Source of the DNA: Microcaldota archaeon
GTDB taxonomy: Archaea > Micrarchaeota > Micrarchaeia > Micrarchaeales > Micrarchaeaceae
Length of the DNA: 64,000 nt
Direction of reading: 5' to 3'
NCBI GenBank assembly: GCA_021797495.1
Contig: JAJZZO010000014.1
Location: 1 to 64,000, forward strand
In this document: positions 1 through 64,000 of the stretch, in pieces
Numbering within the stretch: position 1 is the first letter of the stretch
Layout of the letters: every line of letters starts with the position of its first letter
The notes under the pieces: generated by a model
The model's database searches: none
The model's input: the letters and a program-made list of their open reading frames with translations, nothing else
Told to the model about the DNA's origin: nothing
Program-made: the position numbers and the translations under genes

Positions 1-11
1 TACGTGATGCG

Positions 12-158
12 ATGGCAAAGGATGTGGTATGCGGAATGTCTGTGGATGAGAAGAGTGCGCTGAGCCTTGTATACAATGGCAGGAAGTATTACTTCTGCAG
101 CAAGGCGTGCAAGGAAAAGTTCGAGAAGGATTCGGAGAAATATTCTGCCAGTGCGTAA
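12..158 (+). CDS. YHS-domain metal-binding protein (start uncertain, near window edge)
   Basis: A 48-residue protein that is essentially one YHS domain: Val-Cys-Gly-Met near residue 9, then Tyr-Tyr-Phe-Cys-Ser-Lys-Ala-Cys-Lys around residues 29-37. The two Cys clusters are the usual metal-binding positions of YHS/TRASH-type domains. The ATG at 12 has a GTGAT Shine-Dalgarno-like element just upstream, but the frame is open to the window edge, so a longer protein cannot be excluded. It lies 150 bp ahead of a Cu-type P-type ATPase that carries its own N-terminal YHS domain, so a role as copper chaperone or sensor is a context inference. Confidence 0.7.
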   Translation: MAKDVVCGMSVDEKSALSLVYNGRKYYFCSKACKEKFEKDSEKYSASA

Positions 159-307
159 GCAAGATAATCTGCAGTGCCCTGGTATTAAAGTGTAGTTATA
201 GGGCATGCGCGAATACAGAGGAGTGGGTTTATACAAGGATTTGCTGGTAAAGTACCGGGTCTTGCGCGGCGCGCTTGAATTGCTTAAACTGTTTTGATGT
301 GCTGAAC

Positions 308-2374
308 ATGGCCAACGATCCCATATGCGGAATGTACGTTGATGAGGGCAGCGACAGCATAACTGCTTACAGGAACGATATCAGGTATTATTTTTGCAGC
401 AACTCCTGCAAGCTGAAGTTCGAGCGCCCGGAAAAGGAGTTCAGGGCTCTCAGGCGCTCCCTGCTCATAGCGTGGCCCATATCCATTGCTGTGCTGGTCA
501 TGACGTACGTGATCCATTTCCAGTATTACCTGTTCGCGATGCTTGTGCTCTCGGGCATAGTCCAGTTCTATCCTGGGCTGAAGTTTTACAAGGGGCTCGT
601 AGATGCAATCAGGAACAGGGGAACGAACATGGACATGCTCATAGCCATAGGCACCACGGCAGCATGGCTGTACAGCGCTGCCATAGTGCTGGTACCGCAG
701 ATAAGCGCAGTGCACAACGTGTATTTCGATTCCTCATCGCTTATAATAGCGCTTATACTGAGCGGGGACTACCTGCAGCACTTAGCGGAGAAGAACGCCA
801 CTTCGGCACTGGACAAGCTGCTCAAGCTCCAGCCTAGCGTAGTGCACAGGATAAACGGAAACGGCATCAGCGACATAGATGCCAAAGATATAGCAGTGGG
901 GGATAAGCTCCTTGTCAAGCCCGGAGAAAGGATACCAGCTGACGGCGTTGTATTGGAGGGAGAGAGCGAGGTCGACGAATCGGCTATAAGCGGGGAGAGC
1001 ATGCCTGTGCTGAAAGGGAAGGGCGACAAGCTCATAGGCGCCACGGTTAACGGAGCGGGATCCATAACAATGCTTGTAGAGCATGCGGGAGCTGACTCTA
1101 CGCTTTCAAAGATAATAGCCATAGTAGAAGCTGCAGCATCGAAAAGGGTAAAGATACAGAAGCTTGCGGATACCGTGTCGGCATATTTCGTGCCTTTGGT
1201 CATAGGGATAGCCATAGCCTCGAGCCTCGGATGGTTTTTCCTGGGCTCCTCTGGGCTGAGCGTGGCAGTGCTTGTTTTCGTAAGCGTTGTGATAATTGCG
1301 TGCCCCTGCGCATTCGGCATAGCAACGCCTGCGGCATTGTTAGTGGGTTCGGGAAAGGCCTCGGAGAACGGGATACTCATCAAAAGTGGAGAAGTGGTAG
1401 AGCTTGCAGGAAAGATAAAAGCGATAATACTGGATAAGACAGGGACTATAACAGTGGGAAAGCCTTCAGTTACAGACATAATACCAGAAGCCACGGCATC
1501 GGAGGAAGAGCTGCTTTACTATGCAGCTTCAGCAGAGCTTAAGTCAGAGCATCCAATAGCTAAAGCCGTGCTGAAGCGCGCCTACGACTCAGGGATAAAG
1601 CCAGATATGCCATCGTCGTTCTCGTATTCCACTGGCATGGGCATCTCAGCAGTTGTTAAGGGCAAAAAGGTAACGATAGGCAACGAGAAGATGCTCCTTG
1701 ATTCGGACATTGCAGGAGACAAGGCCCTAGCTAAAATCCTTGATGAAGGCACGGGCGCTGCGGTTTACGTTGGAGTCGATGGAAGGGTGATTGGATATAT
1801 AGTGGTTTCAGACAGCGTAAGGAAAGAGACAAAGGACACCGTATCCGAGCTAAAGGCGCTGGGCATAGAGGTATGGATGGTCACCGGAGACAACGACAAG
1901 GTGGCAAGGCACGTAGCTATGGAGGTGGGCATAAACAACGTAATTTCTGGGGCCTCGCCGGCAGACAAGGCGGAAGCGGTTAAGAGGCTGCAGTCAAGGG
2001 GCGTTAAAGTGGCGGTCATCGGGGATGGCATAAACGACGCGCCCGCATTGTCGCAGGCTGACATAGGCATAGCCATAGGAGCTGGCACAGACATAGCCAT
2101 GGAATCAGGGCAGGTGGTATTGATGAAGAGCGACCTGCGCGACGTTCTTAAGCTCTTCAAGCTTTCGGCCAAGACCATAGCCAAGATAAAGCAGAACCTG
2201 GCATGGGCATTCGGCTACAACATATTGCTGCTGCCTATAGCGGCAGGAGCCCTGGTTCCCTTCGCGGGGCTGTCGGTATATGAGTCCCTGCCGATACTAT
2301 CGGCGTTCGCCATGGCTATGAGCTCCACGATAGTGGTAAGCAATTCGTTGCTGCTCAAAAGAACAAGGCTCTGA
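308..2374 (+). CDS. copA: Copper-translocating P1B-type ATPase with N-terminal YHS domain
   Basis: Heavy-metal P-type ATPase of 688 residues, an integral membrane pump that exports monovalent copper (or silver) using ATP. Visible landmarks are the actuator loop Ser-Gly-Glu-Ser, the transmembrane Cys-Pro-Cys metal site near residue 332, the phosphorylated Asp of DKTGT near 376, a Ser-Glu-His-Pro nucleotide-binding motif, TGDN and GDGINDAPAL. Instead of the common HMA domain, the N-terminus is a YHS domain (Asp-Pro-Ile-Cys-Gly-Met, then Tyr-Phe-Cys-Ser-Asn-Ser-Cys). The ATG at 308 is chosen because the YHS motif follows directly; an in-frame TTG exists at 275. A box A-like AT stretch lies near 227-236. 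Confidence 0.93.
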   Translation: MANDPICGMYVDEGSDSITAYRNDIRYYFCSNSCKLKFERPEKEFRALRRSLLIAWPISIAVLVMTYVIHFQYYLFAMLVLSGIVQFYPGLKFYKGLVDAIRNRGTNMDMLIAIGTTAAWLYSAAIVLVPQISAVHNVYFDSSSLIIALILSGDYLQHLAEKNATSALDKLLKLQPSVVHRINGNGISDIDAKDIAVGDKLLVKPGERIPADGVVLEGESEVDESAISGESMPVLKGKGDKLIGATVNGAGSITMLVEHAGADSTLSKIIAIVEAAASKRVKIQKLADTVSAYFVPLVIGIAIASSLGWFFLGSSGLSVAVLVFVSVVIIACPCAFGIATPAALLVGSGKASENGILIKSGEVVELAGKIKAIILDKTGTITVGKPSVTDIIPEATASEEELLYYAASAELKSEHPIAKAVLKRAYDSGIKPDMPSSFSYSTGMGISAVVKGKKVTIGNEKMLLDSDIAGDKALAKILDEGTGAAVYVGVDGRVIGYIVVSDSVRKETKDTVSELKALGIEVWMVTGDNDKVARHVAMEVGINNVISGASPADKAEAVKRLQSRGVKVAVIGDGINDAPALSQADIGIAIGAGTDIAMESGQVVLMKSDLRDVLKLFKLSAKTIAKIKQNLAWAFGYNILLLPIAAGALVPFAGLSVYESLPILSAFAMAMSSTIVVSNSLLLKRTRL

Positions 2375-2504
2375 CTAAATTTTGGTTTAACTGCTTGCTT
2401 TTTAGTGATTTTTTATTTATCCAATTATTATTAGTATCTTGTGTAGGATAATTGCAGTTATAGCTAAAAGATTTTACAAATTTTTGATATTGCGGGGTAT
2501 GTAA

Positions 2505-4055
2505 ATGCACCATAATAATAAAAAAAAGAAAACGGATAAAAATTATACCGTTTTATACGTTATTGCCTTCCTTGTAATTTTAGCATCATCTTTAGCGTTA
2601 TACTATTTTTCTTCCCCAGGGATATTCATATCATTTGACGATGATATCTATGCATATTCTGTCGTGCAGCTTTCGGTGTTAAATTCAATATCTTGGGGCG
2701 AATCTGCTTTTGGATTTGCAATTATGACTGCTCCGTTCTACTTTTTACTGGACCATTCTTTAGAATCATTTACAATCGTATGTTTTATTGCAGATTCAAT
2801 AACATTATTCTGCCTGTTTTTTATAGGGTGGAAAGTTTACAAAACGCCAGTAGCGGGACTTTTTGCTATGGCATTATATGCGTTTAATCCCATAGTAGTT
2901 ACGTTTGCTTTGAGGTATCTGCCAGATCCATTCATTACAATGACTGATGCAATAGGATTGGCAATTGCATTATTTGCAGTAAAGCGCAGAACTTATTGGA
3001 TGCTATCGCTTAGTGGAATAGCCGTAGGTGCAGGATTATTCTTCGGCAACCAAGCAGTTTTTAGTATTTTGGCTTTTTCCTTTTTCGCTTTTATGCTAAT
3101 TTATATAAACAGAAATAATGTTACAAAACCCAAATATAATCATATATTCCTGAAATCTGCTGCATTCTTAGTTATGGGATTCTTAGTAATGTCGATAATT
3201 TATTTTGGTCAAGAGGCTATCATGTATGGAAATCCGTTGCACAGCATAAACGGGGAATCTGCTTATTACTCGGTCAGAAGCTCGCAAAATTTTCCAACTT
3301 ATCTTTATTATTTTTATTTAATGTTCCCGGTAAAATATACAAATGGATTTCCCTACATAGGAAATAGTGGTATATTACCTTATTCGAATATGTCAATCCT
3401 TATTCTGGTTTTTATTGCTTCTTCATTATTTGTGATTTTAAAGTCAGATAAGAAGGGCAGAGATCAGGTTCTCCCATATTTATTATTTATAATTGTGTTT
3501 TATCTGGTTTTGTCTTTTATCCCTGAAGGATTATTCTCAGGTAACTTCACGTTGGGTGTCCAAGATGTAAGTAGAGTCTTTCTTCCAGCCATAATGTTTA
3601 TTGCTATGGGTTCAGCGCTTTTTATAACAAAAATAAATAATAGAAAATTAGGATTACTTATCGTTTTCATTGTAATGGCGGTATATATTGCGGCATCAAC
3701 TAGCAGCTACGTTAGTATAGCTTCAATATACCATAATAGTGAAAATTATCAATGGAATGTAACACTTTCAGTAATAAAGAATTTTGGGTCTCTTAATATA
3801 AGGAATTATACCCTGAATGAAAATTATTCTGGAGAAGGATACCTGCTATGTATGGGCTTGAAGTATCTACCATATAACTGTGCTGGAATCTCACTGCCGC
3901 AACATAAAATAAATTGCAATTTTGAGAATATGTTAGTGGTTTATCAAGGTACGAAACCAGAGTATTTGTGTGGTAAAAGCCTCAAAGGTTATAATGTAAC
4001 TTACTATTATAACAGCACATATAACTACAGCGTTTACATAAAAAGGCAGAGCTGA
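2505..4055 (+). CDS. Multi-pass membrane protein, GT-C (PMT/ArnT-like) glycosyltransferase candidate
   Basis: A 516-residue polytopic protein with about ten hydrophobic segments, a lysine-rich cytoplasmic start, and an acidic Phe-Asp-Asp-Asp-Ile-Tyr motif (residues 44-49) in the first extracytoplasmic loop. GT-C enzymes that use lipid-linked sugars carry a catalytic acidic pair at that place, which is the basis for the call. The C-terminal 100 residues form a soluble Asn/Tyr-rich domain with several N-glycosylation sequons and four Cys. The gene is clearly more AT-rich than the ATPase before it and stands alone with long AT-rich flanks, consistent with transfer or relaxed composition. Substrate unknown. 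Confidence 0.55.
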   Translation: MHHNNKKKKTDKNYTVLYVIAFLVILASSLALYYFSSPGIFISFDDDIYAYSVVQLSVLNSISWGESAFGFAIMTAPFYFLLDHSLESFTIVCFIADSITLFCLFFIGWKVYKTPVAGLFAMALYAFNPIVVTFALRYLPDPFITMTDAIGLAIALFAVKRRTYWMLSLSGIAVGAGLFFGNQAVFSILAFSFFAFMLIYINRNNVTKPKYNHIFLKSAAFLVMGFLVMSIIYFGQEAIMYGNPLHSINGESAYYSVRSSQNFPTYLYYFYLMFPVKYTNGFPYIGNSGILPYSNMSILILVFIASSLFVILKSDKKGRDQVLPYLLFIIVFYLVLSFIPEGLFSGNFTLGVQDVSRVFLPAIMFIAMGSALFITKINNRKLGLLIVFIVMAVYIAASTSSYVSIASIYHNSENYQWNVTLSVIKNFGSLNIRNYTLNENYSGEGYLLCMGLKYLPYNCAGISLPQHKINCNFENMLVVYQGTKPEYLCGKSLKGYNVTYYYNSTYNYSVYIKRQS

Positions 4056-4113
4056 CCCCATCCCTAAAATCAGTAGATCTGGATATTTACCCAATATGCA
4101 TAGGTTAAAGGCA

Positions 4114-4368
4114 TTAGCTAACTCCTTCCCTGTCTACATTGCCGCATCTTATGCATGTATACATCACCAATGGCGCTTCGTCTCCGTAGACTATGCCGTG
4201 GTAGTACATCACGCATTTGTCATAGCCGCACTTGCTGCATTCGTGCTCCGCCAGGCCCAGTATCTCGGTTTTGTTGCCACAGGCATTGCACACGTAAAAG
4301 GGCTTGCCATCCTCTTCGGCGAAGTGCATGTTGGTGCCGCATTTCGGGCATATGTTAGAGGTTGCCAT
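4114..4368 (-). CDS. TFS/RPB9-like two-zinc-ribbon transcription factor
   Basis: An 84-residue protein with two zinc ribbons: C7-x2-C10 with C27-x2-C30, and C44-x2-C47 with C72-x2-C75. This is the layout of archaeal transcription factor S and RPB9/RpoM, which stimulate transcript cleavage by RNA polymerase. The acidic dipeptide that TFS inserts into the polymerase active site is present as D63-E64, but the surrounding QTRSADEP-type motif is replaced by a Gly-Ile-Val-Tyr-Gly-Asp-Glu-Ala-Pro sequence, so cleavage activity is uncertain. It is shorter than typical TFS, with a short linker between ribbons. It could be a diverged TFS paralog acting as an inhibitor or an RPB9-like subunit. Confidence 0.7.
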   Translation of the reverse strand: MATSNICPKCGTNMHFAEEDGKPFYVCNACGNKTEILGLAEHECSKCGYDKCVMYYHGIVYGDEAPLVMYTCIRCGNVDREGVS

Positions 4369-4484
4369 GCAACTGATACTTTGCAGTATAACATATTTAT
4401 CGTTTTTGATTCCTGCGTTGGTGTATTATCCCGAAATAAGGTCCTCTCAGGGCTTATAACTTAAAGTAATAACCACTATGGGCT

Positions 4485-4649
4485 TTATTTATAATCTGCC
4501 TTCTGTTTATAGATTCCAGTGAGAGCTTTAAATCGCTTTTTCTTCCGATTATTATTTTTTTCCTCTGCTTTCTGTTTATTTACGTGGTTAGTTATCCACA
4601 ATAACGAACCAATAAAGAAAACAAAACCCCAAATCTCCGAATACTGCAC
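4485..4649 (-). CDS. Small single-pass membrane protein, unrecognised
   Basis: An open frame of 54 codons from GTG at 4649 (TTG codons also lie just upstream). It encodes one hydrophobic segment (Trp-Gly-Phe-Val-Phe-Phe-Ile-Gly-Ser-Leu-Leu-Trp) followed by a strongly basic Asn/Lys/Arg-rich tail. Hydrophobic-then-basic order and codon use look protein-like, but no family is recognised. It sits between the TFS-like gene and a transposase remnant, so it may be a 5'-truncated leftover. Confidence 0.3.
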   Translation of the reverse strand: MQYSEIWGFVFFIGSLLWITNHVNKQKAEEKNNNRKKKRFKALTGIYKQKADYK

Positions 4650-4687
4650 CAACAACGTATAAACAAATCGACCAAATTATGATATAA

Positions 4688-4975
4688 ATGATTCCGAATG
4701 CAAAGTTCCTTAGAGGTGTAGGATACGACGCTACAGATATGTACGAAGAACTGCATTACGACAACGTAAAACCTGTAATTGCAATAAACGGAAGAGGTTT
4801 CTACAAGTCATCAATACCAAAAGATCCCGAATACGGAAAGAGATTGGTAGTGGAAAGGATATTCTCCTGTCTTAAAGAGGTATTCGAACTGTCGAAGAAC
4901 AGGTTTGCAGGAATGAAAAAGGTGATGACGCACATTTATTCCTGCCTTATTGCGTACCTGGTTAAATATCTTTGA
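4688..4975 (+). pseudogene. IS4/IS5-type DDE transposase, C-terminal remnant
   Basis: The 95 codons match the C-terminal end of IS4/IS5-like DDE transposases: a Pro-Val-Ile-Ala-Ile-Asn-Gly-Arg-Gly segment, a Lys-Arg-Leu-Val-Val-Glu-Arg-Ile-Phe-Ser stretch containing the catalytic-Glu (YREK-like) helix, then Leu-Ser-Lys-Asn-Arg-Phe and a hydrophobic end. The N-terminal two thirds with the first two Asp residues are absent, so the element is dead. No clear terminal inverted repeats are seen. It marks the left side of the decayed accessory stretch 4.4-7.4 kb. Confidence 0.65.
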
Positions 4976-5050
4976 AATCGGTGTGGTGGTGGGTATAATA
5001 AGAAACGATAAAAGGGTGTTTGAATGATATAGGTATAAAGGTCAACTTCC

Positions 5051-5516
5051 TAGAAATGCTGTCTTTTGTGTAGCGAAAGAACACCGGACGAATGCCACAG
5101 AAGATTGATTGCCGATATGATGAAAGAACGATGGCCGCAGCTAGAAATTATACACCTAGTAGACAAAACTAAAAAACTATGATAGACTTATGGCTCAATA
5201 GGTTTGGTAAATATGGAGAAGCTAGTTAATTCTAAATGTGTTATAATAGATAGGCTTGGCAGGGAGATGAAAGCTCTGCATTCTGCTAGTGTGACCGTAT
5301 TATACATAGAGATGCTGCGCTCATCTTTGATGGTCACAGGTTAACGTTCAAGATGATTTCGCCGGCACAATGCTGTGTAACCCTAGCAATGGCATAATCT
5401 TGATAGATCCTGTCATCGCTATGCCACTACAGGCGGGCCTAGTACTCATCACAATCGAAAAGCGGGTAAAAAAGAACGCTAACTGGCTGGATTTCGGCAA
5501 CGCAGCCAAGGGATAG
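5051..5516 (+). pseudogene. Degenerate gene with several stops and a frame change, family unknown
   Basis: One frame reads protein-like from about 5072 (Glu-Arg-Thr-Pro-Asp-Glu-Cys-His-Arg-Arg), is interrupted by TGA-TAG at 5180-5185, continues (Val-Asn-Met-Glu-Lys-Leu-Val) to a TAA at 5342-5344, and appears to resume in another frame as a 48-codon segment (5370-5516) ending Trp-Leu-Asp-Phe-Gly-Asn-Ala-Ala-Lys-Gly. The alternation of plausible coding with stops is what a decayed gene shows. I do not recognise the family. The last segment could alternatively be a separate small gene with ATG at 5370. Apart from this, 4976-5519 shows nothing recognisable. Confidence 0.35.
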
Positions 5517-5519
5517 CTC

Positions 5520-6497
5520 TTATTTTTTAAGCTTGCTAAACTCCGCCCAGCTCATCATTCTGGCGCTCCCAATCCCGTTGGCTATTTCATCTAACAATAT
5601 CATGCTGAATCTGTTTATGTGACCGGAACCGGCAATTGCCAGTACTACATCGTTTTTTCGTAAGGAGCGGAGACACGCAGCCATCATATGCCTGTCCCTG
5701 TTAGCGTCCCAATAGCTCACAAATTCGTTTATCCTGTATTTCTTGTACGGGTGTATATAGGGCTGTGGGTCCTTTAGGTTGACTACAAGCTTGGAATGCA
5801 TTCCGCTTTTTACGTACCTGTCGGTCATCTTTCGGAGTATCCTATCTATGGTGTCAGCCAGCGACCTGCCCTTGTACTTTTTGTGGATCCCTAGTATTTC
5901 GGGTGAAATCCCTGATAGTTCGGAGTTCTTGTCCAACAGGATGTTCAAGATTCTGTGAATCGTTAAATCATATATGTCGTCTCTGGTCAGCGCTCTGTTT
6001 TTTCTAGTCCAGAATTTTGCCATTGAATGATACCAGAAAAGGAAATACACGAAAAGGGCCAATTCTGCATCGTCGATTTTGCCGAGCCTGATAAGTTCAC
6101 CGATATTCTCTTTGGTTTCCAGATCCATGCCCCTGTACGTCGCGTCGTAGCGTTTTGCAAAATTGATCATCCATTCAGACTCCATCCACTTGGACCTGGG
6201 CTTGACCAGCAACTTGTCCAGCTCCTTGGCGTTGAGCGATTCCGGCAGCTCGACTAGCACAGAGCCAGGTCTGGTTTTCTTGAACGCAGTATCAAGAAAC
6301 TTCACAAACTCGGCTTTCCTTTTGGGGCCAAGGTCACCGACATGCAGCCCCGCGATGAAAACCAGCGTCTTCCTGCTTGTCAGGTATACCATTGTGTTAT
6401 TGTAATAATCGTCAGCACTGTACCTGCGCTTTGCCCTATCCTGCTGCGGCTCGTACTTGTTGATGTAGTAATCGGATAACGAGTCAAGCGTGACCAT
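5520..6497 (-). CDS. TraB/ChaN/EreA-superfamily-like protein
   Basis: A 325-residue soluble protein with the spaced motifs of the TraB/PrgY, GumN/TIKI and ChaN/EreA superfamily: Gly-Leu-His (H52) after a beta strand near the N-terminus, Val-Glu-Leu-Pro-Glu near residue 82, and Ala-Gly-Ser-Gly-His near residue 288 before a C-terminal helix. Those His and Glu residues are the metal or catalytic positions in characterised members, which include haem-binding, metalloprotease and esterase proteins, so the activity here is open. The start at 6497 is favoured because GGTGAT lies four bases ahead of the ATG; it overlaps the end of the upstream glycosyltransferase fragment by 14 bp, suggesting co-transcription. 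Moderately confident of fold, not of function. Confidence 0.5.
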   Translation of the reverse strand: MVTLDSLSDYYINKYEPQQDRAKRRYSADDYYNNTMVYLTSRKTLVFIAGLHVGDLGPKRKAEFVKFLDTAFKKTRPGSVLVELPESLNAKELDKLLVKPRSKWMESEWMINFAKRYDATYRGMDLETKENIGELIRLGKIDDAELALFVYFLFWYHSMAKFWTRKNRALTRDDIYDLTIHRILNILLDKNSELSGISPEILGIHKKYKGRSLADTIDRILRKMTDRYVKSGMHSKLVVNLKDPQPYIHPYKKYRINEFVSYWDANRDRHMMAACLRSLRKNDVVLAIAGSGHINRFSMILLDEIANGIGSARMMSWAEFSKLKK

Positions 6498-7368
6498 TGT
6501 CATCACCAGCATCTTTGAAAAGGGTATAATATAAACGCTTCTGGTACTCTTTGAGCTTGTGGTCGTTTTGTATCGGCTGGTTGATAAAGGAAAGGATATC
6601 TGCCTTGCCCTTTATGTTGAGTATCTCACATAGGTCTTCAATAAGTTTATTGCCGTGGCTTGGTCCACCACGCATTTCGGTCTTGTGTGTCTGGCCTCTC
6701 GGCTTTTGGGCGACCGCCGCCAATATAACCTCTTTCAATTCCTTCGCTACCTCCTTGTACTCAAACTGTTTTGGTAGCTTCGACACCCATGGACTGTTAC
6801 TCTGCAATAGGTCTACGCATGCGTTGCCGAATTCCTTTAAGTTCACCATGGCGTAGGAGTTCCAATCATATAACGGCTCGTCAAAGAAGTCTACCGGAAC
6901 CAGGTTCTCAGGGCGTACGTATTCGTTGAACGCAATCCAGTTGGGAACGAGGACCGGCACAGAGCAGGACAGGGCCTCGAGTACTGAGCGCCCTGATGTC
7001 TCGAAGTAGCTTGTTGCACATGTGGCAAATAGGTCGGCTGCGCTGTACAAGTAGGGCATTTCTCTTTCTTCAAAAGACCCTATAATGACGTTTTCGTCAT
7101 CGATATATCTCTTTAGAGCGTTCATGTAATCGTTATCTAAGGTCTTGCATGAGATTATCAGTTTAGAATCTGGGATAGCCTTTTTGATTTCGTTATATAC
7201 ATGCAACAGGGCACCCATGTTCTTGTCGCGCGCGAACCTGCCGGTGTATAGGATTATCTTAGTTTCAGGCAAGTTTAGCTTGTGCCTGGAGAGCTCCTTG
7301 TCGTACTGCCTGTACTGATCAGTGTCAACTCCGTAAGTAGCTAGGACACGGGTTTCGGCTCCCAGCAT
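6484..7368 (-). CDS. GT4-type glycosyltransferase lacking its N-terminal domain
   Basis: The 294 residues correspond to the C-terminal nucleotide-sugar-binding Rossmann domain of GT4 (GT-B) glycosyltransferases: Gly-Val-Asp-Thr-Asp linker at the start, Leu-Tyr-Thr-Gly-Arg-Phe-Ala-Arg-Asp-Lys-Asn, and the Ser-Ala-Ala-Asp-Leu-Phe followed by a Glu-x7-Glu region (Glu-Thr-Ser-Gly-Arg-Ser-Val-Leu-Glu-Ala). Full enzymes have roughly 150-170 more residues forming the acceptor domain; these are missing. The frame upstream runs in register straight into the rpl24e stop codon at 7396-7398, so the gene looks joined to the ribosomal operon by a deletion. It may be inactive or need a partner. Downstream it overlaps the TraB/ChaN-like gene. 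Confidence 0.7.
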   Translation of the reverse strand: MLGAETRVLATYGVDTDQYRQYDKELSRHKLNLPETKIILYTGRFARDKNMGALLHVYNEIKKAIPDSKLIISCKTLDNDYMNALKRYIDDENVIIGSFEEREMPYLYSAADLFATCATSYFETSGRSVLEALSCSVPVLVPNWIAFNEYVRPENLVPVDFFDEPLYDWNSYAMVNLKEFGNACVDLLQSNSPWVSKLPKQFEYKEVAKELKEVILAAVAQKPRGQTHKTEMRGGPSHGNKLIEDLCEILNIKGKADILSFINQPIQNDHKLKEYQKRLYYTLFKDAGDDNGHA

Positions 7369-7395
7369 AGAGCTATAGATGCCTGCAGGGAGAGT

Positions 7396-7557
7396 TTACT
7401 TCTTGCTGGCAAATTCCTTCTTGCTTACCTTCCTGTGCAGCAGTATGTCGTACTTGTAGCACCTGCTGCTGCAGTAGTAGTTTATCTTCCCAGTCCTGAA
7501 GACATAGGCGGTGCCGGTGCCTTTGGCGATTTCCTTTGAGCAATAAGAGCATTTCAT
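7396..7557 (-). CDS. rpl24e: 50S ribosomal protein L24e (eL24)
   Basis: A 53-residue zinc-ribbon ribosomal protein: Met-Lys-Cys-Ser-Tyr-Cys at the start and Tyr-Tyr-Cys-Ser-Ser-Arg-Cys-Tyr-Lys in the middle give the CxxC...CxxxC zinc site of eL24, with the usual Lys/Arg-rich C-terminus. Gene order L7Ae-S28e-L24e is conserved in archaea, where ndk often follows; here a truncated glycosyltransferase follows instead. It begins nine bases after the S28e stop. Confidence 0.9.
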   Translation of the reverse strand: MKCSYCSKEIAKGTGTAYVFRTGKINYYCSSRCYKYDILLHRKVSKKEFASKK

Positions 7558-7566
7558 TCAAAAACC

Positions 7567-7848
7567 TTACTTTACCTTTATCTCCCTTGCTTCCCTGCTC
7601 GTGTCCGGGAGCCTTATTACGTCTCCTTTCTTTATCGGGCCGATTTCGTTCCTTCTTATTATCCTGCCCTTGTCCTTGCCTTCAAGGATCCTGCAGGTTA
7701 CCTGATAGACCTCCCCATACATGCCGGTCTTTACCTTGTTGTTTATCTCCACTACCTCCGCGAGGAAGCCTGAGAACTGCGGCGTAGGCTTTGACGGCGC
7801 AGAAGGCGCCGATTGTGCTGGCGTGTGGGGTGCAGGTTTATCTTCCAT
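7567..7848 (-). CDS. rps28e: 30S ribosomal protein S28e (eS28)
   Basis: The C-terminal 65 residues carry the eS28 signature: Ala-Glu-Val-Val-Glu-Ile, Thr-Gly-Met-Tyr-Gly-Glu-Val, Cys-Arg-Ile-Leu-Glu-Gly-Lys-Asp-Lys-Gly-Arg-Ile, Asn-Glu-Ile-Gly-Pro, and a final Glu-Ala-Arg. eS28 is an OB-fold protein of the small-subunit head near the mRNA exit. The 93-residue product has an N-terminal extension of about 25 residues rich in Pro, Ala and Ser that archaeal S28e normally lacks (family length about 65-75). It lies between the L7Ae and L24e genes in one operon. Confidence 0.92.
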   Translation of the reverse strand: MEDKPAPHTPAQSAPSAPSKPTPQFSGFLAEVVEINNKVKTGMYGEVYQVTCRILEGKDKGRIIRRNEIGPIKKGDVIRLPDTSREAREIKVK

Positions 7849-7881
7849 TTATACCATTCCTTTTAAACATTGTTTAGGGGA

Positions 7882-8421
7882 TTATTCCTCTTTCTTTTCC
7901 TCTTTGGCCTCTTCTTTAGGAGCCTCTTTCTTTTCCTCCTTGTGCTCGGGCTCCTTGTGCTCTTCATGCTTGGGCTCTTCTTTCTTTTCCTTATGTTCCT
8001 CTTTGTGCTCTTCCTTGTGCTCGGGCTTTGCCTCCTGCGAAGGAGCCTTTGCCTTTTGCGATGTGCCCGTAGTCTTGGAGATTATGTCCTTTATGGCCTG
8101 TGATGCGCCTCCCTGCGATTCAACCGCTATTGCCGCGCACTGCACGTTCATGCCTATGGACTTGCCGAGCTCGAGCTTGCTTGGAACATACGAATAGGGA
8201 ATCTTTTTCTGCTCGCAGAGCTGCGGTATGTGCATCGCAATCTCCTCGGGCTCTATGTCCTCGGCCATTACAACGAATGTGGCTGCGCCGCGCTCGACGC
8301 TTTTCGTCACTTCGTTGATGCCCTTCTTGAGCTTTCCTGACTGTTTTGCCATCTGCAGGGCTTCGTATGTCTTTGAAGCCAGATCTTTAGATACTTCGAA
8401 CTTCACGTAAGATTTTGCCAT
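7882..8421 (-). CDS. rpl7ae: 50S ribosomal protein L7Ae with long charged C-terminal tail
   Basis: Residues 1-120 are a full L7Ae domain, which binds kink-turns in 23S rRNA, box C/D and H/ACA sRNAs and RNase P; Lys-Lys-Gly-Ile-Asn-Glu-Val-Thr-Lys-Ser and the Ala-Glu-Asp-Ile-Glu-Pro segment are typical. Residues from about 122 to 179 are an added low-complexity tail built of His-Lys-Glu-Glu and Lys-Glu-Glu repeats, absent from usual archaeal L7Ae (about 120 residues). A GGTG Shine-Dalgarno precedes the ATG and an AT-rich box A (CTTTAAATAA) lies near 8494-8503, so this is the first gene of the L7Ae-S28e-L24e operon. Confidence 0.93.
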   Translation of the reverse strand: MAKSYVKFEVSKDLASKTYEALQMAKQSGKLKKGINEVTKSVERGAATFVVMAEDIEPEEIAMHIPQLCEQKKIPYSYVPSKLELGKSIGMNVQCAAIAVESQGGASQAIKDIISKTTGTSQKAKAPSQEAKPEHKEEHKEEHKEKKEEPKHEEHKEPEHKEEKKEAPKEEAKEEKKEE

Positions 8422-8489
8422 TTAAAACACCGTCGGTTTACACTTCATCCAGTATATGAAGAGTCTGTAGTATTATTCTGCATATAATC

Positions 8490-8837
8490 TTATTTAAAGC
8501 TTTCTGAAGGCTTTTTATAGCGGTCGTGCCTCAGCAAAGCCGAAAGCCTTTTTGCAGCCGGGAGGTAAACGTTATCGTAAAGCTTTGACTCAATTTTGTA
8601 CAGCAGAGGTATTGCTATTGCCAGCGCCGCGACAGGTATGATTATATTGATATCGTTCATGTAAGCAATAAGTGGTTGCGGCGCTACTGCGCTGCCCATA
8701 AAGTGCTCGCTCAGGTATGTAGCTTCGAGCGAAGCGTTGACAGGCTTCATTATAAGCTCCGCAGGCACGAGCTCGGCCAGCGTTATGTCCATTATCGCGA
8801 GCTTTTCGATGGCTGTGTGTTTCCTAGCTTTAAGCAT
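8490..8837 (-). CDS. Hypothetical protein with one C-terminal membrane segment
   Basis: A 115-residue protein with a soluble N-terminal half and one strong hydrophobic segment (Ile-Ile-Ile-Pro-Val-Ala-Ala-Leu-Ala-Ile-Ala-Ile-Pro-Leu-Leu) followed by a basic C-terminus. No family recognised. The start is set at the ATG at 8837 because a strong TATA element (TTATATATAA, about 8852-8861) sits at promoter distance upstream, implying a leaderless or very short leader mRNA; an in-frame ATG at 8876 lies upstream of that TATA box. Confidence 0.5.
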   Translation of the reverse strand: MLKARKHTAIEKLAIMDITLAELVPAELIMKPVNASLEATYLSEHFMGSAVAPQPLIAYMNDINIIIPVAALAIAIPLLYKIESKLYDNVYLPAAKRLSALLRHDRYKKPSESFK

Positions 8838-8885
8838 GGAAGAAAAGGGGCGTGCCTTATATATAAGCATTTCCATTCCTTAACT

Positions 8886-9443
8886 TTATTTTTTAATTCC
8901 TATCTGTATTTGCCCGATTGGAATGTAGCTCGGACTACCTTTAGGAGACTCGGAATAGTTTATCCATAAAAGCCCATAGAACTGCGTTCCTGGCGTGAAT
9001 GTTACTGAAGTATTGCCTTGATAGCATTGAATACCTGAAACTAGCACAGAGGCATTGTTTGGAATTGTACTGTTATGGCTGTTTGTAATGCCGCTGTATT
9101 TAGCTTTGGTATAATTAATTGATGGTATTCCACCTAGGCATGCAAACGCAGCATTATATATAGTAGTGTTGGGCATGTCTTGAATTACAACTACAGATAT
9201 CAGACCATTTTCGGTGTACGTGACGTTTTGAGAGCACCTAATTATTGATTCTGATGATATACATTTCTGCGTGTTCAATGTAACAAATTTACCGCCGCCG
9301 CTAAATGGGTTTGCAATAGACCCGAAGAAAGAACCTACAACAATTATGGCAATTAGAATTATTAGAAGGTAAAACAGCAGCTTTATCCGATTTCTTTGCT
9401 TAGGGTTAAGTATAGGGCGTCTCACAATTTTCTGCATTGTCAA
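8886..9443 (-). CDS. Membrane-anchored extracytoplasmic surface protein, family A paralog 1
   Basis: About 185 residues: basic N-terminus, one transmembrane helix (roughly residues 20-42), then an Asn/Thr/Ser-rich exterior with many N-x-S/T sequons. Four or more Cys are conserved with the paralogs at 9576 and 10398: an N-terminal pair (Cys...Cys-Ser-Gln-Asn-Val), Phe-Ala-Cys-Leu-Gly-Gly, and Ile-Gln-Cys-Tyr. Shared motifs are Asn-Gly-x-Ile-Ser-Val, Thr-Ile-Tyr-Asn and Phe-Tyr-Gly-x-Leu-Trp. Its GGTG-to-TTG leader resembles that of the broken paralog, so TTG at 9443 is preferred over GTG 9452 or ATG 9437. Likely a glycosylated, disulfide-stabilised surface or pilin-like protein; function unknown. 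Confidence 0.6.
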   Translation of the reverse strand: MTMQKIVRRPILNPKQRNRIKLLFYLLIILIAIIVVGSFFGSIANPFSGGGKFVTLNTQKCISSESIIRCSQNVTYTENGLISVVVIQDMPNTTIYNAAFACLGGIPSINYTKAKYSGITNSHNSTIPNNASVLVSGIQCYQGNTSVTFTPGTQFYGLLWINYSESPKGSPSYIPIGQIQIGIKK

Positions 9444-9575
9444 ATACTGCACCTATTTCATAGCAATATTGCATTATAGGTATTATAGTTTTTGGCTTCA
9501 GCGTACTCTACTTTTATCTGTCGTGTTCGGTAGGGTTCAATTGGGTAAATTTTACGCGCATTGACTCAGCACTAG

Positions 9576-10130
9576 TCATATTCCGCTAACCCTTTTAATG
9601 CCAAGCGTTATCCTTCCAACTTCGTCATAGAAATGCTGCCCGTTCGGGGATAATGTATATGTGACCCATAAAGTTCCGTCAAAATAAAGCCCACCGTTTG
9701 ATATTGCGGATTCGGATATCGGCAGCACGTTTTCATAGCATGTTACATTGATTGTTACCGGAACTCCTTCCCGCATCATATTGTTACTTACAACATAGCC
9801 ATTTCTAGTCATTGTGCTATTATAGCGCAGGTTGGTAGTATTCTCTCCGGCCGCAATACAAGCGAATTCCACATTGTAAAGCGTCTGGTTCGTAATATTC
9901 TGCGTTGCCTCAACCGAAATCCGCCCGTTCCCAATGTATCTGATGTTCTGCCCACATTTTATTACAGTGTAGCTGTTGTTGCTGCAGGCCTGACCTATAT
10001 TGAAATGCATACCGAAGATGTTGGTATTCCAGTATGCCAAAATAAAAAGCAGAAGAGGTACTATAATAATGATAAAAATCGTTAATACCACAAGTTTCTT
10101 GACCTTGTTTCCTTGCTTGTTATCATCCAT
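9576..10130 (-). CDS. Membrane-anchored extracytoplasmic surface protein, family A paralog 2
   Basis: A 184-residue product with a lysine-rich start, a transmembrane helix around residues 14-33 and a sequon-rich exterior. It aligns with its neighbours through Cys...Lys-Cys-Gly-Gln-Asn-Ile, Gly-Asn-Gly-Arg-Ile-Ser-Val, Thr-Leu-Tyr-Asn-Val-Glu-Phe-Ala-Cys, Val-Thr-Cys-Tyr and Gly-Thr-Leu-Trp-Val-Thr-Tyr. GGTG precedes the ATG by about 12 bases. Intact, so it is the best-preserved representative of family A together with the copy at 8886. Function not recognised. Confidence 0.6.
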   Translation of the reverse strand: MDDNKQGNKVKKLVVLTIFIIIIVPLLLFILAYWNTNIFGMHFNIGQACSNNSYTVIKCGQNIRYIGNGRISVEATQNITNQTLYNVEFACIAAGENTTNLRYNSTMTRNGYVVSNNMMREGVPVTINVTCYENVLPISESAISNGGLYFDGTLWVTYTLSPNGQHFYDEVGRITLGIKRVSGI

Positions 10131-10236
10131 CGTTTCAGACCCACCGTAATTATTTATTTTAGCCTTTTCTGCTCATTTATTATTTTAACGCAAATATTTA
10201 AATGTTTATCTTAGGTTAAATTTTATACTGCAGTAT

Positions 10237-10362
10237 ATGGAGCTTAATCCTAACGTTCCTATTAGAGCTATGAGAAGACCTTCGCGGCCGGATCCGGTTA
10301 GGGTTTGGGATAAATGTACTGCATGCGAACGAATAGTGAATAAACACAAAAAGGGCAAGTAG
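10237..10362 (+). CDS. Small basic protein with a CxxC motif, unrecognised
   Basis: A 41-codon open frame starting at ATG 10237, encoding an Arg/Lys/Pro-rich peptide with one Cys-Thr-Ala-Cys pair near residues 27-30 and a basic tail. An AT-rich box A-like stretch (10196-10210) lies at promoter distance, on the opposite strand to the surrounding surface-protein genes. Only the promoter placement and sensible composition support it. It is the only candidate in the 10131-10397 gap. Confidence 0.35.
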   Translation: MELNPNVPIRAMRRPSRPDPVRVWDKCTACERIVNKHKKGK

Positions 10363-10397
10363 CATCATCAATACTGTGTGTTTTATCATGCAAACAC

Positions 10398-10937
10398 TCA
10401 TCTAAGGTGTATCTCTATCAATGCCGCTGGGATATAATTCTTTTGACCAAGCTCTGGTGATGAATAGTCCATCCATAAAGTGCCATAAAACGTTGTATTC
10501 TGTCCTATTGCTACAGGCACACCAGTGCTGTTATAGCACTGAATATTTGATACTCGAACAGTTACATTGTAAGGCATTGAGTTATTATATCCGTTTATGA
10601 TCCCACTATATTTCGCTTTTGTGTAATTGACCGGGGTAGTTCCTCCAAGACATGAAAATTTAACGTTATAAATTGTAAGGTTTGGAAATATGTGTTGGGA
10701 GAGCATTACTGAAATCTGTCCGGTATTGCTATACGAAACGTTTTGCGAGCACGTAGTGAAGCCGGAACCTGGCAAACACACATAACCTACCGGGGTTCCA
10801 GGGTGAAAAATAGAAATCCCAAGATTCTATACAAAGAAAAAGGAAAATAATCCGAAAAGCCCCAGCATTATTACAATTGGCACCCAGTTGGGCGTTCTTG
10901 ACGTCCTGTCTGCCGCAGTTTTAGTTATTTTTGGCAA
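10398..10937 (-). pseudogene. Surface protein family A paralog 3, broken by an in-frame TAG
   Basis: The frame from TTG 10937 (GGTG six bases upstream) to the stop at 10398 is exactly 180 codons and encodes the full family A plan: basic N-terminus, transmembrane helix, Cys pair with Cys-Ser-Gln-Asn-Val, Phe-Ser-Cys-Leu-Gly-Gly, Ile-Gln-Cys-Tyr and Phe-Tyr-Gly-Thr-Leu-Trp. It is interrupted by a single TAG at 10827-10829, just after the membrane helix. No other lesion is visible, so the break is recent, or the gene is switched off in this strain. TAG is an ordinary terminator here (nadK and endA end with it), so readthrough is not the simplest reading. Confidence 0.7.
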
Positions 10938-10980
10938 ATCCTGCACCTCTAAATCCCTATAACTACCTTATTACTTGTAT

Positions 10981-11024
10981 CTTATTTCTACCTATCATAC
11001 CACTCCTCTCCACCCGACCACACC
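10981..11024 (-). repeat. Leader-region direct repeat, copy of 11564-11607
   Basis: These 44 bp match 11564-11607 at 36 positions without gaps. The second copy is the ribosome-binding and start region of the family B gene starting at 11578 (GGAGTGG then ATG). Here the matching start (ATG-Ile-Gly-Arg-Asn-Lys) runs only about a dozen codons before a stop, so this is the 5' remnant of a further family B copy whose body was lost. Confidence 0.6.
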
Positions 11025-11107
11025 ATAATCACGAATGTCAATGTATTTAAGATTTTCTTTTAGTAAAAGTTTTAGTGATTATGTAAAACCATCTGTGTGT
11101 AGAAAAC

Positions 11108-11578
11108 TCATGCTGCGCTTACATTTGACCTCTCTGTGGTTACATTTGGCTTTAAGACTGTCGCTACAGTCATGTTGAACACGGTACCGTTTCTATAATA
11201 CCCAACGGCATATACAATCCCAGGATATGATACGCCTGATGAGTTAAATTCCAGCATGAACGCCTTGACATTCGAAAGGTTTAATGGTTTCCCAGTCGGA
11301 GCATTCAAAGCAGGCATTACTACTTCCGGACCACTATACGGGCTAAAATAGAATGTAGCATTTTTTATCCCACTATTAATATTAAAGAATTCAATGTATA
11401 ATGTACCATTATAAACAATAGCATTACACTTAGATAACTGACTAATGCAAGGGCCGGCAAACGTCACCTGTGACGGAATTACGAAACTATAGTACCACAC
11501 CGCTGCTGTAATTACGAGAGATCCGACTATTACTATGATTATTGCATAATTGATCTAAGATTTTTTATTTCTACCCAT
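11108..11578 (-). pseudogene. Surface protein family B paralog 1, broken by an in-frame TAG at codon 8
   Basis: Read from ATG 11578, the 157-codon frame begins Met-Gly-Arg-Asn-Lys-Lys-Ser, hits TAG at 11555-11557, and continues into a transmembrane helix and the family B exterior. The intact neighbour begins Gly-Arg-Ser-Ser-Asn-Lys-Lys-Ser-Arg, so TAG replaces a basic residue. Shared motifs are Leu-Ser-Lys-Cys-Asn-Ala, Tyr-Asn-Gly-Thr-Leu-Tyr, Ile-Lys-Asn-Ala-Thr-Phe-Tyr-Phe and Gly-Lys-Pro-Leu-Asn-Leu-Ser-Asn. The part after the TAG is otherwise undamaged; internal GTG 11500 could in principle restart inside the membrane segment. Confidence 0.7.
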
Positions 11579-11607
11579 CACGCCACTCCTCTCTACTAAA
11601 CCACACC

Positions 11608-12129
11608 CTAGGTGCCAGTTTCACTGACGTTTGGTTTTGCTATTATCGCTGCAGTTTCGTTGAATTTTGTGTTGTTATTGTAATAACCGCCAATTATATC
11701 CACGTATCCGTTTACGTTATAACTGTAATTGTTTGGAAAGTAATCCGGCGGACCTGAAAGGTTGAATGCCACTGTAAATGTTTTGGTATTTGATAGATTT
11801 AATGGCTTACCTTGAGGAGTATTTATTGATATTATTGCATTGTTAAAACTGTCGGTTATCCCTCCATTAGCTTGACTCGTAGAAGGTAAAAAGTAGAACG
11901 TCGCGTTTTTTATTTTAGGATTGACATTAAAGAATTTTACGTATAATGTGTTGTTATAAACTACTGCATTGCACTTGGACAGTGGGCCGAAGCAGGAGCC
12001 ATAAACATGCCCTTCTGATGGGACGACAAAGCCATAGTACCACGCCACAGACGCGATTACGAAGGCTATGGCGGCCGCTATGAGTATAACGTTGTTGACC
12101 CTGGACTTTTTGTTGCTGCTTCGGCCCAC
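11608..12129 (-). CDS. Membrane-anchored surface protein, family B paralog 2
   Basis: A 173-residue product from GTG 12129. It has a basic N-terminus, a transmembrane helix at about residues 14-34, a Cys pair (Gly-Ser-Cys-Phe-Gly-Pro-Leu-Ser-Lys-Cys) and an exterior rich in Asn-x-Ser/Thr sequons. It is the intact copy of a second paralogous family, distinct in motif content from family A but with the same anchor-plus-exterior design. Function unknown. A role as surface or pilus-like protein is inferred from topology and glycosylation sequons only. Confidence 0.6.
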   Translation of the reverse strand: MGRSSNKKSRVNNVILIAAAIAFVIASVAWYYGFVVPSEGHVYGSCFGPLSKCNAVVYNNTLYVKFFNVNPKIKNATFYFLPSTSQANGGITDSFNNAIISINTPQGKPLNLSNTKTFTVAFNLSGPPDYFPNNYSYNVNGYVDIIGGYYNNNTKFNETAAIIAKPNVSETGT

Positions 12130-12513
12130 TTAATTAACCCATGCACCATACAAACCACGAATATTTAACATTTTTTATGGATTAGGGTCCTGCGCTATAG
12201 TATATGCACGCTTTATGATAGGGACGATACGCTTATGATTGATGGCCAACCGTAATAATTCGCATCTCTGGCAATAGTCGCCGCATTGTTGTAGTTTTGC
12301 ATATCTGTCGCTACTGCCTCAACTAAAATGTTACGACGTAAGAAACGGTACCCTAATTCTGTTAAAATTATTACCTAAAGGGCATGCATGCAACGGCACT
12401 GTTATGGTCAGGTATACGATGCTGAAAAACGCTTCGACAGGGAGCACAGGTTCCAATCCATGGATTGCTGTGAACGCTGCCGCTTGGAAGTTAACCGCTG
12501 CTTAAACGCAGGC
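12130..12513. other. Intergenic stretch with gene fragments
   Basis: No intact gene. Two protein-like fragments are visible. On the minus strand a frame ending at TAA 12213-12215 reads Val-Glu-Ala-Val-Ala-Thr-Asp-Met-Gln-Asn-Tyr-Asn-Asn-Ala-Ala and onward. On the plus strand a frame ending at TAA 12503-12505 reads Cys-Asn-Gly-Thr-Val-Met-Val-Arg-Tyr-Thr-Met and ends Trp-Lys-Leu-Thr-Ala-Ala, with sequon-like composition resembling the neighbouring surface proteins. Both lack starts and are best read as decayed ends of lost surface genes. Confidence 0.3.
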
Positions 12514-14706
12514 TTATGACAAGAACTGGTCAGGAGTTGGCGGCTCGGGGTTCTGTCCCTTGCGCTGCCTTATCTCGCGCACCACCTTGTTCTGCAGCTC
12601 TGTCGGAAGCTTCTCGTAGCCTGCGAATTCTGTGTACCATATGGCCCTTCCTTGGGTCAGGCCTCGCAGGTCGTTTGAAAAGCCCTTTAGCGTTTCCGCT
12701 ACCGGCATCTTCGCTATTATCGATACCTGTTCGTTCTCCTGCGTGACGCTGACAACCTGCCCGCGCTTGCTCTGCACGAACGTTATCACGCTTGACATGT
12801 ATTCCTGGGGTATGTTTATTGTGAAATTCTGCTTTGGCTCGTAAAGCATGACCCCTGCAGTGAGCATTCCGGCGTATATCGCGTTCCTTATTGCGGGTAT
12901 TATCTGCGCCGGACCCCTGTGAACAGGGTCCTCGTGTATGGAAGCGTCTACAACGCTGACAAGCACGCCTGAGCATCTTTCCCTTGCCAATGGGCCGTCC
13001 TTTACCGCTTCCCTGAATCCGTCGATAAGCAATTCCATGACCTCGTTCATGTACTGCACTCCGTGTGTAACGTCCGCAAGCATGCATTTGTTCGATATGT
13101 CCTCGACGTTCTTCGCTACGAGCCTGTCGAGCCCTGCCGCGACCATTGCCTCTATCGCTGCCTGTCCCTTGGGCTTGCCTTCTCTTATAGTACCCTCGTC
13201 TATTGCGTTCTGTACGCTGTCGGGCAAAGGCTCTACGGTAACGTAGAACTTGGTGTGCTTGTTGGGAGTTTTCCCTTCTATCGGGCCTGCTTTGCCTGTT
13301 ATGGTTTCCCTGTATATGACTATCGGAGGGCTTGTTATTATCGGGATTTTAAACTCGTCCCTGAGCTTTGTCTCTATGACCTCCAGATGGAGCTCGCCCA
13401 TTCCGCTTACAAGGTGCTCCCCTGTCTGCTGGTTAATCTCCGTTATTATTGTAGGATCCTGCTTCGAGAGCTCCCTCAATGCCTCTATGAGCTTTGTGGT
13501 ATCCCTTGAATCCTTTGCCTCTACAGCTTTCGTAACTACCGGCTTTGAGTAGTGCGTTATCTGTTCGAACGGGTCGATTAGGCCCGTGCTAAGCGTGTCG
13601 CCTATGCTGACGTCTTTCAATCCTATGAGCGCAGCTATGTTTCCTGCAGGTATGGCTTCCACCGAAACCCTGTCCGGGCCCATGTATATGCCAACCTGCT
13701 GTATTTTTTGAGTATTTGCCAGACCTGATATATGCAACTCTGTGCCCTTCTTTGCAACGCCGGAGAATACCCTTCCCACAGGGACCTCGCCGCTGTGAGG
13801 GTCGTAGACCATGTTGAATACCACTATGTTTGTATTCGCGCTTGCGTCGGTGTTAAGCATCGCCTTGCCGTCTTCCGAGTTCAAATCCCCGTGCCATATC
13901 TGGGGTATCCTGTATCTCTGCGCAACGTGCGGGCTCGGAAGGTGCTCTATCATCATTATTAACGTAGATTCGTCTATAGGCGCAACTTCCTGGAGCTTCT
14001 TCTCGTCTCCAGCAGCGGTAAGAGCGAATATGTCCTTGAACGTGACCTTGTATTTGTCCATTATCGGCTTTGAAATGGCCCACTTCTTTGCGGCAGAGCC
14101 GAAAGCGACGCTGCCATTTTCAACGCTTACCTGCCATTTGTCGGCGAACTCTTCCGGTGCAAAACGCGTTATGAGCTTGTTTATGTCGTTTATGAGCTTG
14201 AGCAGCCTTTCGAACGTCTGCTCTGGGGTAAGCCTAAGTTCGGTAAGAAGCCTGTCGACCTTGTTGACGAAAAGCACTGGCTTCGCTTTCTCCTTCAGCG
14301 CCTGCCTTAGGACTGTTTCTGTCTGCGGCATCACGCCTTCCACGGGATCTACAACGAGCACCACTCCGTCAACTGCGCGCATTGACCTTGTGACGTGCCC
14401 TCCGAAATCCACGTGCCCAGGTGTGTCTATGAGGTTGATTATGTAGTCCTTGTCGCTGTACGTGAAACCTAATGAGATGTTTGCGGATTTTATCGTCATC
14501 CTCCTGTCCTTTTCTATGGCTTCGTAGTTAGTGTACAGAACGTCCCCTGCGACAGACTTGGATATGAGGCCCGCCCTTGCGAGCAGCGAATCTGTGAGAG
14601 TGGTCTTTCCGTGGTGGACGTGCGCTATTATGGCTACGTTCCTTATGTTGTCCAGATCGCTCATTATCTTCGTTATCTCCTCTACTACGTACTCTTTTCT
14701 TACCAT
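12514..14706 (-). CDS. fusA: Translation elongation factor aEF-2
   Basis: A 730-residue aEF-2, the GTPase that drives ribosomal translocation. Domain G has Asp-Arg-Arg-Met-Thr-Ile-Lys (switch I), Asp-Thr-Pro-Gly-His (switch II) and Asn-Lys-Val-Asp; domains II-V follow with normal length. The diphthamide loop is present (Glu-Asp-Pro-Val-His-Arg-Gly). The P-loop reads Ala-His-Val-His-His-Gly-Lys-Thr-Thr: the near-invariant Asp of the translational-GTPase motif (Ala-His-Val-Asp-His-Gly-Lys) is His at residue 31. GGTG precedes the ATG. Last gene of the L30e-S12-S7-aEF2 operon, 13 bp after S7. Confidence 0.97.
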   Translation of the reverse strand: MVRKEYVVEEITKIMSDLDNIRNVAIIAHVHHGKTTLTDSLLARAGLISKSVAGDVLYTNYEAIEKDRRMTIKSANISLGFTYSDKDYIINLIDTPGHVDFGGHVTRSMRAVDGVVLVVDPVEGVMPQTETVLRQALKEKAKPVLFVNKVDRLLTELRLTPEQTFERLLKLINDINKLITRFAPEEFADKWQVSVENGSVAFGSAAKKWAISKPIMDKYKVTFKDIFALTAAGDEKKLQEVAPIDESTLIMMIEHLPSPHVAQRYRIPQIWHGDLNSEDGKAMLNTDASANTNIVVFNMVYDPHSGEVPVGRVFSGVAKKGTELHISGLANTQKIQQVGIYMGPDRVSVEAIPAGNIAALIGLKDVSIGDTLSTGLIDPFEQITHYSKPVVTKAVEAKDSRDTTKLIEALRELSKQDPTIITEINQQTGEHLVSGMGELHLEVIETKLRDEFKIPIITSPPIVIYRETITGKAGPIEGKTPNKHTKFYVTVEPLPDSVQNAIDEGTIREGKPKGQAAIEAMVAAGLDRLVAKNVEDISNKCMLADVTHGVQYMNEVMELLIDGFREAVKDGPLARERCSGVLVSVVDASIHEDPVHRGPAQIIPAIRNAIYAGMLTAGVMLYEPKQNFTINIPQEYMSSVITFVQSKRGQVVSVTQENEQVSIIAKMPVAETLKGFSNDLRGLTQGRAIWYTEFAGYEKLPTELQNKVVREIRQRKGQNPEPPTPDQFLS

Positions 14707-14719
14707 TATAAAACACCGA

Positions 14720-15430
14720 TCACTTCGCGCTCCTTGCCATGCGCTCTATCTCGTTCTTCCTCTTGAGAGCGTAGCTGTTTATGTCGTTGTTCGCAGCGAG
14801 TATCATCTCGTTGGCAAGAGCCTCGGATATGCTCTTCTTGTTGTTGAACGCGCCGATTATCGAAGCCGTAGATATGTTCCTCAGTGCTGTGTCGAGCCTT
14901 CTGCTGGCGCTTATGTCCACTGGTATGTTGGAAACAGTGCCTCCCTGCCTTATCCTTGTTGTGTCCTCTATGGGAGCGCTGTTTTCAAGCGCCCTTATGA
15001 ACACGGCCAGAGGATTCTGCTTCGTCTGCTCGTTGACCATGTCAAAGGCATTCTCCACTATGTGCATCACCTTGAGCTTCTTGCCCTGGAGCCTTCCTTC
15101 TGTTCTTATGACGCGGCCGCCCACCTTCTTTCCGGTGCCTCCGCGCATCAGCGCGTTTTCAAGCCTTTCGACTATGTTTATGTTTGCTTTGGAGAACATC
15201 TTCGAGCTCGTGCGCCTGTACGACGAGGGGAACTCCTCGGGCCTTAGGTTCACGTAGTTCTTAAGGCTCAGGTCCAGCACTTCCACATCGTAGCTATACT
15301 TGTTGAAAAGCTTGTGCTCCGTGCTGCCCGAAGAGGCGCTTACGGCCTTGCGCTTCGGCGCTGCCTTTCTTGTTGGCCTCTTCTGCTCCCTCTTCTGCTC
15401 GGTTTTAGTCTCTTCTGCCATTAAAATCAT
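14720..15430 (-). CDS. rps7: 30S ribosomal protein S7 (uS7)
   Basis: A 236-residue S7, the primary 16S rRNA-binding protein of the small-subunit head. The conserved body spans about residues 40-236, with Gly-Gly-Arg-Val-Ile-Arg, the Asn-Pro-Leu-Ala-Val-Phe-Ile-Arg-Ala-Leu-Glu-Asn helix, Arg-Arg-Leu-Asp-Thr-Ala-Leu-Arg and a terminal Lys/Arg-rich helix. Residues 1-35 are a Lys/Arg/Thr-rich extension. The ATG at 15430 overlaps the S12 stop as ATGA; ATG 15421 is an alternative start. Translational coupling with S12 is likely. Confidence 0.95.
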   Translation of the reverse strand: MILMAEETKTEQKREQKRPTRKAAPKRKAVSASSGSTEHKLFNKYSYDVEVLDLSLKNYVNLRPEEFPSSYRRTSSKMFSKANINIVERLENALMRGGTGKKVGGRVIRTEGRLQGKKLKVMHIVENAFDMVNEQTKQNPLAVFIRALENSAPIEDTTRIRQGGTVSNIPVDISASRRLDTALRNISTASIIGAFNNKKSISEALANEMILAANNDINSYALKRKNEIERMARSAK

Positions 15431-15855
15431 CTCTTAGGCTTCTCCTTCTTGCCCTTTATTATCTGGACCATGTTGGCCCCGTTTACCTCAACTACCTTGT
15501 ACTTCATTCCGGGTATGCAGCCCATCTGGCCCCTTTGCGAGCCTCCGAGGCCCTCTATCGTAACCTCGTCGTGTTCGTCTATGTAGTTGACTGCGCCGTC
15601 CCCGGGAACGAAAGCCCCGACGACCTTGCCGTTCTTTATGAGCTGTACCCTGACGCACTTTATCTGTCCGGAGTGCGGCTGCTTCTGCTCGACTGCGAAC
15701 TTCTGCAGAACTAAGCCCTTTGCCCTTGGCACTGTGCCCATCGGGTCGTATTTCTGCTTGAGCTTAAGCTTCTTCCTTTTCAGCCATTTCTTCAGCATCC
15801 TCTGGTGCTTCCTTTGCTTTACAAGTTTTCTAGCGGCAAATTCTCCATTAGGCAA
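15427..15855 (-). CDS. rps12: 30S ribosomal protein S12 (uS12)
   Basis: A 142-residue archaeal S12, located at the decoding centre. It shows the archaeal N-terminal basic segment, the Gln-Pro-His-Ser-Gly-Gln-Ile-Lys-Cys-Val-Arg-Val-Gln-Leu stretch with decoding-site residues, Phe-Val-Pro-Gly-Asp-Gly, and Gly-Gly-Ser-Gln-Arg-Gly-Gln-Met-Gly-Cys-Ile-Pro-Gly near the C-terminus. It sits between L30e and S7. The nusA gene that often lies between L30e and S12 in archaea is absent. Confidence 0.96.
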   Translation of the reverse strand: MPNGEFAARKLVKQRKHQRMLKKWLKRKKLKLKQKYDPMGTVPRAKGLVLQKFAVEQKQPHSGQIKCVRVQLIKNGKVVGAFVPGDGAVNYIDEHDEVTIEGLGGSQRGQMGCIPGMKYKVVEVNGANMVQIIKGKKEKPKR

Positions 15856-15867
15856 ATTATCCCCTTA

Positions 15868-16170
15868 TTATTGTTTATCCTTTTTAAGTATGTTAGAGTT
15901 TCCTGCTTCTATGACAGATACAGCTGAGACAGAGAAAGGCTTGCCGCAAACAGCTCCCAATTCTATCGGGTTGCCCTCGAATACCTCCATCGGCACGTTT
16001 GCGACCTTTGCCATGTGCGCTATGTCCTGCATCGTGCTCTCCTTGTTCCTTGACGCGACAACTATGAGCTTCGCCTTAGCGTCCCTTATGGACCTTATAA
16101 CCTCGTTCAAGCCTAATGCGGTGACACCGCTGTCTACTGCTAGCCTGATATCGTTCGATAAATCTGCCAT
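15868..16170 (-). CDS. rpl30e: 50S ribosomal protein L30e
   Basis: A 100-residue protein of the L7Ae/L30e kink-turn-binding fold: Asp-Ser-Gly-Val-Thr-Ala-Leu-Gly-Leu-Asn-Glu-Val near residue 15, then Ala-Lys-Leu-Ile-Val-Val-Ala-Ser-Arg-Asn and Glu-Leu-Gly-Ala-Val-Cys-Gly-Lys-Pro-Phe. ATG 16170 is preferred over TTG 16179. First gene of the S12-S7-aEF2 operon; a TATA-rich element at 16275-16291 on this strand would give a leader of roughly 80 nt. Confidence 0.92.
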   Translation of the reverse strand: MADLSNDIRLAVDSGVTALGLNEVIRSIRDAKAKLIVVASRNKESTMQDIAHMAKVANVPMEVFEGNPIELGAVCGKPFSVSAVSVIEAGNSNILKKDKQ

Positions 16171-16274
16171 TGAAACCAACTTTTATACGTATGATTGACG
16201 GTAAGTACCTGGCACAGTTAGAAACCTATAGGTACTACTGCTGCATTAGTATAGCAGTATATTTTAAATTGGAA

Positions 16275-16291
16275 AGATATATATAAACTAT
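16275..16291 (-). promoter_or_regulatory. Box A-like promoter of the L30e-S12-S7-aEF2 operon
   Basis: On the minus strand this reads TTTATATATA within an AT-rich block, the strongest TATA-like element upstream of rpl30e. Transcription would start about 25 bp downstream, near 16250. Confidence 0.45.
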
Positions 16292-16362
16292 CGTTGTTTT
16301 GCAGCTGCAAAGTGCACAGGGCCGGTAATGCGCGTGCTGCGGCGCGGAAGCAATAACAAACT

Positions 16363-16402
16363 GTGATATCCTCTCACCTGTAAACGGCGTGGGATTGTTT
16401 TC
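16363..16402 (-). mobile_element. IS200/IS605-type right-end remnant (minus orientation)
   Basis: On the minus strand the sequence runs ...CAATCCCACGCCG, a short loop, ...GGTGAGAGGATATCAC. A CCCAC...GTGAG-type hairpin followed by a terminal ATATCAC is the pattern seen at right ends of IS200/IS605 (TnpB-bearing) elements. The short open frame running into it (Asn-Pro-Thr-Pro-Phe) could be a tnpB 3' remnant. No transposase body is present. Identification rests on resemblance to the known end structure. Confidence 0.4.
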
Positions 16403-16465
16403 TTTCGTAAGGGAGGGAATGAAAACAAGCGAAAGGCATTTATAATTTAATCTGAGTATAATAAA

Positions 16466-16594
16466 CGTCCGCAAGGACTTTCCCTACGGAACGTAGGGGA
16501 GACGCTCGAAGAGGAAAATGCCTCTGTATTCCGCATTTGGAAGCAAGCATTACTGATGAAACGAGAAGCTCCAAACAGACCGACAGGCAGATAG
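16466..16594 (+). pseudogene. Probable tnpB 3'-end remnant
   Basis: A 42-codon segment ends in Leu-Leu-Met-Lys-Arg-Glu-Ala-Pro, a composition common at the C-termini of TnpB proteins (Met-Lys/Asn-Gln-Glu-Ala). The RuvC and zinc-finger domains are absent. It runs into an IS200/IS605-like right end at 16595-16625. A TATA-like stretch at 16438-16449 could drive a short RNA across it. Confidence 0.35.
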
Positions 16595-16625
16595 AAGCCT
16601 TGTCCGTAAGTGCGGGGTAGTTCAT
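16595..16625 (+). mobile_element. IS200/IS605-type right-end remnant (plus orientation)
   Basis: Directly after the tnpB-like remnant, an imperfect hairpin (GACAGG at 16583-16588 with CCTTGTC at about 16598-16604) is followed by GGGGTAGTTCAT at 16614-16625. A terminal TAGTTCA is characteristic of many IS605-family right ends. It faces away from the minus-strand end at 16363-16402, so two element remnants abut here. The remainder of 16171-16675 holds promoters only. Confidence 0.4.
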
Positions 16626-16675
16626 ATAGATTGCAGAGACAACTAAATACACTTAATTTTGCATATGTGTTTAAT

Positions 16676-18124
16676 ATGGAAGCTAAGGAGTCATATGACA
16701 TAATAGTAGCAGGAGCAGGCATGGCCGGCAATCTTGCCGCGGCTATAGCGGCTAAGAAAGGGCACAGCGTATTGCTGCTTGACAGGAATGATCCTGAGAA
16801 CGTTGGAAGGAAGAACAACTGGGGATGGACATGCGGCGATGCGGTAGCAGGGTCGCACCTGGATTTCATAACGGCAAAGACAGGAATATCTTTCTCCAAG
16901 CCCGAGCTCGACGTGAAAGTCGATGGAGTTTACGCGCTCTCGCCCGACCTGGAAGCAAAATACCTTTTCGACGGCGTAGGCTATGTTTTAGACAGGCCAG
17001 AATTCGAAAGGAAGCTTAGGGACATAGCGGTAAAAAGCGGCGTGCACTACGTGACAAACTTTGAAGTCGAAGGCCCGGTAATAGAAGACAACAAGGTAGC
17101 CGGCATATTCGGAAAGGACAAGGACAAGAACCATACCATTTACAAGTCAAAGGTAGTCATAGACGCACTTGGAATATCAACAGTGCTAAGAAGGCGACTC
17201 CCGGATAACAAGTTCGTTGAAAAGAACGTAGACATAGACGACATAGAGTCAACTGGCAGGTACATAATAGAGTTCGAACTCGACCACGAGGACGAGAGAT
17301 ATTATGACCCGAAAAACGCGCTTATACACCTAAACCAGGAGATGGCGCCTGGTGGCTACGGCTGGGTTTTCCCGAAAAGCGGCAACAAGATGAATATAGG
17401 CTTGGGCGTGCAGAAGCGCAGCCTTGACATCAGGAACAAAGCACTTAACAGGAACGACACCCTGCAAAGCTTAATAGACCAGTATATCGCCTGGAACCCA
17501 GTAATAAAGAAGGAATACAAGCTTTTCACCAAGGACAACAACGGCAAGGGCATATGGTCCGTTGCTGTAAGGAGGCAGATGGAGAGCTTGGTATACGACG
17601 GTTACATGGGCGCAGGAGACAGCATGGTAATGCCCAACCCAATAAGCGCCGGAGGCATAGGCCCGGCACTTGTATCTGGGATACTGGCAGGGGAAAACGC
17701 AGCAAAGGCTGTAGAAGCCAACGATACGAGCGTCAAGGGATTGTGGCAGTACAACGTAGACTTCAACAAGGAATACGGATACAAAACTGCAGGATTGGAA
17801 GTATTTAGAATATATATGCAGTCGCTCAACAACGACGTGCTCAACTACGGGATAAAGAACTTCCTGAACGTGAAGGAGGCCAACCAGCTTGCGCTTGGCA
17901 TGATGCCAGAGCTAAGCCTAAGCACGAAATTCTCCATGGTGCTTAAGGGCGCCAAGAACATAAGCGCCTTCAGGGAACTGCTTTATGCTGTTAACAAGAT
18001 GAAGGAGCTGAACGCTATTTACTCCCAGTACCCGGAAAGCCCGGACGCATTCGAGGCGTGGCGCAAGAGGGTGGAAAAGAGCATGCATGAGGCCAAGGAG
18101 AGGTTCAAGCCGAACCCGATATGA
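16676..18124 (+). CDS. Geranylgeranyl reductase family (archaeal lipid saturation)
   Basis: A 482-residue FAD-dependent oxidoreductase of the geranylgeranyl reductase family, which saturates the isoprenoid chains of archaeal ether lipids at the membrane. N-terminal dinucleotide-binding Gly-Ala-Gly-Met-Ala-Gly at residues 13-18, Gly-Gly-Tyr-Gly-Trp-Val-Phe-Pro-Lys in the middle, and Gly-Asp-Ser followed by Asn-Pro-Ile-Ser-Ala-Gly-Gly-Ile-Gly-Pro-Ala for the second FAD contact. The ATG at 16676 starts immediately before the FAD motif. The stop overlaps an in-frame ATG of the rpoK frame by four bases, so the two are probably co-transcribed. Confidence 0.85.
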   Translation: MEAKESYDIIVAGAGMAGNLAAAIAAKKGHSVLLLDRNDPENVGRKNNWGWTCGDAVAGSHLDFITAKTGISFSKPELDVKVDGVYALSPDLEAKYLFDGVGYVLDRPEFERKLRDIAVKSGVHYVTNFEVEGPVIEDNKVAGIFGKDKDKNHTIYKSKVVIDALGISTVLRRRLPDNKFVEKNVDIDDIESTGRYIIEFELDHEDERYYDPKNALIHLNQEMAPGGYGWVFPKSGNKMNIGLGVQKRSLDIRNKALNRNDTLQSLIDQYIAWNPVIKKEYKLFTKDNNGKGIWSVAVRRQMESLVYDGYMGAGDSMVMPNPISAGGIGPALVSGILAGENAAKAVEANDTSVKGLWQYNVDFNKEYGYKTAGLEVFRIYMQSLNNDVLNYGIKNFLNVKEANQLALGMMPELSLSTKFSMVLKGAKNISAFRELLYAVNKMKELNAIYSQYPESPDAFEAWRKRVEKSMHEAKERFKPNPI

Positions 18125-18135
18125 ACGGTGTGCGT

Positions 18136-18309
18136 ATGCGCGAATATACAAAATTTGAGAAAGCCAGGGTTATAGGAGCTAGGGCGCTTCAGTTGGCGCA
18201 CGGAGCACCGCCCCTGATAAAGGTGCCTGAGGGCATTACAGAACCGTTGGATCTGGCAGAAAGGGAGTTCGAGAAAGGCGTAATACCGATAACGATAATC
18301 AGGGACTGA
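18136..18309 (+). CDS. rpoK: DNA-directed RNA polymerase subunit K (Rpo6)
   Basis: A 57-residue Rpo6/RPB6 homolog: Tyr-Thr-Lys-Phe-Glu-Lys-Ala-Arg-Val-Ile-Gly-Ala-Arg-Ala-Leu-Gln and the C-terminal Glu-Phe-Glu-Lys-Gly-Val-Ile-Pro-Ile-Thr are the family signature; it clamps the largest subunit during RNA polymerase assembly. ATG 18136 is chosen over ATG 18121 because a GGTG lies six bases upstream of it. The 3' end overlaps the convergent phosphoesterase gene by 11 bp. Confidence 0.92.
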   Translation: MREYTKFEKARVIGARALQLAHGAPPLIKVPEGITEPLDLAEREFEKGVIPITIIRD

Positions 18310-19093
18310 TTCTGTCCCTTTTTTTCCTGCTCTTTTTGCTTTTCGCGGTCATATCCGAGCTTAGGCTTTTTACCTTGCCCATGAACATGCCGCCTATTGA
18401 ATATATATCGGCATTTTGGTAGTCGAAAAGATTGTTCCGAAATAGGGGGCTTATGTTCTCTTTGTCCGGCATTTCATAGCCCACTGGAGACCCGAGTATC
18501 AGCGGGTTGAACGCTGGCAGCACTATCATGCTTTCGGCTTTAGGTGAAACATAAAACTCACGGATTTTTTTCTTTACCCCTTTCGCGATGAGCCACGCCT
18601 TCTCGGAAAATACTCCACCGTTCTCGTCTGTTATGCGTACGGCTATGTGGTTGTGCCCAGTTATTATAACGCGTTTTTGCATAGCCTCCTTTGACGGCCA
18701 TTTGTTCCCGTGCATGAGCGCGTAGTTCCCTATAAGGATCTCGTCGGAAAGCTTGCTGCCGAGTATCTCTTCCATGTGGCCGTCGTGGTTGCCCCTTATC
18801 AACTTGAGCTCGAATCCAGATAAGGAATCCATGAAGCGCCTGATGTCGCGCTGCTCCCATGATTCCGGGTACATTATGCTGTCCTTTATGTCTCCAAGCA
18901 TTATTATGCCGGTAGCGGAAAAGGTTTTGGCCAGAGCCGCGATCTTGTCCGACATGTTCTTCCATAATTCGTAGACCCTTACTCCTTTGTCGTTAAGTCT
19001 TCTTTCGGCACCTATGTGAATGTCTCCGACCACAAGCCACGTTGAGCCCGCTTCGCTGATAAGCATGGCTGGCTCTCCGTATATGAAGCGCAT
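18299..19093 (-). CDS. SbcD-related archaeal metallophosphoesterase
   Basis: A 264-residue calcineurin-type phosphoesterase with all metal motifs: Gly-Asp-Ile-His-Ile-Gly, Leu-Gly-Asp-Ile-Lys-Asp, Arg-Gly-Asn-His-Asp and Gly-His-Asn-His. The spacing and the Asn-Pro-Leu...Gly-Ser-Pro end match the archaeal SbcD-related family, whose members are thought to act in nucleic-acid metabolism; the substrate is not established. ATG 19093 is chosen because the only TATA-rich segment lies around 19165-19183; a GTG start at 19165 would add 24 residues. A Lys/Ser/Arg-rich tail ends the protein. Confidence 0.8.
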   Translation of the reverse strand: MRFIYGEPAMLISEAGSTWLVVGDIHIGAERRLNDKGVRVYELWKNMSDKIAALAKTFSATGIIMLGDIKDSIMYPESWEQRDIRRFMDSLSGFELKLIRGNHDGHMEEILGSKLSDEILIGNYALMHGNKWPSKEAMQKRVIITGHNHIAVRITDENGGVFSEKAWLIAKGVKKKIREFYVSPKAESMIVLPAFNPLILGSPVGYEMPDKENISPLFRNNLFDYQNADIYSIGGMFMGKVKSLSSDMTAKSKKSRKKRDRISP

Positions 19094-19201
19094 GCCTTCA
19101 AACCGCAATTTTTCCGTCGTAGAATCCACTTTACGCTGAAGTATCAGCCCAGTATGATTGGGCACAGAAATATTATTATAGGTAGAAACAAAAGGCTGTG
19201 T

Positions 19202-20290
19202 ATGGCAGGAGCGTCACCATACATAGGCAGCATTTACGGCATACCCGTTGAGCTGCACTGGACATTCATAATAATGATGTTGCTAGCGCTTGCCATAAGC
19301 TTCAACCTTTTCCTTATATTCGTACTTCTCTTCATCTGCGTGTTCCTGCACGAGCTTGCGCATTCTGTTACAGCCATAAGGAACAACATAAGCGTAAAGA
19401 AGATAGTGCTGTATCCCCTTGGCGGTGGCTCAATAATAGACCTCGATGATATCCCGCCGAAACTGGAGTTCAGGATTGCGATTGCAGGACCCGTGTCGAG
19501 CTTCCTGTTGGGCTTTATATTCGGGATCATGGTTATATTCATACCCGCAGGCACCGTAAAACTTTTCGTGCAGTTGCTGTTCGTGCTCAACATACTACTT
19601 GCGGTATTCAACATACTCCCATGGTTCCCGCTCGACGGCGGAAGGGTTCTCAGGAGCTACCTCGAGAAGAAAAGGGATTTCCTGAGCGCAACAAAGCTTA
19701 CGGTAAACATAAGCAACGTGATAATAGTGCTGTTCATAATAAGCACTGTGGCGTTTGTAGCCGTAGAGAACGGCTATTCGCTGCTTTACAAGGAATTCAT
19801 AGTGCTTTGGGACGTGTTCATAGCGGTATTTCTTTACGGCGGCGCGAAGGCCGAGCTCCAGGGAGCTTACGTGAAGGAATACACTAGGGGCGTGAAGCTA
19901 AGAGCCGCGCTGAGCAACAACTACATAATGCTGAAGGGCAGACCCACAATACACGACATCTATTCGTCGATAATGAAAAGCCACAAGCACATAATATTGT
20001 TCAGGGAAAACGGCAAGATTTACGTGATATCGCGCATACCTCAGAATATGCTGGCCAGCCAGAAGGTGCAGAACATCGAAATAGGCAAGATGAGCATGGC
20101 GTTGCAGGAGTTCGAAGAGAGCGAGCAGATATACTCCGTTTACAGCAAGATGCAGAGCGACGGGATAGGCATAGCTGCCGTGCTCAGGAAGGGAAAGTTT
20201 GTAGGCATAGTGCAGATGCAGCACCTGGAATCGCTCATATCGCTGCACATGGCCCATGTTAAAGGAAACTCTAAAAACATTAATAACTAA
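19202..20290 (+). CDS. Site-2 protease family (M50) membrane metalloprotease with C-terminal regulatory region
   Basis: A 362-residue S2P-type protease that cuts substrates within the membrane. Zinc motif His-Glu-Leu-Ala-His at residues 50-54 inside the second transmembrane helix, and the distal ligand motif Asn-Ile-Leu-Pro-Trp-Phe-Pro-Leu-Asp-Gly-Gly near 140. About six membrane segments are followed by a 120-residue cytoplasmic part resembling CBS domains in hydrophobic pattern. ATG 19202 lies about 25 bp after a TATA-like element (19167-19183), suggesting a leaderless transcript. Its regulated substrate is not identifiable here. Confidence 0.85.
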   Translation: MAGASPYIGSIYGIPVELHWTFIIMMLLALAISFNLFLIFVLLFICVFLHELAHSVTAIRNNISVKKIVLYPLGGGSIIDLDDIPPKLEFRIAIAGPVSSFLLGFIFGIMVIFIPAGTVKLFVQLLFVLNILLAVFNILPWFPLDGGRVLRSYLEKKRDFLSATKLTVNISNVIIVLFIISTVAFVAVENGYSLLYKEFIVLWDVFIAVFLYGGAKAELQGAYVKEYTRGVKLRAALSNNYIMLKGRPTIHDIYSSIMKSHKHIILFRENGKIYVISRIPQNMLASQKVQNIEIGKMSMALQEFEESEQIYSVYSKMQSDGIGIAAVLRKGKFVGIVQMQHLESLISLHMAHVKGNSKNINN

Positions 20291-20315
20291 GAGTTATCAG
20301 GCGACGGTGCAGGCG

Positions 20316-23300
20316 ATGCTTTATCTTGACAAGCTTATCATACACAACTTCAAATCCTTCAGGAACGCCACAGTGCGGTTCAGCAAAGGGTTCAACTGCA
20401 TAGTGGGCCCGAACGGCTCCGGCAAGTCGAACATTTGCGACTCCCTGCTTTTTGCCCTTGGCGAGGGCTCGTTGAGAAGGATGAGAGCAACATCCACATC
20501 CCAGCTTGTAAGCGAGGTGGGCCTTTCAAGGAAGGAAAAGGAGGGAAGGAAAGCTTACGTCAGCATGGTTTTCGGCGGAGACAGCGAAGTCACCGTCACA
20601 AGGATAATAAAACCGAACGGGAAAATCGCGTACAAGCTGAACGGCAACAGGATGACCAGGCAGGAAGTACTGGACTACCTCAGGTCGAACAACTGCATGG
20701 TGAGCGACACCAACACCATAACGCAAGGGGAGATAGTAAAGATGCTCGAGTTCAACCCTAAAGAGAGGAGGGAGCTTATAGACATCGCGTCGGGCATAAG
20801 GGAATTCGACGACAAGAAGGAGGCGTCGCAGAAGGAATTGCAGGCAGTGGAGGAAAAGATAACGAATACAAAAGTCCTGCTCAACGAAAGGCTCGGTTTT
20901 CTCGACGAATTGAAAAAGGAGAAAGAGGCAGCGGAGAAGTACGCCGCCGTGAGCTCCAGGCTGAAAAGCGCCAATTACACGATATTGTACAGGAGGAGCG
21001 AGAGCATAAAGGGCGAGCTCAAGCTGATAATAGAGAAATTGGCGCAATCGGAGGAAAGCTCGAGATCTATAGGCGCCAGGATACTGGAACTTGATGCGGT
21101 ATCGGAGAAGCTGGCATCGCAGAGGAATGAAAAGGCAAAAATGCTTAATGAAAAATCTTCGGCGCTTAATGATTCGAATAGGAAGCTGGAAGAGGTTAAA
21201 AGGAACATCGCAGTAGCGGAATCGGAAACGAATTCCATTTCCGCGTATCTGGAAACCGCGAAAAGCGAGATAGCGGCGTTGAAAGAAGAGAGTAAAAAGC
21301 AGGCAGAGAAGCTCGACGACAACAAGGCGAAGCTCCCGGCTGTTGAACAGGAGATAGCAAAACTCAAGAAGGAGCTTGAAGCGTACAGGACGCCAGCAAG
21401 TTCCGAAGAAAGCAAGAACGAGATGGATGCTTATGAGAAGAGCATGAAGCTCTTCGAATCGCTTTCCCTGGAATTGGAAACGGAGAACAAGCGATACATG
21501 AGCGCAAAAATGAGGATATCCGAAGTGGAATCGCAAAGGAAATCGTTCGAAACCGAGATAGAGAAACTGTCAAAATCCATATCGGAGTATAAAAAATCCG
21601 AACAGGAGACAGCCTCTGCATCGAACAGGGGCAATCGCGAGCTTTCGGAAGCGAGGAACGAGCTCGATAAGCTCAAGGCAAGGAAGAAAGCCCTGGAAAC
21701 GGAGCTGCAGCAGATTTCGGAAAGGAGGATATCGCTAAGGGAATCCATAGCGACATACGGCAGCGACACCAACAGGGCGGGAAAAATATTATCGGAGAAA
21801 TTGAGGAGCGGATTTTACGGAAGGGCGGTGGAGCTGTGCAGGTACGACGAAAGGTACGCGGAGGCCGTCAATGCAGCAGCAGGGGCGAGGCTCAGCTATT
21901 TCGTGGTCGACAGTGTCGACGTGGCAGATAAGGCGGTAAAGATACTTAGGGAAAACAAGCTCGGAAGGGCGTCGTTCATACCCTTAGACATAATAAGCTA
22001 CACGGAGACGAGAAAAATAGAAGAGGGAGACCCGCTGATAGATTACGTCGAATACGAGGCGAAGTTTGCTGCAGCGTTCAAATTCATTTTATCCAACACA
22101 TACCTGGTCGGCGACATAAGGTCGGTTGCCAAGGGGAGCAGGCACAGGTTTGTGACTATGGAAGGAGAGCTCTTGGAGCAGTCTGGAGTAGTATCCGGAG
22201 GTTTTTCAAAGAGCTTCAATTACGCCAAGGCTGTTGCGGAGCTTAAAAGCCTGGAGGCCAACGAAAAAAGCATACGGGAAGAGATCGACAGCCTGCAGGC
22301 GCTTGAAGAGGACGCAAGGCAGAGATTCGGAAAGGCGGAGACGCTTGTGATGAGTTCGTCTATGGAACTTGAGGGCATGCGCGTCAAGCTGAAAGGGCTT
22401 GAGGAGGAGAAGGAATCATTAACGCGCCAGTTGAAAAGCTTGGAGGATAGCATAAAGGGCGATTCCGACGAATACGCAAACGCCGAGAACAGAATCTCAG
22501 AGCTTGAGAAAAAACTCGCAGAGGCGAAAAAGGAGAGCTCAGAAAGGTACAGCAAGATAAGCAGCAGGTTCGGAACGCAGGATGCGGGGAAATCCAAGGA
22601 GAAAGAGAACAAGGCTAAGGAATACTCCGAAACGCTTGAGAAAAGAATGATGGAAAGAGCTGCTATTGGAAAGGAGAACGAATTGCTTTCGGTAAGACTG
22701 CTTGAGCTTAAAAGAGAGATTGACGACAAGGAGCTTGCGGTAAAGAAAAACGGCGAGAAAAGGGCAGAGCTCGAAGAACAGCTGAAGTCGCTTAGAAAAA
22801 GCGCTGCAGAGCTTGAAGAGGGCATAAAGGCGCACGATAAAAAATCCGCAGGAATATACGAAGAGATAAAGAAAATAGAGGACGAGATAGCAAAGAACGG
22901 CTACGAGAAAGGCAGGCTGTCCAGCGAGAAGGACAGGATGGAAAGGGATGCGATAGGCATGCAGGCCACAAAGGCGCAGCTCCAGACAAGGCTGTCGGAC
23001 ATAATGGCTGAGCTTAGCGGCTACGAGGAGCATGAGCTTTTGGAGGGCGATATTGAGACCCTGGAAAAGGAGCTCTACAAGCTAAAAGCAGAGATAGAAA
23101 GCATGGGAAGCGTAAACATGCGCGCACCTGAGATGTACAGCGAAAAGAGCAAGGACGTCGAAGGAGTGCAGGAAAAGATAATGACATTGGAGAACGAGAG
23201 GAATTCCATACTGTCCATGATAGACCAGCTGGAGTCCAGGAAGCTCGAGGTTTTCAACGACACCTTCAACAAGGTAAACCAGAAATTCAAGTCGCTTTAC

Positions 23301-23711
23301 CAGTCGGTGTTCCCGGGAGGAGAGGGTTCAGTAATCTTGGACAGCCCGAGAAACCCGTTCAATTCCGGACTGGGATTCGACATAAAGGAGGGGAAGAGCA
23401 CAAAACGCACGGAGAGGCTTTCCGGAGGCGAAAAATCCATGGTCATGCTGATACTCATATTCTCGATACAGATGTGCAGGCCTCTTGCATTTTACATATT
23501 TGACGAGATAGACGTGGCGCTGGACAAGGAGAACTCGAAAAAACTGTCGGCGCTCATAAAACAGCTGAGCTCCAACTCCCAGTTCGTGGTTGTAAGCCAC
23601 AACGATACCCTGATATCTTATGCAGATACCGCGATAGGTGTGGCTAAAAAGGACAGCGAGTCCAGAGTATATGGAGTGGAAATCGTAAGCGCCCACGAAA
23701 GCGCAAAGTGA
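20316..23711 (+). CDS. smc: Chromosome segregation protein SMC
   Basis: A 1131-residue SMC ATPase for chromosome compaction and segregation. The N-terminal head has Walker A GPNGSGKSN (Lys37) and the Gln-Gly-Glu Q-loop; long coiled coils flank a hinge at about residues 490-640; the C-terminal head has Leu-Ser-Gly-Gly-Glu-Lys-Ser, Walker B Phe-Asp-Glu-Ile-Asp and a His-switch segment. The coiled coils are dense in Lys/Glu/Ser. The start at 20316 places the head strand right at the N-terminus and has GGTG nine bases upstream. scpA/scpB partners are not adjacent; a signal peptidase follows with a near-overlap. Confidence 0.96.
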   Translation: MLYLDKLIIHNFKSFRNATVRFSKGFNCIVGPNGSGKSNICDSLLFALGEGSLRRMRATSTSQLVSEVGLSRKEKEGRKAYVSMVFGGDSEVTVTRIIKPNGKIAYKLNGNRMTRQEVLDYLRSNNCMVSDTNTITQGEIVKMLEFNPKERRELIDIASGIREFDDKKEASQKELQAVEEKITNTKVLLNERLGFLDELKKEKEAAEKYAAVSSRLKSANYTILYRRSESIKGELKLIIEKLAQSEESSRSIGARILELDAVSEKLASQRNEKAKMLNEKSSALNDSNRKLEEVKRNIAVAESETNSISAYLETAKSEIAALKEESKKQAEKLDDNKAKLPAVEQEIAKLKKELEAYRTPASSEESKNEMDAYEKSMKLFESLSLELETENKRYMSAKMRISEVESQRKSFETEIEKLSKSISEYKKSEQETASASNRGNRELSEARNELDKLKARKKALETELQQISERRISLRESIATYGSDTNRAGKILSEKLRSGFYGRAVELCRYDERYAEAVNAAAGARLSYFVVDSVDVADKAVKILRENKLGRASFIPLDIISYTETRKIEEGDPLIDYVEYEAKFAAAFKFILSNTYLVGDIRSVAKGSRHRFVTMEGELLEQSGVVSGGFSKSFNYAKAVAELKSLEANEKSIREEIDSLQALEEDARQRFGKAETLVMSSSMELEGMRVKLKGLEEEKESLTRQLKSLEDSIKGDSDEYANAENRISELEKKLAEAKKESSERYSKISSRFGTQDAGKSKEKENKAKEYSETLEKRMMERAAIGKENELLSVRLLELKREIDDKELAVKKNGEKRAELEEQLKSLRKSAAELEEGIKAHDKKSAGIYEEIKKIEDEIAKNGYEKGRLSSEKDRMERDAIGMQATKAQLQTRLSDIMAELSGYEEHELLEGDIETLEKELYKLKAEIESMGSVNMRAPEMYSEKSKDVEGVQEKIMTLENERNSILSMIDQLESRKLEVFNDTFNKVNQKFKSLYQSVFPGGEGSVILDSPRNPFNSGLGFDIKEGKSTKRTERLSGGEKSMVMLILIFSIQMCRPLAFYIFDEIDVALDKENSKKLSALIKQLSSNSQFVVVSHNDTLISYADTAIGVAKKDSESRVYGVEIVSAHESAK

Positions 23712-23713
23712 TA

Positions 23714-24745
23714 ATGTTGCAGAAACGAAAAAATGCGAAGAACGCGAAAACCGCAAAAAAGGAAGGCAAAGGCAATAAGGATAATTTAAAGGTGTGGCCG
23801 CTTTATCTGATGATAGCTGTTGCATTAATTCTTTATGTTGTACTGCAGCGGATAAGGGTGCTTGCCATAGTGCTTGGCGTAGTCATATTTTTCCTTATAA
23901 TAATAGCGATAGTGCTTGAGGTAATAGGAGGAGGCAATGACATAGGGTACAAGAAAAGCATAGCCGAGATAGTAGTTGCGGTGGTGGCGGTTATACTCTT
24001 TTGGTATGGCCTACAGTTTTTCCTTGGCACAAGCAGCCCGATAGACGTGGTGCCGAGCTGCAGCATGCTCCCGTATCTACATAGGGGTGATATGATATTC
24101 CTGCACGGCGTTTCTTCGGTATCGCAGATAAAAGCGCCGGTAGTAGATGTGACATCCAGCCAGATGGCCAAGATGCTTTCAAGCCCGAATTCGGAATCTC
24201 TGAGCTGCATAGCATACAGGACGAATTCCACCGGAACGTACATAAGGCAGACGCTTGCGCCTGGATATACAGTAGGGCTTATAGAAGACATCAACGGGGT
24301 TTACAGGCTTGTAAGCAGGTCGGAACAGCAAAGCAACCTTGTACAGTATTCATGCGGGACTAAGGAGGTTAGGCTTTCCAGCGGGCAGATACTCAACGAG
24401 GCTTATACCACCAGCATAACAATAAACAACAAAACCATAACAGGGGACAGGAACAACAGCATAATAGTGTACTCGACAAAGCCAGGGGATCTCTTTTATA
24501 GCGAGGGAGATTCGTACATAGTGCACAGGGCATACGCGGTGCTTAACGACAGCGGGAATTATTACATATTGACAAAGGGAGACAACAACCCGGGGCTTGA
24601 CATACAGTACGGAAACTATCCGCCCAACATGACTGACGTAGCTGGCAAGGTCATAGGAGCAGTCCCGTACCTGGGTTACCTGAAGCTCATAATAAGCGGA
24701 GACTTGGTAGTACCGCAGGGATGCAACTCCACAGTATTGCACTGA
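23714..24745 (+). CDS. Archaeal type I signal peptidase (Sec11-like, S26B)
   Basis: A membrane serine peptidase that removes signal peptides from secreted proteins. After a basic start come three transmembrane segments (up to about residue 105), then the catalytic Ser in Pro-Ser-Cys-Ser-Met-Leu-Pro, a His in Tyr-Ile-Val-His-Arg-Ala and the Asp of Lys-Gly-Asp-Asn-Asn, i.e. the archaeal/ER Ser-His-Asp arrangement rather than Ser-Lys. At about 343 residues it is longer than most, because of extra N-terminal helices and a large insertion between the Ser and His boxes. GTG 23708 overlapping the smc stop is an alternative start. Confidence 0.85.
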   Translation: MLQKRKNAKNAKTAKKEGKGNKDNLKVWPLYLMIAVALILYVVLQRIRVLAIVLGVVIFFLIIIAIVLEVIGGGNDIGYKKSIAEIVVAVVAVILFWYGLQFFLGTSSPIDVVPSCSMLPYLHRGDMIFLHGVSSVSQIKAPVVDVTSSQMAKMLSSPNSESLSCIAYRTNSTGTYIRQTLAPGYTVGLIEDINGVYRLVSRSEQQSNLVQYSCGTKEVRLSSGQILNEAYTTSITINNKTITGDRNNSIIVYSTKPGDLFYSEGDSYIVHRAYAVLNDSGNYYILTKGDNNPGLDIQYGNYPPNMTDVAGKVIGAVPYLGYLKLIISGDLVVPQGCNSTVLH

Positions 24746-24797
24746 TGGGCAACCATTATTAATTTTCTATACAATATCCAACAGTAAGGGTGGATGT

Positions 24798-25670
24798 ATG
24801 GAGGAATACCATAGGATAATTAACAAGATCCTTGAAGAGGGCTAATGGAAGAGCAATCGCACAGGGGTGCGTACGCTTGCGATTGCTGGTGCGATATTCG
24901 AACATGATATGGGAAACGGATTCCCGCTGCTCACCACCAAGAAAATGCCCTTCAGGAACATAGCGTCTGAGCTCGAATTTTTCATAAAAGGCCTGACAGA
25001 CAAGCACTGGCTACAGGAAAGGAACAACCATATATGGGATGAATGGGCAAACCCGGAGAAGGCGTAATACGGGCATTCCGAAGAGGCCAAAAAGAAAATG
25101 GTTGACGAGCCTGACCTTGGGCCTGTTTATGGGTTCCAATGGAGGCATTTCAACGCAGAATATTCAGGCCACAAGTCGGATTACGCCAGAAGAGGCGTAG
25201 ACCAGCTGGCCGAAGTTGTAAAAAAGCTGAAGACGGACCCGAACGACCGCAGGATGATAGTCTCGGCGTGGAACCCGCAGCAGCTTGGGATGATGGCGCT
25301 GCCGCCGTGCCACTACGCCTTCCAGGTGACGGTGATAGAAAGGAAGCTTAATCTGCTGTGGAACCAACGCTCTGTGGACACTATGCTCGGCCTGCCATTC
25401 AATATTGCAAGCTACGCGCTGCTTCTGCACCTTCTTGCCAAGGAATCGGGGTTCGATGAGGGCAAGCTCGTCGGTTTCCTCGGTGATGTACACATCTACG
25501 AGAACCATATTGACGGGGCAAAAGAGCAACTCTCGCGCGATCCCAGGAAATACAAGCTGCCGACCATAAGGACAGACGGCTTTAACAGCATCTTTGACTG
25601 GGATTCAAGCATGACAAAGATAGAAGATTGCCAGAGTTATCCTGCCATAAAATTCGACATCGCTGTTTGA
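24798..25670 (+). pseudogene. thyA: Thymidylate synthase, inactivated by two in-frame TAA codons
   Basis: One uninterrupted frame encodes a ThyA-type thymidylate synthase (dUMP to dTMP with methylene-THF): Arg-Thr-Gly-Val-Arg-Thr near the start, Asp-Gly-Phe-Pro-type (Gly-Asn-Gly-Phe-Pro-Leu-Leu-Thr-Thr-Lys), Gly-Pro-Val-Tyr-Gly-Phe-Gln-Trp-Arg, the catalytic Pro-Pro-Cys-His, Gln-Arg-Ser-Val-Asp and the C-terminal Ile-Ala-Val. It is cut by TAA at 24843-24845 (codon 16) and TAA at 25065-25067. Both stops fall where the family has sense codons, so no full-length enzyme can be made. A GGTG lies before the ATG. The decayed folA follows with no gap. Confidence 0.88.
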
Positions 25671-25814
25671 ATGGAACTGCACATAATAGTGGCTATGACC
25701 GAGGATTACGTAATAGGCAAGGATGGCGGCATACCCTGACGCATAAAGCAGGACATGGAGCTTTTTAAGAAACTGACAATGAGCTATACCTTGAAGTTCT
25801 TTTCTTTCTCGTAA
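25671..25814 (+). pseudogene. folA: Dihydrofolate reductase remnant
   Basis: Starting at the ATG directly after the thyA stop, the frame reads Ile-Ile-Val-Ala-Met-Thr-Glu-Asp-Tyr-Val-Ile-Gly-Lys-Asp-Gly-Gly-Ile-Pro, then TGA at 25737-25739 where DHFRs have the invariant Trp (TGG), then Arg-Ile-Lys-Gln-Asp-Met-Glu-Leu-Phe-Lys-Lys-Leu-Thr before the similarity stops. So there is one nonsense change plus loss of the C-terminal two thirds. The paired decay with thyA indicates loss of the whole folate-dependent thymidylate cycle at this locus. Confidence 0.8.
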
Positions 25815-25980
25815 GCCCATGGTCTACGCTTTGTGAAGAATAGATTGCAGCTCTTGTAACTGGTGCCATGAAATGTTCATGAATACCTTGCTTGAGAGAT
25901 TCGGAAAGCCCATGGACTCCCATTACAGAAGAACCACTTTCGGGATTCCTGAACTGTACTATGTCGTCTATGCAGGAATG
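25765..25980 (-). other. Open, protein-like stretch abutting the tRNA-Leu 3' end
   Basis: A minus-strand frame without stops runs from the tRNA boundary to a TAA at 25765-25767 and reads sensibly (Asp-Asp-Ile-Val-Gln-Phe-Arg-Asn-Pro-Glu-Ser, His-Gly-Leu-Ser-Glu-Ser, Met-Ala-Pro-Val-Thr-Arg-Ala-Ala-Ile). It overlaps the end of the folA remnant and has no convincing start. It may be a gene fragment left beside the tRNA; I do not recognise it. Confidence 0.2.
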
Positions 25981-26089
25981 TGCAGGGGGTGAGATTTGAA
26001 CTCACGAAGGCGCTAGGCCACAGGATCTTAAGTCCTGCGCGTTTTTCTGTGGCTTGACCTTGAACCAGACCAGACTCTGCCACCCCTGC
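25981..26089 (-). tRNA. tRNA-Leu(UAA) with an intron in the D-arm region
   Basis: Acceptor GCAGGGG pairs with CCCCTGC, discriminator A. The anticodon arm CAGGA-CTTAAGA-TCCTG gives anticodon TAA, followed by a long class II variable arm and T-arm GTGAG-TTCAAAT-CTCAC. The gene is 109 nt, about 24 longer than a mature tRNA-Leu. The excess sits after the D-loop GG (TCTGGTC) and before ACGCG of the anticodon stem, not in the anticodon loop. Exact splice points cannot be fixed by eye: a TGGTT/AGCCA helix within the insert may be part of the splicing structure. Confidence 0.88.
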
Positions 26090-26105
26090 AGCATAGGTGA
26101 AAAAT

Positions 26106-26894
26106 TCAGGCGTACATTGACGGGCCTGCTTCGTCGTTTGCCGCTTTGTAGCTCTCGTGCGACTCCCTGTTCTTTTTTATCACTTCCTTGACTTTCGCTT
26201 CTATGGCCTTTGCCTCTTTCTCAAGCTCCGTTATGTCGATCTCGAGATTGAGCAGCTTATTGAGCGATTTTATCGCTAGCTCGGCGTATTTAGGGTCTAC
26301 CAGCCTTTGGTCGACCTGTATGAGCAGATTTATGTCGTGCAGCTTTTCCGAAGTCGAATTTATCATCAGCAATGCGCTTATGCCTGTGGCAACGCCTTCG
26401 CTTATTATGTTTATGTCTGCTTTCTTAAGCTCCGAAGCCATGGACGGATCGGATATTACAGCATATATCGTTTCCGCTTTGGCTTCTTCCTCTTTCTGCT
26501 TTTCCGAATCCGAATCCTCCAAAGCGGTTGTAGGGTTCGGGCTCGGCATCCCGCCTATCGAAATTATTTCCTTTATCTTGTTTTCCTTGATAAACTCTGA
26601 AACCTTTTTTGCCATTATATACGTCATTTCTGGAGGTATCGCAAATTCGGCGAATATTGCCACGAGTTTATATTTCGACGAGAAATAAATGCGAACAGGA
26701 TGCATAGGTATTGAATTATGTATCGATACCAGCGGCGGGAAAGCCTGGCTTTCGAAATAGCCGTAGTATTCCATCTTGAGCTTTTCTATTATGTAGCTTA
26801 GTGCCATAGGCCCGACAAGGCCAACACCAGGAAAACCCTCTATAAGGGTATAACCTTCAAGTTTCTTATCAGACATGACTTTTATATCTAGCAT
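26106..26894 (-). CDS. PAC2-family proteasome assembly chaperone-like protein
   Basis: A 262-residue PAC2-domain protein: Leu-Ile-Glu-Gly-Phe-Pro-Gly-Val-Gly-Leu-Val-Gly at residues 17-28, the Ser-Ile-Gly-Gly-Met strand turn, and Glu-Gly-Val-Ala-Thr-Gly-Ile-Ser-Ala-Leu-Leu are the family hallmarks. Archaeal members are linked to 20S proteasome assembly. It has an acidic insertion near residues 125-140 and a charged C-terminal coiled coil (about 215-262). Monocistronic, ending 17 bp from tRNA-Leu. Confidence 0.8.
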   Translation of the reverse strand: MLDIKVMSDKKLEGYTLIEGFPGVGLVGPMALSYIIEKLKMEYYGYFESQAFPPLVSIHNSIPMHPVRIYFSSKYKLVAIFAEFAIPPEMTYIMAKKVSEFIKENKIKEIISIGGMPSPNPTTALEDSDSEKQKEEEAKAETIYAVISDPSMASELKKADINIISEGVATGISALLMINSTSEKLHDINLLIQVDQRLVDPKYAELAIKSLNKLLNLEIDITELEKEAKAIEAKVKEVIKKNRESHESYKAANDEAGPSMYA

Positions 26895-26992
26895 TAAACC
26901 ACTGGTTTATTTATTGATGCACAAGCTTATAATAATTTGGACGATTGGGACGTTATTGACGTTATGTGCATGTTGGCCTGAGTCTGATTTTC

Positions 26993-27012
26993 GCGATTTT
27001 AAGCAAAATCGC
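26993..27012. promoter_or_regulatory. Perfect inverted repeat in intergenic region
   Basis: GCGATTTT, four-base loop AAGC, AAAATCGC: a perfect 8-bp inverted repeat between the divergent PAC2 gene and the basic repeat protein, about 40 bp upstream of the latter's TATA-like stretch (27051-27064). Could be an operator or an RNA hairpin. Confidence 0.35.
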
Positions 27013-27091
27013 AAATTTCACGAGGGAGTTACGAGGAGAAATCTGCAATAGTTATTTAAATTTAACTATGAAATTAGTATCGGTGAATAAG

Positions 27092-27418
27092 ATGCCACAG
27101 AAAGTAAGTAACGAGAGAATAGATAGAGACGACGGATACCTCTATTATCTTGGCAAGGACGGATACGTTTGGAAGACCCCAATGAAGATGAACACAAGGG
27201 GAAGGAAAGCCAAGGTAGGGAGTGAAAGAGTAAGCAGGGAAGAAGGGTTCCTTTATTACATAGACGGAAAAGGCTATGTTGTAAGGACAAAAATGAACAG
27301 GGGCGGAAGAGCACGCGGTTCGGGCGCCAAGAGAAAAGCAGCACGCTCAAAGAAACCGGCAAGGAAATCCATGAAGAAAAAGTCCGCAAAGAGCTCTGCG
27401 AAGAGGAGAAGGAGATAA
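27092..27418 (+). CDS. Basic two-repeat protein with histone-H1-like tail, chromatin protein candidate
   Basis: A 108-residue protein. Residues 7-38 and 44-74 are two copies of one motif (Glu-Arg-Ile/Val, acidic pair, Gly-Tyr/Phe-Leu-Tyr-Tyr, Gly-Lys-x-Gly-Tyr-Val, Lys-Met-Asn-Arg-Gly-Arg), followed from residue 75 by a tail of Lys, Arg, Ala, Ser and Pro ending Lys-Arg-Arg-Arg-Arg. ATG 27092 has GGTGA eight bases upstream and a TATTTAAATTTAA box A about 30 bp further, so strong expression is plausible. No known family recognised. Nucleic-acid binding is inferred from charge and tail composition; a role as nucleoid protein is speculative. Confidence 0.65.
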   Translation: MPQKVSNERIDRDDGYLYYLGKDGYVWKTPMKMNTRGRKAKVGSERVSREEGFLYYIDGKGYVVRTKMNRGGRARGSGAKRKAARSKKPARKSMKKKSAKSSAKRRRR

Positions 27419-27419
27419 G

Positions 27420-27836
27420 TCATCTCCTTTTTTCAGGCCTTTCTATCTTTATTTCCGTAAGCTTAGTTACGGAATTCTTTTTTACAAATCCGGAGTGCAG
27501 CTCTATGACGTACATGGATTTGCGCTCCGGATAATAGGTTTTGCACGAGATTATGCCTTTGCACGGCGGCAGCGCCTCCTTTATCGTAACTATGTTTTTT
27601 CCTGAATCCAGCCAGATTATGTCTATCGGAAACTTCATGCTTTTCATCCATATACCGAGCATCGATTCCCCATGGAATGTGAAAAGCATGCATTCGTCTT
27701 CGGCAATATTTTCCCTGTACATTAGGCCTATTGCCCGTTTTATGAAAGAGTCAGCCATTATGGCTTTGAGCCTGACATTGCCTATGTACACGGTGCAGCT
27801 CGCATACGAAAGCCTTTTCCTTATGAAGTTTAACAT
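27420..27836 (-). CDS. DUF192 family protein
   Basis: A 138-residue protein with the DUF192 pattern: Arg-Ala-Ile-Gly-Leu-Met-Tyr-Arg near residue 35, Cys-Met-Leu-Phe-Thr-Phe, Ile-Trp-Met-Lys-Ser-Met-Lys-Phe-Pro-Ile-Asp-Ile-Ile-Trp-Leu, Leu-Pro-Pro-Cys and Tyr-Val-Ile-Glu-Leu-His-Ser-Gly. The family is a small beta-barrel of unknown function. It lies three bases after the P5C dehydrogenase gene and is probably co-transcribed. Confidence 0.82.
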   Translation of the reverse strand: MLNFIRKRLSYASCTVYIGNVRLKAIMADSFIKRAIGLMYRENIAEDECMLFTFHGESMLGIWMKSMKFPIDIIWLDSGKNIVTIKEALPPCKGIISCKTYYPERKSMYVIELHSGFVKKNSVTKLTEIKIERPEKRR

Positions 27837-27839
27837 ATG

Positions 27840-29468
27840 CTAACCCGTTACGGAAAAGCTTTGTTCCCTCATGAACTGCTCTAGATAAAACTTGCTTCCG
27901 GTGCCCTTGCCCGTGAGGCTGCTTCCCTTCCAGCCCACAAATGTGTGCATGCCAACCACTGCCCCGGTTGTGGCGCTTATGGCTCTGTTTACATAAACCG
28001 TGCCAGCTTCTATGTGCTTCTCGAATTCACGTATCTCGGCCTTGTTCTTGCTGTACATGCCCGCAGTGAGCCCGTATTCCACATCGTTTGCAAGTTTTAT
28101 TGCCTCTCCGAAATCCTTGAAACTTTCCACGGTTATAAACGGCAGAAAAAGTTCCTTGTGTACCAGCTCATGGTCGTGCCTTATCTCGACTATGACGGGT
28201 TCCACGTAGAAACCGTCCATATCGTTGTTTACGCGGGCACCTCCGTATAGCAGCCTTCCTGCGGATTTCGCCTTGGAAACTGATTCTACGTATCTTGCAT
28301 ATGCGCCTTCGCTTATCAGCGGTCCCATATAGTTGCCTTTTACTATCGGGTTACCGATTTTGAGCTCTCTGGTGCGCTCTATCAGCTTGCTTAGGAAAAC
28401 CTCTTTTATAGATTCATGGACGTAGACCCTGGAAAGCGCACTGCATTTCTGGCCCGCGAAACCAAAAGCCGCGCTTACAGTTCCCTCAACTGCTTCATCT
28501 ATGTCGGCATGCTTTGATATGATGACTGGGTTTTTGCCGCCCATCTCGACAACAAACACTTTTTGGGCGTTATGCGCGTACGAGGTTGCAGCCATGCGCA
28601 TGCCTGTTTCCCTTGACCCGGTGAATGCAATCCCCGATACCCCGTTATTTACAGCAAGTTCGTCCCCTACCTCCGAGCCCGGGCCAGTGACATAGTTGAA
28701 TACGCCGTCTGGCATGCCTGCTTCCTTGAAAATTTCGTATATTTTTAATCCCGTCAACATTGACATGTTGTCTGTAGAGGATGGCTTGAATATTACAGTA
28801 TTTCCAGTTATCATAGCTCCAGTGCTCATCCCGACAGATATCGATATAGGGAAGTTGAATGGCGCTATAACTCCGAAAACACCATAGGGTTTGAGCTTTA
28901 TCGATATTTTTTCTGGTTTTTCCGCTGGAGCGCCTTGGAAACCTGCTTCGACCTTTACAGCACTTTGACTTATGGAATTTTTGCGCGAATAGCCTTTGTT
29001 CCTTTCCATCTCGATTATATAATAGTTTATAAAATCTATCGCCTCGTCTACCTCTCCCACAGATTCATACCTCGATTTGCCGTTTTCATAGCTGAGTATG
29101 GCGGCCAGTTCGAACTTTTTTTCACGGAATTTCTCCACCGCTTTCTTGAATATCGAGAGCCTTTCCCTGTAATCTTTTTGGCTCCATGATTCGAATGCCT
29201 TCCTTGCTTCCTCGATTGCCATCCTTGAATGCTCCCTTGTGCCCTTTTGGAACTTTCCCACAAGTATGCGCCTGTCTATCGGAGAATGCTCCTCGAGGAG
29301 CGCCTGCGCGGTCAACTGCTTGCCCCCGATGTACATAGGCCATGTCTTGCCGAATGCGGCCAATGAGTTTTTAGCAGCTTGGTCGAAAAGCGAATCGAAT
29401 TCCTGTTCCTTTCCGCTTTCGACCATTTTTCTGTATGTGAACTCGTTTGAAAATGCGCTTGTTGCCAC
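27840..29468 (-). CDS. 1-pyrroline-5-carboxylate dehydrogenase (aldehyde dehydrogenase family)
   Basis: A 542-residue NAD(P)-dependent aldehyde dehydrogenase of the P5CDH class, oxidising glutamate semialdehyde to glutamate. Pro-Phe-Asn-Phe-Pro-Ile (cofactor site), Phe-Thr-Gly-Ser-Arg-Glu-Thr-Gly, catalytic Glu in Val-Glu-Met-Gly-Gly-Lys-Asn and nucleophile Cys in Gly-Gln-Lys-Cys-Ser-Ala are all present; the Phe-Gly-Gln-Lys-Cys-Ser-Ala form is typical of P5CDH. A proline dehydrogenase gene at 38772 would supply its substrate. Promoter region shared with divergent sufB. Confidence 0.85.
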   Translation of the reverse strand: MATSAFSNEFTYRKMVESGKEQEFDSLFDQAAKNSLAAFGKTWPMYIGGKQLTAQALLEEHSPIDRRILVGKFQKGTREHSRMAIEEARKAFESWSQKDYRERLSIFKKAVEKFREKKFELAAILSYENGKSRYESVGEVDEAIDFINYYIIEMERNKGYSRKNSISQSAVKVEAGFQGAPAEKPEKISIKLKPYGVFGVIAPFNFPISISVGMSTGAMITGNTVIFKPSSTDNMSMLTGLKIYEIFKEAGMPDGVFNYVTGPGSEVGDELAVNNGVSGIAFTGSRETGMRMAATSYAHNAQKVFVVEMGGKNPVIISKHADIDEAVEGTVSAAFGFAGQKCSALSRVYVHESIKEVFLSKLIERTRELKIGNPIVKGNYMGPLISEGAYARYVESVSKAKSAGRLLYGGARVNNDMDGFYVEPVIVEIRHDHELVHKELFLPFITVESFKDFGEAIKLANDVEYGLTAGMYSKNKAEIREFEKHIEAGTVYVNRAISATTGAVVGMHTFVGWKGSSLTGKGTGSKFYLEQFMREQSFSVTG

Positions 29469-29604
29469 TTAAATCACCATAAGTCATATTTTTATAACAA
29501 AAACGTTTATACCTTTATATGTGTGCACCGGTATTGTAGCCAGCAACAGCAATTTATTGATAAGGTTTAAATATCATCATAGTTATAACCGAGTTATAAT
29601 GCAT

Positions 29605-29625
29605 TGCAAATAGGTAGCTATTGCA
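29605..29625. promoter_or_regulatory. Imperfect palindrome in the sufB promoter, candidate operator
   Basis: Arms TGCAA...TTGCA with inner TAG...CTA around a GTAG centre. It lies just after a TTATAAT box A-like element (29595-29601) and 16 bp before the sufB ATG, so it covers the expected transcription start. Candidate binding site for the HTH regulator encoded in the operon (32286). Confidence 0.4.
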
Positions 29626-29640
29626 GCATTAGGTGTTATT

Positions 29641-31056
29641 ATGCCTTCCAATGAAGCTCAGGACGTTATGCAAAAAGAGGATGAATACCTTACTAGGTAC
29701 GGTTTCAAGACAAAGGACGATTATGAAACGATAATGAAGGGACTTTCCGAGGATACGGTAAGGCAACTGTCCAAAAGCAAGAACGAGCCGGAGTGGATGC
29801 TTGAAAAACGGCTTTTAGGATATAGGATATTTAAGGAAAAGCCCGTACCAAAATGGGGGCCGGACCTCAGCGGAATAGACTACGACGATATTTATTATTA
29901 CCTTAAGCCAAACGCAAAGAAGAGCGATTCATGGGAAAACGTCCCGAAGGACATAAAGGAAACATTTGATAAGCTGGGCATACCAGAAGCTGAAAGAAAG
30001 TTTTTTGACGGTGCAGAAGCACAGTTTGATTCAGAAGTTGTGTATCACCACGTTAAGGAAGAACTGAACAAGCTCGGAGTGATATTTACGGACATGGACA
30101 ATGCCGTTAAAAATTATCCAGAAATAGTTAAAAAATATTTCGGGAACATAATACCCCCGAGCGACAACAAATACGCAGCGCTGAACACCGCAGTGTGGTC
30201 TGGCGGCTCCTTTATTTACATCCCGAAAGGAGTAAAGCTTTCAATGCCGCTGCAGGCATACTTCAGGATAAATGCTGAGAAAGCAGGACAGTTTGAGAGG
30301 ACATTGATAATAGCCGACGAGGGCAGCGAAGTGGTTTATATAGAAGGATGCACCGCCCCGATATACATAAGCTCGTCTTTACACGCAGCTGTTGTGGAGC
30401 TTGTTGCACACAAAAACGCCCACATAAGATATGTTACAGTTCAGAATTGGTCTAAGAACGTCTATAACCTGGTGACGCAAAGGGCATATGTCTACGAGAA
30501 TGGAAATGTGGAGTGGATAGATGCGAACATAGGGAGCAAGGTCAACATGAAATACCCGAGCGTTTTCCTGAAGGAGGAAGGAGCACGCGGAGAAATACTT
30601 TCTATAGCAGTAGCTGGAGAAAATCAAACACAGGATTCGGGAGGGAAGGCATACCACCTTGCCCCGAACACAACATCCCAGATAATATCCAAAAGCATCT
30701 CAAAGGGCAGTGGTGTTGCCTCTTATCGCGGATTGGTGCATATAGACAAGAACGCAACAAATTCAAAGTCGAGCGTAAAATGCGACGCATTGCTGCTGGA
30801 CAGGACCGCTAAGACCAATACGTATCCCTACAATGAAGTATACGCCGACGACGCTTTTGTCAGCCATGAGGCAACAGTAGGCAGGCTCGGAGAAGACGAA
30901 CTTTTTTATATGATGTCCAGAGGCTTGAAAGAGGACGACGCAATAGCCACTGCGGTACTCGGATTCATAGAACCGTTAGTCAAAGTGCTTCCGCTGGAGT
31001 ATTCTCTGGAGCTGAAACGTTTGATAAAACTGGATACCTCTAACTCCATAGCATAA
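29641..31056 (+). CDS. sufB: Fe-S cluster assembly scaffold SufB
   Basis: A 471-residue SufB: Pro-Lys-Gly-Val-Lys-Leu-Ser-Met-Pro-Leu-Gln-Ala-Tyr-Phe-Arg-Ile-Asn, Glu-Gly-Cys-Thr-Ala-Pro, the Ser-Ser-Val-Lys-Cys-Asp-Ala-Leu-Leu segment with a conserved Cys, and the C-terminal Glu-Ala-Thr-Val-Gly-Arg-Leu-Gly-Glu-Asp-Glu-Leu-Phe-Tyr-Met. It forms the SufBCD scaffold in the cytoplasm on which Fe-S clusters are built. First gene of the suf operon, with its own promoter and a candidate operator at 29605. Confidence 0.95.
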   Translation: MPSNEAQDVMQKEDEYLTRYGFKTKDDYETIMKGLSEDTVRQLSKSKNEPEWMLEKRLLGYRIFKEKPVPKWGPDLSGIDYDDIYYYLKPNAKKSDSWENVPKDIKETFDKLGIPEAERKFFDGAEAQFDSEVVYHHVKEELNKLGVIFTDMDNAVKNYPEIVKKYFGNIIPPSDNKYAALNTAVWSGGSFIYIPKGVKLSMPLQAYFRINAEKAGQFERTLIIADEGSEVVYIEGCTAPIYISSSLHAAVVELVAHKNAHIRYVTVQNWSKNVYNLVTQRAYVYENGNVEWIDANIGSKVNMKYPSVFLKEEGARGEILSIAVAGENQTQDSGGKAYHLAPNTTSQIISKSISKGSGVASYRGLVHIDKNATNSKSSVKCDALLLDRTAKTNTYPYNEVYADDAFVSHEATVGRLGEDELFYMMSRGLKEDDAIATAVLGFIEPLVKVLPLEYSLELKRLIKLDTSNSIA

Positions 31057-31066
31057 GGTAATGGAA

Positions 31067-32293
31067 ATGGCGATTAACGAAGAGCATAAGCAAAGCACAG
31101 CGGAAAGAGGTTACGGTGCTATCCCATTTGAAACCGATCAACTTTACAAAAAGTATTTTGTAAACGTGGATCTGGAAAGCCTTGAAGCAAACCATACAAA
31201 GGATGAACTTCTTTCGGACTATGATGAGAATGTAGTTGAAAGAATCCATAAGAAGACTGGAATAAAGTTCGATGCAGTTATACACAACGGGGTTATTGCA
31301 AGAGGTTCCGACATTGTAAAAACAGGCGGGAATGAGCAGAAGAAATCAGTAATGAACAACTTGCCTTCCGATAAATTTTCCGCATTTGCATACGATTTTT
31401 GCGTGGAGCCAATATCGATAGAAGTAAAGGAGAATAGCGATGGGATCAATATTCTATTTTTTAATTCAGGGAAAATGCATTCGCCGGCAAGTGTGTCTGT
31501 CAGCGTAGGGGAAGGCGTAAAGGCCACAGTGAATGAATATTATTTTTCTAACGATGTATCGGTGAATTCACTAAGCGGCTCTGCACAGTTTTTTGAGATT
31601 AAAGACCGTGCAAGGCTGGAATTCAATGAGATACACTGCGAATCAGCCAAAACGATTTCGTTAGTAACGCGGGCGTTTAAGACATATGATGAATCGGTTC
31701 TGGACTTCAACGCTTTTTATACCGGTGGCGCTTCAAGCAGGCAAAGGACGGTATTCAGGAACGACGGCGAGAATTCCGTAATAAGAGCAAACGAAGCGAT
31801 AATTGGCACCAACTCGCAGAAATTTGATTTGAACACGAACCTGACAAACATGAAGGCAAAAAGCAAATGCATTTATGAGGTTAGAGCAGTATTGGCAGAT
31901 AGTGCAAACGGCATAGTAAAAAGCTTTGCAAAAATTGTGAAAGGAGCTGAAGAAGCTGAATCGCACATAAAAGAGAGAGGGCTCATATACGATAAGGGAG
32001 CCAAGATAACGATGATGCCTGATATGTCAATCGACGAAAGTTACGTAAAAGCATCGCATTCCAGCTCAACGTCGCCCATATCGGAAGATGATATATTTTA
32101 TATTTCAAACAGGGGCATAAGCAAGGATAACGCGAAATTCTTGGTTGGCAGCGGGCTCATATATGAATTGCTGAAGAACATACGCAGCCAGGATGCAAAG
32201 GCTTTCAGCATGCTCATGGCAAGGCACAGGCTTGAAACAAGGGAGATTGGCATCCCAGAAGCGCTAGGAAGTTATGGTGTTTGGTATGACTAA
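31067..32293 (+). CDS. sufD: SufD-like Fe-S cluster assembly protein
   Basis: A 408-residue SufB/SufD-fold protein lying ten bases after sufB. The C-terminal third has the family's beta-helix end: Ser-His-Ile-Lys-Glu-Arg-Gly-Leu, Met-Met-Pro-Asp-Met-Ser, a conserved His in Ala-Ser-His-Ser-Ser-Ser-Thr-Ser-Pro-Ile, Asp-Asp-Ile-Phe-Tyr-Ile-Ser-Asn-Arg-Gly-Ile. The N-terminal part is diverged, as is usual for SufD. It partners SufB and SufC. ATG 31061 is an alternative start. Overlaps the next gene by eight bases. Confidence 0.88.
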   Translation: MAINEEHKQSTAERGYGAIPFETDQLYKKYFVNVDLESLEANHTKDELLSDYDENVVERIHKKTGIKFDAVIHNGVIARGSDIVKTGGNEQKKSVMNNLPSDKFSAFAYDFCVEPISIEVKENSDGINILFFNSGKMHSPASVSVSVGEGVKATVNEYYFSNDVSVNSLSGSAQFFEIKDRARLEFNEIHCESAKTISLVTRAFKTYDESVLDFNAFYTGGASSRQRTVFRNDGENSVIRANEAIIGTNSQKFDLNTNLTNMKAKSKCIYEVRAVLADSANGIVKSFAKIVKGAEEAESHIKERGLIYDKGAKITMMPDMSIDESYVKASHSSSTSPISEDDIFYISNRGISKDNAKFLVGSGLIYELLKNIRSQDAKAFSMLMARHRLETREIGIPEALGSYGVWYD

Positions 32294-32609
32294 TAAAAAA
32301 ACCAGTTATGATTACGTTGCGGATAAGTTCATACCGTTTATCAAGGCGAAAACTGCGGCCGTGCTTTCCAGCAAGTATGGACTTACACAGCAGAGCATAT
32401 CGAAGATGCTTGGTGTTAGCCAGGCAGAGATCAGCAAATACCTGAAACGCAGTGATTTGGGAAGCTACAGCGCCATTAAGATAAAAAAGAAAGACATAGA
32501 TGCGTTCGCAAAAAGCGTGATGATGAAAAACGAATATGATGCGCAGAAGGTCATATGCGGGATATGCCCCAAAGGTGCAAATAAGTCATGTTATATAATG
32601 ATAAAATAG
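32286..32609 (+). CDS. HTH transcriptional regulator with C-terminal Cys cluster, candidate Fe-S sensor of the suf operon
   Basis: A 107-residue protein. A helix-turn-helix (about residues 34-56: Gly-Leu-Thr-Gln-Gln-Ser-Ile-Ser-Lys-Met-Leu-Gly-Val-Ser-Gln-Ala-Glu-Ile-Ser-Lys) is followed by C91-x2-C94-x7-C102 at the C-terminus. Archaeal HTH regulators with a C-terminal CxxC...C are a known family (predicted regulators of the COG2522 type). Placement between sufD and sufC, with both overlaps or near-overlaps, suggests it senses Fe-S status and controls this operon, functionally like bacterial SufR or IscR though not obviously related. ATG 32274 is an alternative start. Confidence 0.75.
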   Translation: MTNKKTSYDYVADKFIPFIKAKTAAVLSSKYGLTQQSISKMLGVSQAEISKYLKRSDLGSYSAIKIKKKDIDAFAKSVMMKNEYDAQKVICGICPKGANKSCYIMIK

Positions 32610-32617
32610 GTGTAAGC

Positions 32618-33349
32618 GTGTTGCTTGAAATAAGAGATTTGAAAGCTGAAATAGGAGGAAAAAGGATACTTGACGGATTGAACTTAAAGATAAACACCAA
32701 GGAATTCCATGTACTAATGGGACCGAACGGCTCGGGAAAAACAACACTTGCCAAAGCGATAATGGGCCACCCAGGCGTTAAGGTGGTTGGTGGAGATATA
32801 CTGGTAGAAGGGAAATCGATATTAGGCCTAACTCCAGATAAAAGGGCAAAACTGGGCTTGTTCATGCTATTCCAGAATCCATCCGAAATAGACGGAGTAG
32901 GATTCGTAAATTTCCTGCGGTCATCGGTAGAATCGATTGGCGAACACACCATAAACACAAAAGAGTTCATGGACAGCATAAAGAATAATGCGGAACAATT
33001 GAAATTCGACAAGAACATTGTGGGGAGATCGCTGAACAAAGGATTTTCAGGAGGAGAGAAGAAAAAAGCTGAGATTTTGCAGATGGCGATATTGAAACCT
33101 AAGATAGCAATACTTGATGAACCGGATTCTGGTCTTGACGTGGATGCAATAAAGATAGTAGCGGCCAACATAAACAGGATAATTGGCGAGACAGCCCCTG
33201 GGCTTTTGGTTATAACGCACTATAGCAGGATATTGGAATATATGAAGCCGGAATACGTGCACGTGATGATTAACGGGAAAATCATAAAGGAGGGTGGGAT
33301 TTCGTTGATAAAAGAAATAGAAAAAGCAGGATATGATAAAATAGGATGA
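32618..33349 (+). CDS. sufC: SufC ATPase
   Basis: A 243-residue ABC-type ATPase: Walker A GPNGSGKTT near residue 33, Gln-loop Phe-Gln-Asn-Pro, signature Phe-Ser-Gly-Gly-Glu-Lys-Lys-Lys, Walker B Ile-Leu-Asp-Glu-Pro-Asp-Ser-Gly-Leu-Asp and His of Thr-His-Tyr. It drives conformational change of SufBD. GTG 32618 is chosen because AGGTG lies five bases upstream; ATG 32588, overlapping the regulator, is an alternative. Confidence 0.95.
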   Translation: MLLEIRDLKAEIGGKRILDGLNLKINTKEFHVLMGPNGSGKTTLAKAIMGHPGVKVVGGDILVEGKSILGLTPDKRAKLGLFMLFQNPSEIDGVGFVNFLRSSVESIGEHTINTKEFMDSIKNNAEQLKFDKNIVGRSLNKGFSGGEKKKAEILQMAILKPKIAILDEPDSGLDVDAIKIVAANINRIIGETAPGLLVITHYSRILEYMKPEYVHVMINGKIIKEGGISLIKEIEKAGYDKIG

Positions 33350-33353
33350 TTGC

Positions 33354-34595
33354 TTGGCAACATTAGACGTAAATGAAATAAAAAAGGATTTTCCAATCCT
33401 TCAGTCTACAAAGGACGGGAAAAGACTTGTATATTTGGATAGTGCCGCAACTTCTCAAAAACCCAATCAGGTAATAGATGCGATAAGCGATTATTACCGC
33501 ACGTATAATGCCAATATACACAGGGGAATATATCACATAGCTGAAGAGGCTACAGAAGCGTATGAAAATTCGAAAAGGGATGTTGCCAGATTTGTTGGCG
33601 CGGAATCTTATGAAGAGATAGTTTATGTTAGGAATACGACCGAAGCAATAAACCTTGTGGCGCTTTCCTGGGGCGAAAAGAACATAAAAGAAGGGGACCA
33701 TATACTAATATCTGAGATGGAGCACCACAGCAATCTTGTTCCGTGGATATTATTGACCAAGCGAAAGAAGGCAAAGCTTGACTATGTGAAGGTTGGGAAG
33801 GATTACAGGTTGGATCGACAAAGCTTAAGCGAAGGATTGGAAAACAACCCGAAACTTTTGGCCATAACCCACTCGTCTAATGTGCTCGGAACAATAAATG
33901 ACGTTAAAGAGATAACAAAAGAAGCTCACAAACACGGAACTAAAGTTTTGGTGGATGGAGCGCAGTCAGTTCCCCATATGCCGGTAGACATAAACGACAT
34001 AGGGTGTGAGTTTTATGCATTTTCAGGCCATAAAATGCTCGGGCCCACGGGCATAGGGGTCTTATACGGGAAAAGGGAAGAACTGGAGAACATGCCCCCA
34101 ATAATCGGAGGCGGAGACATGATAAGGACCGTGGAGTTTTACTCCTGCACCTGGAACGACATACCTTGGAAGTTCGAAGCAGGAACCTCGAATATAGAGG
34201 GAGGCATAGGGATGACGCCAGCAATACAATACCTGGAAAATCTCGGTATGAAAAAGGTGTTTGAGCATGAGGCCGCGTTGACAAAATATGCAATTGATGA
34301 ACTTTCCAAAATAAGCAGCGTTGAGACTTTTGGTCCCGGAATAGATAGAGAAGACCATGCAGGCGTAGTCTCTTTTAATATAAAAGGAGTGCATCCGCAC
34401 GATGTAGCAAGCATATTCGATAATTACAATGTCGCTATACGCGCGGGGCACCACTGCGCTATGCCGCTTGTAACGCAGCTTTTAGGGCAGAGTGCCGTAG
34501 CCAGAATGAGTTTTTATATATATAACGACGAAAACGATATAGACAAAGCAGTAGAAGCAATAAACGAGGTTAAAAGAATATTTAAAGTGAAGTGA
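33354..34595 (+). CDS. sufS: Cysteine desulfurase SufS
   Basis: A 413-residue PLP enzyme that takes sulfur from cysteine. Asp-Ser-Ala-Ala-Thr-Ser-Gln-Lys-Pro near the start, His-His-Ser-Asn for the PLP ring, Asp-Gly-Ala-Gln-Ser, PLP-Lys in Ser-Gly-His-Lys-Met-Leu-Gly-Pro-Thr-Gly, and the persulfide Cys in Arg-Ala-Gly-His-His-Cys-Ala-Met-Pro. TTG start four bases after sufC. Feeds SufU, encoded next. Confidence 0.95.
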   Translation: MATLDVNEIKKDFPILQSTKDGKRLVYLDSAATSQKPNQVIDAISDYYRTYNANIHRGIYHIAEEATEAYENSKRDVARFVGAESYEEIVYVRNTTEAINLVALSWGEKNIKEGDHILISEMEHHSNLVPWILLTKRKKAKLDYVKVGKDYRLDRQSLSEGLENNPKLLAITHSSNVLGTINDVKEITKEAHKHGTKVLVDGAQSVPHMPVDINDIGCEFYAFSGHKMLGPTGIGVLYGKREELENMPPIIGGGDMIRTVEFYSCTWNDIPWKFEAGTSNIEGGIGMTPAIQYLENLGMKKVFEHEAALTKYAIDELSKISSVETFGPGIDREDHAGVVSFNIKGVHPHDVASIFDNYNVAIRAGHHCAMPLVTQLLGQSAVARMSFYIYNDENDIDKAVEAINEVKRIFKVK

Positions 34596-34599
34596 TTCA

Positions 34600-35004
34600 A
34601 TGGGTCTGGATTTATACGCCGAGGATTTAGTCGCAAATTATGAACACCCACACAACAAAAAAAGCATGGCGGACAGCGATTCGCATAGCCACGAATACAA
34701 TACCACATGCGGAGACGACATAACAGTATATATAAAAGTGAAGGACGGGAAAATAGCCGACGTTAGTTTTGATGGCAGCGGTTGCGCTATAAGCGTAGGT
34801 ACCGCAAGCAAACTGACTGACGCGATAAAAGGAAAAAGCGTCGAAGAAATCGAAAAGCTTGGGTTTGATTATATAGTGGAGTTGATAGGCATAGACCCAG
34901 GTCCGGCAAGAGCAAAATGCGCATCGATATCATTGAAGGCGTTAAAAAAGGCTGTATTTATATACGAGCACAAGAAACCAGATAGTGGAACAGAAAAACT
35001 ATGA
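34600..35004 (+). CDS. sufU: SufU/IscU-type sulfur acceptor
   Basis: A 134-residue IscU-fold protein with the three Cys and Asp of the zinc/sulfur site: C37-Gly-D39, C62 in Gly-Ser-Gly-Cys-Ala-Ile-Ser, and C107 in Arg-Ala-Lys-Cys-Ala. The Ala-Ile-Ser-Val-Gly-Thr-Ala-Ser insertion region is SufU-like rather than IscU-like. It accepts sulfur from SufS. Last gene of the operon, overlapping the convergent alaX by six bases. Confidence 0.9.
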   Translation: MGLDLYAEDLVANYEHPHNKKSMADSDSHSHEYNTTCGDDITVYIKVKDGKIADVSFDGSGCAISVGTASKLTDAIKGKSVEEIEKLGFDYIVELIGIDPGPARAKCASISLKALKKAVFIYEHKKPDSGTEKL

Positions 35005-35718
35005 AAGAGTAAATTCTACGCGCTTGTTGTGTGATCCCTTATTTTCGAATTTTGATAGCGATATTGTTCCTACTTCAGCAGTGTTTGCCACGTGCGTGCC
35101 GCCATCGAGCTGAAAGTCAAACCCCTCTATGTCTATTATCCTTACGGTGTCTAGTTTTTCCAGCAGCTGAGCTCCGGGAAGTGTGCGCGCTATCCCATCT
35201 ATCTTCATCGCTTCTTCCTTGGAAAGTTCTTTTGGGACGACTTTATGGCCTTCGTTCACTGTGGCCTGCGAATCGGATATTATGGAATTAAGCATTTCTT
35301 TTGTAAAATTCGGTATATCGAAATCCATTCTTGCAGAATTGTCGTATATCTGGCCGCCAGTTATATTTCCGGAATATTTTTTGTACACTATGCCGTCTAT
35401 GATATGCAACATCGTATGCAAACGCATATGCATGTATCTTTTTTCCCAGTTTAACAGGCAGATTACATCATCGCCTTTCTGCAGTTTTGCAACTTCTGAT
35501 ATTATGTGTACTACATCATCCCCTGATTTCTTCGTTTCTATTACTGCATACTGCACTCCAGCGCCCACTGGTTTCAATATGCCAGTATCGCATGGTTGGC
35601 CTCCGCCAGTGGGATAAAATATGGTCTTTTCAAGCGTTACGGAATTGTGCTCCACATTTACGACAGTGGTTTCCAACTCTTTTACGTACGAATCTTTTAG
35701 GTAAATTTTTTCGGTCAT
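34999..35718 (-). CDS. alaX: Alanyl-tRNA editing protein AlaX
   Basis: A 239-residue free-standing editing domain that hydrolyses Ser- or Gly-tRNA(Ala). N-terminal Thr-Gly-Gly-Gly-Gln-Pro-Cys-Asp-Thr-Gly, zinc ligands His101 and His105 in Arg-Leu-His-Thr-Met-Leu-His, and the third/fourth ligand segment Leu-Asp-Gly-Gly-Thr-His-Val (His209). The Cys that usually precedes Gly-Gly-Thr-His is Asp205 here. Length fits the AlaX-M class. Confidence 0.88.
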   Translation of the reverse strand: MTEKIYLKDSYVKELETTVVNVEHNSVTLEKTIFYPTGGGQPCDTGILKPVGAGVQYAVIETKKSGDDVVHIISEVAKLQKGDDVICLLNWEKRYMHMRLHTMLHIIDGIVYKKYSGNITGGQIYDNSARMDFDIPNFTKEMLNSIISDSQATVNEGHKVVPKELSKEEAMKIDGIARTLPGAQLLEKLDTVRIIDIEGFDFQLDGGTHVANTAEVGTISLSKFENKGSHNKRVEFTLS

Positions 35719-35730
35719 TTATACCCCGAT

Positions 35731-36597
35731 TTATGTTATTATGAAATATATCATTAACAGCATTATAACAGTTATGGCAAACTTACGTTTTAACCCCTTT
35801 TCATGGAATAGTAAACCTCCGATAATTATGGTTATTATTACCGATATGCTATTCCTTAGTGGCGAAGCAAGACTTACATACGTAAGTTGCAATGAAGCGT
35901 AATAAAAGATCCTATAAAGCAGACTTAGAAGCGCTATGGAGACTATAATTGTCTTGTTTTTAAATAGGTTCGATATCTCCTCTTTGATTCCGTTATACTT
36001 GATTGATATGAATACAGACATGTTTATTGCTATGAAAATTTCAAGGAGTATGAGCATGGCGTACAGATTGACCCCTATTTCCAAAACATACTTCATTAAA
36101 ATACCGCCGATAGCCATCAGCAGCGTGTTTACCACCAGCAGATAAACGTATTTTTTGGAGTCGAATTGTTTGTATTTACTTTTGTTATTTGGATCCAGGA
36201 GCAAGAATGTGGCAATCAGCAGCACGGCAATAGCAGCGTATTGTATAATCGTAAGTTTTTCGTCTAAAAATATGAAAGCAAATATCACAATGAAAAGTTG
36301 CGGGAGGGAGCTTAAAACTGGAGAAGATACGGAGATGTTCCCGTGCTTGTATATGCGGGCGTTAAAAAGGTATGTCATCGTAGATAGTAACCCCATTATG
36401 TATATTATTACGATATCGACGATGCTCATGTTGAAATTGGCGAATGGAATAAAAACAAGCGATAGGGCCGCGATTACTATTGAAAAGCTTGCACTGAAAG
36501 ACGTTGCGTGCTGATTCTTTAAGGCATATTTTTCTATTATTGTAGTGGCTCCCATTATTACGGATGAAGCAACTACAAGATAATACCATGCAATCAT
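35731..36597 (-). CDS. EamA/DMT-type transporter
   Basis: A 288-residue membrane protein with ten predicted helices in two related halves, each ending in a Phe-Leu-Asp-Glu-Lys or Leu-Phe-His-Glu-Lys motif typical of EamA repeats (Glu-Lys before the final helix). Drug/metabolite transporter superfamily; substrate unknown. The start is set at ATG 36597, seven bases after the HAD gene, because codons further upstream lie inside that gene. Confidence 0.72.
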   Translation of the reverse strand: MIAWYYLVVASSVIMGATTIIEKYALKNQHATSFSASFSIVIAALSLVFIPFANFNMSIVDIVIIYIMGLLSTMTYLFNARIYKHGNISVSSPVLSSLPQLFIVIFAFIFLDEKLTIIQYAAIAVLLIATFLLLDPNNKSKYKQFDSKKYVYLLVVNTLLMAIGGILMKYVLEIGVNLYAMLILLEIFIAINMSVFISIKYNGIKEEISNLFKNKTIIVSIALLSLLYRIFYYASLQLTYVSLASPLRNSISVIITIIIGGLLFHEKGLKRKFAITVIMLLMIYFIIT

Positions 36598-36604
36598 TCG
36601 ACCA

Positions 36605-37198
36605 TCATGCTTTGATCTTGAAATTTGAAAACTTTTTAAAAAGCAAATCGTTACCACTGAATAATATCCCATTAATCCCAAGAGAACGTGCACCGGAAAC
36701 GTTTCCGCTCAAATTGTCTACGAATATAGCCTCTTTTGGTTCTACCTTGTATTTTTTCAATACATATCTGTATATGTTTTTATTTGGTTTCATCATCCCT
36801 ATGAAGCATGAGGCGATAATCCCGTCAAAACTTTCCTTTTTTAATATTTTCATGGCGGAATTATACCTGCTGAAGTAGATATTAGTAAGTATGACAACTT
36901 TGTAGTTTGTTCTTAAGCGCTCTGCGAACTTCAGCAGTTCTTTGTTTAACCTTGCCTTTTTCAAGAAATATTTTTCTGGATTTAGTTTTGATCTCTGTAT
37001 TCCCAGTTCTTTGGACATTGACTTTAAAAATTTGTTATTTTTTATTTTTCCTTTGTATAATGCTGCATTATATTTACTTGCGACGTTGGAAATCTTTTTT
37101 TCCGGTATGGCGTACCTCTTTGATAGGTACGAATAGTAATCTTTATCGTCATAAAGTACCAATACGCCCCCAAGGTCGAATATTATTAATTTTATCAC
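36605..37198 (-). CDS. HAD-superfamily hydrolase
   Basis: A 197-residue HAD phosphatase-like protein: motif I Phe-Asp-Leu-Gly-Gly-Val-Leu at residues 6-12, motif II Leu-Thr-Asn, motif III Lys in Gly-Met-Met-Lys-Pro-Asn, motif IV Val-Asp-Asn. Motif I lacks the second Asp (Gly instead), as in several HAD subfamily I members. GTG 37198 is chosen with GGTG upstream; the longer open frame to 37291 runs antisense through tRNA-Gln and is not credible. Substrate unknown. Confidence 0.72.
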   Translation of the reverse strand: MIKLIIFDLGGVLVLYDDKDYYSYLSKRYAIPEKKISNVASKYNAALYKGKIKNNKFLKSMSKELGIQRSKLNPEKYFLKKARLNKELLKFAERLRTNYKVVILTNIYFSRYNSAMKILKKESFDGIIASCFIGMMKPNKNIYRYVLKKYKVEPKEAIFVDNLSGNVSGARSLGINGILFSGNDLLFKKFSNFKIKA

Positions 37199-37214
37199 AA
37201 AAACACCAGAATTA

Positions 37215-37287
37215 TAGTCCCGGCCGGATTCGAACCGACGTAGCAGGGTCCAAAGCCCTGCGTCCTTGGCCACTAGACGACGGGACT
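37215..37287 (-). tRNA. tRNA-Gln(UUG)
   Basis: 73 nt. Acceptor AGTCCCG/CGGGACT, discriminator A, D-arm with GTCTAGTGGCC, anticodon arm CAGGG-CTTTGGA-CCCTG (anticodon TTG), T-arm GTCGG-TTCGAAT-CCGGC. No intron. Confidence 0.95.
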
Positions 37288-37325
37288 GCAACAGTTGCCT
37301 TAGACTAATAATAAAAGTTCATATA

Positions 37326-38771
37326 TTAATAAGATTTGGCAAAATTTACCACGTGCTTTGATTGCTTATCGCAATAGACGCAGTTGCCCTTGACGTCTTT
37401 CTGCGCATCGAAGGGCATGTTTGTCGCTTTGGCTCCAGTTTCCTCCTTTATTTTAAGCTCGCAAGGGGTTTCGCCGCACCACTGGGCTTGGGCTACGTTT
37501 CCTCCAGAGATGGCCTTCTTTAGCTCTTCGTAGTTATCGACTTTTTTAATCTTTTCCTTTATGGACACAATTGCCTTTGCATAGAGCTCTTTTTGCATCC
37601 TATTAAGTTCATCGTTTACCGTTTCACTTATTCCGCTGAAGCCAAAACTTGATTTTTTCATATCGTGCCTTGTAACCAGTACCACGCTTTCCGACTCCAT
37701 CTCCCTGCCGCCGACTTCTATCCTTATTGGAACCCCCTTAAGTTCCCATTCGTTGAACTTCCAACCTGCGGAATAATCATCCCTGTTGTCAAGGTGAACT
37801 CTTGCATTGTCTTTTAGCGCGTCGTAGATCTTTTTTGAATATGCAAGGACCTGTTCCTTATTGTTCTCCTTGTATATTGGGACTATCACCACCTGTACCA
37901 TAGCTATCCTTGGAGGTATTACCAGACCCCTGTTATCTCCGTGCATCATCACCATGGCTCCGAGTTCTCTGGTTGATATTGCGAAGGTGTTCTGGTAGGC
38001 GTATTCAGTTTCGTTGTTCTTGTTTATGAATTTTATATCGAATGCTTTCGCGAAATTCTGGCCGTCGTTATGGAAGTCCGGGCCTTGTATTACATAGCCG
38101 TTGGGAAGCAGGTGTTCTATGCTATAACTTGCTTCGCCTCCCGCAAATTTCTCATTCTCGGTCTTCTTTCCGAGTATCCCCGGGAGCGCTAGGTATTCCC
38201 GCGTGACCTCTTCATATATGCCTAGTATCTGATCCCTTTCCGCCAGAGCTTCCTCTTCCGTGGCGAATACAGTGTGACCTTCGTTCCATAGAAATTCCCT
38301 GCTCCTTAGCAACGGGGTAGGGTGCTTGAACTCCCACCTTATCACGCTGTTCCACTGGTTGAGACGCAATGGTAAATCCCTCCAAGACCTTATCCACCTT
38401 GAATAGCTATCGTACATTATCGTTTCGGATGTCGGCCTTATAGCAAGCCTTTCGCTGAGCTTCGATTCGCCTGTTTCGGTAACCCATGCGACTTCCGGGG
38501 AAAAACCCGCTATGTGCTCCTTTTCCTTTTCGAAGAACCTTTCAGGTATTAAAAGAGGGAAATACGCATTCTTTATGCCGGCTTTCATGAACATGGCATC
38601 CGTTGCCTCCTTGACCGCGTTCCAGCAGAAATAAGCGGAAGGCCTGAATACAACACACCCGGAAACCGCGCTGTAGTCAACGAATTCCGAGTTTATTATG
38701 ACCTGGGTGTACCATTCGGACATGTCTTCTTCTTTCTTTACGGTTATAGCGCGTTTTTCCTTATCTGCCAT
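37326..38771 (-). CDS. proS: Prolyl-tRNA synthetase, archaeal/eukaryal type
   Basis: A 481-residue class II aminoacyl-tRNA synthetase. Motif 2 region Arg-Trp-Glu-Phe-Lys-His-Pro-Thr-Pro-Leu-Leu-Arg-Ser-Arg-Glu-Phe, the proline-site Asn-Glu-Gly-His, motif 3 region, an anticodon-binding domain with Val-Val-Ile-Val-Pro-Ile-Tyr, and the C-terminal zinc-binding domain (Cys-Gly-Glu-Thr-Pro-Cys and Cys-Val-Tyr-Cys) that defines the archaeal class. No bacterial editing insertion. Directly follows proline dehydrogenase with no gap. Confidence 0.96.
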   Translation of the reverse strand: MADKEKRAITVKKEEDMSEWYTQVIINSEFVDYSAVSGCVVFRPSAYFCWNAVKEATDAMFMKAGIKNAYFPLLIPERFFEKEKEHIAGFSPEVAWVTETGESKLSERLAIRPTSETIMYDSYSRWIRSWRDLPLRLNQWNSVIRWEFKHPTPLLRSREFLWNEGHTVFATEEEALAERDQILGIYEEVTREYLALPGILGKKTENEKFAGGEASYSIEHLLPNGYVIQGPDFHNDGQNFAKAFDIKFINKNNETEYAYQNTFAISTRELGAMVMMHGDNRGLVIPPRIAMVQVVIVPIYKENNKEQVLAYSKKIYDALKDNARVHLDNRDDYSAGWKFNEWELKGVPIRIEVGGREMESESVVLVTRHDMKKSSFGFSGISETVNDELNRMQKELYAKAIVSIKEKIKKVDNYEELKKAISGGNVAQAQWCGETPCELKIKEETGAKATNMPFDAQKDVKGNCVYCDKQSKHVVNFAKSY

Positions 38772-39623
38772 CTAAACACCCTGCCTTTCGAACAAAGATT
38801 TTAACACTAATTTAAGATGCCCTGCTTCTTTAAGCCTTCTGTACGAATAGGATATCCACTGTTCCCCGAACGGGACGTATACCGACACCTTGTTCTCCTT
38901 TTCAAGCTGGACTAGGAGCTTGTTCCTTATGCCTTTGAGCATCGCGTAGGTTACCTTGCGCTTGTATTTTTTGTTCAGTTCCAGGGATTTTTTTACCATC
39001 TCGATATCGTGTGTCGCTATGGTGAATTCGGTGTATTGCTCATAAGCTACCTGCATAAGCTTGGAGTAGTTTCTTGTGACCTCTTCCCTGCTTGTGAAGC
39101 TCTTTGACTTGCTGGACGAATAGGCACCCTTAACGAGCCTTATTATGCCTCCGACCTTCGCTATCCTCTGTATGTCCGATTCTGTACGCTTTAAGTATGC
39201 CTGCATGCATATGCCTATTCCGCCGTTTTGAACTTCGGACAGATACATCTTTATGGTGCTGTCAACGGTCGGTTCCCCCTCCATGTCTAGCCACAGGAAT
39301 ATTGAAGATGTTCTGACCTCTTTTACCAGCTTGGAGTAGTTGGCCATTGCCTCCTGCTCTGATATCGAAAGGCCTATCTGTGTGGGTTTTACTGATATGT
39401 CCGCACTGGCGCCGTAATTCTTTATGAATCTTATCAACCTCAAATACACGTCCATTGTGTTGTCTACTGCTGTTTGGTTTGATATGTCCTCCCCCAAATA
39501 GTTTATTATGGCCTTTATGCCCTTGTTGTTGAAGCGCTTGGCGCTTTTCATGGCTTCTTCTACCGTCGTGCCAGCTATCCAGCGCCCTGCGAATACGTGT
39601 TCCATCAGGTTGTTAAAATTCAT
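38772..39623 (-). CDS. Proline dehydrogenase
   Basis: A 283-residue FAD enzyme of the PRODH barrel fold oxidising proline to pyrroline-5-carboxylate. Diagnostic segments are Trp-Leu-Asp-Met-Glu-Gly, Leu-Val-Lys-Gly-Ala-Tyr, Ala-Thr-His-Asp, and the C-terminal Val-Pro-Phe-Gly-Glu-Gln-Trp-Ile-Ser-Tyr-Ser-Tyr-Arg-Arg-Leu, whose paired Arg bind the substrate carboxylate. With the P5C dehydrogenase at 27840 it completes proline to glutamate conversion. The start region shares a 16-bp motif with the gene starting at 42014. Confidence 0.9.
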   Translation of the reverse strand: MNFNNLMEHVFAGRWIAGTTVEEAMKSAKRFNNKGIKAIINYLGEDISNQTAVDNTMDVYLRLIRFIKNYGASADISVKPTQIGLSISEQEAMANYSKLVKEVRTSSIFLWLDMEGEPTVDSTIKMYLSEVQNGGIGICMQAYLKRTESDIQRIAKVGGIIRLVKGAYSSSKSKSFTSREEVTRNYSKLMQVAYEQYTEFTIATHDIEMVKKSLELNKKYKRKVTYAMLKGIRNKLLVQLEKENKVSVYVPFGEQWISYSYRRLKEAGHLKLVLKSLFERQGV

Positions 39624-39633
39624 AGTATGCACT
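39618..39633 (-). repeat. 16-bp start-region motif, copy 1
   Basis: On the minus strand AGTGCATACTATGAAT includes the ATG of proline dehydrogenase. An identical 16-mer spans the start of the unrelated gene at 42014. Both lie at a promoter-proximal position, so this may be a shared initiation or regulatory element. Confidence 0.4.
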
Positions 39634-39678
39634 AATTTTCCAATAGCATTTAGATTGCTTAGAAAAGTTAGTTATATT

Positions 39679-41433
39679 TTACTGCACACCGTAAACATAG
39701 CGTTTGCCACGCAACGCCGATGCCAATGCTGCAATGAACGACATTAAAGCGCCGGCATAGAGCACCACAGCAAGACCGTCATGAAACGGCTTTGATATCA
39801 GCGTAGGAAAGAATACCTTACCTGTGACATAGCTTTCATTGGTTTTAGGAAGCGACGCTAGCACTGTCGGATTTATTAGTGATTTCATCGGGTTATAGCC
39901 GAGCAGGCCGGCGAATAGCGCGGATGTTGGCGGTAGGGTTGATACCCTCAGAGCTTCGGACTGCGGGATGTTTTGCGCAATAAGGCCTTTATACATCGCT
40001 GGCGCCAGATGCACGGATAAACCGACAACAAGAAGCGTGAAGAATATGGCTATGCTGAATATTAGCGATATGTTGGTAAATGTAGCTCTCATCCCAGAAG
40101 CGCCGCCACGCTGTTCCGGAGGCACTGAATTCATTATTGCGGTGGTATTTGGAGCGGCGAACAACCCCTGCCCCATACCTATGACAAATATTATTATGGC
40201 AAAATATATGTAGGTGAACTGTGCCGGGATCATGGAGAGTGCAATGAACCCTAAGCCGTTTATTATCATGCCTACAGTTGAAAAGAGCCTCGCGCCGTAT
40301 TTGTCTGAAAGATAACCTGATATCGGACCGAATATGAGGAAACCGAATAATAGGGGCAAAATTAGTATTGCTGCGCGGAAAGGAGTCTGTGAAAACGACA
40401 CCCCGTGAAGCGGCAACCATATCGCCTGCAGCCATATTATTATCATGAATTGTAGTCCGCCCCTTGCTATGCCGGCGAGCAGCAGGCTTATGTTCCCGAA
40501 GGCGAAGGCCCTTATCCTGAATAAGGCAAGCTTGAACATAGGATATTTTGCCTTAAGCTCTACAAATGCGAAAATTATAAGCATCAGCACTCCTGCAATT
40601 AAACCGGCTATTACATACGGGCTGCTCCATCCCATCGTGCTGCTGCCGTATGGTATAAGACCGTAGGTCAAAGCCAGCAGTATCAACGTCAAGCCTATCG
40701 TAAAGCTCACATTGCCGAGCACATCGAACTTCTGGCCCTTCTTTATGGTGGCCAGTTCGTGGAGCGCGAGATAAGCCCATACAGTGCCGATTATGCCTAT
40801 AGGAACGTTCACCAGGAATATAAGGTGCCAATCGAAACTTGACAGTATGCCGCCTAAAATCAAGCCCAGTATGCCGCCACCTACCCCTGCTATCTGGTTG
40901 AAGCCTATCGCTTTGCCCCTTTCGTTTGACGGGAATGCGTCAGTGAGTATCGCAACGCTGTTTGCAAAAAGGAAGCCGCCGCCAACAGCCTGGACCAACC
41001 TCAATAGTATAAGCGAAAGTGCGCCGTTTATGCCAGTTATGTAGAGCGACGATATGTAGAGCCCGATCGACCCTAGAGTAAATATCGCAAACCCTATGTT
41101 GTAGAGCTTTACTCTTCCATACATGTCTGATAGCCTGCCTATCGTTACAACTATTACCCCGGATACGAGCATGTAGCCAAGGAGAAGCCACAATAAAAGC
41201 GCTATGTTGCTTGCCACTAAAGGGTTTACCCCAAGTCCTGAAAAAACGGCAGGCAGCGATATTATCAGTATTGTTCCGTTTATGGCTGACATCAGCGCTC
41301 CGAGAGTAGTATTTGAAAGCGCAATCCACTTATAGTTCTTCCCGTACTTGCTTTCGCGCTTACGCTCTTCCGAGTCCTCTTCTTTGTATTCGGCTAATTT
41401 TTTAGAATCGGAAAGCCTTGCCATAAGCATCAT
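39679..41433 (-). CDS. MFS multidrug-type transporter (14 helices)
   Basis: A 584-residue major facilitator protein of the DHA2/EmrB type with about 14 membrane segments. Motif A Gly-Arg-Leu-Ser-Asp-Met-Tyr-Gly-Arg in the first cytoplasmic loop, a second copy-like Gly-Tyr-Leu-Ser-Asp-Lys-Tyr-Gly, and Gly-Gly-Gly-Phe-Leu in helix 4. Proton-driven export of a hydrophobic compound is the usual role. The start overlaps the upstream hypothetical gene as ATGA, so the two form an operon. Confidence 0.85.
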   Translation of the reverse strand: MMLMARLSDSKKLAEYKEEDSEERKRESKYGKNYKWIALSNTTLGALMSAINGTILIISLPAVFSGLGVNPLVASNIALLLWLLLGYMLVSGVIVVTIGRLSDMYGRVKLYNIGFAIFTLGSIGLYISSLYITGINGALSLILLRLVQAVGGGFLFANSVAILTDAFPSNERGKAIGFNQIAGVGGGILGLILGGILSSFDWHLIFLVNVPIGIIGTVWAYLALHELATIKKGQKFDVLGNVSFTIGLTLILLALTYGLIPYGSSTMGWSSPYVIAGLIAGVLMLIIFAFVELKAKYPMFKLALFRIRAFAFGNISLLLAGIARGGLQFMIIIWLQAIWLPLHGVSFSQTPFRAAILILPLLFGFLIFGPISGYLSDKYGARLFSTVGMIINGLGFIALSMIPAQFTYIYFAIIIFVIGMGQGLFAAPNTTAIMNSVPPEQRGGASGMRATFTNISLIFSIAIFFTLLVVGLSVHLAPAMYKGLIAQNIPQSEALRVSTLPPTSALFAGLLGYNPMKSLINPTVLASLPKTNESYVTGKVFFPTLISKPFHDGLAVVLYAGALMSFIAALASALRGKRYVYGVQ

Positions 41434-42014
41434 TTGCCGAGAGCATAATGTATTGTTTTTAGGTCGTCTTTGGAAAGCGCGTGTTCCGCTACGCTTTTGT
41501 TATTTGCAAAAAACTCCAGCACCCCCCTGCGCCTTTCGTCGCCATCTATGGTTTGCTTCAGTATGTCGCCCTTGTTTGTGGAATTGACGTGTTTGCTAGC
41601 CGCATCCGCCCAGGAGCTCAGGACCCTGCTATACTCCATAAGCATGGTCAACTCTTCTACTGTTAACACAAATTTTTGCAGCTCTTCAAATTTCTTCGCC
41701 TCCTTTTCGGTAAGTTTTTTACCGGAGGTTTTTGCCACATAATCATTGTACTCTTGATGCAGTTTACCGGAATCGTCTATCAGGTTGTTTATCAGATATA
41801 ACGCATTTTCCACATCAGCGCTCGCTTCGCTGGAAAAAAGCGCATTGCCGTTTACCGCGATATGGCCAGATTCTATTTCCCTGTTAAGTAACTTTATCGC
41901 CCTGTCCATGAGCTCTTCACGCATCTTTATTAGAAGATCTTCGCATTCTATCCATGCGGGAATATTGTTCCGCCAGGCAGTATTGCCTCCTTCATTTTGA
42001 GATTCTGCATTCAT
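41430..42014 (-). CDS. Hypothetical helical protein
   Basis: A 194-residue acidic, predominantly helical soluble protein, no family recognised. It overlaps the start of the MFS exporter gene by four bases, suggesting coupled expression; it could be a regulator or accessory factor but there is no HTH or Cys motif to support that. ATG 42014 lies within the 16-bp motif shared with proline dehydrogenase. Confidence 0.6.
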   Translation of the reverse strand: MNAESQNEGGNTAWRNNIPAWIECEDLLIKMREELMDRAIKLLNREIESGHIAVNGNALFSSEASADVENALYLINNLIDDSGKLHQEYNDYVAKTSGKKLTEKEAKKFEELQKFVLTVEELTMLMEYSRVLSSWADAASKHVNSTNKGDILKQTIDGDERRRGVLEFFANNKSVAEHALSKDDLKTIHYALGK

Positions 42015-42024
42015 AGTATGCACT
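42009..42024 (-). repeat. 16-bp start-region motif, copy 2
   Basis: Identical to 39618-39633 on the same strand and in the same position relative to the ATG. A TTATAAATAA box A-like element lies near 42031-42040 upstream. Confidence 0.4.
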
Positions 42025-42074
42025 GTTAATTTATTATTTATAACATCTAAAATATGATTAAAAAGGTATAAATT

Positions 42075-42872
42075 ATGAAAATAAATTTAATTATAGACAA
42101 ATACCACAATGACAAGAGGGACAGCATAAAAAGGGCTTTTGCAAAGCACGGATTCAAAATCTCGCCAACGGATTATGAGATGACGCTTTTTGTCGGGGGC
42201 GATGGGACTTTCGCAAATGACGCGGTAGATTTTATCGGCAAGCCAGTGCTGTTTCTAAGCAGGCAATGGAAAAAACCCAACGGGAGCGTGAGCTATAATT
42301 CGCAAGCCAACATCGACATCAAAAGTTTGGAGTCCATAGCCAAAGCCTTGCTGACCGGAGATTATGAAATTTTGGAACAGCCCGTGCTTGTTGCGAAGTA
42401 TGATGGGAAAGAGTACGCGTCGATATATGATTTCTTCGTGGAAAGATACGCGACAAAAGAGGCGTTGAGGTATAGGATAACTGTTATTGACGGAAAGACA
42501 AGATTGCACGTTTACGGAATATCGAACGGTTTCATAATAACAACGCCGCTTGGTTCAACGGGCTACTACTCTTATCCGGATATCCTGAACGGTAAAAAAC
42601 CAAAGCGCATAGGGCATGATAGCATAGGCATGGCGCACATACTGCCTGTAAAGATAGAGGATGTTGAAAACGGCAGAGACGTAAAACCGCAGATACGCAG
42701 GACGTTCAGCAAAAATGCGATAATACACGTGAATATAGAAAGGGACGTGGGACAGATGCTTTTTGGAATGCAGGGCAGCAGAGGTGTCGGCATAAACTAC
42801 AGAAAGCCAATCAGCTTAATGGTTGACAAGAAGAAGGTACTTAAAATGGTCATTCTTAAGCTCAAACGTTAG
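42075..42872 (+). CDS. nadK: NAD kinase
   Basis: A 265-residue protein with the NAD kinase signatures Gly-Gly-Asp-Gly-Thr at residues 41-45 and Thr-Thr-Pro-Leu-Gly-Ser-Thr-Gly-Tyr near 155, giving NADP from NAD. The rest is diverged from typical NadK and lacks the usual N-terminal segment. It ends in TAG, showing that TAG is a working stop codon here. The end overlaps thrC by 11 bp, convergent. Confidence 0.78.
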   Translation: MKINLIIDKYHNDKRDSIKRAFAKHGFKISPTDYEMTLFVGGDGTFANDAVDFIGKPVLFLSRQWKKPNGSVSYNSQANIDIKSLESIAKALLTGDYEILEQPVLVAKYDGKEYASIYDFFVERYATKEALRYRITVIDGKTRLHVYGISNGFIITTPLGSTGYYSYPDILNGKKPKRIGHDSIGMAHILPVKIEDVENGRDVKPQIRRTFSKNAIIHVNIERDVGQMLFGMQGSRGVGINYRKPISLMVDKKKVLKMVILKLKR

Positions 42873-43914
42873 AGCCAGTGATAACCGCCACGCTTTGGCC
42901 TTTGGGCTGCAGCAGTTTATAGGCGGCGATTACCGAGACTGAAGCGAGTTCCGCAACAAGGCCGTAATCCCTTAGGAATGTGTACTGTTCCTTTGCCAAA
43001 GATGACTCGGTTACGGCCACAGCGGTGCCACTAGTGTTTTTCAGTGCGGAAAGGGCCTGGTCTCCGTACGTAGGGTACCCCACGGCTATGCCATCAGCTT
43101 TTGTCATGGGCTTGCAGTATCTTACCTGTGAACCCTTGGAAAACGCAACGACCAACGGTTTGCACATGTCGGACTGGACGCCTATAAGCTTTGGGATATG
43201 TTTTATGGATCCCGAATCTTTGAGCTCGCGGAGCGCTTTGTATGTGGCGCTAAGCAAGGTCGCGTTGCCAACAGGCACTATTATATTTTTTATTTCGGGA
43301 TTGGAGGCGCATATCTCGTATGCTATGCTTTTCTGGCCCTCCTTCCTGTAACAGTAATCGCCGCACAAAAACGAACCGTGCTTTTTTGAATAGTTTATTG
43401 CCATTGCCTGCGCCTTTGTGAAGTCCCCATTGACCTTTTCGACGTCCGCATCGCCTACGCTTTTTATGTCCTTTATCTTGTCGCTGTTAGCATCGTCGCT
43501 TATGAAGACCTTTGCTTTGAGCCCGTAAAGCTTGGCGTAGTAGCTTATCGAGTATGCCATATTCCCGGTAGACGCGCAGACAACATCCCTGAAACCGTAT
43601 TCGCGGGCTTTCGCTACCTCTATGGCGGAACCCCTGTCCTTGAATGAGTGTGTGGGATTCATGAATTCCAGCTTTAGGTAAAGACTCTTGCTGCTTGTGG
43701 AGCTTATCGACGGTGTGTTACCAAGCCAAAAATGTTTGTAGGAACCCTCAGGCATTACGCTTTCCAGGTCCCAGAACGAGGATATTTTTTCTACTTTAGG
43801 TATTTTTTTAGAATATTTTACTTCGAGTATGCCGTCGCATTTTGCACATATCTGGCTGCCGTAATCGCTTTCGTAGCGTTCGCCGCATTGCGTACATTCC
43901 AAAAAATACCGCAT
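42862..43914 (-). CDS. thrC: Threonine synthase
   Basis: A 350-residue fold type II PLP enzyme converting O-phosphohomoserine to threonine. An N-terminal zinc-ribbon-like segment (Cys-Thr-Gln-Cys...Cys-Ala-Lys-Cys), PLP-Lys in His-Ser-Phe-Lys-Asp-Arg-Gly, Ser-Thr-Gly-Asn and Val-Pro-Val-Gly-Asn for the phosphate site. The short length and zinc ribbon match archaeal ThrC. Confidence 0.87.
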   Translation of the reverse strand: MRYFLECTQCGERYESDYGSQICAKCDGILEVKYSKKIPKVEKISSFWDLESVMPEGSYKHFWLGNTPSISSTSSKSLYLKLEFMNPTHSFKDRGSAIEVAKAREYGFRDVVCASTGNMAYSISYYAKLYGLKAKVFISDDANSDKIKDIKSVGDADVEKVNGDFTKAQAMAINYSKKHGSFLCGDYCYRKEGQKSIAYEICASNPEIKNIIVPVGNATLLSATYKALRELKDSGSIKHIPKLIGVQSDMCKPLVVAFSKGSQVRYCKPMTKADGIAVGYPTYGDQALSALKNTSGTAVAVTESSLAKEQYTFLRDYGLVAELASVSVIAAYKLLQPKGQSVAVITGSNV

Positions 43915-43923
43915 GCTACCTTC

Positions 43924-45297
43924 TCATATTTGTTTATGGCCGTTGATTTTTTGCTTCAGATGCTTGTAATCCATTGCACCGAGTTCTGCACGCATCTTCG
44001 ATTCGTTTAGTTTTATATCGAGTAACGAGCATATGTATACAATGTCGTCCATTGCGCTTTGCAGGCTCGACGTGGCCCCTGGGGAAGGGGTTATATTGAA
44101 CATTATGTTGTTGCCGCGTATTTTCGAGGCTCCTGTGGTAAGGAACCTCTTGTTTTCATCTATTATCTGCGGCCTTATTCCGCCGACATTTTTATCTAGG
44201 TGTATCTTATCTAAAGTTAGCGTGGGCACTATCTTTGAGACCTCGTTTTTAAGGAAAAGGTGCTTGCCTATCAATGGAAGCGGATATACTGCATTCTTCC
44301 TCATTATCCTTCTGATGTCCTTGTTAGATATTATATTGAAAAGGCTTTGCATCGTAGGTATGTCGAAATCGAAGGTCTTCAAGTAGTCCATTGCAGTGCC
44401 GCTCTTCCTGACTTCCAAAGCTATCGGGAAGCTCACAGTAGGCCCGAACCTTGTTATTCTGGGATTTGTTATATCCGGATCGCCGTGTATGGCCGCAAAC
44501 GGTATTCCGCCGGCTTGCACCCTGTAAACTTTGCCCCTCAATACCCTCGGGGCTATGTAAAAACCTCCCCCCACTGACAGTATGGATAGGTTCTGGTCGT
44601 AACCGAGGTATTTTGCGAAGTACAGGCTATAGGTGCCTGATGCGAAAATCACAAACCTTGCCTTGAAGCTTCCTTTGGGAGTTATAATCTCGTGGCCATC
44701 CTCTATGGGATGAACATCGGTGCACGGGCAATTAAAGATGAACTTCACGCCGCTTTTTGAGGCCCTTTCCGAAAAGGACTTTGCAAGCAGTCCGAAATTG
44801 ACCATGTAGCCCTTATCGGAAAGCAGCGCAGATACTTTTTCGGATGGGTCCCTGCCTTTTATGGTATTCGGCTCTATCTTCTCGAGCTCCATCTTGCCTA
44901 TTTTTTTGAGTCCCGGAAAAAGCTTGCGCATACCCGGAGAGTATATCTTTTCCAGCCTTTCCGCTTCAGCATCACCCACACCGAGCACCATCTTTTGGAC
45001 TTTGGATATTATTTTTCCCCTTTCCTTGGCTGACAATCTCGACGTGTATCTGATTACCCTCTCGGCTGCGGCCTTGGTGTGTGATGCCTCTTCCAATGTG
45101 TAATTTGTTTCTATGTCGCCGAAATGCAGTGTTTGTGAATTGTTTGTAGAGTCGGAATTTAGAGGGGCGACCTTCCCGTATTTTTCAATCACCAGTATCT
45201 TGGCCATAGCCGAATAGCTGGAAGCTATATAGGATAATGCGGTTCCCGTTATGCCTGCGCCTATTATTATGAGGTCATAGTAGTCATCCACTTGCAC
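43924..45297 (-). CDS. mqo: Malate:quinone oxidoreductase-like FAD enzyme
   Basis: A 457-residue FAD-dependent dehydrogenase. N-terminal Gly-Ala-Gly-Ile-Thr-Gly-Thr-Ala, the Mqo-typical Asn-Asn-Ser-Gln-Thr-Leu-His-Phe-Gly-Asp-Ile-Glu-Thr-Asn-Tyr segment near residue 52, Ala-Ser-Gly-Thr-Tyr-Ser and Phe-Gly-Pro-Thr-Val. Mqo is a peripheral membrane enzyme oxidising malate to oxaloacetate with quinone reduction. Location next to aconitase and citrate synthase supports the TCA assignment; a related 2-hydroxyglutarate oxidase is the main alternative. Confidence 0.75.
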   Translation of the reverse strand: MQVDDYYDLIIIGAGITGTALSYIASSYSAMAKILVIEKYGKVAPLNSDSTNNSQTLHFGDIETNYTLEEASHTKAAAERVIRYTSRLSAKERGKIISKVQKMVLGVGDAEAERLEKIYSPGMRKLFPGLKKIGKMELEKIEPNTIKGRDPSEKVSALLSDKGYMVNFGLLAKSFSERASKSGVKFIFNCPCTDVHPIEDGHEIITPKGSFKARFVIFASGTYSLYFAKYLGYDQNLSILSVGGGFYIAPRVLRGKVYRVQAGGIPFAAIHGDPDITNPRITRFGPTVSFPIALEVRKSGTAMDYLKTFDFDIPTMQSLFNIISNKDIRRIMRKNAVYPLPLIGKHLFLKNEVSKIVPTLTLDKIHLDKNVGGIRPQIIDENKRFLTTGASKIRGNNIMFNITPSPGATSSLQSAMDDIVYICSLLDIKLNESKMRAELGAMDYKHLKQKINGHKQI

Positions 45298-45306
45298 ACC
45301 TTGGTT

Positions 45307-48099
45307 TCAATTTGCTATCTTTTTCAGAACGTAGTTCAGTATGCCTCCAGCCTTGTAGTATTCTAATTCTATTGGTGTGTCGAGCCTGCTTTTAAGCTTT
45401 GCGTGTTCCTCCTTGCCTGTCTTTTTGCTGAAATATTTCATAGTTATCTCGCTACGTGGTGCCATACCTGCTTCGAGAGCTATGCAAACCGGCTTCGAAT
45501 AATCTATCGCAAGCGTGTTATAGTCCTCGCCAGGCATGAATTCCAACGGAAGAACGCCCATGCCTACAAGATTACTTCTGTGTATCCTTTCGAAGCTTTT
45601 CGCTATCACCGCTTTCACCCCAATCAGGCTTGGCCCCTTTGCCGCCCAGTCCCTGGAGCTTCCGGAGCCGTATTCGCTCAAGGCCATGACCACAGTAGGC
45701 GTACCTTTTTCCTTGTATTTCATCGCAGCGTCATAAATCGCCATCTCCTTGTTTTCCGGGATATATATAGTATAACCGCCCTCCTTGCCGTTAAGCATCA
45801 TGTTCTTTATGCGATTGTTTGCAAACGTGCCGCGCATCATTACCTCGTGATTTCCCCTCCTCGAGCCGTATGTGTTGAAATCCTGCTGCTTCACGCCCTT
45901 TTCCAAAAGGTATCTCCCGGCTGGACTGTCGGCACCTATCGCACCCGCAGGTGATATGTGGTCTGTTGATATCGAATCGCCGAAAAGCGCAAGCACCGCG
46001 GCGTTTTCTATGCTTTTTATTTCGTCATTTCTGCTTTCGAGCCCTTCGAAAAATGGAGGCAGCCTTATGTAGGTGCTGTCCTGCTCCCACACATAAACCT
46101 TGCCGGATGGGCTTTCTAGCTTGTTCCAGTAGGGGTTCACGTTGTATATGTTCGCACCGTATTCATTGTCGAACATTTTCACGCTTATGGCATTGTGCAT
46201 TGTTTCTGCAATTTCGTTGTTGCTCGGCCATATATCCTTAAGGAATACGGGCTTGCCGTCGGAACCGGTGCCCAGAGGCTCTTTGTTAAGGTCCTTCAGC
46301 ACAGTGCCTGCTATGCCGAAAGCTATTAGCAGAGGGGGTGACATCAGGTAGTTTGCCCTTACGTCGCGGTGTATCCTGGCCTCAAAATTCCTGTTTCCTG
46401 AAAGAACCGATGCTACAGCTATGTTGTTTTTGTTTATTGCGTCGCTTTGCTTTTCTATCAACGGGCCGCTGTTGCCTATACACGTTATGCAGCCGTATCC
46501 CACGAGTTCGTAGCCAAGCTTCTCCAAGGGTTCCATCAGGTTCACCGCCTTTAAGTACTCCACGACAACCCTTGAACCGGGACCGAAACTCGTCTTTACC
46601 TTTCTCGTATTTACCTTAAGGCCCTTTTGCAGTGCGTTCCTTGCTAGCAGGCCCGCAGCAATCATGACGGAAGGGTTGCTTGTGTTGGTGCAGCTGGTAA
46701 TAGAGGAAATAACCACATCCCCATCCGATAATATTTCGCTGTGACCGTCATCGTACTTTATCTTTACGTGCTTTATGCCGTCATTGCTCACTATCGCATC
46801 TTTTATCGGGCCATTTTCCGGGGCTTCGCTCTCCTCAGACCATCTTGTGTAATCCTCCATGCTTATTTTCTCTTCATTCTTTACGTTCGAATTTTCCTGG
46901 AGGAATATTTTGGTGAATTCGTCCTTTATCTCGCCCAGCGGTATTTGTTGCTTTGGCTGGCTGGGACCGGAAACGCTCGGTATTATGGATCTGAGGTCAA
47001 CTTCGATCACGTCGCTGAAATCGACTTTGGAGTAATCTATGTTAAATGATTCCTGTGACTTGTAGTATTTTTCTACCAATTCAATCTGCTCTTCGCTTCT
47101 TCCGGTGCTTTTCATATAGCGCAGTGTTTCTTCATCAGGAGGGAAAATAGCTATAGTAGCTCCGTATTCCGGACACATGTTGGACAGCGTCGCCCTGTCC
47201 GGGAGAGAAAGATTTTTTAGCCCATCGCCGAAAAACTCGACAAACATGCCGACAACACCGTGGTCCCTCAGTATCTTCGTAAGTGTGAGTGCAAAGTCCG
47301 TTGCAGTTACCCCGTCTTTTAGTTTTCCTGAAAGCTTTACCCCTACGGCCTTTGGCGTTGAAAACGAGACAGGCTGACCTAGCAACGCGGCTTCTGCCTC
47401 TATGCCGCCAACGCCGAAGCCTACCACCCCCAAGCCGTTTATCATTGTTGTATGCGAATCTGTTCCGACAAGCGTATCAGGCATGGCTATGTATTTGCCG
47501 TCCTTTTGCTTTAACGAAACGCACGTAGCCAGATATTCCAGATTTATCTGGTGGCATATTCCCGCAGATGGGGGAAATACCTTGAACTCGTTGAACGCAG
47601 AGCTCGCCCACTTGAGAAACTTATATCTCTCCCTGTTCCGTTCTATCTCTTTTTCCTGATTTATTGCCATGGATTGCAGCGTGTTGAACGAATCTACCTG
47701 CACCGAATGATCAATTATTAAATCGACGTTTATCGTAGGTTGTATCTTGTCCGGTTGCAATCCCTTATCAACCACATACTGCCTCATTGCAGCCAGGTCC
47801 ACCACCGCAGGCACGCCGGTGAAATCCTGCATCAGTATTCTGGACACCTTGAAAGGTATATCCCTGTCGGAAGGCTCCCTGGCGTTCCATTCTATCAGTG
47901 ACTTTACGTCTTCCATCGTTATGCTTATCCCGTCAACGTTCCTCAGAAGGGATTCCAGAACAACGCGCATGGAAAACGGAAGCCGTGAGATTTTGCCTAA
48001 ACCGTTCTTTTCTAGAAGCGGAAGTGAATAATAGTAAACCTCCTTGCCTGAATTGAGCTTAAAGTTTGACAGAAAACCCTTGCTTTCCTCGTTTGTCAT
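45307..48099 (-). CDS. acnA: Aconitate hydratase (AcnA type)
   Basis: A 930-residue aconitase interconverting citrate and isocitrate with a [4Fe-4S] cluster. Cluster Cys in Ser-Cys-Thr-Asn-Thr-Ser and in Gly-Cys-Ile-Thr-Cys-Ile-Gly-Asn-Ser-Gly; Asp-Ser-His-Thr-Thr-Met, Ser-Gly-Asn-Arg-Asn-Phe-Glu-Ala-Arg, and the swivel-domain Glu-Tyr-Gly-Ser-Gly-Ser-Ser-Arg-Asp-Trp-Ala-Ala-Lys-Gly. Bacterial-type AcnA length and order. Divergent from citrate synthase; the upstream TTATAAATTTTA at about 48123-48134 is the likely box A. Confidence 0.96.
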   Translation of the reverse strand: MTNEESKGFLSNFKLNSGKEVYYYSLPLLEKNGLGKISRLPFSMRVVLESLLRNVDGISITMEDVKSLIEWNAREPSDRDIPFKVSRILMQDFTGVPAVVDLAAMRQYVVDKGLQPDKIQPTINVDLIIDHSVQVDSFNTLQSMAINQEKEIERNRERYKFLKWASSAFNEFKVFPPSAGICHQINLEYLATCVSLKQKDGKYIAMPDTLVGTDSHTTMINGLGVVGFGVGGIEAEAALLGQPVSFSTPKAVGVKLSGKLKDGVTATDFALTLTKILRDHGVVGMFVEFFGDGLKNLSLPDRATLSNMCPEYGATIAIFPPDEETLRYMKSTGRSEEQIELVEKYYKSQESFNIDYSKVDFSDVIEVDLRSIIPSVSGPSQPKQQIPLGEIKDEFTKIFLQENSNVKNEEKISMEDYTRWSEESEAPENGPIKDAIVSNDGIKHVKIKYDDGHSEILSDGDVVISSITSCTNTSNPSVMIAAGLLARNALQKGLKVNTRKVKTSFGPGSRVVVEYLKAVNLMEPLEKLGYELVGYGCITCIGNSGPLIEKQSDAINKNNIAVASVLSGNRNFEARIHRDVRANYLMSPPLLIAFGIAGTVLKDLNKEPLGTGSDGKPVFLKDIWPSNNEIAETMHNAISVKMFDNEYGANIYNVNPYWNKLESPSGKVYVWEQDSTYIRLPPFFEGLESRNDEIKSIENAAVLALFGDSISTDHISPAGAIGADSPAGRYLLEKGVKQQDFNTYGSRRGNHEVMMRGTFANNRIKNMMLNGKEGGYTIYIPENKEMAIYDAAMKYKEKGTPTVVMALSEYGSGSSRDWAAKGPSLIGVKAVIAKSFERIHRSNLVGMGVLPLEFMPGEDYNTLAIDYSKPVCIALEAGMAPRSEITMKYFSKKTGKEEHAKLKSRLDTPIELEYYKAGGILNYVLKKIAN

Positions 48100-48244
48100 A
48101 TTCGCACCGTTTTGATATACCTGATAAAATTTATAACAGATTGCATGATAGAGTGTTGATTTGGCTTCGCTTTGTGCTGAATCTTTGCGGGATTTTTGAA
48201 AAACGCTATTAAATTTGCCATTGATTATTAACTATGTGATTTGG
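48100..48244. promoter_or_regulatory. Divergent promoter region of acnA and gltA
   Basis: A 145-bp AT-rich interval. On the minus strand TTATAAATTTTA precedes acnA; on the plus strand CTATTAAATTTG (about 48207-48218) precedes gltA. Shared control of the two consecutive TCA enzymes is plausible. Confidence 0.5.
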
Positions 48245-49405
48245 ATGGCTGATAATACTACACCAACGATAATGAAAGGTTTAGAGGGAGTATATTTTAC
48301 TGAGACTAAGATATGCAAGGTTGACGGGGCAAAGGGCAGATTGTGGTATAGGGGTTATTCCATAGAAAGCCTGGCAAAAAACTCATCGTTTGAAGAGGTT
48401 TCATACCTGATACTCTACGGCTCTCTCCCGAATGTCGACGCGCTTGGTGCGTTTAGGAACAAGTTGGTTTCCTGCATGGCGTTGGATGGAAAACTTGTTG
48501 ATTTGATAAAGGGCTTAAATGGGAAAATGGCAGCAATGGACATACTAAGGACTATAGTGTCAGCAATGCCTGCATTCTCCGAGAAAAAAGTATTCCAGAA
48601 CGAAAACGACGAGAGAATAGAAGAAGCAATAGAGATAGTAGGCAGGATATGCGGAATTGTGGCCACGATAGGTGCAGTTTCTAAGAATGGGAATTATACT
48701 GGGCCAGACAGCACTTTGGGCGTTGCCGGGAATATACTGTACATGCTGAACGGCAAAAAGCCTGACGAAAAGACTTCAAGAATGCTTGACGTTATGATGC
48801 TGCTCCATGCGGAGCACAGCTCCAATGCTTCGACTTTCTGCACGATAGTTGCAGGATCTACGCTGGCTGACATATATTCAGCTATAACTGCTGGCATATG
48901 CGCTTTGAAAGGTCCGCTGCATGGCGGTGCTGATGAAAAAGCCCTTGATATGATGAAAGCGATAGGAAGCCCAGACAACACCGAAAAATACATAGAAGAG
49001 GCATTGGAAGGAAAGAAAAAGATCATGGGATTCGGGCACAGGGTTTACAAAGCTTACGACCCCAGGGCGAAGGTGATAAAGGCTTACCTTGAGGATATAC
49101 AAAACGGCTCCACTTTGGAGGTGCAAACCTTTACCGCCATAGCGCTGAGGGCGGAGAAGATGATGGTGGAAAAACTGGGTGAGACGAAGGGTATATGGCC
49201 TAACGTGGATTTCTTCTCCGGACCGGTTTATACTTACATAGGCATACCGAAAGATCTTTTTACGCCGTTGTTTGCAGCAAGCAGATCCCCAGGATGGTGC
49301 GCCCACATGCTTGAATACTGGCAGGATAACAAGCTGATAAGGCCCCTGGACTACTATAACGGGCAGCTTGACATACCATATGTTCCGATAGAGCAGAGGA
49401 AATAA
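48245..49405 (+). CDS. gltA: Citrate synthase
   Basis: A 386-residue citrate synthase condensing oxaloacetate with acetyl-CoA. Arg-Gly-Tyr near residue 36, His-Ala-Glu-His-Ser, the Gly-Pro-Leu-His-Gly-Gly-Ala-Asp-Glu helix with a catalytic His, Met-Gly-Phe-Gly-His-Arg-Val-Tyr-Lys with the second catalytic His, and the catalytic Asp in Asn-Val-Asp-Phe-Phe-Ser-Gly. ATG 48245 is used; an upstream in-frame start at 48215 would cover the promoter. Confidence 0.96.
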   Translation: MADNTTPTIMKGLEGVYFTETKICKVDGAKGRLWYRGYSIESLAKNSSFEEVSYLILYGSLPNVDALGAFRNKLVSCMALDGKLVDLIKGLNGKMAAMDILRTIVSAMPAFSEKKVFQNENDERIEEAIEIVGRICGIVATIGAVSKNGNYTGPDSTLGVAGNILYMLNGKKPDEKTSRMLDVMMLLHAEHSSNASTFCTIVAGSTLADIYSAITAGICALKGPLHGGADEKALDMMKAIGSPDNTEKYIEEALEGKKKIMGFGHRVYKAYDPRAKVIKAYLEDIQNGSTLEVQTFTAIALRAEKMMVEKLGETKGIWPNVDFFSGPVYTYIGIPKDLFTPLFAASRSPGWCAHMLEYWQDNKLIRPLDYYNGQLDIPYVPIEQRK

Positions 49406-49544
49406 TCAGGTCGTTTATGATGATACGAGGTATTTCTGATCTTTGATGAGAAGAGAGTCTGCTGAAACGACTGTTTGTTATCTTGCAATTTTGTGGATTG
49501 GATTCGTTTGTTGGGATATGTATGTGGCGTGGGGATTTGGGGCT

Positions 49545-49630
49545 TAGATAGTTTAAATACGCTTTAGTATATACTGGGAGTACAAGCCGCTCTGTGCTAG
49601 GCGGCGGCAGGCGAGATAAGCATCTTTTTA
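49545..49630 (+). promoter_or_regulatory. Promoter and structured leader upstream of the 49640 gene
   Basis: GTTTAAATACG near 49549-49559 looks like a box A. About 35 bp downstream a hairpin can form (GCCGC, loop TCTGTGCTAG, GCGGC), followed by a T-run CTTTTTAT at 49623-49630, just before the ATG. This could be a leader with an attenuator-like terminator or a short RNA. The remainder of 49406-49545 shows nothing recognisable. Confidence 0.35.
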
Positions 49631-49639
49631 TATATTAGT

Positions 49640-50128
49640 ATGAAAGATTTCAGTGTGGTTACAATGCAAAATGAAAATGTCATAGGGTTCGTGGACAATC
49701 TCACTGCGTTCGGTATCATAGCGCCCAAAAAAAAGAGTTTGGTAGTCACGGACAAGAGAATGCTGATTATAGATGCGAGCAGTATGTCGTCCACAGCCGT
49801 TGCTGCAGGCTTTGCGTATGCTTTCGGTATTTTCGGGAGAGGCATGGCCAACAAGATATCGAAGGATCAGATTCGAGAGACTACGGAAAAGCTTTCGCAA
49901 GCCAATCTCGATGAATTGCTCAAATCTAATGCAGACAATGTGGCACTTGACAATGCAGACATAAGGAGCGTAGAGATAAATAGAAAGCAAATCCTGATAA
50001 AAACAGGTGAAAAGACCTTTAAGTACGGGCTTTCGAATCCAGATATAAAGGATAAAAATAGTGGTGTTTTTGACGGCTACGTGCAGACATTGCAAACCGT
50101 CTTGGGGAATAAGGTAATCGCAAGGTGA
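49640..50128 (+). CDS. Hypothetical protein, beta-rich N-terminal domain
   Basis: A 162-residue protein with an N-terminal beta-rich part (Val-Ile-Gly-Phe-Val-Asp-Asn-Leu-Thr...Ser-Leu-Val-Val-Thr-Asp-Lys-Arg-Met-Leu-Ile-Ile) reminiscent of PH-like domains, a small Ala/Gly-rich hydrophobic patch and a charged C-terminal half. No family assigned. It overlaps the next membrane-protein gene by four bases, so the two are co-transcribed. Confidence 0.6.
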   Translation: MKDFSVVTMQNENVIGFVDNLTAFGIIAPKKKSLVVTDKRMLIIDASSMSSTAVAAGFAYAFGIFGRGMANKISKDQIRETTEKLSQANLDELLKSNADNVALDNADIRSVEINRKQILIKTGEKTFKYGLSNPDIKDKNSGVFDGYVQTLQTVLGNKVIAR

Positions 50129-50418
50129 ATATGGGATTGCCGCATCTTCCAAGCGCTTCTAAAGCAAACCCCGCATGGATATTTATATCTGCCATACCTT
50201 TGCAGATAGGAAGCATAGCGAGCATGCTCTACGTACTATCTTCCGATAATAAGAACAAGGCGTATTCCTTACTGTTCCTAATACCCGTAATAGGGCCAAT
50301 AATTTCATACGTCTTGACAGAACAGAAGGATAAGTACATATCAACCATGGCTGGGTGGGTCTTCTTGGGTCAGATACTAAGCTATGTGATACTCGACTTG
50401 ATGTTTACTGTTTTATAG
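50125..50418 (+). CDS. Small membrane protein
   Basis: A 97-residue protein with three hydrophobic segments, starting at GTG 50125 (overlap with the previous stop as GTGA) or ATG 50131. No family recognised. Two-gene operon with the protein at 49640. Confidence 0.55.
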   Translation: MNMGLPHLPSASKANPAWIFISAIPLQIGSIASMLYVLSSDNKNKAYSLLFLIPVIGPIISYVLTEQKDKYISTMAGWVFLGQILSYVILDLMFTVL

Positions 50419-50470
50419 AAGGTTTGTGACAGGATTAAACAAGGGTTGCCGGGATTTGAGCTGGATAAGA

Positions 50471-50662
50471 TCAACTTAGTTTACGGTGCCAGTTTCTTTT
50501 ATAAATAGAGTCGACCATAAACTTCTGTCTCTTGCTCCATTCCCTGTTGCTCTTTCGCTTAAGCCACTCTGCACGGAGTTTCACAAACTTCAGATTGTCC
50601 TCAAAGTTCTGCTTTTTGTCATCCGCCAGCGCTTTAAGAAACGCCTTGGTTACCAAGGTCAA
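50471..50662 (-). CDS. Small basic helical protein, unrecognised
   Basis: A 63-residue Lys/Arg/Trp-rich, helix-prone product from a TTG codon, with no strong Shine-Dalgarno. Composition (Lys-Phe-Val-Lys-Leu-Arg-Ala-Glu-Trp-Leu-Lys-Arg-Lys) looks protein-like. It lies 77 bp downstream of the Fic gene on the same strand. Whether it belongs with fic is unknown. Confidence 0.35.
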   Translation of the reverse strand: MTLVTKAFLKALADDKKQNFEDNLKFVKLRAEWLKRKSNREWSKRQKFMVDSIYKRNWHRKLS

Positions 50663-50739
50663 CAGTCCAAGCGTTATTCATTGAGTAGAAATCGGTCTTA
50701 AATAATTTAAATAAAGTATGGCGTTTCGATAATAAAACG

Positions 50740-51627
50740 TCAGTCTAAGTATCTTTTATAATCCTTCAGGTACCTTTTAAAGAACCATAATACAAAAATC
50801 TGCTCGGATTTTTTAATCTGTGCTCGCTCCAAAGCAGTGTAATAACCTCGCCTACCAACATAAGGGATGTTTAACATAGGGTAGTCGTTCTTATGTAGTA
50901 TGAAATTCATAATCAGTCTGCCTATTCTGCCATTCCCATCTCCGAATGGATGTATTGCTTCAAATCTTATATGGACAAGAGCTGCAAGCTCGACAGGATT
51001 TAGCAGGTCCTTCTCTCTGAGGTACCATTTAAAGAACTCTAAGAGATATGACTGAACTTCTATCGCGGTCGGAGGCTTGTAGTGCGTTCCGGTGATATAG
51101 ACTTGATAGTCCCTTATCTTGCCTGCAATCTCTGGTTTTGTTTCGTTGAACAGCTCTTTGTGCCATTTTAGCACTATCCCAATCGATAAATCTCCTTTAT
51201 AATCAAGCATTTCATAGAAGACCTTTCTGTGGGCTTCTGTTTCCTTTATATCCCTAATAGGCCTGTCTTTAGGTGTTATTCCATATTCTAGTAGCATTGC
51301 CGTGTCCTTAAATGATAGCTTTGAACCTTCTATCTTGTTGGTGTCGTATGTAAAAACTACCATAAAAGCTTTTATATTCTCTTCCAAAACGGACTTGGGC
51401 ATTTTTTGGAGTTCTTTTGAGTATTCTGTTTTTATTCTTTCGAAAGCCCTAAACCATTTTTCTTTGTATATTTGATGTACAAATTCTCTTTTTATCTGCT
51501 CTACGTTGCTAGGCACCCTGCGTCCGATATATGTCTCTTTATACTTCACCTTACCTTTTTCACGATACGTGTGCGCAAGATAGTAGTAGATTTTGCCTTT
51601 GACTTTCCTCTTCCTTAATGCTACCAT
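50740..51627 (-). CDS. fic: Fic-domain protein (AMP-transferase type) with N-terminal inhibitory motif
   Basis: A 295-residue Fic protein. The catalytic motif HPFGDGNGRIGR is complete at residues 226-237 (His226, Asp230, Arg234). The inhibitory motif (S/T)xxxE(G/N) is T96-Asn-Lys-Ile-E100-Gly101, placing it in class II where the inhibitory helix is N-terminal in the same chain. Fic proteins transfer AMP or other nucleotidyl groups to Ser/Thr/Tyr of target proteins; the target here is unknown. N-terminal 50 residues are basic and beta-rich. A TATA element (about 51650-51660) and a repeat copy at 51638-51648 immediately precede the start, suggesting repression at the promoter. Confidence 0.9.
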   Translation of the reverse strand: MVALRKRKVKGKIYYYLAHTYREKGKVKYKETYIGRRVPSNVEQIKREFVHQIYKEKWFRAFERIKTEYSKELQKMPKSVLEENIKAFMVVFTYDTNKIEGSKLSFKDTAMLLEYGITPKDRPIRDIKETEAHRKVFYEMLDYKGDLSIGIVLKWHKELFNETKPEIAGKIRDYQVYITGTHYKPPTAIEVQSYLLEFFKWYLREKDLLNPVELAALVHIRFEAIHPFGDGNGRIGRLIMNFILHKNDYPMLNIPYVGRRGYYTALERAQIKKSEQIFVLWFFKRYLKDYKRYLD

Positions 51628-51637
51628 ATATTTAGTT

Positions 51638-51774
51638 TACCCTTACATACATATAAATATTCCGTTTTCTGATTAAATGTAAGGGTATTGAATTATCGTG
51701 TAGACTGTAAGCTTTACTGGAGTTTGCCCTTACAAATTTCTAAGAATCAATATTTTCATAAGAATGTAAGGGTA
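51638..51774. repeat. Four-copy ATGTAAGGGTA repeat array (two inverted pairs)
   Basis: Copies at 51638-51648 (inverted), 51677-51687 (direct), 51725-51734 (inverted, one change) and 51764-51774 (direct). Start-to-start distances are 39, 48 and 39 bp, so two units of about 50 bp each carry facing repeats. The first copy lies between the fic TATA element and its ATG. The array fills the gap between fic and tRNA-Trp and looks like a set of operator sites. Confidence 0.65.
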
Positions 51775-51789
51775 AGACTTTAAGACGTT

Positions 51790-51928
51790 TGGGGTTGCCG
51801 GGATTTGAACCCGGACCAGCAGGTTACTTCATATTTAGTCTGCTTTCCAGATCATCATCATTGCCGTAGGGCTCATATCAAATTAAACATCTGGAGCCTG
51901 CTGCGCTGCCAAGTTACGCCACAACCCC
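51790..51928 (-). tRNA. tRNA-Trp(CCA) with 65-nt intron in the anticodon loop
   Basis: Acceptor GGGGTTG/CAACCCC, discriminator A, anticodon loop CTCCAGA (anticodon CCA) interrupted by 65 nt at the canonical 37/38 position, T-arm CCGGG-TTCAAAT-CCCGG; the mature length is 74 nt. The intron contains ATGATGA, a match to box C (RUGAUGA), followed directly by TCTGGA, the reverse complement of TCCAGA in the anticodon loop. In Euryarchaeota the tRNA-Trp intron is a known box C/D guide for 2'-O-methylation of the same tRNA; this intron has part of that organisation, but no perfect CUGA box D is seen. Confidence 0.92.
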
Positions 51929-51982
51929 GCGCATATTGATTCTCTTGCAACCCTTATAAATGTTTTATGCTAACCTTAGGTT

Positions 51983-52480
51983 ATGCCAGTGATTTACAAA
52001 AACAGGCTTATGCGCTTGGAAGTCTTCAAGGATAAGACAGAAGGAAAGGAGAGATGCAGGGTAATAGAAAATGATGTAGTTGTAATATTGGCTTTTGTAG
52101 ACGATAGACACATACTTATAGAGAAGCATTACAGGGCACCCATAGGAAAATGGGTATTGGAGCTGCCCGCAGGTCATGTAGAGAAGGGAGAAACGCCTAG
52201 AAAAGCGGCAAAAAAAGAATTGCTGGAAGAGACGGGGTACACAGCAAAAAACTTCAGACTGCTCTACAGGGCTTATACAGCGCCAGGGATATTGACCACC
52301 ATGGCTTATACGTACCTGGCAACAGGATTAACAAAAATGCACAGGACAGATATTGGAGAAATGTTAATTGTAAGGAAAATGGCGCTTAATAAAATTTACA
52401 AGCTGATTAAGTCAAACGCATTAGTAGACAAAAAGACGATAGCAGGAGTGCTCTATTATAAAGAGTTCTTTTCGCAATGA
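51983..52480 (+). CDS. Nudix hydrolase (ADP-ribose pyrophosphatase-like)
   Basis: A 165-residue Nudix protein. The Nudix box runs from Gly64 to Tyr86 with Glu70 and the metal-binding Glu-Leu-Leu-Glu-Glu-Thr-Gly end; the usual Arg-Glu pair is Lys-Glu. The upstream Glu-Leu-Pro-Ala-Gly is typical of ADP-ribose pyrophosphatases, which cleave ADP-ribose and related nucleotide sugars. A TATA-like TTATAAATG at about 51954-51962 implies a very short leader. Confidence 0.88.
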   Translation: MPVIYKNRLMRLEVFKDKTEGKERCRVIENDVVVILAFVDDRHILIEKHYRAPIGKWVLELPAGHVEKGETPRKAAKKELLEETGYTAKNFRLLYRAYTAPGILTTMAYTYLATGLTKMHRTDIGEMLIVRKMALNKIYKLIKSNALVDKKTIAGVLYYKEFFSQ

Positions 52481-52546
52481 CCAGTAAGAGATTTTAATAC
52501 TTCGCACGGAATATAAGATACTATTTGAAAGTTACGTTGGGATAAC

Positions 52547-53131
52547 ATGCTTTTTACAATAGTACCGTATAAGATAGGCATAAACATCTGGGCTTTTGAG
52601 GTAGTCAAGGCCGTAGCGAATCCATACCTAAATACAGTAATGGCTGATCTGGCAAAATCGTTTTTCGTAGTTCTCCCAATTCTGGCGATATATTTACTGC
52701 TCAAGAAAGACATGAACGTATATTCTTTTGTGGTTGCCGGGATTTTGCTTTATGTTATTTCTGACGCCATAAAACTCATAACCAGGGAACCGAGACCATG
52801 CAACATACCCTATCTCGATAATGTGATAATGATAAACCATATCGGCTGCCAAAGCAGTTTCTCCTTCCCGAGCAACCATGCCGGAGTACTTACTGGGCTG
52901 GTGTTTTTCCTGAAAAATTACAAGTACGTGAGAGTTTTATATGTGGTATGGCTTGTTCTGATACTTTTCGGAAGGATATACCTCGGCTTGCACTATTTCA
53001 CGGATGTTATAGCAGGCGCGGCACTAAGTCTTGTAGTGGCTTACGTGGTATACAGGCATAGGAATTATATAAATGAGGCATTGAATAAACTAGCGAAAAA
53101 GATATTTCCGATTCTCGCAGTTAAAAAGTGA
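52547..53131 (+). CDS. PAP2-family membrane phosphatase
   Basis: A 194-residue membrane protein with the three PAP2 motifs: Lys-Leu-Ile-Thr-Arg-Glu-Pro-Arg-Pro, Phe-Pro-Ser-Asn-His-Ala-Gly and Arg-Ile-Tyr-Leu-Gly-Leu-His-Tyr-Phe-Thr-Asp. These enzymes dephosphorylate lipid phosphates such as isoprenyl diphosphates. Five or six helices. The next gene starts four bases after it. Confidence 0.88.
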   Translation: MLFTIVPYKIGINIWAFEVVKAVANPYLNTVMADLAKSFFVVLPILAIYLLLKKDMNVYSFVVAGILLYVISDAIKLITREPRPCNIPYLDNVIMINHIGCQSSFSFPSNHAGVLTGLVFFLKNYKYVRVLYVVWLVLILFGRIYLGLHYFTDVIAGAALSLVVAYVVYRHRNYINEALNKLAKKIFPILAVKK

Positions 53132-53135
53132 CTTT

Positions 53136-53975
53136 ATGGAACGCAAAAAACTGAGTAAGAAACAGGCATATGTTGTAATAGGAGTGGTAATAGCCATTGT
53201 TGCTGTAGTTGCAATATACTTGAATTCGAGCGGAGGGGTTGGAAAAGCGGATATAAAGTTTGACAACGTAGCTGTAAGCGGTGCGTATCTTTCGCAGATG
53301 CACGACATAGCCAGCAACATGACGCTTGCAAATAACATAGGTTTGGGTGTTACATCAGGATACCCGTTTCCTTCTGGCAGCAATGTTAGCCTTACAAATA
53401 ACGGCTTGCCTGTAGTCTTATACATAGGAGCGGATTACTGCCCGTTCTGTGCAATAACAAGATGGGGATTGGTCCTTGCATTAATGAGATTCGGAAACTT
53501 TACGGAATTGCATTATATGACCTCCAGCGCTACGGATTATGAACCGAACACTGCAACTTTCACATTTTATAATTCGAGTTATTCCAGTAACCTGATAGAT
53601 TTCCAGGAAGTAGAAACGCTTACGAATACTTACAAGCCATTGCAGAACATGACGAACGAGCAGTCTCTTATATTTTCTAAATTCAACGGCAACAACACAG
53701 CAGTTCCGGCGAATGAAAGGGATGCGATACCGTTTATCGACTTCGGCAACTCTACGATACAGATAGGAGCGGAGACCAGCCCGACAATAATAAATCCGTA
53801 CAACTGGAACCAGATATTAGCTTATCTGAAAAGCGATCCCAGTAGCACCGTATCGCAAGCCATAATAGGAGAAGCAAACGTTTTCACTGCCCAGATCTGC
53901 AATATAAACGGAGGCAAACCCGCAAGCGTATGCAACCAGAAGTTTGTAGGGACAATAAATAGGGCGGTCGGTTAA
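53136..53975 (+). CDS. DUF929 membrane-anchored thioredoxin-like protein
   Basis: A 279-residue protein with a single N-terminal membrane anchor (residues 11-29) and an exterior domain carrying Tyr-Ile-Gly-Ala-Asp-Tyr-C102-Pro-Phe-C105, a CPxC redox motif in a thioredoxin-like context, as in DUF929. Several N-glycosylation sequons. It is a likely extracytoplasmic thiol oxidase or isomerase; the VKOR at 61251 could reoxidise it. Two further Cys near the C-terminus may form a structural disulfide. Confidence 0.8.
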   Translation: MERKKLSKKQAYVVIGVVIAIVAVVAIYLNSSGGVGKADIKFDNVAVSGAYLSQMHDIASNMTLANNIGLGVTSGYPFPSGSNVSLTNNGLPVVLYIGADYCPFCAITRWGLVLALMRFGNFTELHYMTSSATDYEPNTATFTFYNSSYSSNLIDFQEVETLTNTYKPLQNMTNEQSLIFSKFNGNNTAVPANERDAIPFIDFGNSTIQIGAETSPTIINPYNWNQILAYLKSDPSSTVSQAIIGEANVFTAQICNINGGKPASVCNQKFVGTINRAVG

Positions 53976-54036
53976 CCGGCGTTTATCGTGGTTTGATTCG
54001 TTGGCTTAAGCAAGCGCTATGACTATGATGCACTGC

Positions 54037-55470
54037 TCAAGCCTTTTGTATGGCGCTAAGCAACTGCTTTGCAATCCCCCTGTTTGCAGCCATTATGTCG
54101 CTTTCCTCGCTGGTGTCGCCAATCCTGTACAGCTCGCTTTTCTTTTTGCCGAAGAAATGGATAAGCTTGTAGCCGTCCCTCATCACCGCGTACGCTTTCG
54201 TGTTGTAGGCAACTTTTGTCCTGTATATCTGTGCTGCGTAATTCGACCTGCGGCGCAGAGCAGACAAAAGCATTCCATCCCAGCCCTCGCTTATTCCGTT
54301 ATGCTCGCTGATTACAGGACCCATCTGCTTTTTGTAGCGTGCTCCGGCAATGGACAGTATTATGTTGTGCATGTCTATCAGGCTCTCAGGCTCTGCTATG
54401 CTCCTGTGTTCAGATACTGCTTTGCCGTTTTCAAATTTTGATATTATGAAAGGCACAGAGTTTACTTCCCTGTACGGGTATAGGGAATGGTAAAGCATGC
54501 CGTGCTCCCCGAAGAACTGGCCGTGGTCCGAGGTGACTATAACGCTCGCGTCGTCCAGCAGGCCGCCTTTTTTAAGCAGCTCCAACGATTTGCCCACCTG
54601 CTTGTCAAGATAGACCAGCCTCCTTTTGTATGCGTCATGAAACTGTTTTGTTATGTGATCGTTCATTTCCAGTATGCCGCTCATGTAGAGCCATTTGTCC
54701 TGTATCAGCTCTTTGTTCCTTACCGGATAATTCTCGTGCGCCTCTATGCAGTTCAGGAACATGAACTGCGGCATGTAGTTGTAGTCTTTTTCTATATAAT
54801 TTTTGAGTGCATGGTTTGTGTCTACTGCGCCTCTGTCGAGCTTGTATGTGCCGTCAGCGTTTGCAACTCCTGATGCCATCTTTACCCTGAGGTTTAGATA
54901 CATCCTATTGAGCAGGTTAGAGGGTATGAAATTTGAAAGCGCTATGGTAGTGTTGAAAAGCGCCTTGCGCATTGTTTCTCCCCTTATGAAATTTGAAAGG
55001 ATCTTTGCCTTTTTGGGGTTATATTTTATGTTCGATTTAAACCATAGGTCGTATATCTTGTCAAACCCCAATGCCAGGTTGGTATTGCTTGTAAGGAATG
55101 GATTATTGGAGAATAAAACAGAATAGTAGCCCATGTTGTGCAGCTTTGAAGCCAAGGTAACCGCATTGTCGGGCAGGAATTTTATCTTTACTATCCATGG
55201 ATCTATTGAAGAATCCGAAAGGAAGTTGTGTGATGCCTGTTTTATCTTTGAGGGGAGTTTTGCAGTGAATATGGATGCATGCGCCGGGGCGGTCCATGTG
55301 GCAGGGGATATCGCATTCTCATATGTAATCCCGTTGTTCGCAAGATATTGTAGGTTTTCGAGAGAAGCATTGCCATACGCATCGCTAGCCCTGAGCGTAT
55401 CGAGCAACAATACTATTATATTCTTGCTCTTGCCAAAGCTATCATGCGCCTTGCCAAGCGAAAACCTCAT
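54037..55470 (-). CDS. Sulfatase-fold (alkaline phosphatase superfamily) hydrolase/transferase
   Basis: A 477-residue sulfatase-superfamily protein. Metal sites: Leu-Leu-Asp-Thr-Leu-Arg (D24) and Thr-Ser-Asp-His-Gly-Gln-Phe-Phe-Gly-Glu-His-Gly. The sulfatase Cys/Ser-x-Pro-x-Arg is replaced by Thr60-Ala-Pro62-Ala-His64, so there is no formylglycine precursor; Thr would serve as nucleophile, as in phosphoglycerol and phosphoethanolamine transferases. No signal peptide, so cytoplasmic or peripheral. Divergent from a GT4/UPF0104 pair, suggesting work on lipid or glycan head groups. Confidence 0.75.
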   Translation of the reverse strand: MRFSLGKAHDSFGKSKNIIVLLLDTLRASDAYGNASLENLQYLANNGITYENAISPATWTAPAHASIFTAKLPSKIKQASHNFLSDSSIDPWIVKIKFLPDNAVTLASKLHNMGYYSVLFSNNPFLTSNTNLALGFDKIYDLWFKSNIKYNPKKAKILSNFIRGETMRKALFNTTIALSNFIPSNLLNRMYLNLRVKMASGVANADGTYKLDRGAVDTNHALKNYIEKDYNYMPQFMFLNCIEAHENYPVRNKELIQDKWLYMSGILEMNDHITKQFHDAYKRRLVYLDKQVGKSLELLKKGGLLDDASVIVTSDHGQFFGEHGMLYHSLYPYREVNSVPFIISKFENGKAVSEHRSIAEPESLIDMHNIILSIAGARYKKQMGPVISEHNGISEGWDGMLLSALRRRSNYAAQIYRTKVAYNTKAYAVMRDGYKLIHFFGKKKSELYRIGDTSEESDIMAANRGIAKQLLSAIQKA

Positions 55471-55555
55471 AACAATTCCTCTCGGGTTTAATGCGCAGAA
55501 ACAGTATATAAATATTGATATGTAACCGTTTCACTTTAATTTGTGGTAGATTTCG

Positions 55556-56710
55556 ATGGATATATGCGTTTTGAACCCGTATTTTTACCCATATTTTGGA
55601 GGCACGGAAAAAATGCTCATGGAGGTTTACTCGCGTCTTGCAAAAAAGAACAATGTAACGATTATAACCTCTTCGATAGGTAGCAAACAGGGAGAGGAAA
55701 CGATCAATGGCATGCGCGTAATAAGGTTAAAATCCAGGCAGCATCGCCTGGTGCATCTCCCATTGCCGCTAACGTCAATGGATGGGCTTAACGATGCGAT
55801 TGCACGTGTCGATGCCGAGATTTACCACATAAACAACAGGTACCAATACTTCAGCGGCACCATAGGCACAATAAAAAACAAGCTCAGGAAACGCCTTGCC
55901 ATGACTATACACAATTCCCTGCCAATAGGTATAGATCCCATAACGGATTTCGGCGGATTGGTTTATGATTTGGCATGGGGGAGAAGAATAATGAAAGAAT
56001 CGGATCTCATAACGGCTGTTTCGAAAAACGCGCTTGAAGTAACAGTTCCAAAACAATTACAAAACAAATCCATGGTTATACGTGCTGGGATAGATTATAA
56101 CCTTTTCAGGCCTGCAAAAAACGAAAAAAAGACTATTGAGATAAAAGAATCTATAGGTTTTGGAGAAGGAATAAACATAATCTCCAACGGTAGGCTGACA
56201 ACGCAAAAAGGGCATAGGTACCTGATTGACGCGGTCGCTTACCTGAATTCCAAGGGAGTCAAGGCCAACCTCCTGATTATAGGAAGGGGACCTTTGGAGA
56301 ATAAACTGAAGGAATTGGCAAAGAGGCTTGGAACTGAAAATAACATCAGGATAACGAACGGCATAAGCGAGAAGGAGCTGCCGTATTATTACAACAGCGC
56401 AGACATCTTCGCGTTTCCCTCGCTTTATGAACCTGCAGGGTTGGCGTTGCTGGAAGCCCTGTCATGCGGGATTCCTACAATAGCGACAAGGATAGGAGGC
56501 ATCCCTGAAACACTTGGAAAATACGGCGAATATATTAAGATTAAGGACAAAAGGAGTATGGCCGATAAAATATTGAAAGTATATTCCGACATAAAGCACT
56601 ATGAGAATCTTGCCCTAGAATGCAGGGATGCTGTAATAAAAAAACAGCACGATTGGGATAAAATAGCAACGGATTACGAAAGCGCTTTCGAACGGACACT
56701 GAGGACATGA
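55556..56710 (+). CDS. GT4 family glycosyltransferase
   Basis: A 384-residue GT-B enzyme with both domains. N-terminal Tyr-Phe-Gly-Gly-Thr-Glu acceptor loop near residue 14; C-terminal Asn-Gly-Arg-Leu-Thr-Thr-Gln-Lys-Gly and Pro-Ser-Leu-Tyr-Glu-Pro-Ala-Gly-Leu-Ala-Leu-Leu-Glu-Ala with the retaining Glu-x7-Glu. Transfers a sugar to a lipid or glycan acceptor on the cytoplasmic face. Overlaps the following UPF0104 membrane gene by four bases. Confidence 0.9.
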   Translation: MDICVLNPYFYPYFGGTEKMLMEVYSRLAKKNNVTIITSSIGSKQGEETINGMRVIRLKSRQHRLVHLPLPLTSMDGLNDAIARVDAEIYHINNRYQYFSGTIGTIKNKLRKRLAMTIHNSLPIGIDPITDFGGLVYDLAWGRRIMKESDLITAVSKNALEVTVPKQLQNKSMVIRAGIDYNLFRPAKNEKKTIEIKESIGFGEGINIISNGRLTTQKGHRYLIDAVAYLNSKGVKANLLIIGRGPLENKLKELAKRLGTENNIRITNGISEKELPYYYNSADIFAFPSLYEPAGLALLEALSCGIPTIATRIGGIPETLGKYGEYIKIKDKRSMADKILKVYSDIKHYENLALECRDAVIKKQHDWDKIATDYESAFERTLRT

Positions 56711-57798
56711 CGATGAGCGAGAAAAAGAAAAAAGGCTCGATATGGTATACGATAACAAACGTAAACGAGCTTGATAAGAAGGAGTACCTCGAGCTCATAA
56801 GGCGCGTAGCCCTTTTCGTTGGGTTGGGTTTTGTCGCAAGCTTCATAGTTTTCTTTGTCATAGCCCTGCTTGGAGGCATAGGGAACGTGGTAAAGACCAT
56901 AGAGGATGCAAATCCGCTTTTTTACTCGTTGGCTTTTGTGGCGGTTCTTGCAGGATACCTATTGCGTTTCCTGAAATGGCTCTATTACACAAAACGCCTG
57001 CAGCTCAAGGTGCCGCTGAAGAAAAATTTCATAATCTACATGTCCCAGTATTCTATGAACATAACCCCAGGGAAGCTTGGGAGGGTGCTCGTGGCTTATA
57101 CGCTAAGCAGGGTAACCAACATAAAAACATCCAACATTTTGCCCATAGTTACAATAGATATATTCACCGATTTCTTGGGGGTGGGAATCCTTGCGCTTGT
57201 TACGGCGATATATTTTGACCAGTTCGTAATCTATGTGCTTGCGATAGACCTTGTGCTTATGGTGCCGTACCTTTTCATACTTAACGACTGGTTTTACAGG
57301 ATAATGAAGAGGATATTCAAAAAAAGGCGGTTCATAGAGACGTTCACGCTGTACGGTGACGAGTATTTTGCGTCGCAAAGCACGCTCAACACGCCCATGA
57401 CCTACATTGTTTCGCTTGCGGTGACCATACCGGCAGCGTTCCTTAACGCTATGGCGCTGCTGTTTGCCCTGCTTTCGATAGGGATAGCCCCGCACGTTAT
57501 CACAAGCGCGTTCGTGGAATCCTCAAGCAACTTATTCGGCATGATAACCGGGATACCGGGCAATATAGGAGTCACTGATGGTTCTCTTGTCGCACTCATA
57601 GGAACGCTATTCAAAACAAGCTTCGCCACATCCTCGGCAATAACGATAATGACAAGATTCGCCACGCTATGGTTTGGCGTACTGCTAGGAGGTGTAACCC
57701 TTCTTTACAGTTTTAGGTACTGGACCGAGAACAAGATATTCAAAAAACGCGGAAAGACCGCCAAACACGGCGGCACGAAAACCAGAAAACGAACCTGA
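56707..57798 (+). CDS. UPF0104/LPG-synthase-like flippase family membrane protein
   Basis: A 363-residue polytopic protein of the lysylphosphatidylglycerol synthase transmembrane-region family (UPF0104, AglD-related): Arg-Phe-Leu-Lys-Trp-Leu-Tyr-Tyr near residue 90, Asn-Ile-Thr-Pro-Gly-Lys-Leu-Gly near 118, and a Pro-Gly-Asn-Ile-Gly-Val-Thr-Asp-Gly segment near 280 are family hallmarks. Members often work with GT4 enzymes in glycolipid or isoprenoid-lipid handling. ATG 56713 is an alternative start. Confidence 0.82.
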   Translation: MTMSEKKKKGSIWYTITNVNELDKKEYLELIRRVALFVGLGFVASFIVFFVIALLGGIGNVVKTIEDANPLFYSLAFVAVLAGYLLRFLKWLYYTKRLQLKVPLKKNFIIYMSQYSMNITPGKLGRVLVAYTLSRVTNIKTSNILPIVTIDIFTDFLGVGILALVTAIYFDQFVIYVLAIDLVLMVPYLFILNDWFYRIMKRIFKKRRFIETFTLYGDEYFASQSTLNTPMTYIVSLAVTIPAAFLNAMALLFALLSIGIAPHVITSAFVESSSNLFGMITGIPGNIGVTDGSLVALIGTLFKTSFATSSAITIMTRFATLWFGVLLGGVTLLYSFRYWTENKIFKKRGKTAKHGGTKTRKRT

Positions 57799-57806
57799 AT
57801 GGATGT

Positions 57807-58166
57807 TTATGCGTCTATATCCTCTGGTTCGTCCAGCGCGTCGTCAAGAGATTCCTCTTCTCCTGAATCGGAAGAGCCCCCAAGGACTTTTATCTTTCCG
57901 AATTTCCCAGTAGACAGCTGCGGAGTGCCGCGGAATTCGTTCACGTAGCAGTTCGAAAGCTCTACCTTGTCTCCTACTTTTACCGTATTTATGTCATTTC
58001 CCCACAGGGACATGTTTATTGTTCCGCTTTCATCTTTTAAGGTTATATTAGCAACCATTAGCCTCTTGCCAAACTTGTTGACAACTTCCCTTGGCTCTTC
58101 CTTTTGGATGATTGTGGCTGTAATGTTCACATTTCCTGTACCTGCTTTCAGATCGCTTATCTTCAT
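57807..58166 (-). CDS. ssb: Single-stranded DNA-binding protein (RPA-like OB fold)
   Basis: A 119-residue one-OB-fold protein: Met-Lys-Ile-Ser-Asp-Leu-Lys at the start, the Thr-Leu-Lys-Asp-Glu-Ser-Gly-Thr-Ile-Asn-Met-Ser-Leu-Trp-Gly strand pair, Gly-Asp-Lys-Val-Glu-Leu-Ser-Asn-Cys. The tail from about residue 98 is acidic (Ser/Glu/Asp-rich), resembling the protein-recruiting tail of crenarchaeal and bacterial SSB. Binds ssDNA in replication and repair. Monocistronic. Confidence 0.82.
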   Translation of the reverse strand: MKISDLKAGTGNVNITATIIQKEEPREVVNKFGKRLMVANITLKDESGTINMSLWGNDINTVKVGDKVELSNCYVNEFRGTPQLSTGKFGKIKVLGGSSDSGEEESLDDALDEPEDIDA

Positions 58167-58296
58167 TAGAACACCTGAGTTTATGTTTATTTTTACAAAA
58201 AGTTTATTTAACCTTTGCCCTGTATGCCGTTATTGTAGTGCCCTGGCCATTTTGCCCGCCAAGCTATAAAAAAGACTATCGCACATATAATCTGAT

Positions 58297-59082
58297 ATGA
58301 TGGCTGAAAATAATCAGGAGCATATGCACCCCTCTTTTTCAGGGGTTATAAGGCAACGCGAAAGCATAAAGGCGAAACTTGCAGGCATAAAAAACAAGAT
58401 AGGGGTTTACAGCGCCAAGGGAGGAGTGGGCAAAACCACGGTCTCTGTGAATTTGGCTGTCACGCTTGCAAAGATGGGTTATTCTGTTGGGCTGCTTGAT
58501 GCCGATATAGACTGCCCCAACGTCCCAATGTTCATGGGCATCGATGAGCGCATGGACATAAGCCATTTCCCGCTCAAACCCTTGGAAAAGCACGGGGTCA
58601 AGGTAGCTTCCACCGCGATGATCGTGGATGACGCAAAAAAGCCGATAATATGGAGAGGCGCACTCATAGCCAAGATGTTGGGCGATTTTTTTGAGAATAC
58701 GGATTGGGGCAATTTAGACTACCTGATAATAGACCTGCCTCCAGGCACTTCCGATTCCCCTCTTTCGATAATGCAGCTGCTTGATATGAGGGGTTTTATA
58801 CTTGTGACCACCCCAGCAAGAATTGCAGCGGTAAATTCAGTACGCTCTGGGCTTATGGCAAAAAGGCTTGGAAAGGCAGTCCTTGGGATTGTAGAGAATA
58901 TGGCTGACGAGAATTCCGGCGAAAATGCAGAATACGTATCCAAGGCCCTGGATTCCGAGATCCTTGGACGCATAGGGTTTGACAAGAAGATATCGACCCT
59001 GGAAGATAAAGGGCTTATACCAGTGCTTGAAGACGCAGAGGTTTTTGAGGAGTTTGAGAGCATAGCCAAGCGTATTTCCTGA
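58297..59082 (+). CDS. Mrp/NBP35-family P-loop ATPase
   Basis: A 261-residue Mrp/NBP35-type ATPase that normally carries Fe-S clusters to target proteins. Deviant Walker A Lys-Gly-Gly-Val-Gly-Lys-Thr-Thr at residues 41-48, Asp-Ala-Asp-Ile-Asp, Ile-Asp-Leu-Pro-Pro-Gly-Thr-Ser-Asp and Ile-Val-Glu-Asn-Met are diagnostic. After the Glu-Asn-Met segment, where Mrp proteins have Cys-Pro-x-Cys for the cluster, the sequence is Ala-Asp-Glu-Asn-Ser-Gly-Glu-Asn with no Cys. Confidence 0.88.
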   Translation: MMAENNQEHMHPSFSGVIRQRESIKAKLAGIKNKIGVYSAKGGVGKTTVSVNLAVTLAKMGYSVGLLDADIDCPNVPMFMGIDERMDISHFPLKPLEKHGVKVASTAMIVDDAKKPIIWRGALIAKMLGDFFENTDWGNLDYLIIDLPPGTSDSPLSIMQLLDMRGFILVTTPARIAAVNSVRSGLMAKRLGKAVLGIVENMADENSGENAEYVSKALDSEILGRIGFDKKISTLEDKGLIPVLEDAEVFEEFESIAKRIS

Positions 59083-59156
59083 AAGTTTTGCCGCATACGC
59101 TACCGGCACATACCTGGTGCACAATGAATAAGTATTTGCTAGGGTAAACTATCATT

Positions 59157-60209
59157 ATGATAAAAGAGGCGTTGCTTTGGGAAAAAAGCGATGGCAAAGT
59201 CAGATGCAATGCTTGCGCCAGACGTTGCATAATACCTGAGGGTGGGCACGGGTTCTGCTATGTCAGAAGGAATATTGGCGGAAAGCTGTTTTTAGCGAAT
59301 TATGGCGTTTTGGACGCCATACAGATTGATCCAATAGAAAAAAAGCCCTTCAACCACTTCATGATTGGGACCTCCGTGCTGGGTGTTGGCACATCCTCAT
59401 GCAATTTTGGATGCATGTTTTGCCAAAACCATAACATATCCAAGGAAAACGAGATCGAAGGCGTTTATGTTGGCCCTGCGGAGCTTGTCGCACTGGCAAA
59501 GGAAAACGGCGCAGAAGGCATAGCCTTCACTTATAACGAACCAACCATATTCATAGAATATGCGCTGGACGTTGCTAAGGAGGCGCACGCTAAAGGCATG
59601 TACACAGTATTTGTCAGCAACGGTTATATGACAAGGGAAGCCATAGAGTTAATGAAGGGCAGCATAGATGCCGTGGTTGTTGACTTCAAAGGCAATGCCG
59701 AAAGGGTATTTACAAACAAGTATATGGCAGTTTATTCTCCTGAACCCATAAAAGATGCGTTAGTCGCTTTGAAAGAGGCCGGGATACATATAGAAATAAC
59801 CGATTTGGTGATACCACATGTTGGAGATTCCGAGACTGCATGCAGGAACTTATGCGATTGGGTTGTAAAAACTCTTGGGCCGGACATACCGACGCACTTC
59901 ACAAGTTTCCACCCGGATTATAAAATGACCGGCATAGAAAGCACGCCAATAAGAACATTGGAAAAGCATTACAAAATAGCGAAAGATGCAGGAATGAATT
60001 ATGTTTATGTTGGCAATGTCCCAGGCAACAGGAACGAAAGCACTTACTGCCCCGAGTGCAGGAACCTTTTAATAGGAAGGCATGGATTTGAAATAACCGA
60101 ATGCAATTTAACAGCAGATAAAAAATGCACGGAATGCGGCTATGCAATAAACATTTTCGGCCTTATACCGAAAAAATTCGGGCCCGCAACGATAAAAAGC
60201 ATATACTGA
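59157..60209 (+). CDS. amrS: AmrS-type radical SAM enzyme (AmmeMemoRadiSam system)
   Basis: A 350-residue radical SAM protein. Cluster motif C82-x3-C86-x2-C89 in Ser-Ser-Cys-Asn-Phe-Gly-Cys-Met-Phe-Cys-Gln-Asn, N-terminal Cys cluster (Cys-Asn-Ala-Cys-Ala-Arg-Arg-Cys), Phe-Thr-Tyr-Asn-Glu-Pro-Thr and a C-terminal zinc-ribbon-like set (Cys-Pro-Glu-Cys...Cys-Thr-Glu-Cys). These match AmrS, the radical SAM member of the AmmeMemoRadiSam group; its reaction is not settled. The AmrA/AmrB partners are not in this window. Confidence 0.85.
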   Translation: MIKEALLWEKSDGKVRCNACARRCIIPEGGHGFCYVRRNIGGKLFLANYGVLDAIQIDPIEKKPFNHFMIGTSVLGVGTSSCNFGCMFCQNHNISKENEIEGVYVGPAELVALAKENGAEGIAFTYNEPTIFIEYALDVAKEAHAKGMYTVFVSNGYMTREAIELMKGSIDAVVVDFKGNAERVFTNKYMAVYSPEPIKDALVALKEAGIHIEITDLVIPHVGDSETACRNLCDWVVKTLGPDIPTHFTSFHPDYKMTGIESTPIRTLEKHYKIAKDAGMNYVYVGNVPGNRNESTYCPECRNLLIGRHGFEITECNLTADKKCTECGYAINIFGLIPKKFGPATIKSIY

Positions 60210-60222
60210 ATGCAGATTCTGA

Positions 60223-61176
60223 TTATTTGTAGGTATAGCCCAGTTTTACGGCCTTGTTGACCGACAGCTTGTACGATACCGCACCGATTATCACGACTAC
60301 GGCTATCACCACAAAAAAGCCGACGCCCAGATCGTGCAGATTATGGATTTTAAGCGGAGTTATTACCCCGTATTGCAGTATTTTCGGAAATATTTCAATC
60401 AGCGCGCCTGCTATCACAAAAGTTGCGCCGCCGTATAAAAGGACGTCGGAGCTTATGCTCCTGGCAATGAAGGCTATGCCCTTCTTTGTAAGGTGCTTGA
60501 CCTTTGTTATCCATTTGCCGAAGGCTGCTCCGAATATTATCTGCATTGTCATGGTTCCCAGGCCAAACAGTGCGCCAGGAACCCAGCCTAGCCACGGGCT
60601 CGGCATGGACGGCGAAAGTACTGTGTACAATATCAACGCGAATGCCCCGAAGCCAAAACCCGCTATAAGCCCGTGGACGAACGCCATTTTGGAAGGCACT
60701 TTTTTCAGCCCTATCCCCTCATCGTCTGAGGTTATGGGATTTTTCTTATGCTCGAACTCCAGCTCCTGATCCCTGCTGTGATCTTTGTGCAGTTGCGCCA
60801 TCACTCCGAGCTTTTGCTCCAGCCAGTGCCAGTGGATATAGACACCTTTCTGCTTTATGTATAGCCCGGCGATAAGCATGGCAAGGCCCACAAAAATATA
60901 TGTTATGCCGAATATGAGCGAAGTGGTCAGTATGCCTACCAGCGCAAAATAGGCTAATTCCGAAACTATGGCACGCTGTATGGTGAATCCCGATGAAAAG
61001 ATGAAACCCGCTTTCATGCCCTCTTTACTGCTGTAGCTTCCCACGGCGTATGAAAATGTTATAGGCCATGTGTGTTCGTCCGGGGTTATGCCATGTATCA
61101 GACCTAACAAATAGGATAGTATTATGGCAGTTATGAAATCCACATTCGTCGGATTAAATAGGTTTAGGTCGAACAT
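60223..61176 (-). CDS. Nickel/cobalt-transporter-like membrane protein
   Basis: A 317-residue membrane protein with about seven helices. A His-Gly-Ile-Thr-Pro-Asp-Glu-His segment in the first helix resembles the metal-binding His-x4-Asp-His of NiCoT and UreH/RcnA-like transporters, with one extra residue; a second His-Gly-Leu-Ile-Ala-Gly-Phe-Gly-Phe-Gly helix mirrors it. The long cytoplasmic loop is rich in His, Glu and Lys. Metal transport is an inference from these motifs. ATG 61176 is preferred to 61218, which lies in an AT-rich promoter-like stretch. Confidence 0.5.
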   Translation of the reverse strand: MFDLNLFNPTNVDFITAIILSYLLGLIHGITPDEHTWPITFSYAVGSYSSKEGMKAGFIFSSGFTIQRAIVSELAYFALVGILTTSLIFGITYIFVGLAMLIAGLYIKQKGVYIHWHWLEQKLGVMAQLHKDHSRDQELEFEHKKNPITSDDEGIGLKKVPSKMAFVHGLIAGFGFGAFALILYTVLSPSMPSPWLGWVPGALFGLGTMTMQIIFGAAFGKWITKVKHLTKKGIAFIARSISSDVLLYGGATFVIAGALIEIFPKILQYGVITPLKIHNLHDLGVGFFVVIAVVVIIGAVSYKLSVNKAVKLGYTYK

Positions 61177-61250
61177 CGTATCAATCGGCTTAATGGAAAT
61201 TATAATATATGCTATCAAATTAATATATTTTGCATGCTTTAAGTGATTTG

Positions 61251-61658
61251 ATGAAAACCGGAAACATTGCGTTTTTATTCTTCGCAGCCATAGCTTTAGC
61301 AGACAGCTTTTACCTTAGCGTACAACACTTTTATCCAGGGGTGCTGGCGTGCCCAAACACAGGCATAATCGACTGCGCTACCGTGCTCAGCAGTAACTAT
61401 TCTAGCATGTTTGGAATTCCGATTGCGATTCTTGGATTGCTTTGGTCGGTGATAGTCGTTTTCTTATTCGCAAAGCGTGGAGAGCTTTCAACGTTCCTGG
61501 CACCCATATGGTACTTGTTAGGGTTTATCGCAGTTGCATATTCTGTCACCGCACAATACCTGATAGGAAAAATATGCATATATTGCACCACATTGGACGT
61601 TTCGATAATCGCCATAGTGCTTTTGGGAATTTTTGCGGTTAAGCTGCATAAGAAATAA
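61251..61658 (+). CDS. VKOR-family disulfide-generating membrane protein
   Basis: A 135-residue vitamin K epoxide reductase family protein with four helices. Loop Cys (Ala-Cys-Pro-Asn-Thr-Gly-Ile-Ile-Asp-Cys) and the active-site pair Cys-Ile-Tyr-Cys in the last helix region are all present. VKOR oxidises thioredoxin-like partners using quinones. ATG 61251 has GTGAT just upstream; TTG 61230 is an alternative. The DUF929 protein at 53136 is a candidate partner. Confidence 0.88.
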   Translation: MKTGNIAFLFFAAIALADSFYLSVQHFYPGVLACPNTGIIDCATVLSSNYSSMFGIPIAILGLLWSVIVVFLFAKRGELSTFLAPIWYLLGFIAVAYSVTAQYLIGKICIYCTTLDVSIIAIVLLGIFAVKLHKK

Positions 61659-61669
61659 TCGGAATTTTT

Positions 61670-62809
61670 ATGAAACAAGCCAAAAAACCTTTTTACATAA
61701 GAGACCCAGTATCTGGAGACCTGAGGCTCGACAGTGTGATACAGGAGCTGATTGAGACGCAGGAGTTCCAGAGGCTAAGATACATAAAACAACTCGGTCT
61801 CGCGCATTTGATATTCCCTGGTGCCAACCACACGCGGTTTGAACACTCTTTGGGAACATGGAATGTCACAAAAGACATATCGGCAAGAATGCTTGGATCC
61901 GAAGATGTAGAACTCAGTGTTGCAGGTTTACTGCATGACGTGGGCCATATGCCGATGTCGCACGAATCTGAGCTCCCCATGTATAAATTTACGAAAATGA
62001 TGCATGAGGAGATAGGCAGGCGCATATTAGAGAAAAGCGGGATTTTGGACAACGTAGGGAATTATGGACTTTCACGCAGAAAAATAATACAGTATTTCGA
62101 TGGCATAGGCAAGGGCAAGGTGGTGACAGGAGCTGTTGGCACTGACAGGTTGGATTACCTCATGCGCGACGCTTACTATACTGGAGTGGCTTACGGTATA
62201 ATCGATTATTACAGGATACGAAACCTATTGACTTTATATATGGATGAGCCTGCTGCTTACTCGAATGGTATAGACGCCATTGAATCTTTTTTTATAGCAA
62301 GATATTACATGTATTCCTCAGTGTATTTTCATCACGCAGTGATAATAGCTAACGGAATGTACAGGAAAGCGCTTTATCTCGCTTTGGAATCAGGCGACAT
62401 CGACCCGAAGGCATTCGTTTCTTACAGGGATGATGAAGCAATAGCCAAATTACTTGGAGCAAAAAGCTCTTCAGCAATTGCCAACAGGATCATGAACCGC
62501 AGACTTTTCAAACGGGCATATTACGAACCTAATTTCAAGAATAACATTACAAATGAGGAGCTTTCCGCAATTGCGGGAAAAATTGGGCTTGACGATTCCC
62601 AATATATAGCTGAAGTGCAGCAATTCAGGGGCAAGGAAGACAGCATACATATATTATCCAAAAACAGCGGCAGGCTCGGCACCCTTGGCGAAGCCTCTGA
62701 CATATTCAAGATACTTGCAAGCGTCCTAGAAAAACGCAAGATAGTTGTTGTTGCTTGCGACGCCGCGCACGCAAAGAAACTCGGTGCGGCAATAGAAAAA
62801 GCTTTATAA
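61670..62809 (+). CDS. HD-domain phosphohydrolase (dNTPase/SAMHD1-like)
   Basis: A 379-residue HD-superfamily protein. Metal ligands: His in Thr-Arg-Phe-Glu-His-Ser-Leu-Gly-Thr (residue 59), His89-Asp90 in Leu-Leu-His-Asp-Val-Gly-His, and Asp in Gly-Thr-Asp-Arg-Leu-Asp-Tyr. This is the arrangement of dGTPase and SAMHD1-type proteins, so deoxynucleotide triphosphate hydrolysis is possible but not shown. It starts 11 bp after the VKOR gene. Confidence 0.85.
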   Translation: MKQAKKPFYIRDPVSGDLRLDSVIQELIETQEFQRLRYIKQLGLAHLIFPGANHTRFEHSLGTWNVTKDISARMLGSEDVELSVAGLLHDVGHMPMSHESELPMYKFTKMMHEEIGRRILEKSGILDNVGNYGLSRRKIIQYFDGIGKGKVVTGAVGTDRLDYLMRDAYYTGVAYGIIDYYRIRNLLTLYMDEPAAYSNGIDAIESFFIARYYMYSSVYFHHAVIIANGMYRKALYLALESGDIDPKAFVSYRDDEAIAKLLGAKSSSAIANRIMNRRLFKRAYYEPNFKNNITNEELSAIAGKIGLDDSQYIAEVQQFRGKEDSIHILSKNSGRLGTLGEASDIFKILASVLEKRKIVVVACDAAHAKKLGAAIEKAL

Positions 62810-62840
62810 TGTAAATAGAAAAAGAAGCATGCATGATCGT

Positions 62841-62914
62841 GGGCCCATAGCTCAGTTTGGTAGAGCGGCTGGCTCTTAACCAGTAGGTCGAGGGTCCAAA
62901 TCCCTCTGGGCCCG
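62841..62914 (+). tRNA. tRNA-Lys(CUU)
   Basis: 74 nt. Acceptor GGGCCCA/TGGGCCC, discriminator G, D-arm GCTC-AGTTTGGTA-GAGC, anticodon arm GCTGG-CTCTTAA-CCAGT (anticodon CTT), T-arm GAGGG-TCCAAAT-CCCTC. No intron. Its 3' half is antisense to the end of the gene at 62876. Confidence 0.95.
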
Positions 62915-63370
62915 CTCATGTTTGAGTGCCGTCAGGTTGGAACGCATTGTAGGATCCTCCTTTGCTAGTATTGTGAACGTGTTCGGGCGGTCTTTCTGCG
63001 ATATTATGATTCTGCTCGGTATCAGAAAAATTTCCGGGCTTATTAAATTGATGCCGTATTTTATATCGTATCCCATTTCCCCGTATAGCTTTTTTACATT
63101 GATCATTTCAAGCATTTCCACAGGGTTTTTTACCACATAAGAGCCAATAAACTGGTTTGTTTCCAATACCGCATCTATGTTGAATATCTTTCCATGCATT
63201 AGTTTATCAGAACAGAATCCGACATTTACCTGCTCTGTAAAACCCATGCCGTTATATATCGGTATGTCCGCTTTGCTGCTATCGAGTTTCCTTAGTAACA
63301 TTCTTACAGATGAACCGTCCTTATCCAGATATGGCGTTATGGTTTCAGTTATATCAACTTTTACCTGCAT
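62876..63370 (-). CDS. Hypothetical protein whose frame ends inside antisense tRNA-Lys
   Basis: A 164-residue soluble protein, family not recognised. The last 13 codons (Glu-Arg-Ala-Gln-Arg-Asp-Leu-Asp-Pro-Arg and onward) are read from the antisense strand of tRNA-Lys. The natural C-terminus may have been lost, or the gene simply terminates tail-to-tail within the tRNA. Mixed alpha/beta composition, no membrane segment. Confidence 0.5.
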   Translation of the reverse strand: MQVKVDITETITPYLDKDGSSVRMLLRKLDSSKADIPIYNGMGFTEQVNVGFCSDKLMHGKIFNIDAVLETNQFIGSYVVKNPVEMLEMINVKKLYGEMGYDIKYGINLISPEIFLIPSRIIISQKDRPNTFTILAKEDPTMRSNLTALKHERAQRDLDPRPTG

Positions 63371-63444
63371 CGCCTTTTTGATATATGTCGCCGTTATATC
63401 ACAGAATTACTAATGAAGCACATATATAAAGAGTTTTTGTTTAG

Positions 63445-64000
63445 CTACGGCTGCATCCAGTCTATTTCGTAGTATTCATATTCGCTTTTAGGAAGCTCTA
63501 TTTTCTTGACGCGATAGTATGTTACAGCAGTTTCCCTGTCTGCTATGGCTATTATGAGTTCCATGTGCTTGCTGTTGGCTTCGTTTATTATGGCCGACAA
63601 TTCGCTGCCCCCTATGTACTCGTTTTCCCCGAGGGAGAGCATGCCAAAATGCGGCGCGTCCTTGCCTGGAATCTCTATGCCGTCGTGCTTCCTGTGGTAG
63701 AGCGTGAAATCCATCCCTATCTTTTTTTGTCTCGATTTCCCCGGTATCCCAAGTATGAATGTCTTTTTTACCGAATGCGCAACCCTGATGACCCTTGCCC
63801 ATTCAGAGGTAAGCAGTTTTGAATCTCTTGGGAATACATGAAGCACGTGTTTTGAATGGACCCATGATGGATCGTCCCTTATGGGCTTCGCCCCTGGGAA
63901 ATATATCCTGAAGTGCGTGCCAAACTTAAAGCCGGATTTCACAACATACCCCTTGGACCTCCAGTCTTTGTAGACCTCATAAAGTTTTTGCGCGTCAGGC
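63445..64000 (-). CDS. endA: tRNA-splicing endonuclease EndA (N-terminus beyond the window)
   Basis: The 185 visible residues contain the catalytic domain: Gly-Tyr-Val-Val-Lys-Ser-Gly-Phe-Lys-Phe-Gly-Thr-His-Phe-Arg-Ile-Tyr (catalytic Tyr), His in Trp-Val-His-Ser-Lys-His, and Lys in Ala-His-Ser-Val-Lys-Lys-Thr-Phe. After it the chain continues for about 100 residues ending Ala-Val-Thr-Tyr-Tyr-Arg-Val, an additional C-terminal-type unit, compatible with the multi-unit endonucleases described from ARMAN archaea. It cuts bulge-helix-bulge junctions of tRNA introns. The gene ends with TAG. Confidence 0.85.
   Translation of the reverse strand, partial: PDAQKLYEVYKDWRSKGYVVKSGFKFGTHFRIYFPGAKPIRDDPSWVHSKHVLHVFPRDSKLLTSEWARVIRVAHSVKKTFILGIPGKSRQKKIGMDFTLYHRKHDGIEIPGKDAPHFGMLSLGENEYIGGSELSAIINEANSKHMELIIAIADRETAVTYYRVKKIELPKSEYEYYEIDWMQP

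Follow-up and report, generated by a model that had tools for sequence, protein, structure and literature searches.

The cluster of SufR is ligated by cysteines, IscR has three conserved cysteines, and SurR of Pyrococcus is an archaeal regulator with a CxxC motif, which acts on sulfur-related genes as a thiol redox switch. As far as the accessible text of the respective papers goes, IscR with its cluster represses isc and acts on suf in Escherichia coli (PMC9628965), SufR represses the suf operon in cyanobacteria and mycobacteria (PMC6034842), and RisR provides an independently evolved control of ISC/SUF in Myxococcus (PMC9973013). The literature searched yielded no description of a protein that regulates transcription of suf or isc genes in archaea, and the accessible portions of three papers (PMC9628965, PMC8975820, and PMC8351635) name none for archaea.

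Here, we analyzed a stretch of 64,000 nucleotides (the window) from a Micrarchaeum-like genome, in which a small helix-turn-helix (HTH) protein with clustered cysteines is encoded inside a suf operon. It resembles IscR in being encoded with an Fe-S assembly operon, and it resembles SufR in that a palindromic, operator-like site lies at the suf promoter, a likeness of presence and not of sequence. However, its HTH belongs to another family than that of IscR, its three invariant cysteines are spaced x2/x7, and the IscR site differs from the Micrarchaeota palindrome. The SufR cysteine pattern likewise differs from C-x2-C-x7-C, and the Micrarchaeota protein has only 107 amino acids. Membership in either family was rejected: at E values up to 1, Pfam and NCBIfam gave no match to the Rrf2-family winged HTH (which we take to be PF02082) or to IscR, and no SufR model was among the NCBIfam matches. 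RisR, which is bacterial, and SurR can be likened to the Micrarchaeota regulator by description only.

The suf operon and its cysteine-bearing HTH protein

The operon is one of tiny, acid-loving archaea. The genome of the window has a size of 0.96 Mb, and its nearest named relatives, 64 to 67% identical, comprise Candidatus Micrarchaeum A_DKE and Micrarchaeota bins, some of which are labelled Marsarchaeota. The operon is ordered sufB-sufD-HTH-sufC-sufS-sufU on the forward strand. sufB (29641 to 31056; TIGR01980), sufC (32618 to 33349; TIGR01978), and sufS (33354 to 34595; TIGR01979) scored above their NCBIfam cut-offs, and sufU (34600 to 35004) reached 92.7 bits against a cut-off of 92.5 for TIGR01994. 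For sufD (31061 to 32293), the best match was TIGR01981 (E of 9e-41, below its cut-off), and PF01458 was above cut-off. The regulator gene (32286 to 32609, forward strand) runs from an ATG at 32286 to a stop codon ending at 32609, shares 8 bp with the 3' end of sufD, and lies within about 10 bp of the downstream sufC, whose GTG start was set by homology within an ORF open from an ATG at 32588. An alternative ATG of the regulator ORF at 32274 would yield 111 amino acids. In several relatives (L034, L031, L035, L048, L054, G022, and G108), sufB is interrupted, in one of them (L034:2348-4924) by an intein that contains splicing and LAGLIDADG domains.

The first-pass annotation had described the product as an HTH protein with C91-x2-C94-x7-C102 encoded between sufD and sufC, and the ORF, the HTH, the cysteines, and the position were all found. 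Pfam gave sub-threshold matches to HTH_17/HTH_3, and neither Pfam nor NCBIfam held a curated family fitting the protein beyond these or, for the diverse relatives tested, a family beyond generic HTH. The AlphaFold2 model has a mean pLDDT of 79.6, with a well-modelled HTH. Based on the model and the invariant columns, the HTH proper comprises residues 35 to 54 (32388 to 32447, forward strand), with residues 46 to 54 as the recognition helix. A structure look-up returned no PDB match at E <= 0.001, and by sequence the HTH parts alone matched the PDB.

The codons of the three cysteines, a putative Fe-S or metal site, lie at 32556 to 32591 on the forward strand, and the corresponding loop was modelled with low confidence (block pLDDT of 63 to 69). 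In an alignment of 53 suf-linked sequences (A1), the invariant columns were P17, the recognition-helix residues Q46, K51, and Y52, and C91, C94, and C102. The first-pass proposal would have failed had the cysteines varied; they were kept in all 53 aligned homologues, and C102 was missing in 1 of the 54 suf-linked sequences examined (L033, left out of A1). A C-x2-C-x6-8-C pattern was present at all 64 named suf-type loci. Only these three cysteines are conserved, and there is no conserved histidine.

Of the 60 genomes covered by the relatives search, 55 contained a homologue. The survey of gene order in other archaea that the first-pass annotation had suggested revealed conserved suf linkage in two Micrarchaeota families. 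In Micrarchaeaceae, the regulator gene adjoins sufC and/or sufD at 29 of 29 loci (L001 to L029), with only sufC and sufS visible at L016, which lies close to the start of its contig. The second family of the order has the gene at the head of the operon, ahead of sufB. suf genes were visible at 63 of the 64 named suf-type loci, the exception (L118) ending at a contig edge. Many genomes also carry a second, non-suf family member (L044, L051, and L057 to L070); C-x2-C-x7-C is absent from all 16 of these paralogues, and an N-terminal cysteine is invariant among them. No viral relatives of the regulator were found, and plasmid relatives were confined to three haloarchaeal partial matches.

A conserved palindrome at suf promoters

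Comparison of promoters across loci revealed a conserved palindrome, TTATAACCGAGTTATAA (29583 to 29599), which we propose as the operator. A BRE/TATA-like element, ATAAGG-TTTAAATA, could be read at 29560 to 29573 on the forward strand, its TATA-like box TTTAAATA (29566 to 29573) lying just upstream of the palindrome. Given this position and the usual archaeal spacing between TATA box and transcription start, the palindrome would lie at or just before the transcription start, i.e., in a repressor's place. In the compared promoters, TTATAAC-N3-GTTATAA lies ahead of sufB in one of the two families and ahead of the HTH gene in the second; thus, the site follows the operon promoter and not one particular gene.

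The exact core (TATAAC-N3-GTTATA) occurred within 180 nt at 56 of 60 operon starts, even where the gene order differed, and a TATA-like hexamer lay 5' of it in 54 of these 56 promoters. These 60 starts are the 64 named loci minus four without an operon start (L072, L080, L100, and L121). One of the remaining starts had one mismatch, two had two mismatches, and L135 had no site at sufB; this locus, from a distant lineage with the order sufC-B-D-S-U-HTH, has a two-mismatch site before sufC and was counted as lacking the site. Among 2,560 dinucleotide-shuffled sequences, none contained an exact match and 8 contained a match with one mismatch.

The first-pass annotation had placed its candidate operator a few base pairs downstream, at 29605 to 29625. 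The dyad symmetry of this stretch is imperfect (6 of 11 arm pairs matched, ungapped), and the stretch is not conserved: the exact string was present at 1 of 185 loci, namely the one covering the window itself, and upstream of sufB none of the four close relatives tested had a 21-mer match exceeding that of shuffled sequence. It was therefore rejected as an operator and is, as far as tested, private to the genome of the window. Farther upstream, a TTTTTATAACAAAAACGTTTATACC-like stretch (29486 to 29515) is conserved in the close relatives L073 and L074 and less exactly in L075; it is perhaps the promoter of a divergent aldehyde-dehydrogenase-like gene (27840 to 29468).

The site and the regulator co-occur. 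In 161 genomes of the two families, exact sites were found in 124 of 132 regulator-bearing genomes versus 11 of 29 with the regulator absent or weakly matched, presence being defined as an A1 match at E <= 1e-22, plus G031, and several to many of the 29 genomes being incomplete. The site was found in 1 of 13 genomes without any regulator match, and it was kept in exact form in 11 of 12 genomes whose sole family match is the suf-type protein. Nine genomes have sufB while no regulator was detected in them; their best sufB-promoter matches had 3 to 5 mismatches. G031, apparently an exception with a site and no regulator, carries a divergent suf-linked copy and an exact site, and its row in the sufB comparison shows 4 mismatches because the extrapolated sufB start falls inside the site. 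The 60 genomes of the relatives set (G000 to G059) contained 81 exact sites, spread over 52 of them, compared with 6 matches for the reversed pattern. In families of the class other than these two, 10 of 16 genomes with a good match had the site versus 6 of 118 of the rest, and in several genomes it preceded the HTH gene or its operon.

Besides suf, 27 site loci were examined in the two families (L216 to L241 and L243), not including second sites of G006 and G007. Ten of them involve ZIP-like transporters, all in one homology cluster, of which one passes the Pfam ZIP cut-off and four more match below it; a one-query search of the window's own genome gave no ZIP homologue at E <= 0.001. Tetraether lipid synthase (Tes) stands behind the site at two loci, one identified by NCBIfam and the other as its homologue. 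Genes without a clear link account for 12 loci, and a clear iron or Fe-S target is missing at 15 of the 27. The second exact site in the genome of the window (G000:C12:9697) lies before a gene for which Pfam has no family, and this site may be a chance occurrence. Three related methyltransferase genes of second-family genomes (L221, L222, and L229) also carry the suf palindrome at their promoters.

Elsewhere in the class, the site stands ahead of iscS at five loci, of HTH-suf operons at three (one with two sites), of a ThiI-HTH operon at two, and of the HTH gene alone at two. FTR1, Fe/Mn-SOD, and a riboflavin-kinase gene follow it at one locus each, and two loci show no clear target. At L348 (G195), the gene behind the palindrome encodes an HTH together with a CTP-dependent riboflavin kinase domain.

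Proposed control of suf and alternative readings

The first-pass annotation regarded the protein as an Fe-S-ligating repressor, analogous to SufR/IscR and of separate origin. A suf regulator of separate origin is strongly supported by these comparisons, because the linkage is conserved, the cysteines are invariant, the palindrome is operator-like, and it is absent where the protein is absent; whether the protein ligates a cluster and represses is a further step, which we infer. That the protein and the palindrome form a regulator-operator pair for suf is, judging from sequence comparison, very likely. We further consider it probable that the HTH protein is a dedicated, cluster-sensing suf regulator, which binds TTATAAC-N3-GTTATAA, represses, and carries an Fe-S cluster on C91, C94, and C102.

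According to this model, the protein, probably as a dimer, would bind the palindrome, which lies behind the TATA box and ahead of the sufB start, and block assembly or start of the polymerase complex, so that suf would be repressed. C91, C94, and C102 would hold the cluster, the fourth ligand position being most likely open or occupied by a non-cysteine ligand. Under good Fe-S supply the holo-form would repress suf, and upon loss of clusters through iron shortage or oxygen suf would be induced. Since its gene lies inside the suf operon, the regulator would control its own gene too. The same site before iscS-iscU and some iron genes in relatives suggests that it works like IscR/SufR, as a repressor of suf and iron genes that would sense Fe-S or iron. 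Taken together, the data suggest a switch for iron-sulfur genes that has no relation to those of bacteria. A protein together with a defined site of 17 bp opens Fe-S homeostasis in archaea to immediate in vitro tests.

Fe-S sensing seems to be the most economical reading of three invariant cysteines in a suf-linked regulator, although CxxC...C sites are common for zinc and also fit a disulfide switch. With regulator and operator unchanged, the protein might sense metal or redox state, its cysteines serving as ligands of Zn (or of Fe itself) or as a redox disulfide switch; we regard this as rather unlikely. The site at ten ZIP-like transporter genes would suit a zinc sensor, and the Fe/Mn-SOD gene behind it in one genome and the additional C/H residues behind the core in some Halobacteriota relatives are in line with metal or redox sensing. 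Nevertheless, the core linkage in several families is to Fe-S assembly (suf or iscS-iscU), as expected of a cluster sensor, and both FTR1 and Tes count among iron or Fe-S genes.

That another factor, such as the non-suf paralogue, binds the palindrome while the suf-linked protein acts elsewhere is quite improbable. A second family member is present in many, if not most, genomes, and its target DNA could be the same. However, the exact site persists in nearly all genomes that have the suf-type protein alone, which makes the paralogue a less likely binder, and in the second family, as in other families, it is the Cys-HTH gene itself that has the site before it. Hardly credible, in our opinion, is an accessory of the Suf machinery, i.e., a cluster carrier or a SufBCD partner that has kept the HTH only as a fold: its encoding within sufBD-C, with overlapping or closely spaced genes, and its invariant cysteines would suit such a role, whereas the invariant Q46, K51, and Y52 of the recognition helix and the lack of the palindrome where the regulator gene is missing argue against it.

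Relatives in other archaea

We read 30 loci for the other families of the class, one of which (L281) belongs to the window's own family. suf or iscS/iscU-like genes lay within the 1.5-kb flanks at 23 of them, and a site with at most one mismatch was present within 200 nt upstream at 13. Such a site was found upstream of 11 of 14 genes encoding lysine at position 51, compared with 2 of 13 encoding other residues; this comparison omits L274 and L278, which are not in A3, and L281, whose operon starts at sufB.

Halobacteriota were sampled as the phylum to which a Natrialba genome belongs, and a family match was found in 130 of 148 genomes. Among the best 30 loci, 28 displayed C-x2-C-x4-12-C and 7 had a cysteine-desulfurase match nearby. 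The best match to the suf palindrome had 3 to 5 mismatches upstream of all 30 genes, and hence the same operator is not supported there. Haloarchaeal proteins combining an HTH with a thiamine-phosphate-synthase-like domain, presumably ThiR, share a homologous HTH, and some keep C..H..CxxC behind it; however, they have about 300 amino acids and an extra domain, lack Cx2Cx7C, and include one annotated as thiamine-phosphate synthase family.

A homologous HTH followed by C-x2-C-x(4-12)-C was thus found beyond Micrarchaeota, delineating an archaeal Cys-HTH family that we assume to be COG2522. We tentatively suggest, as a possibility somewhat short of an even chance, that the Micrarchaeota proteins are a branch of an old, archaea-wide family of Fe-S sensors controlling cysteine desulfurase and Suf genes, that its regulon (suf, iscS-iscU, ThiI, FTR1, ZIP, SOD, and Tes) was built independently of IscR/SufR/RirA, and that ThiR is an offshoot. 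Most of the Halobacteriota genomes sampled encode relatives, through which the question could be taken up in genetically tractable methanogens. In one Halobacteriota genome (L329:1426-2700), a Cys-HTH lies in one open frame with quinolinate synthase NadA, an Fe-S enzyme, either as a fusion or as adjoining genes.
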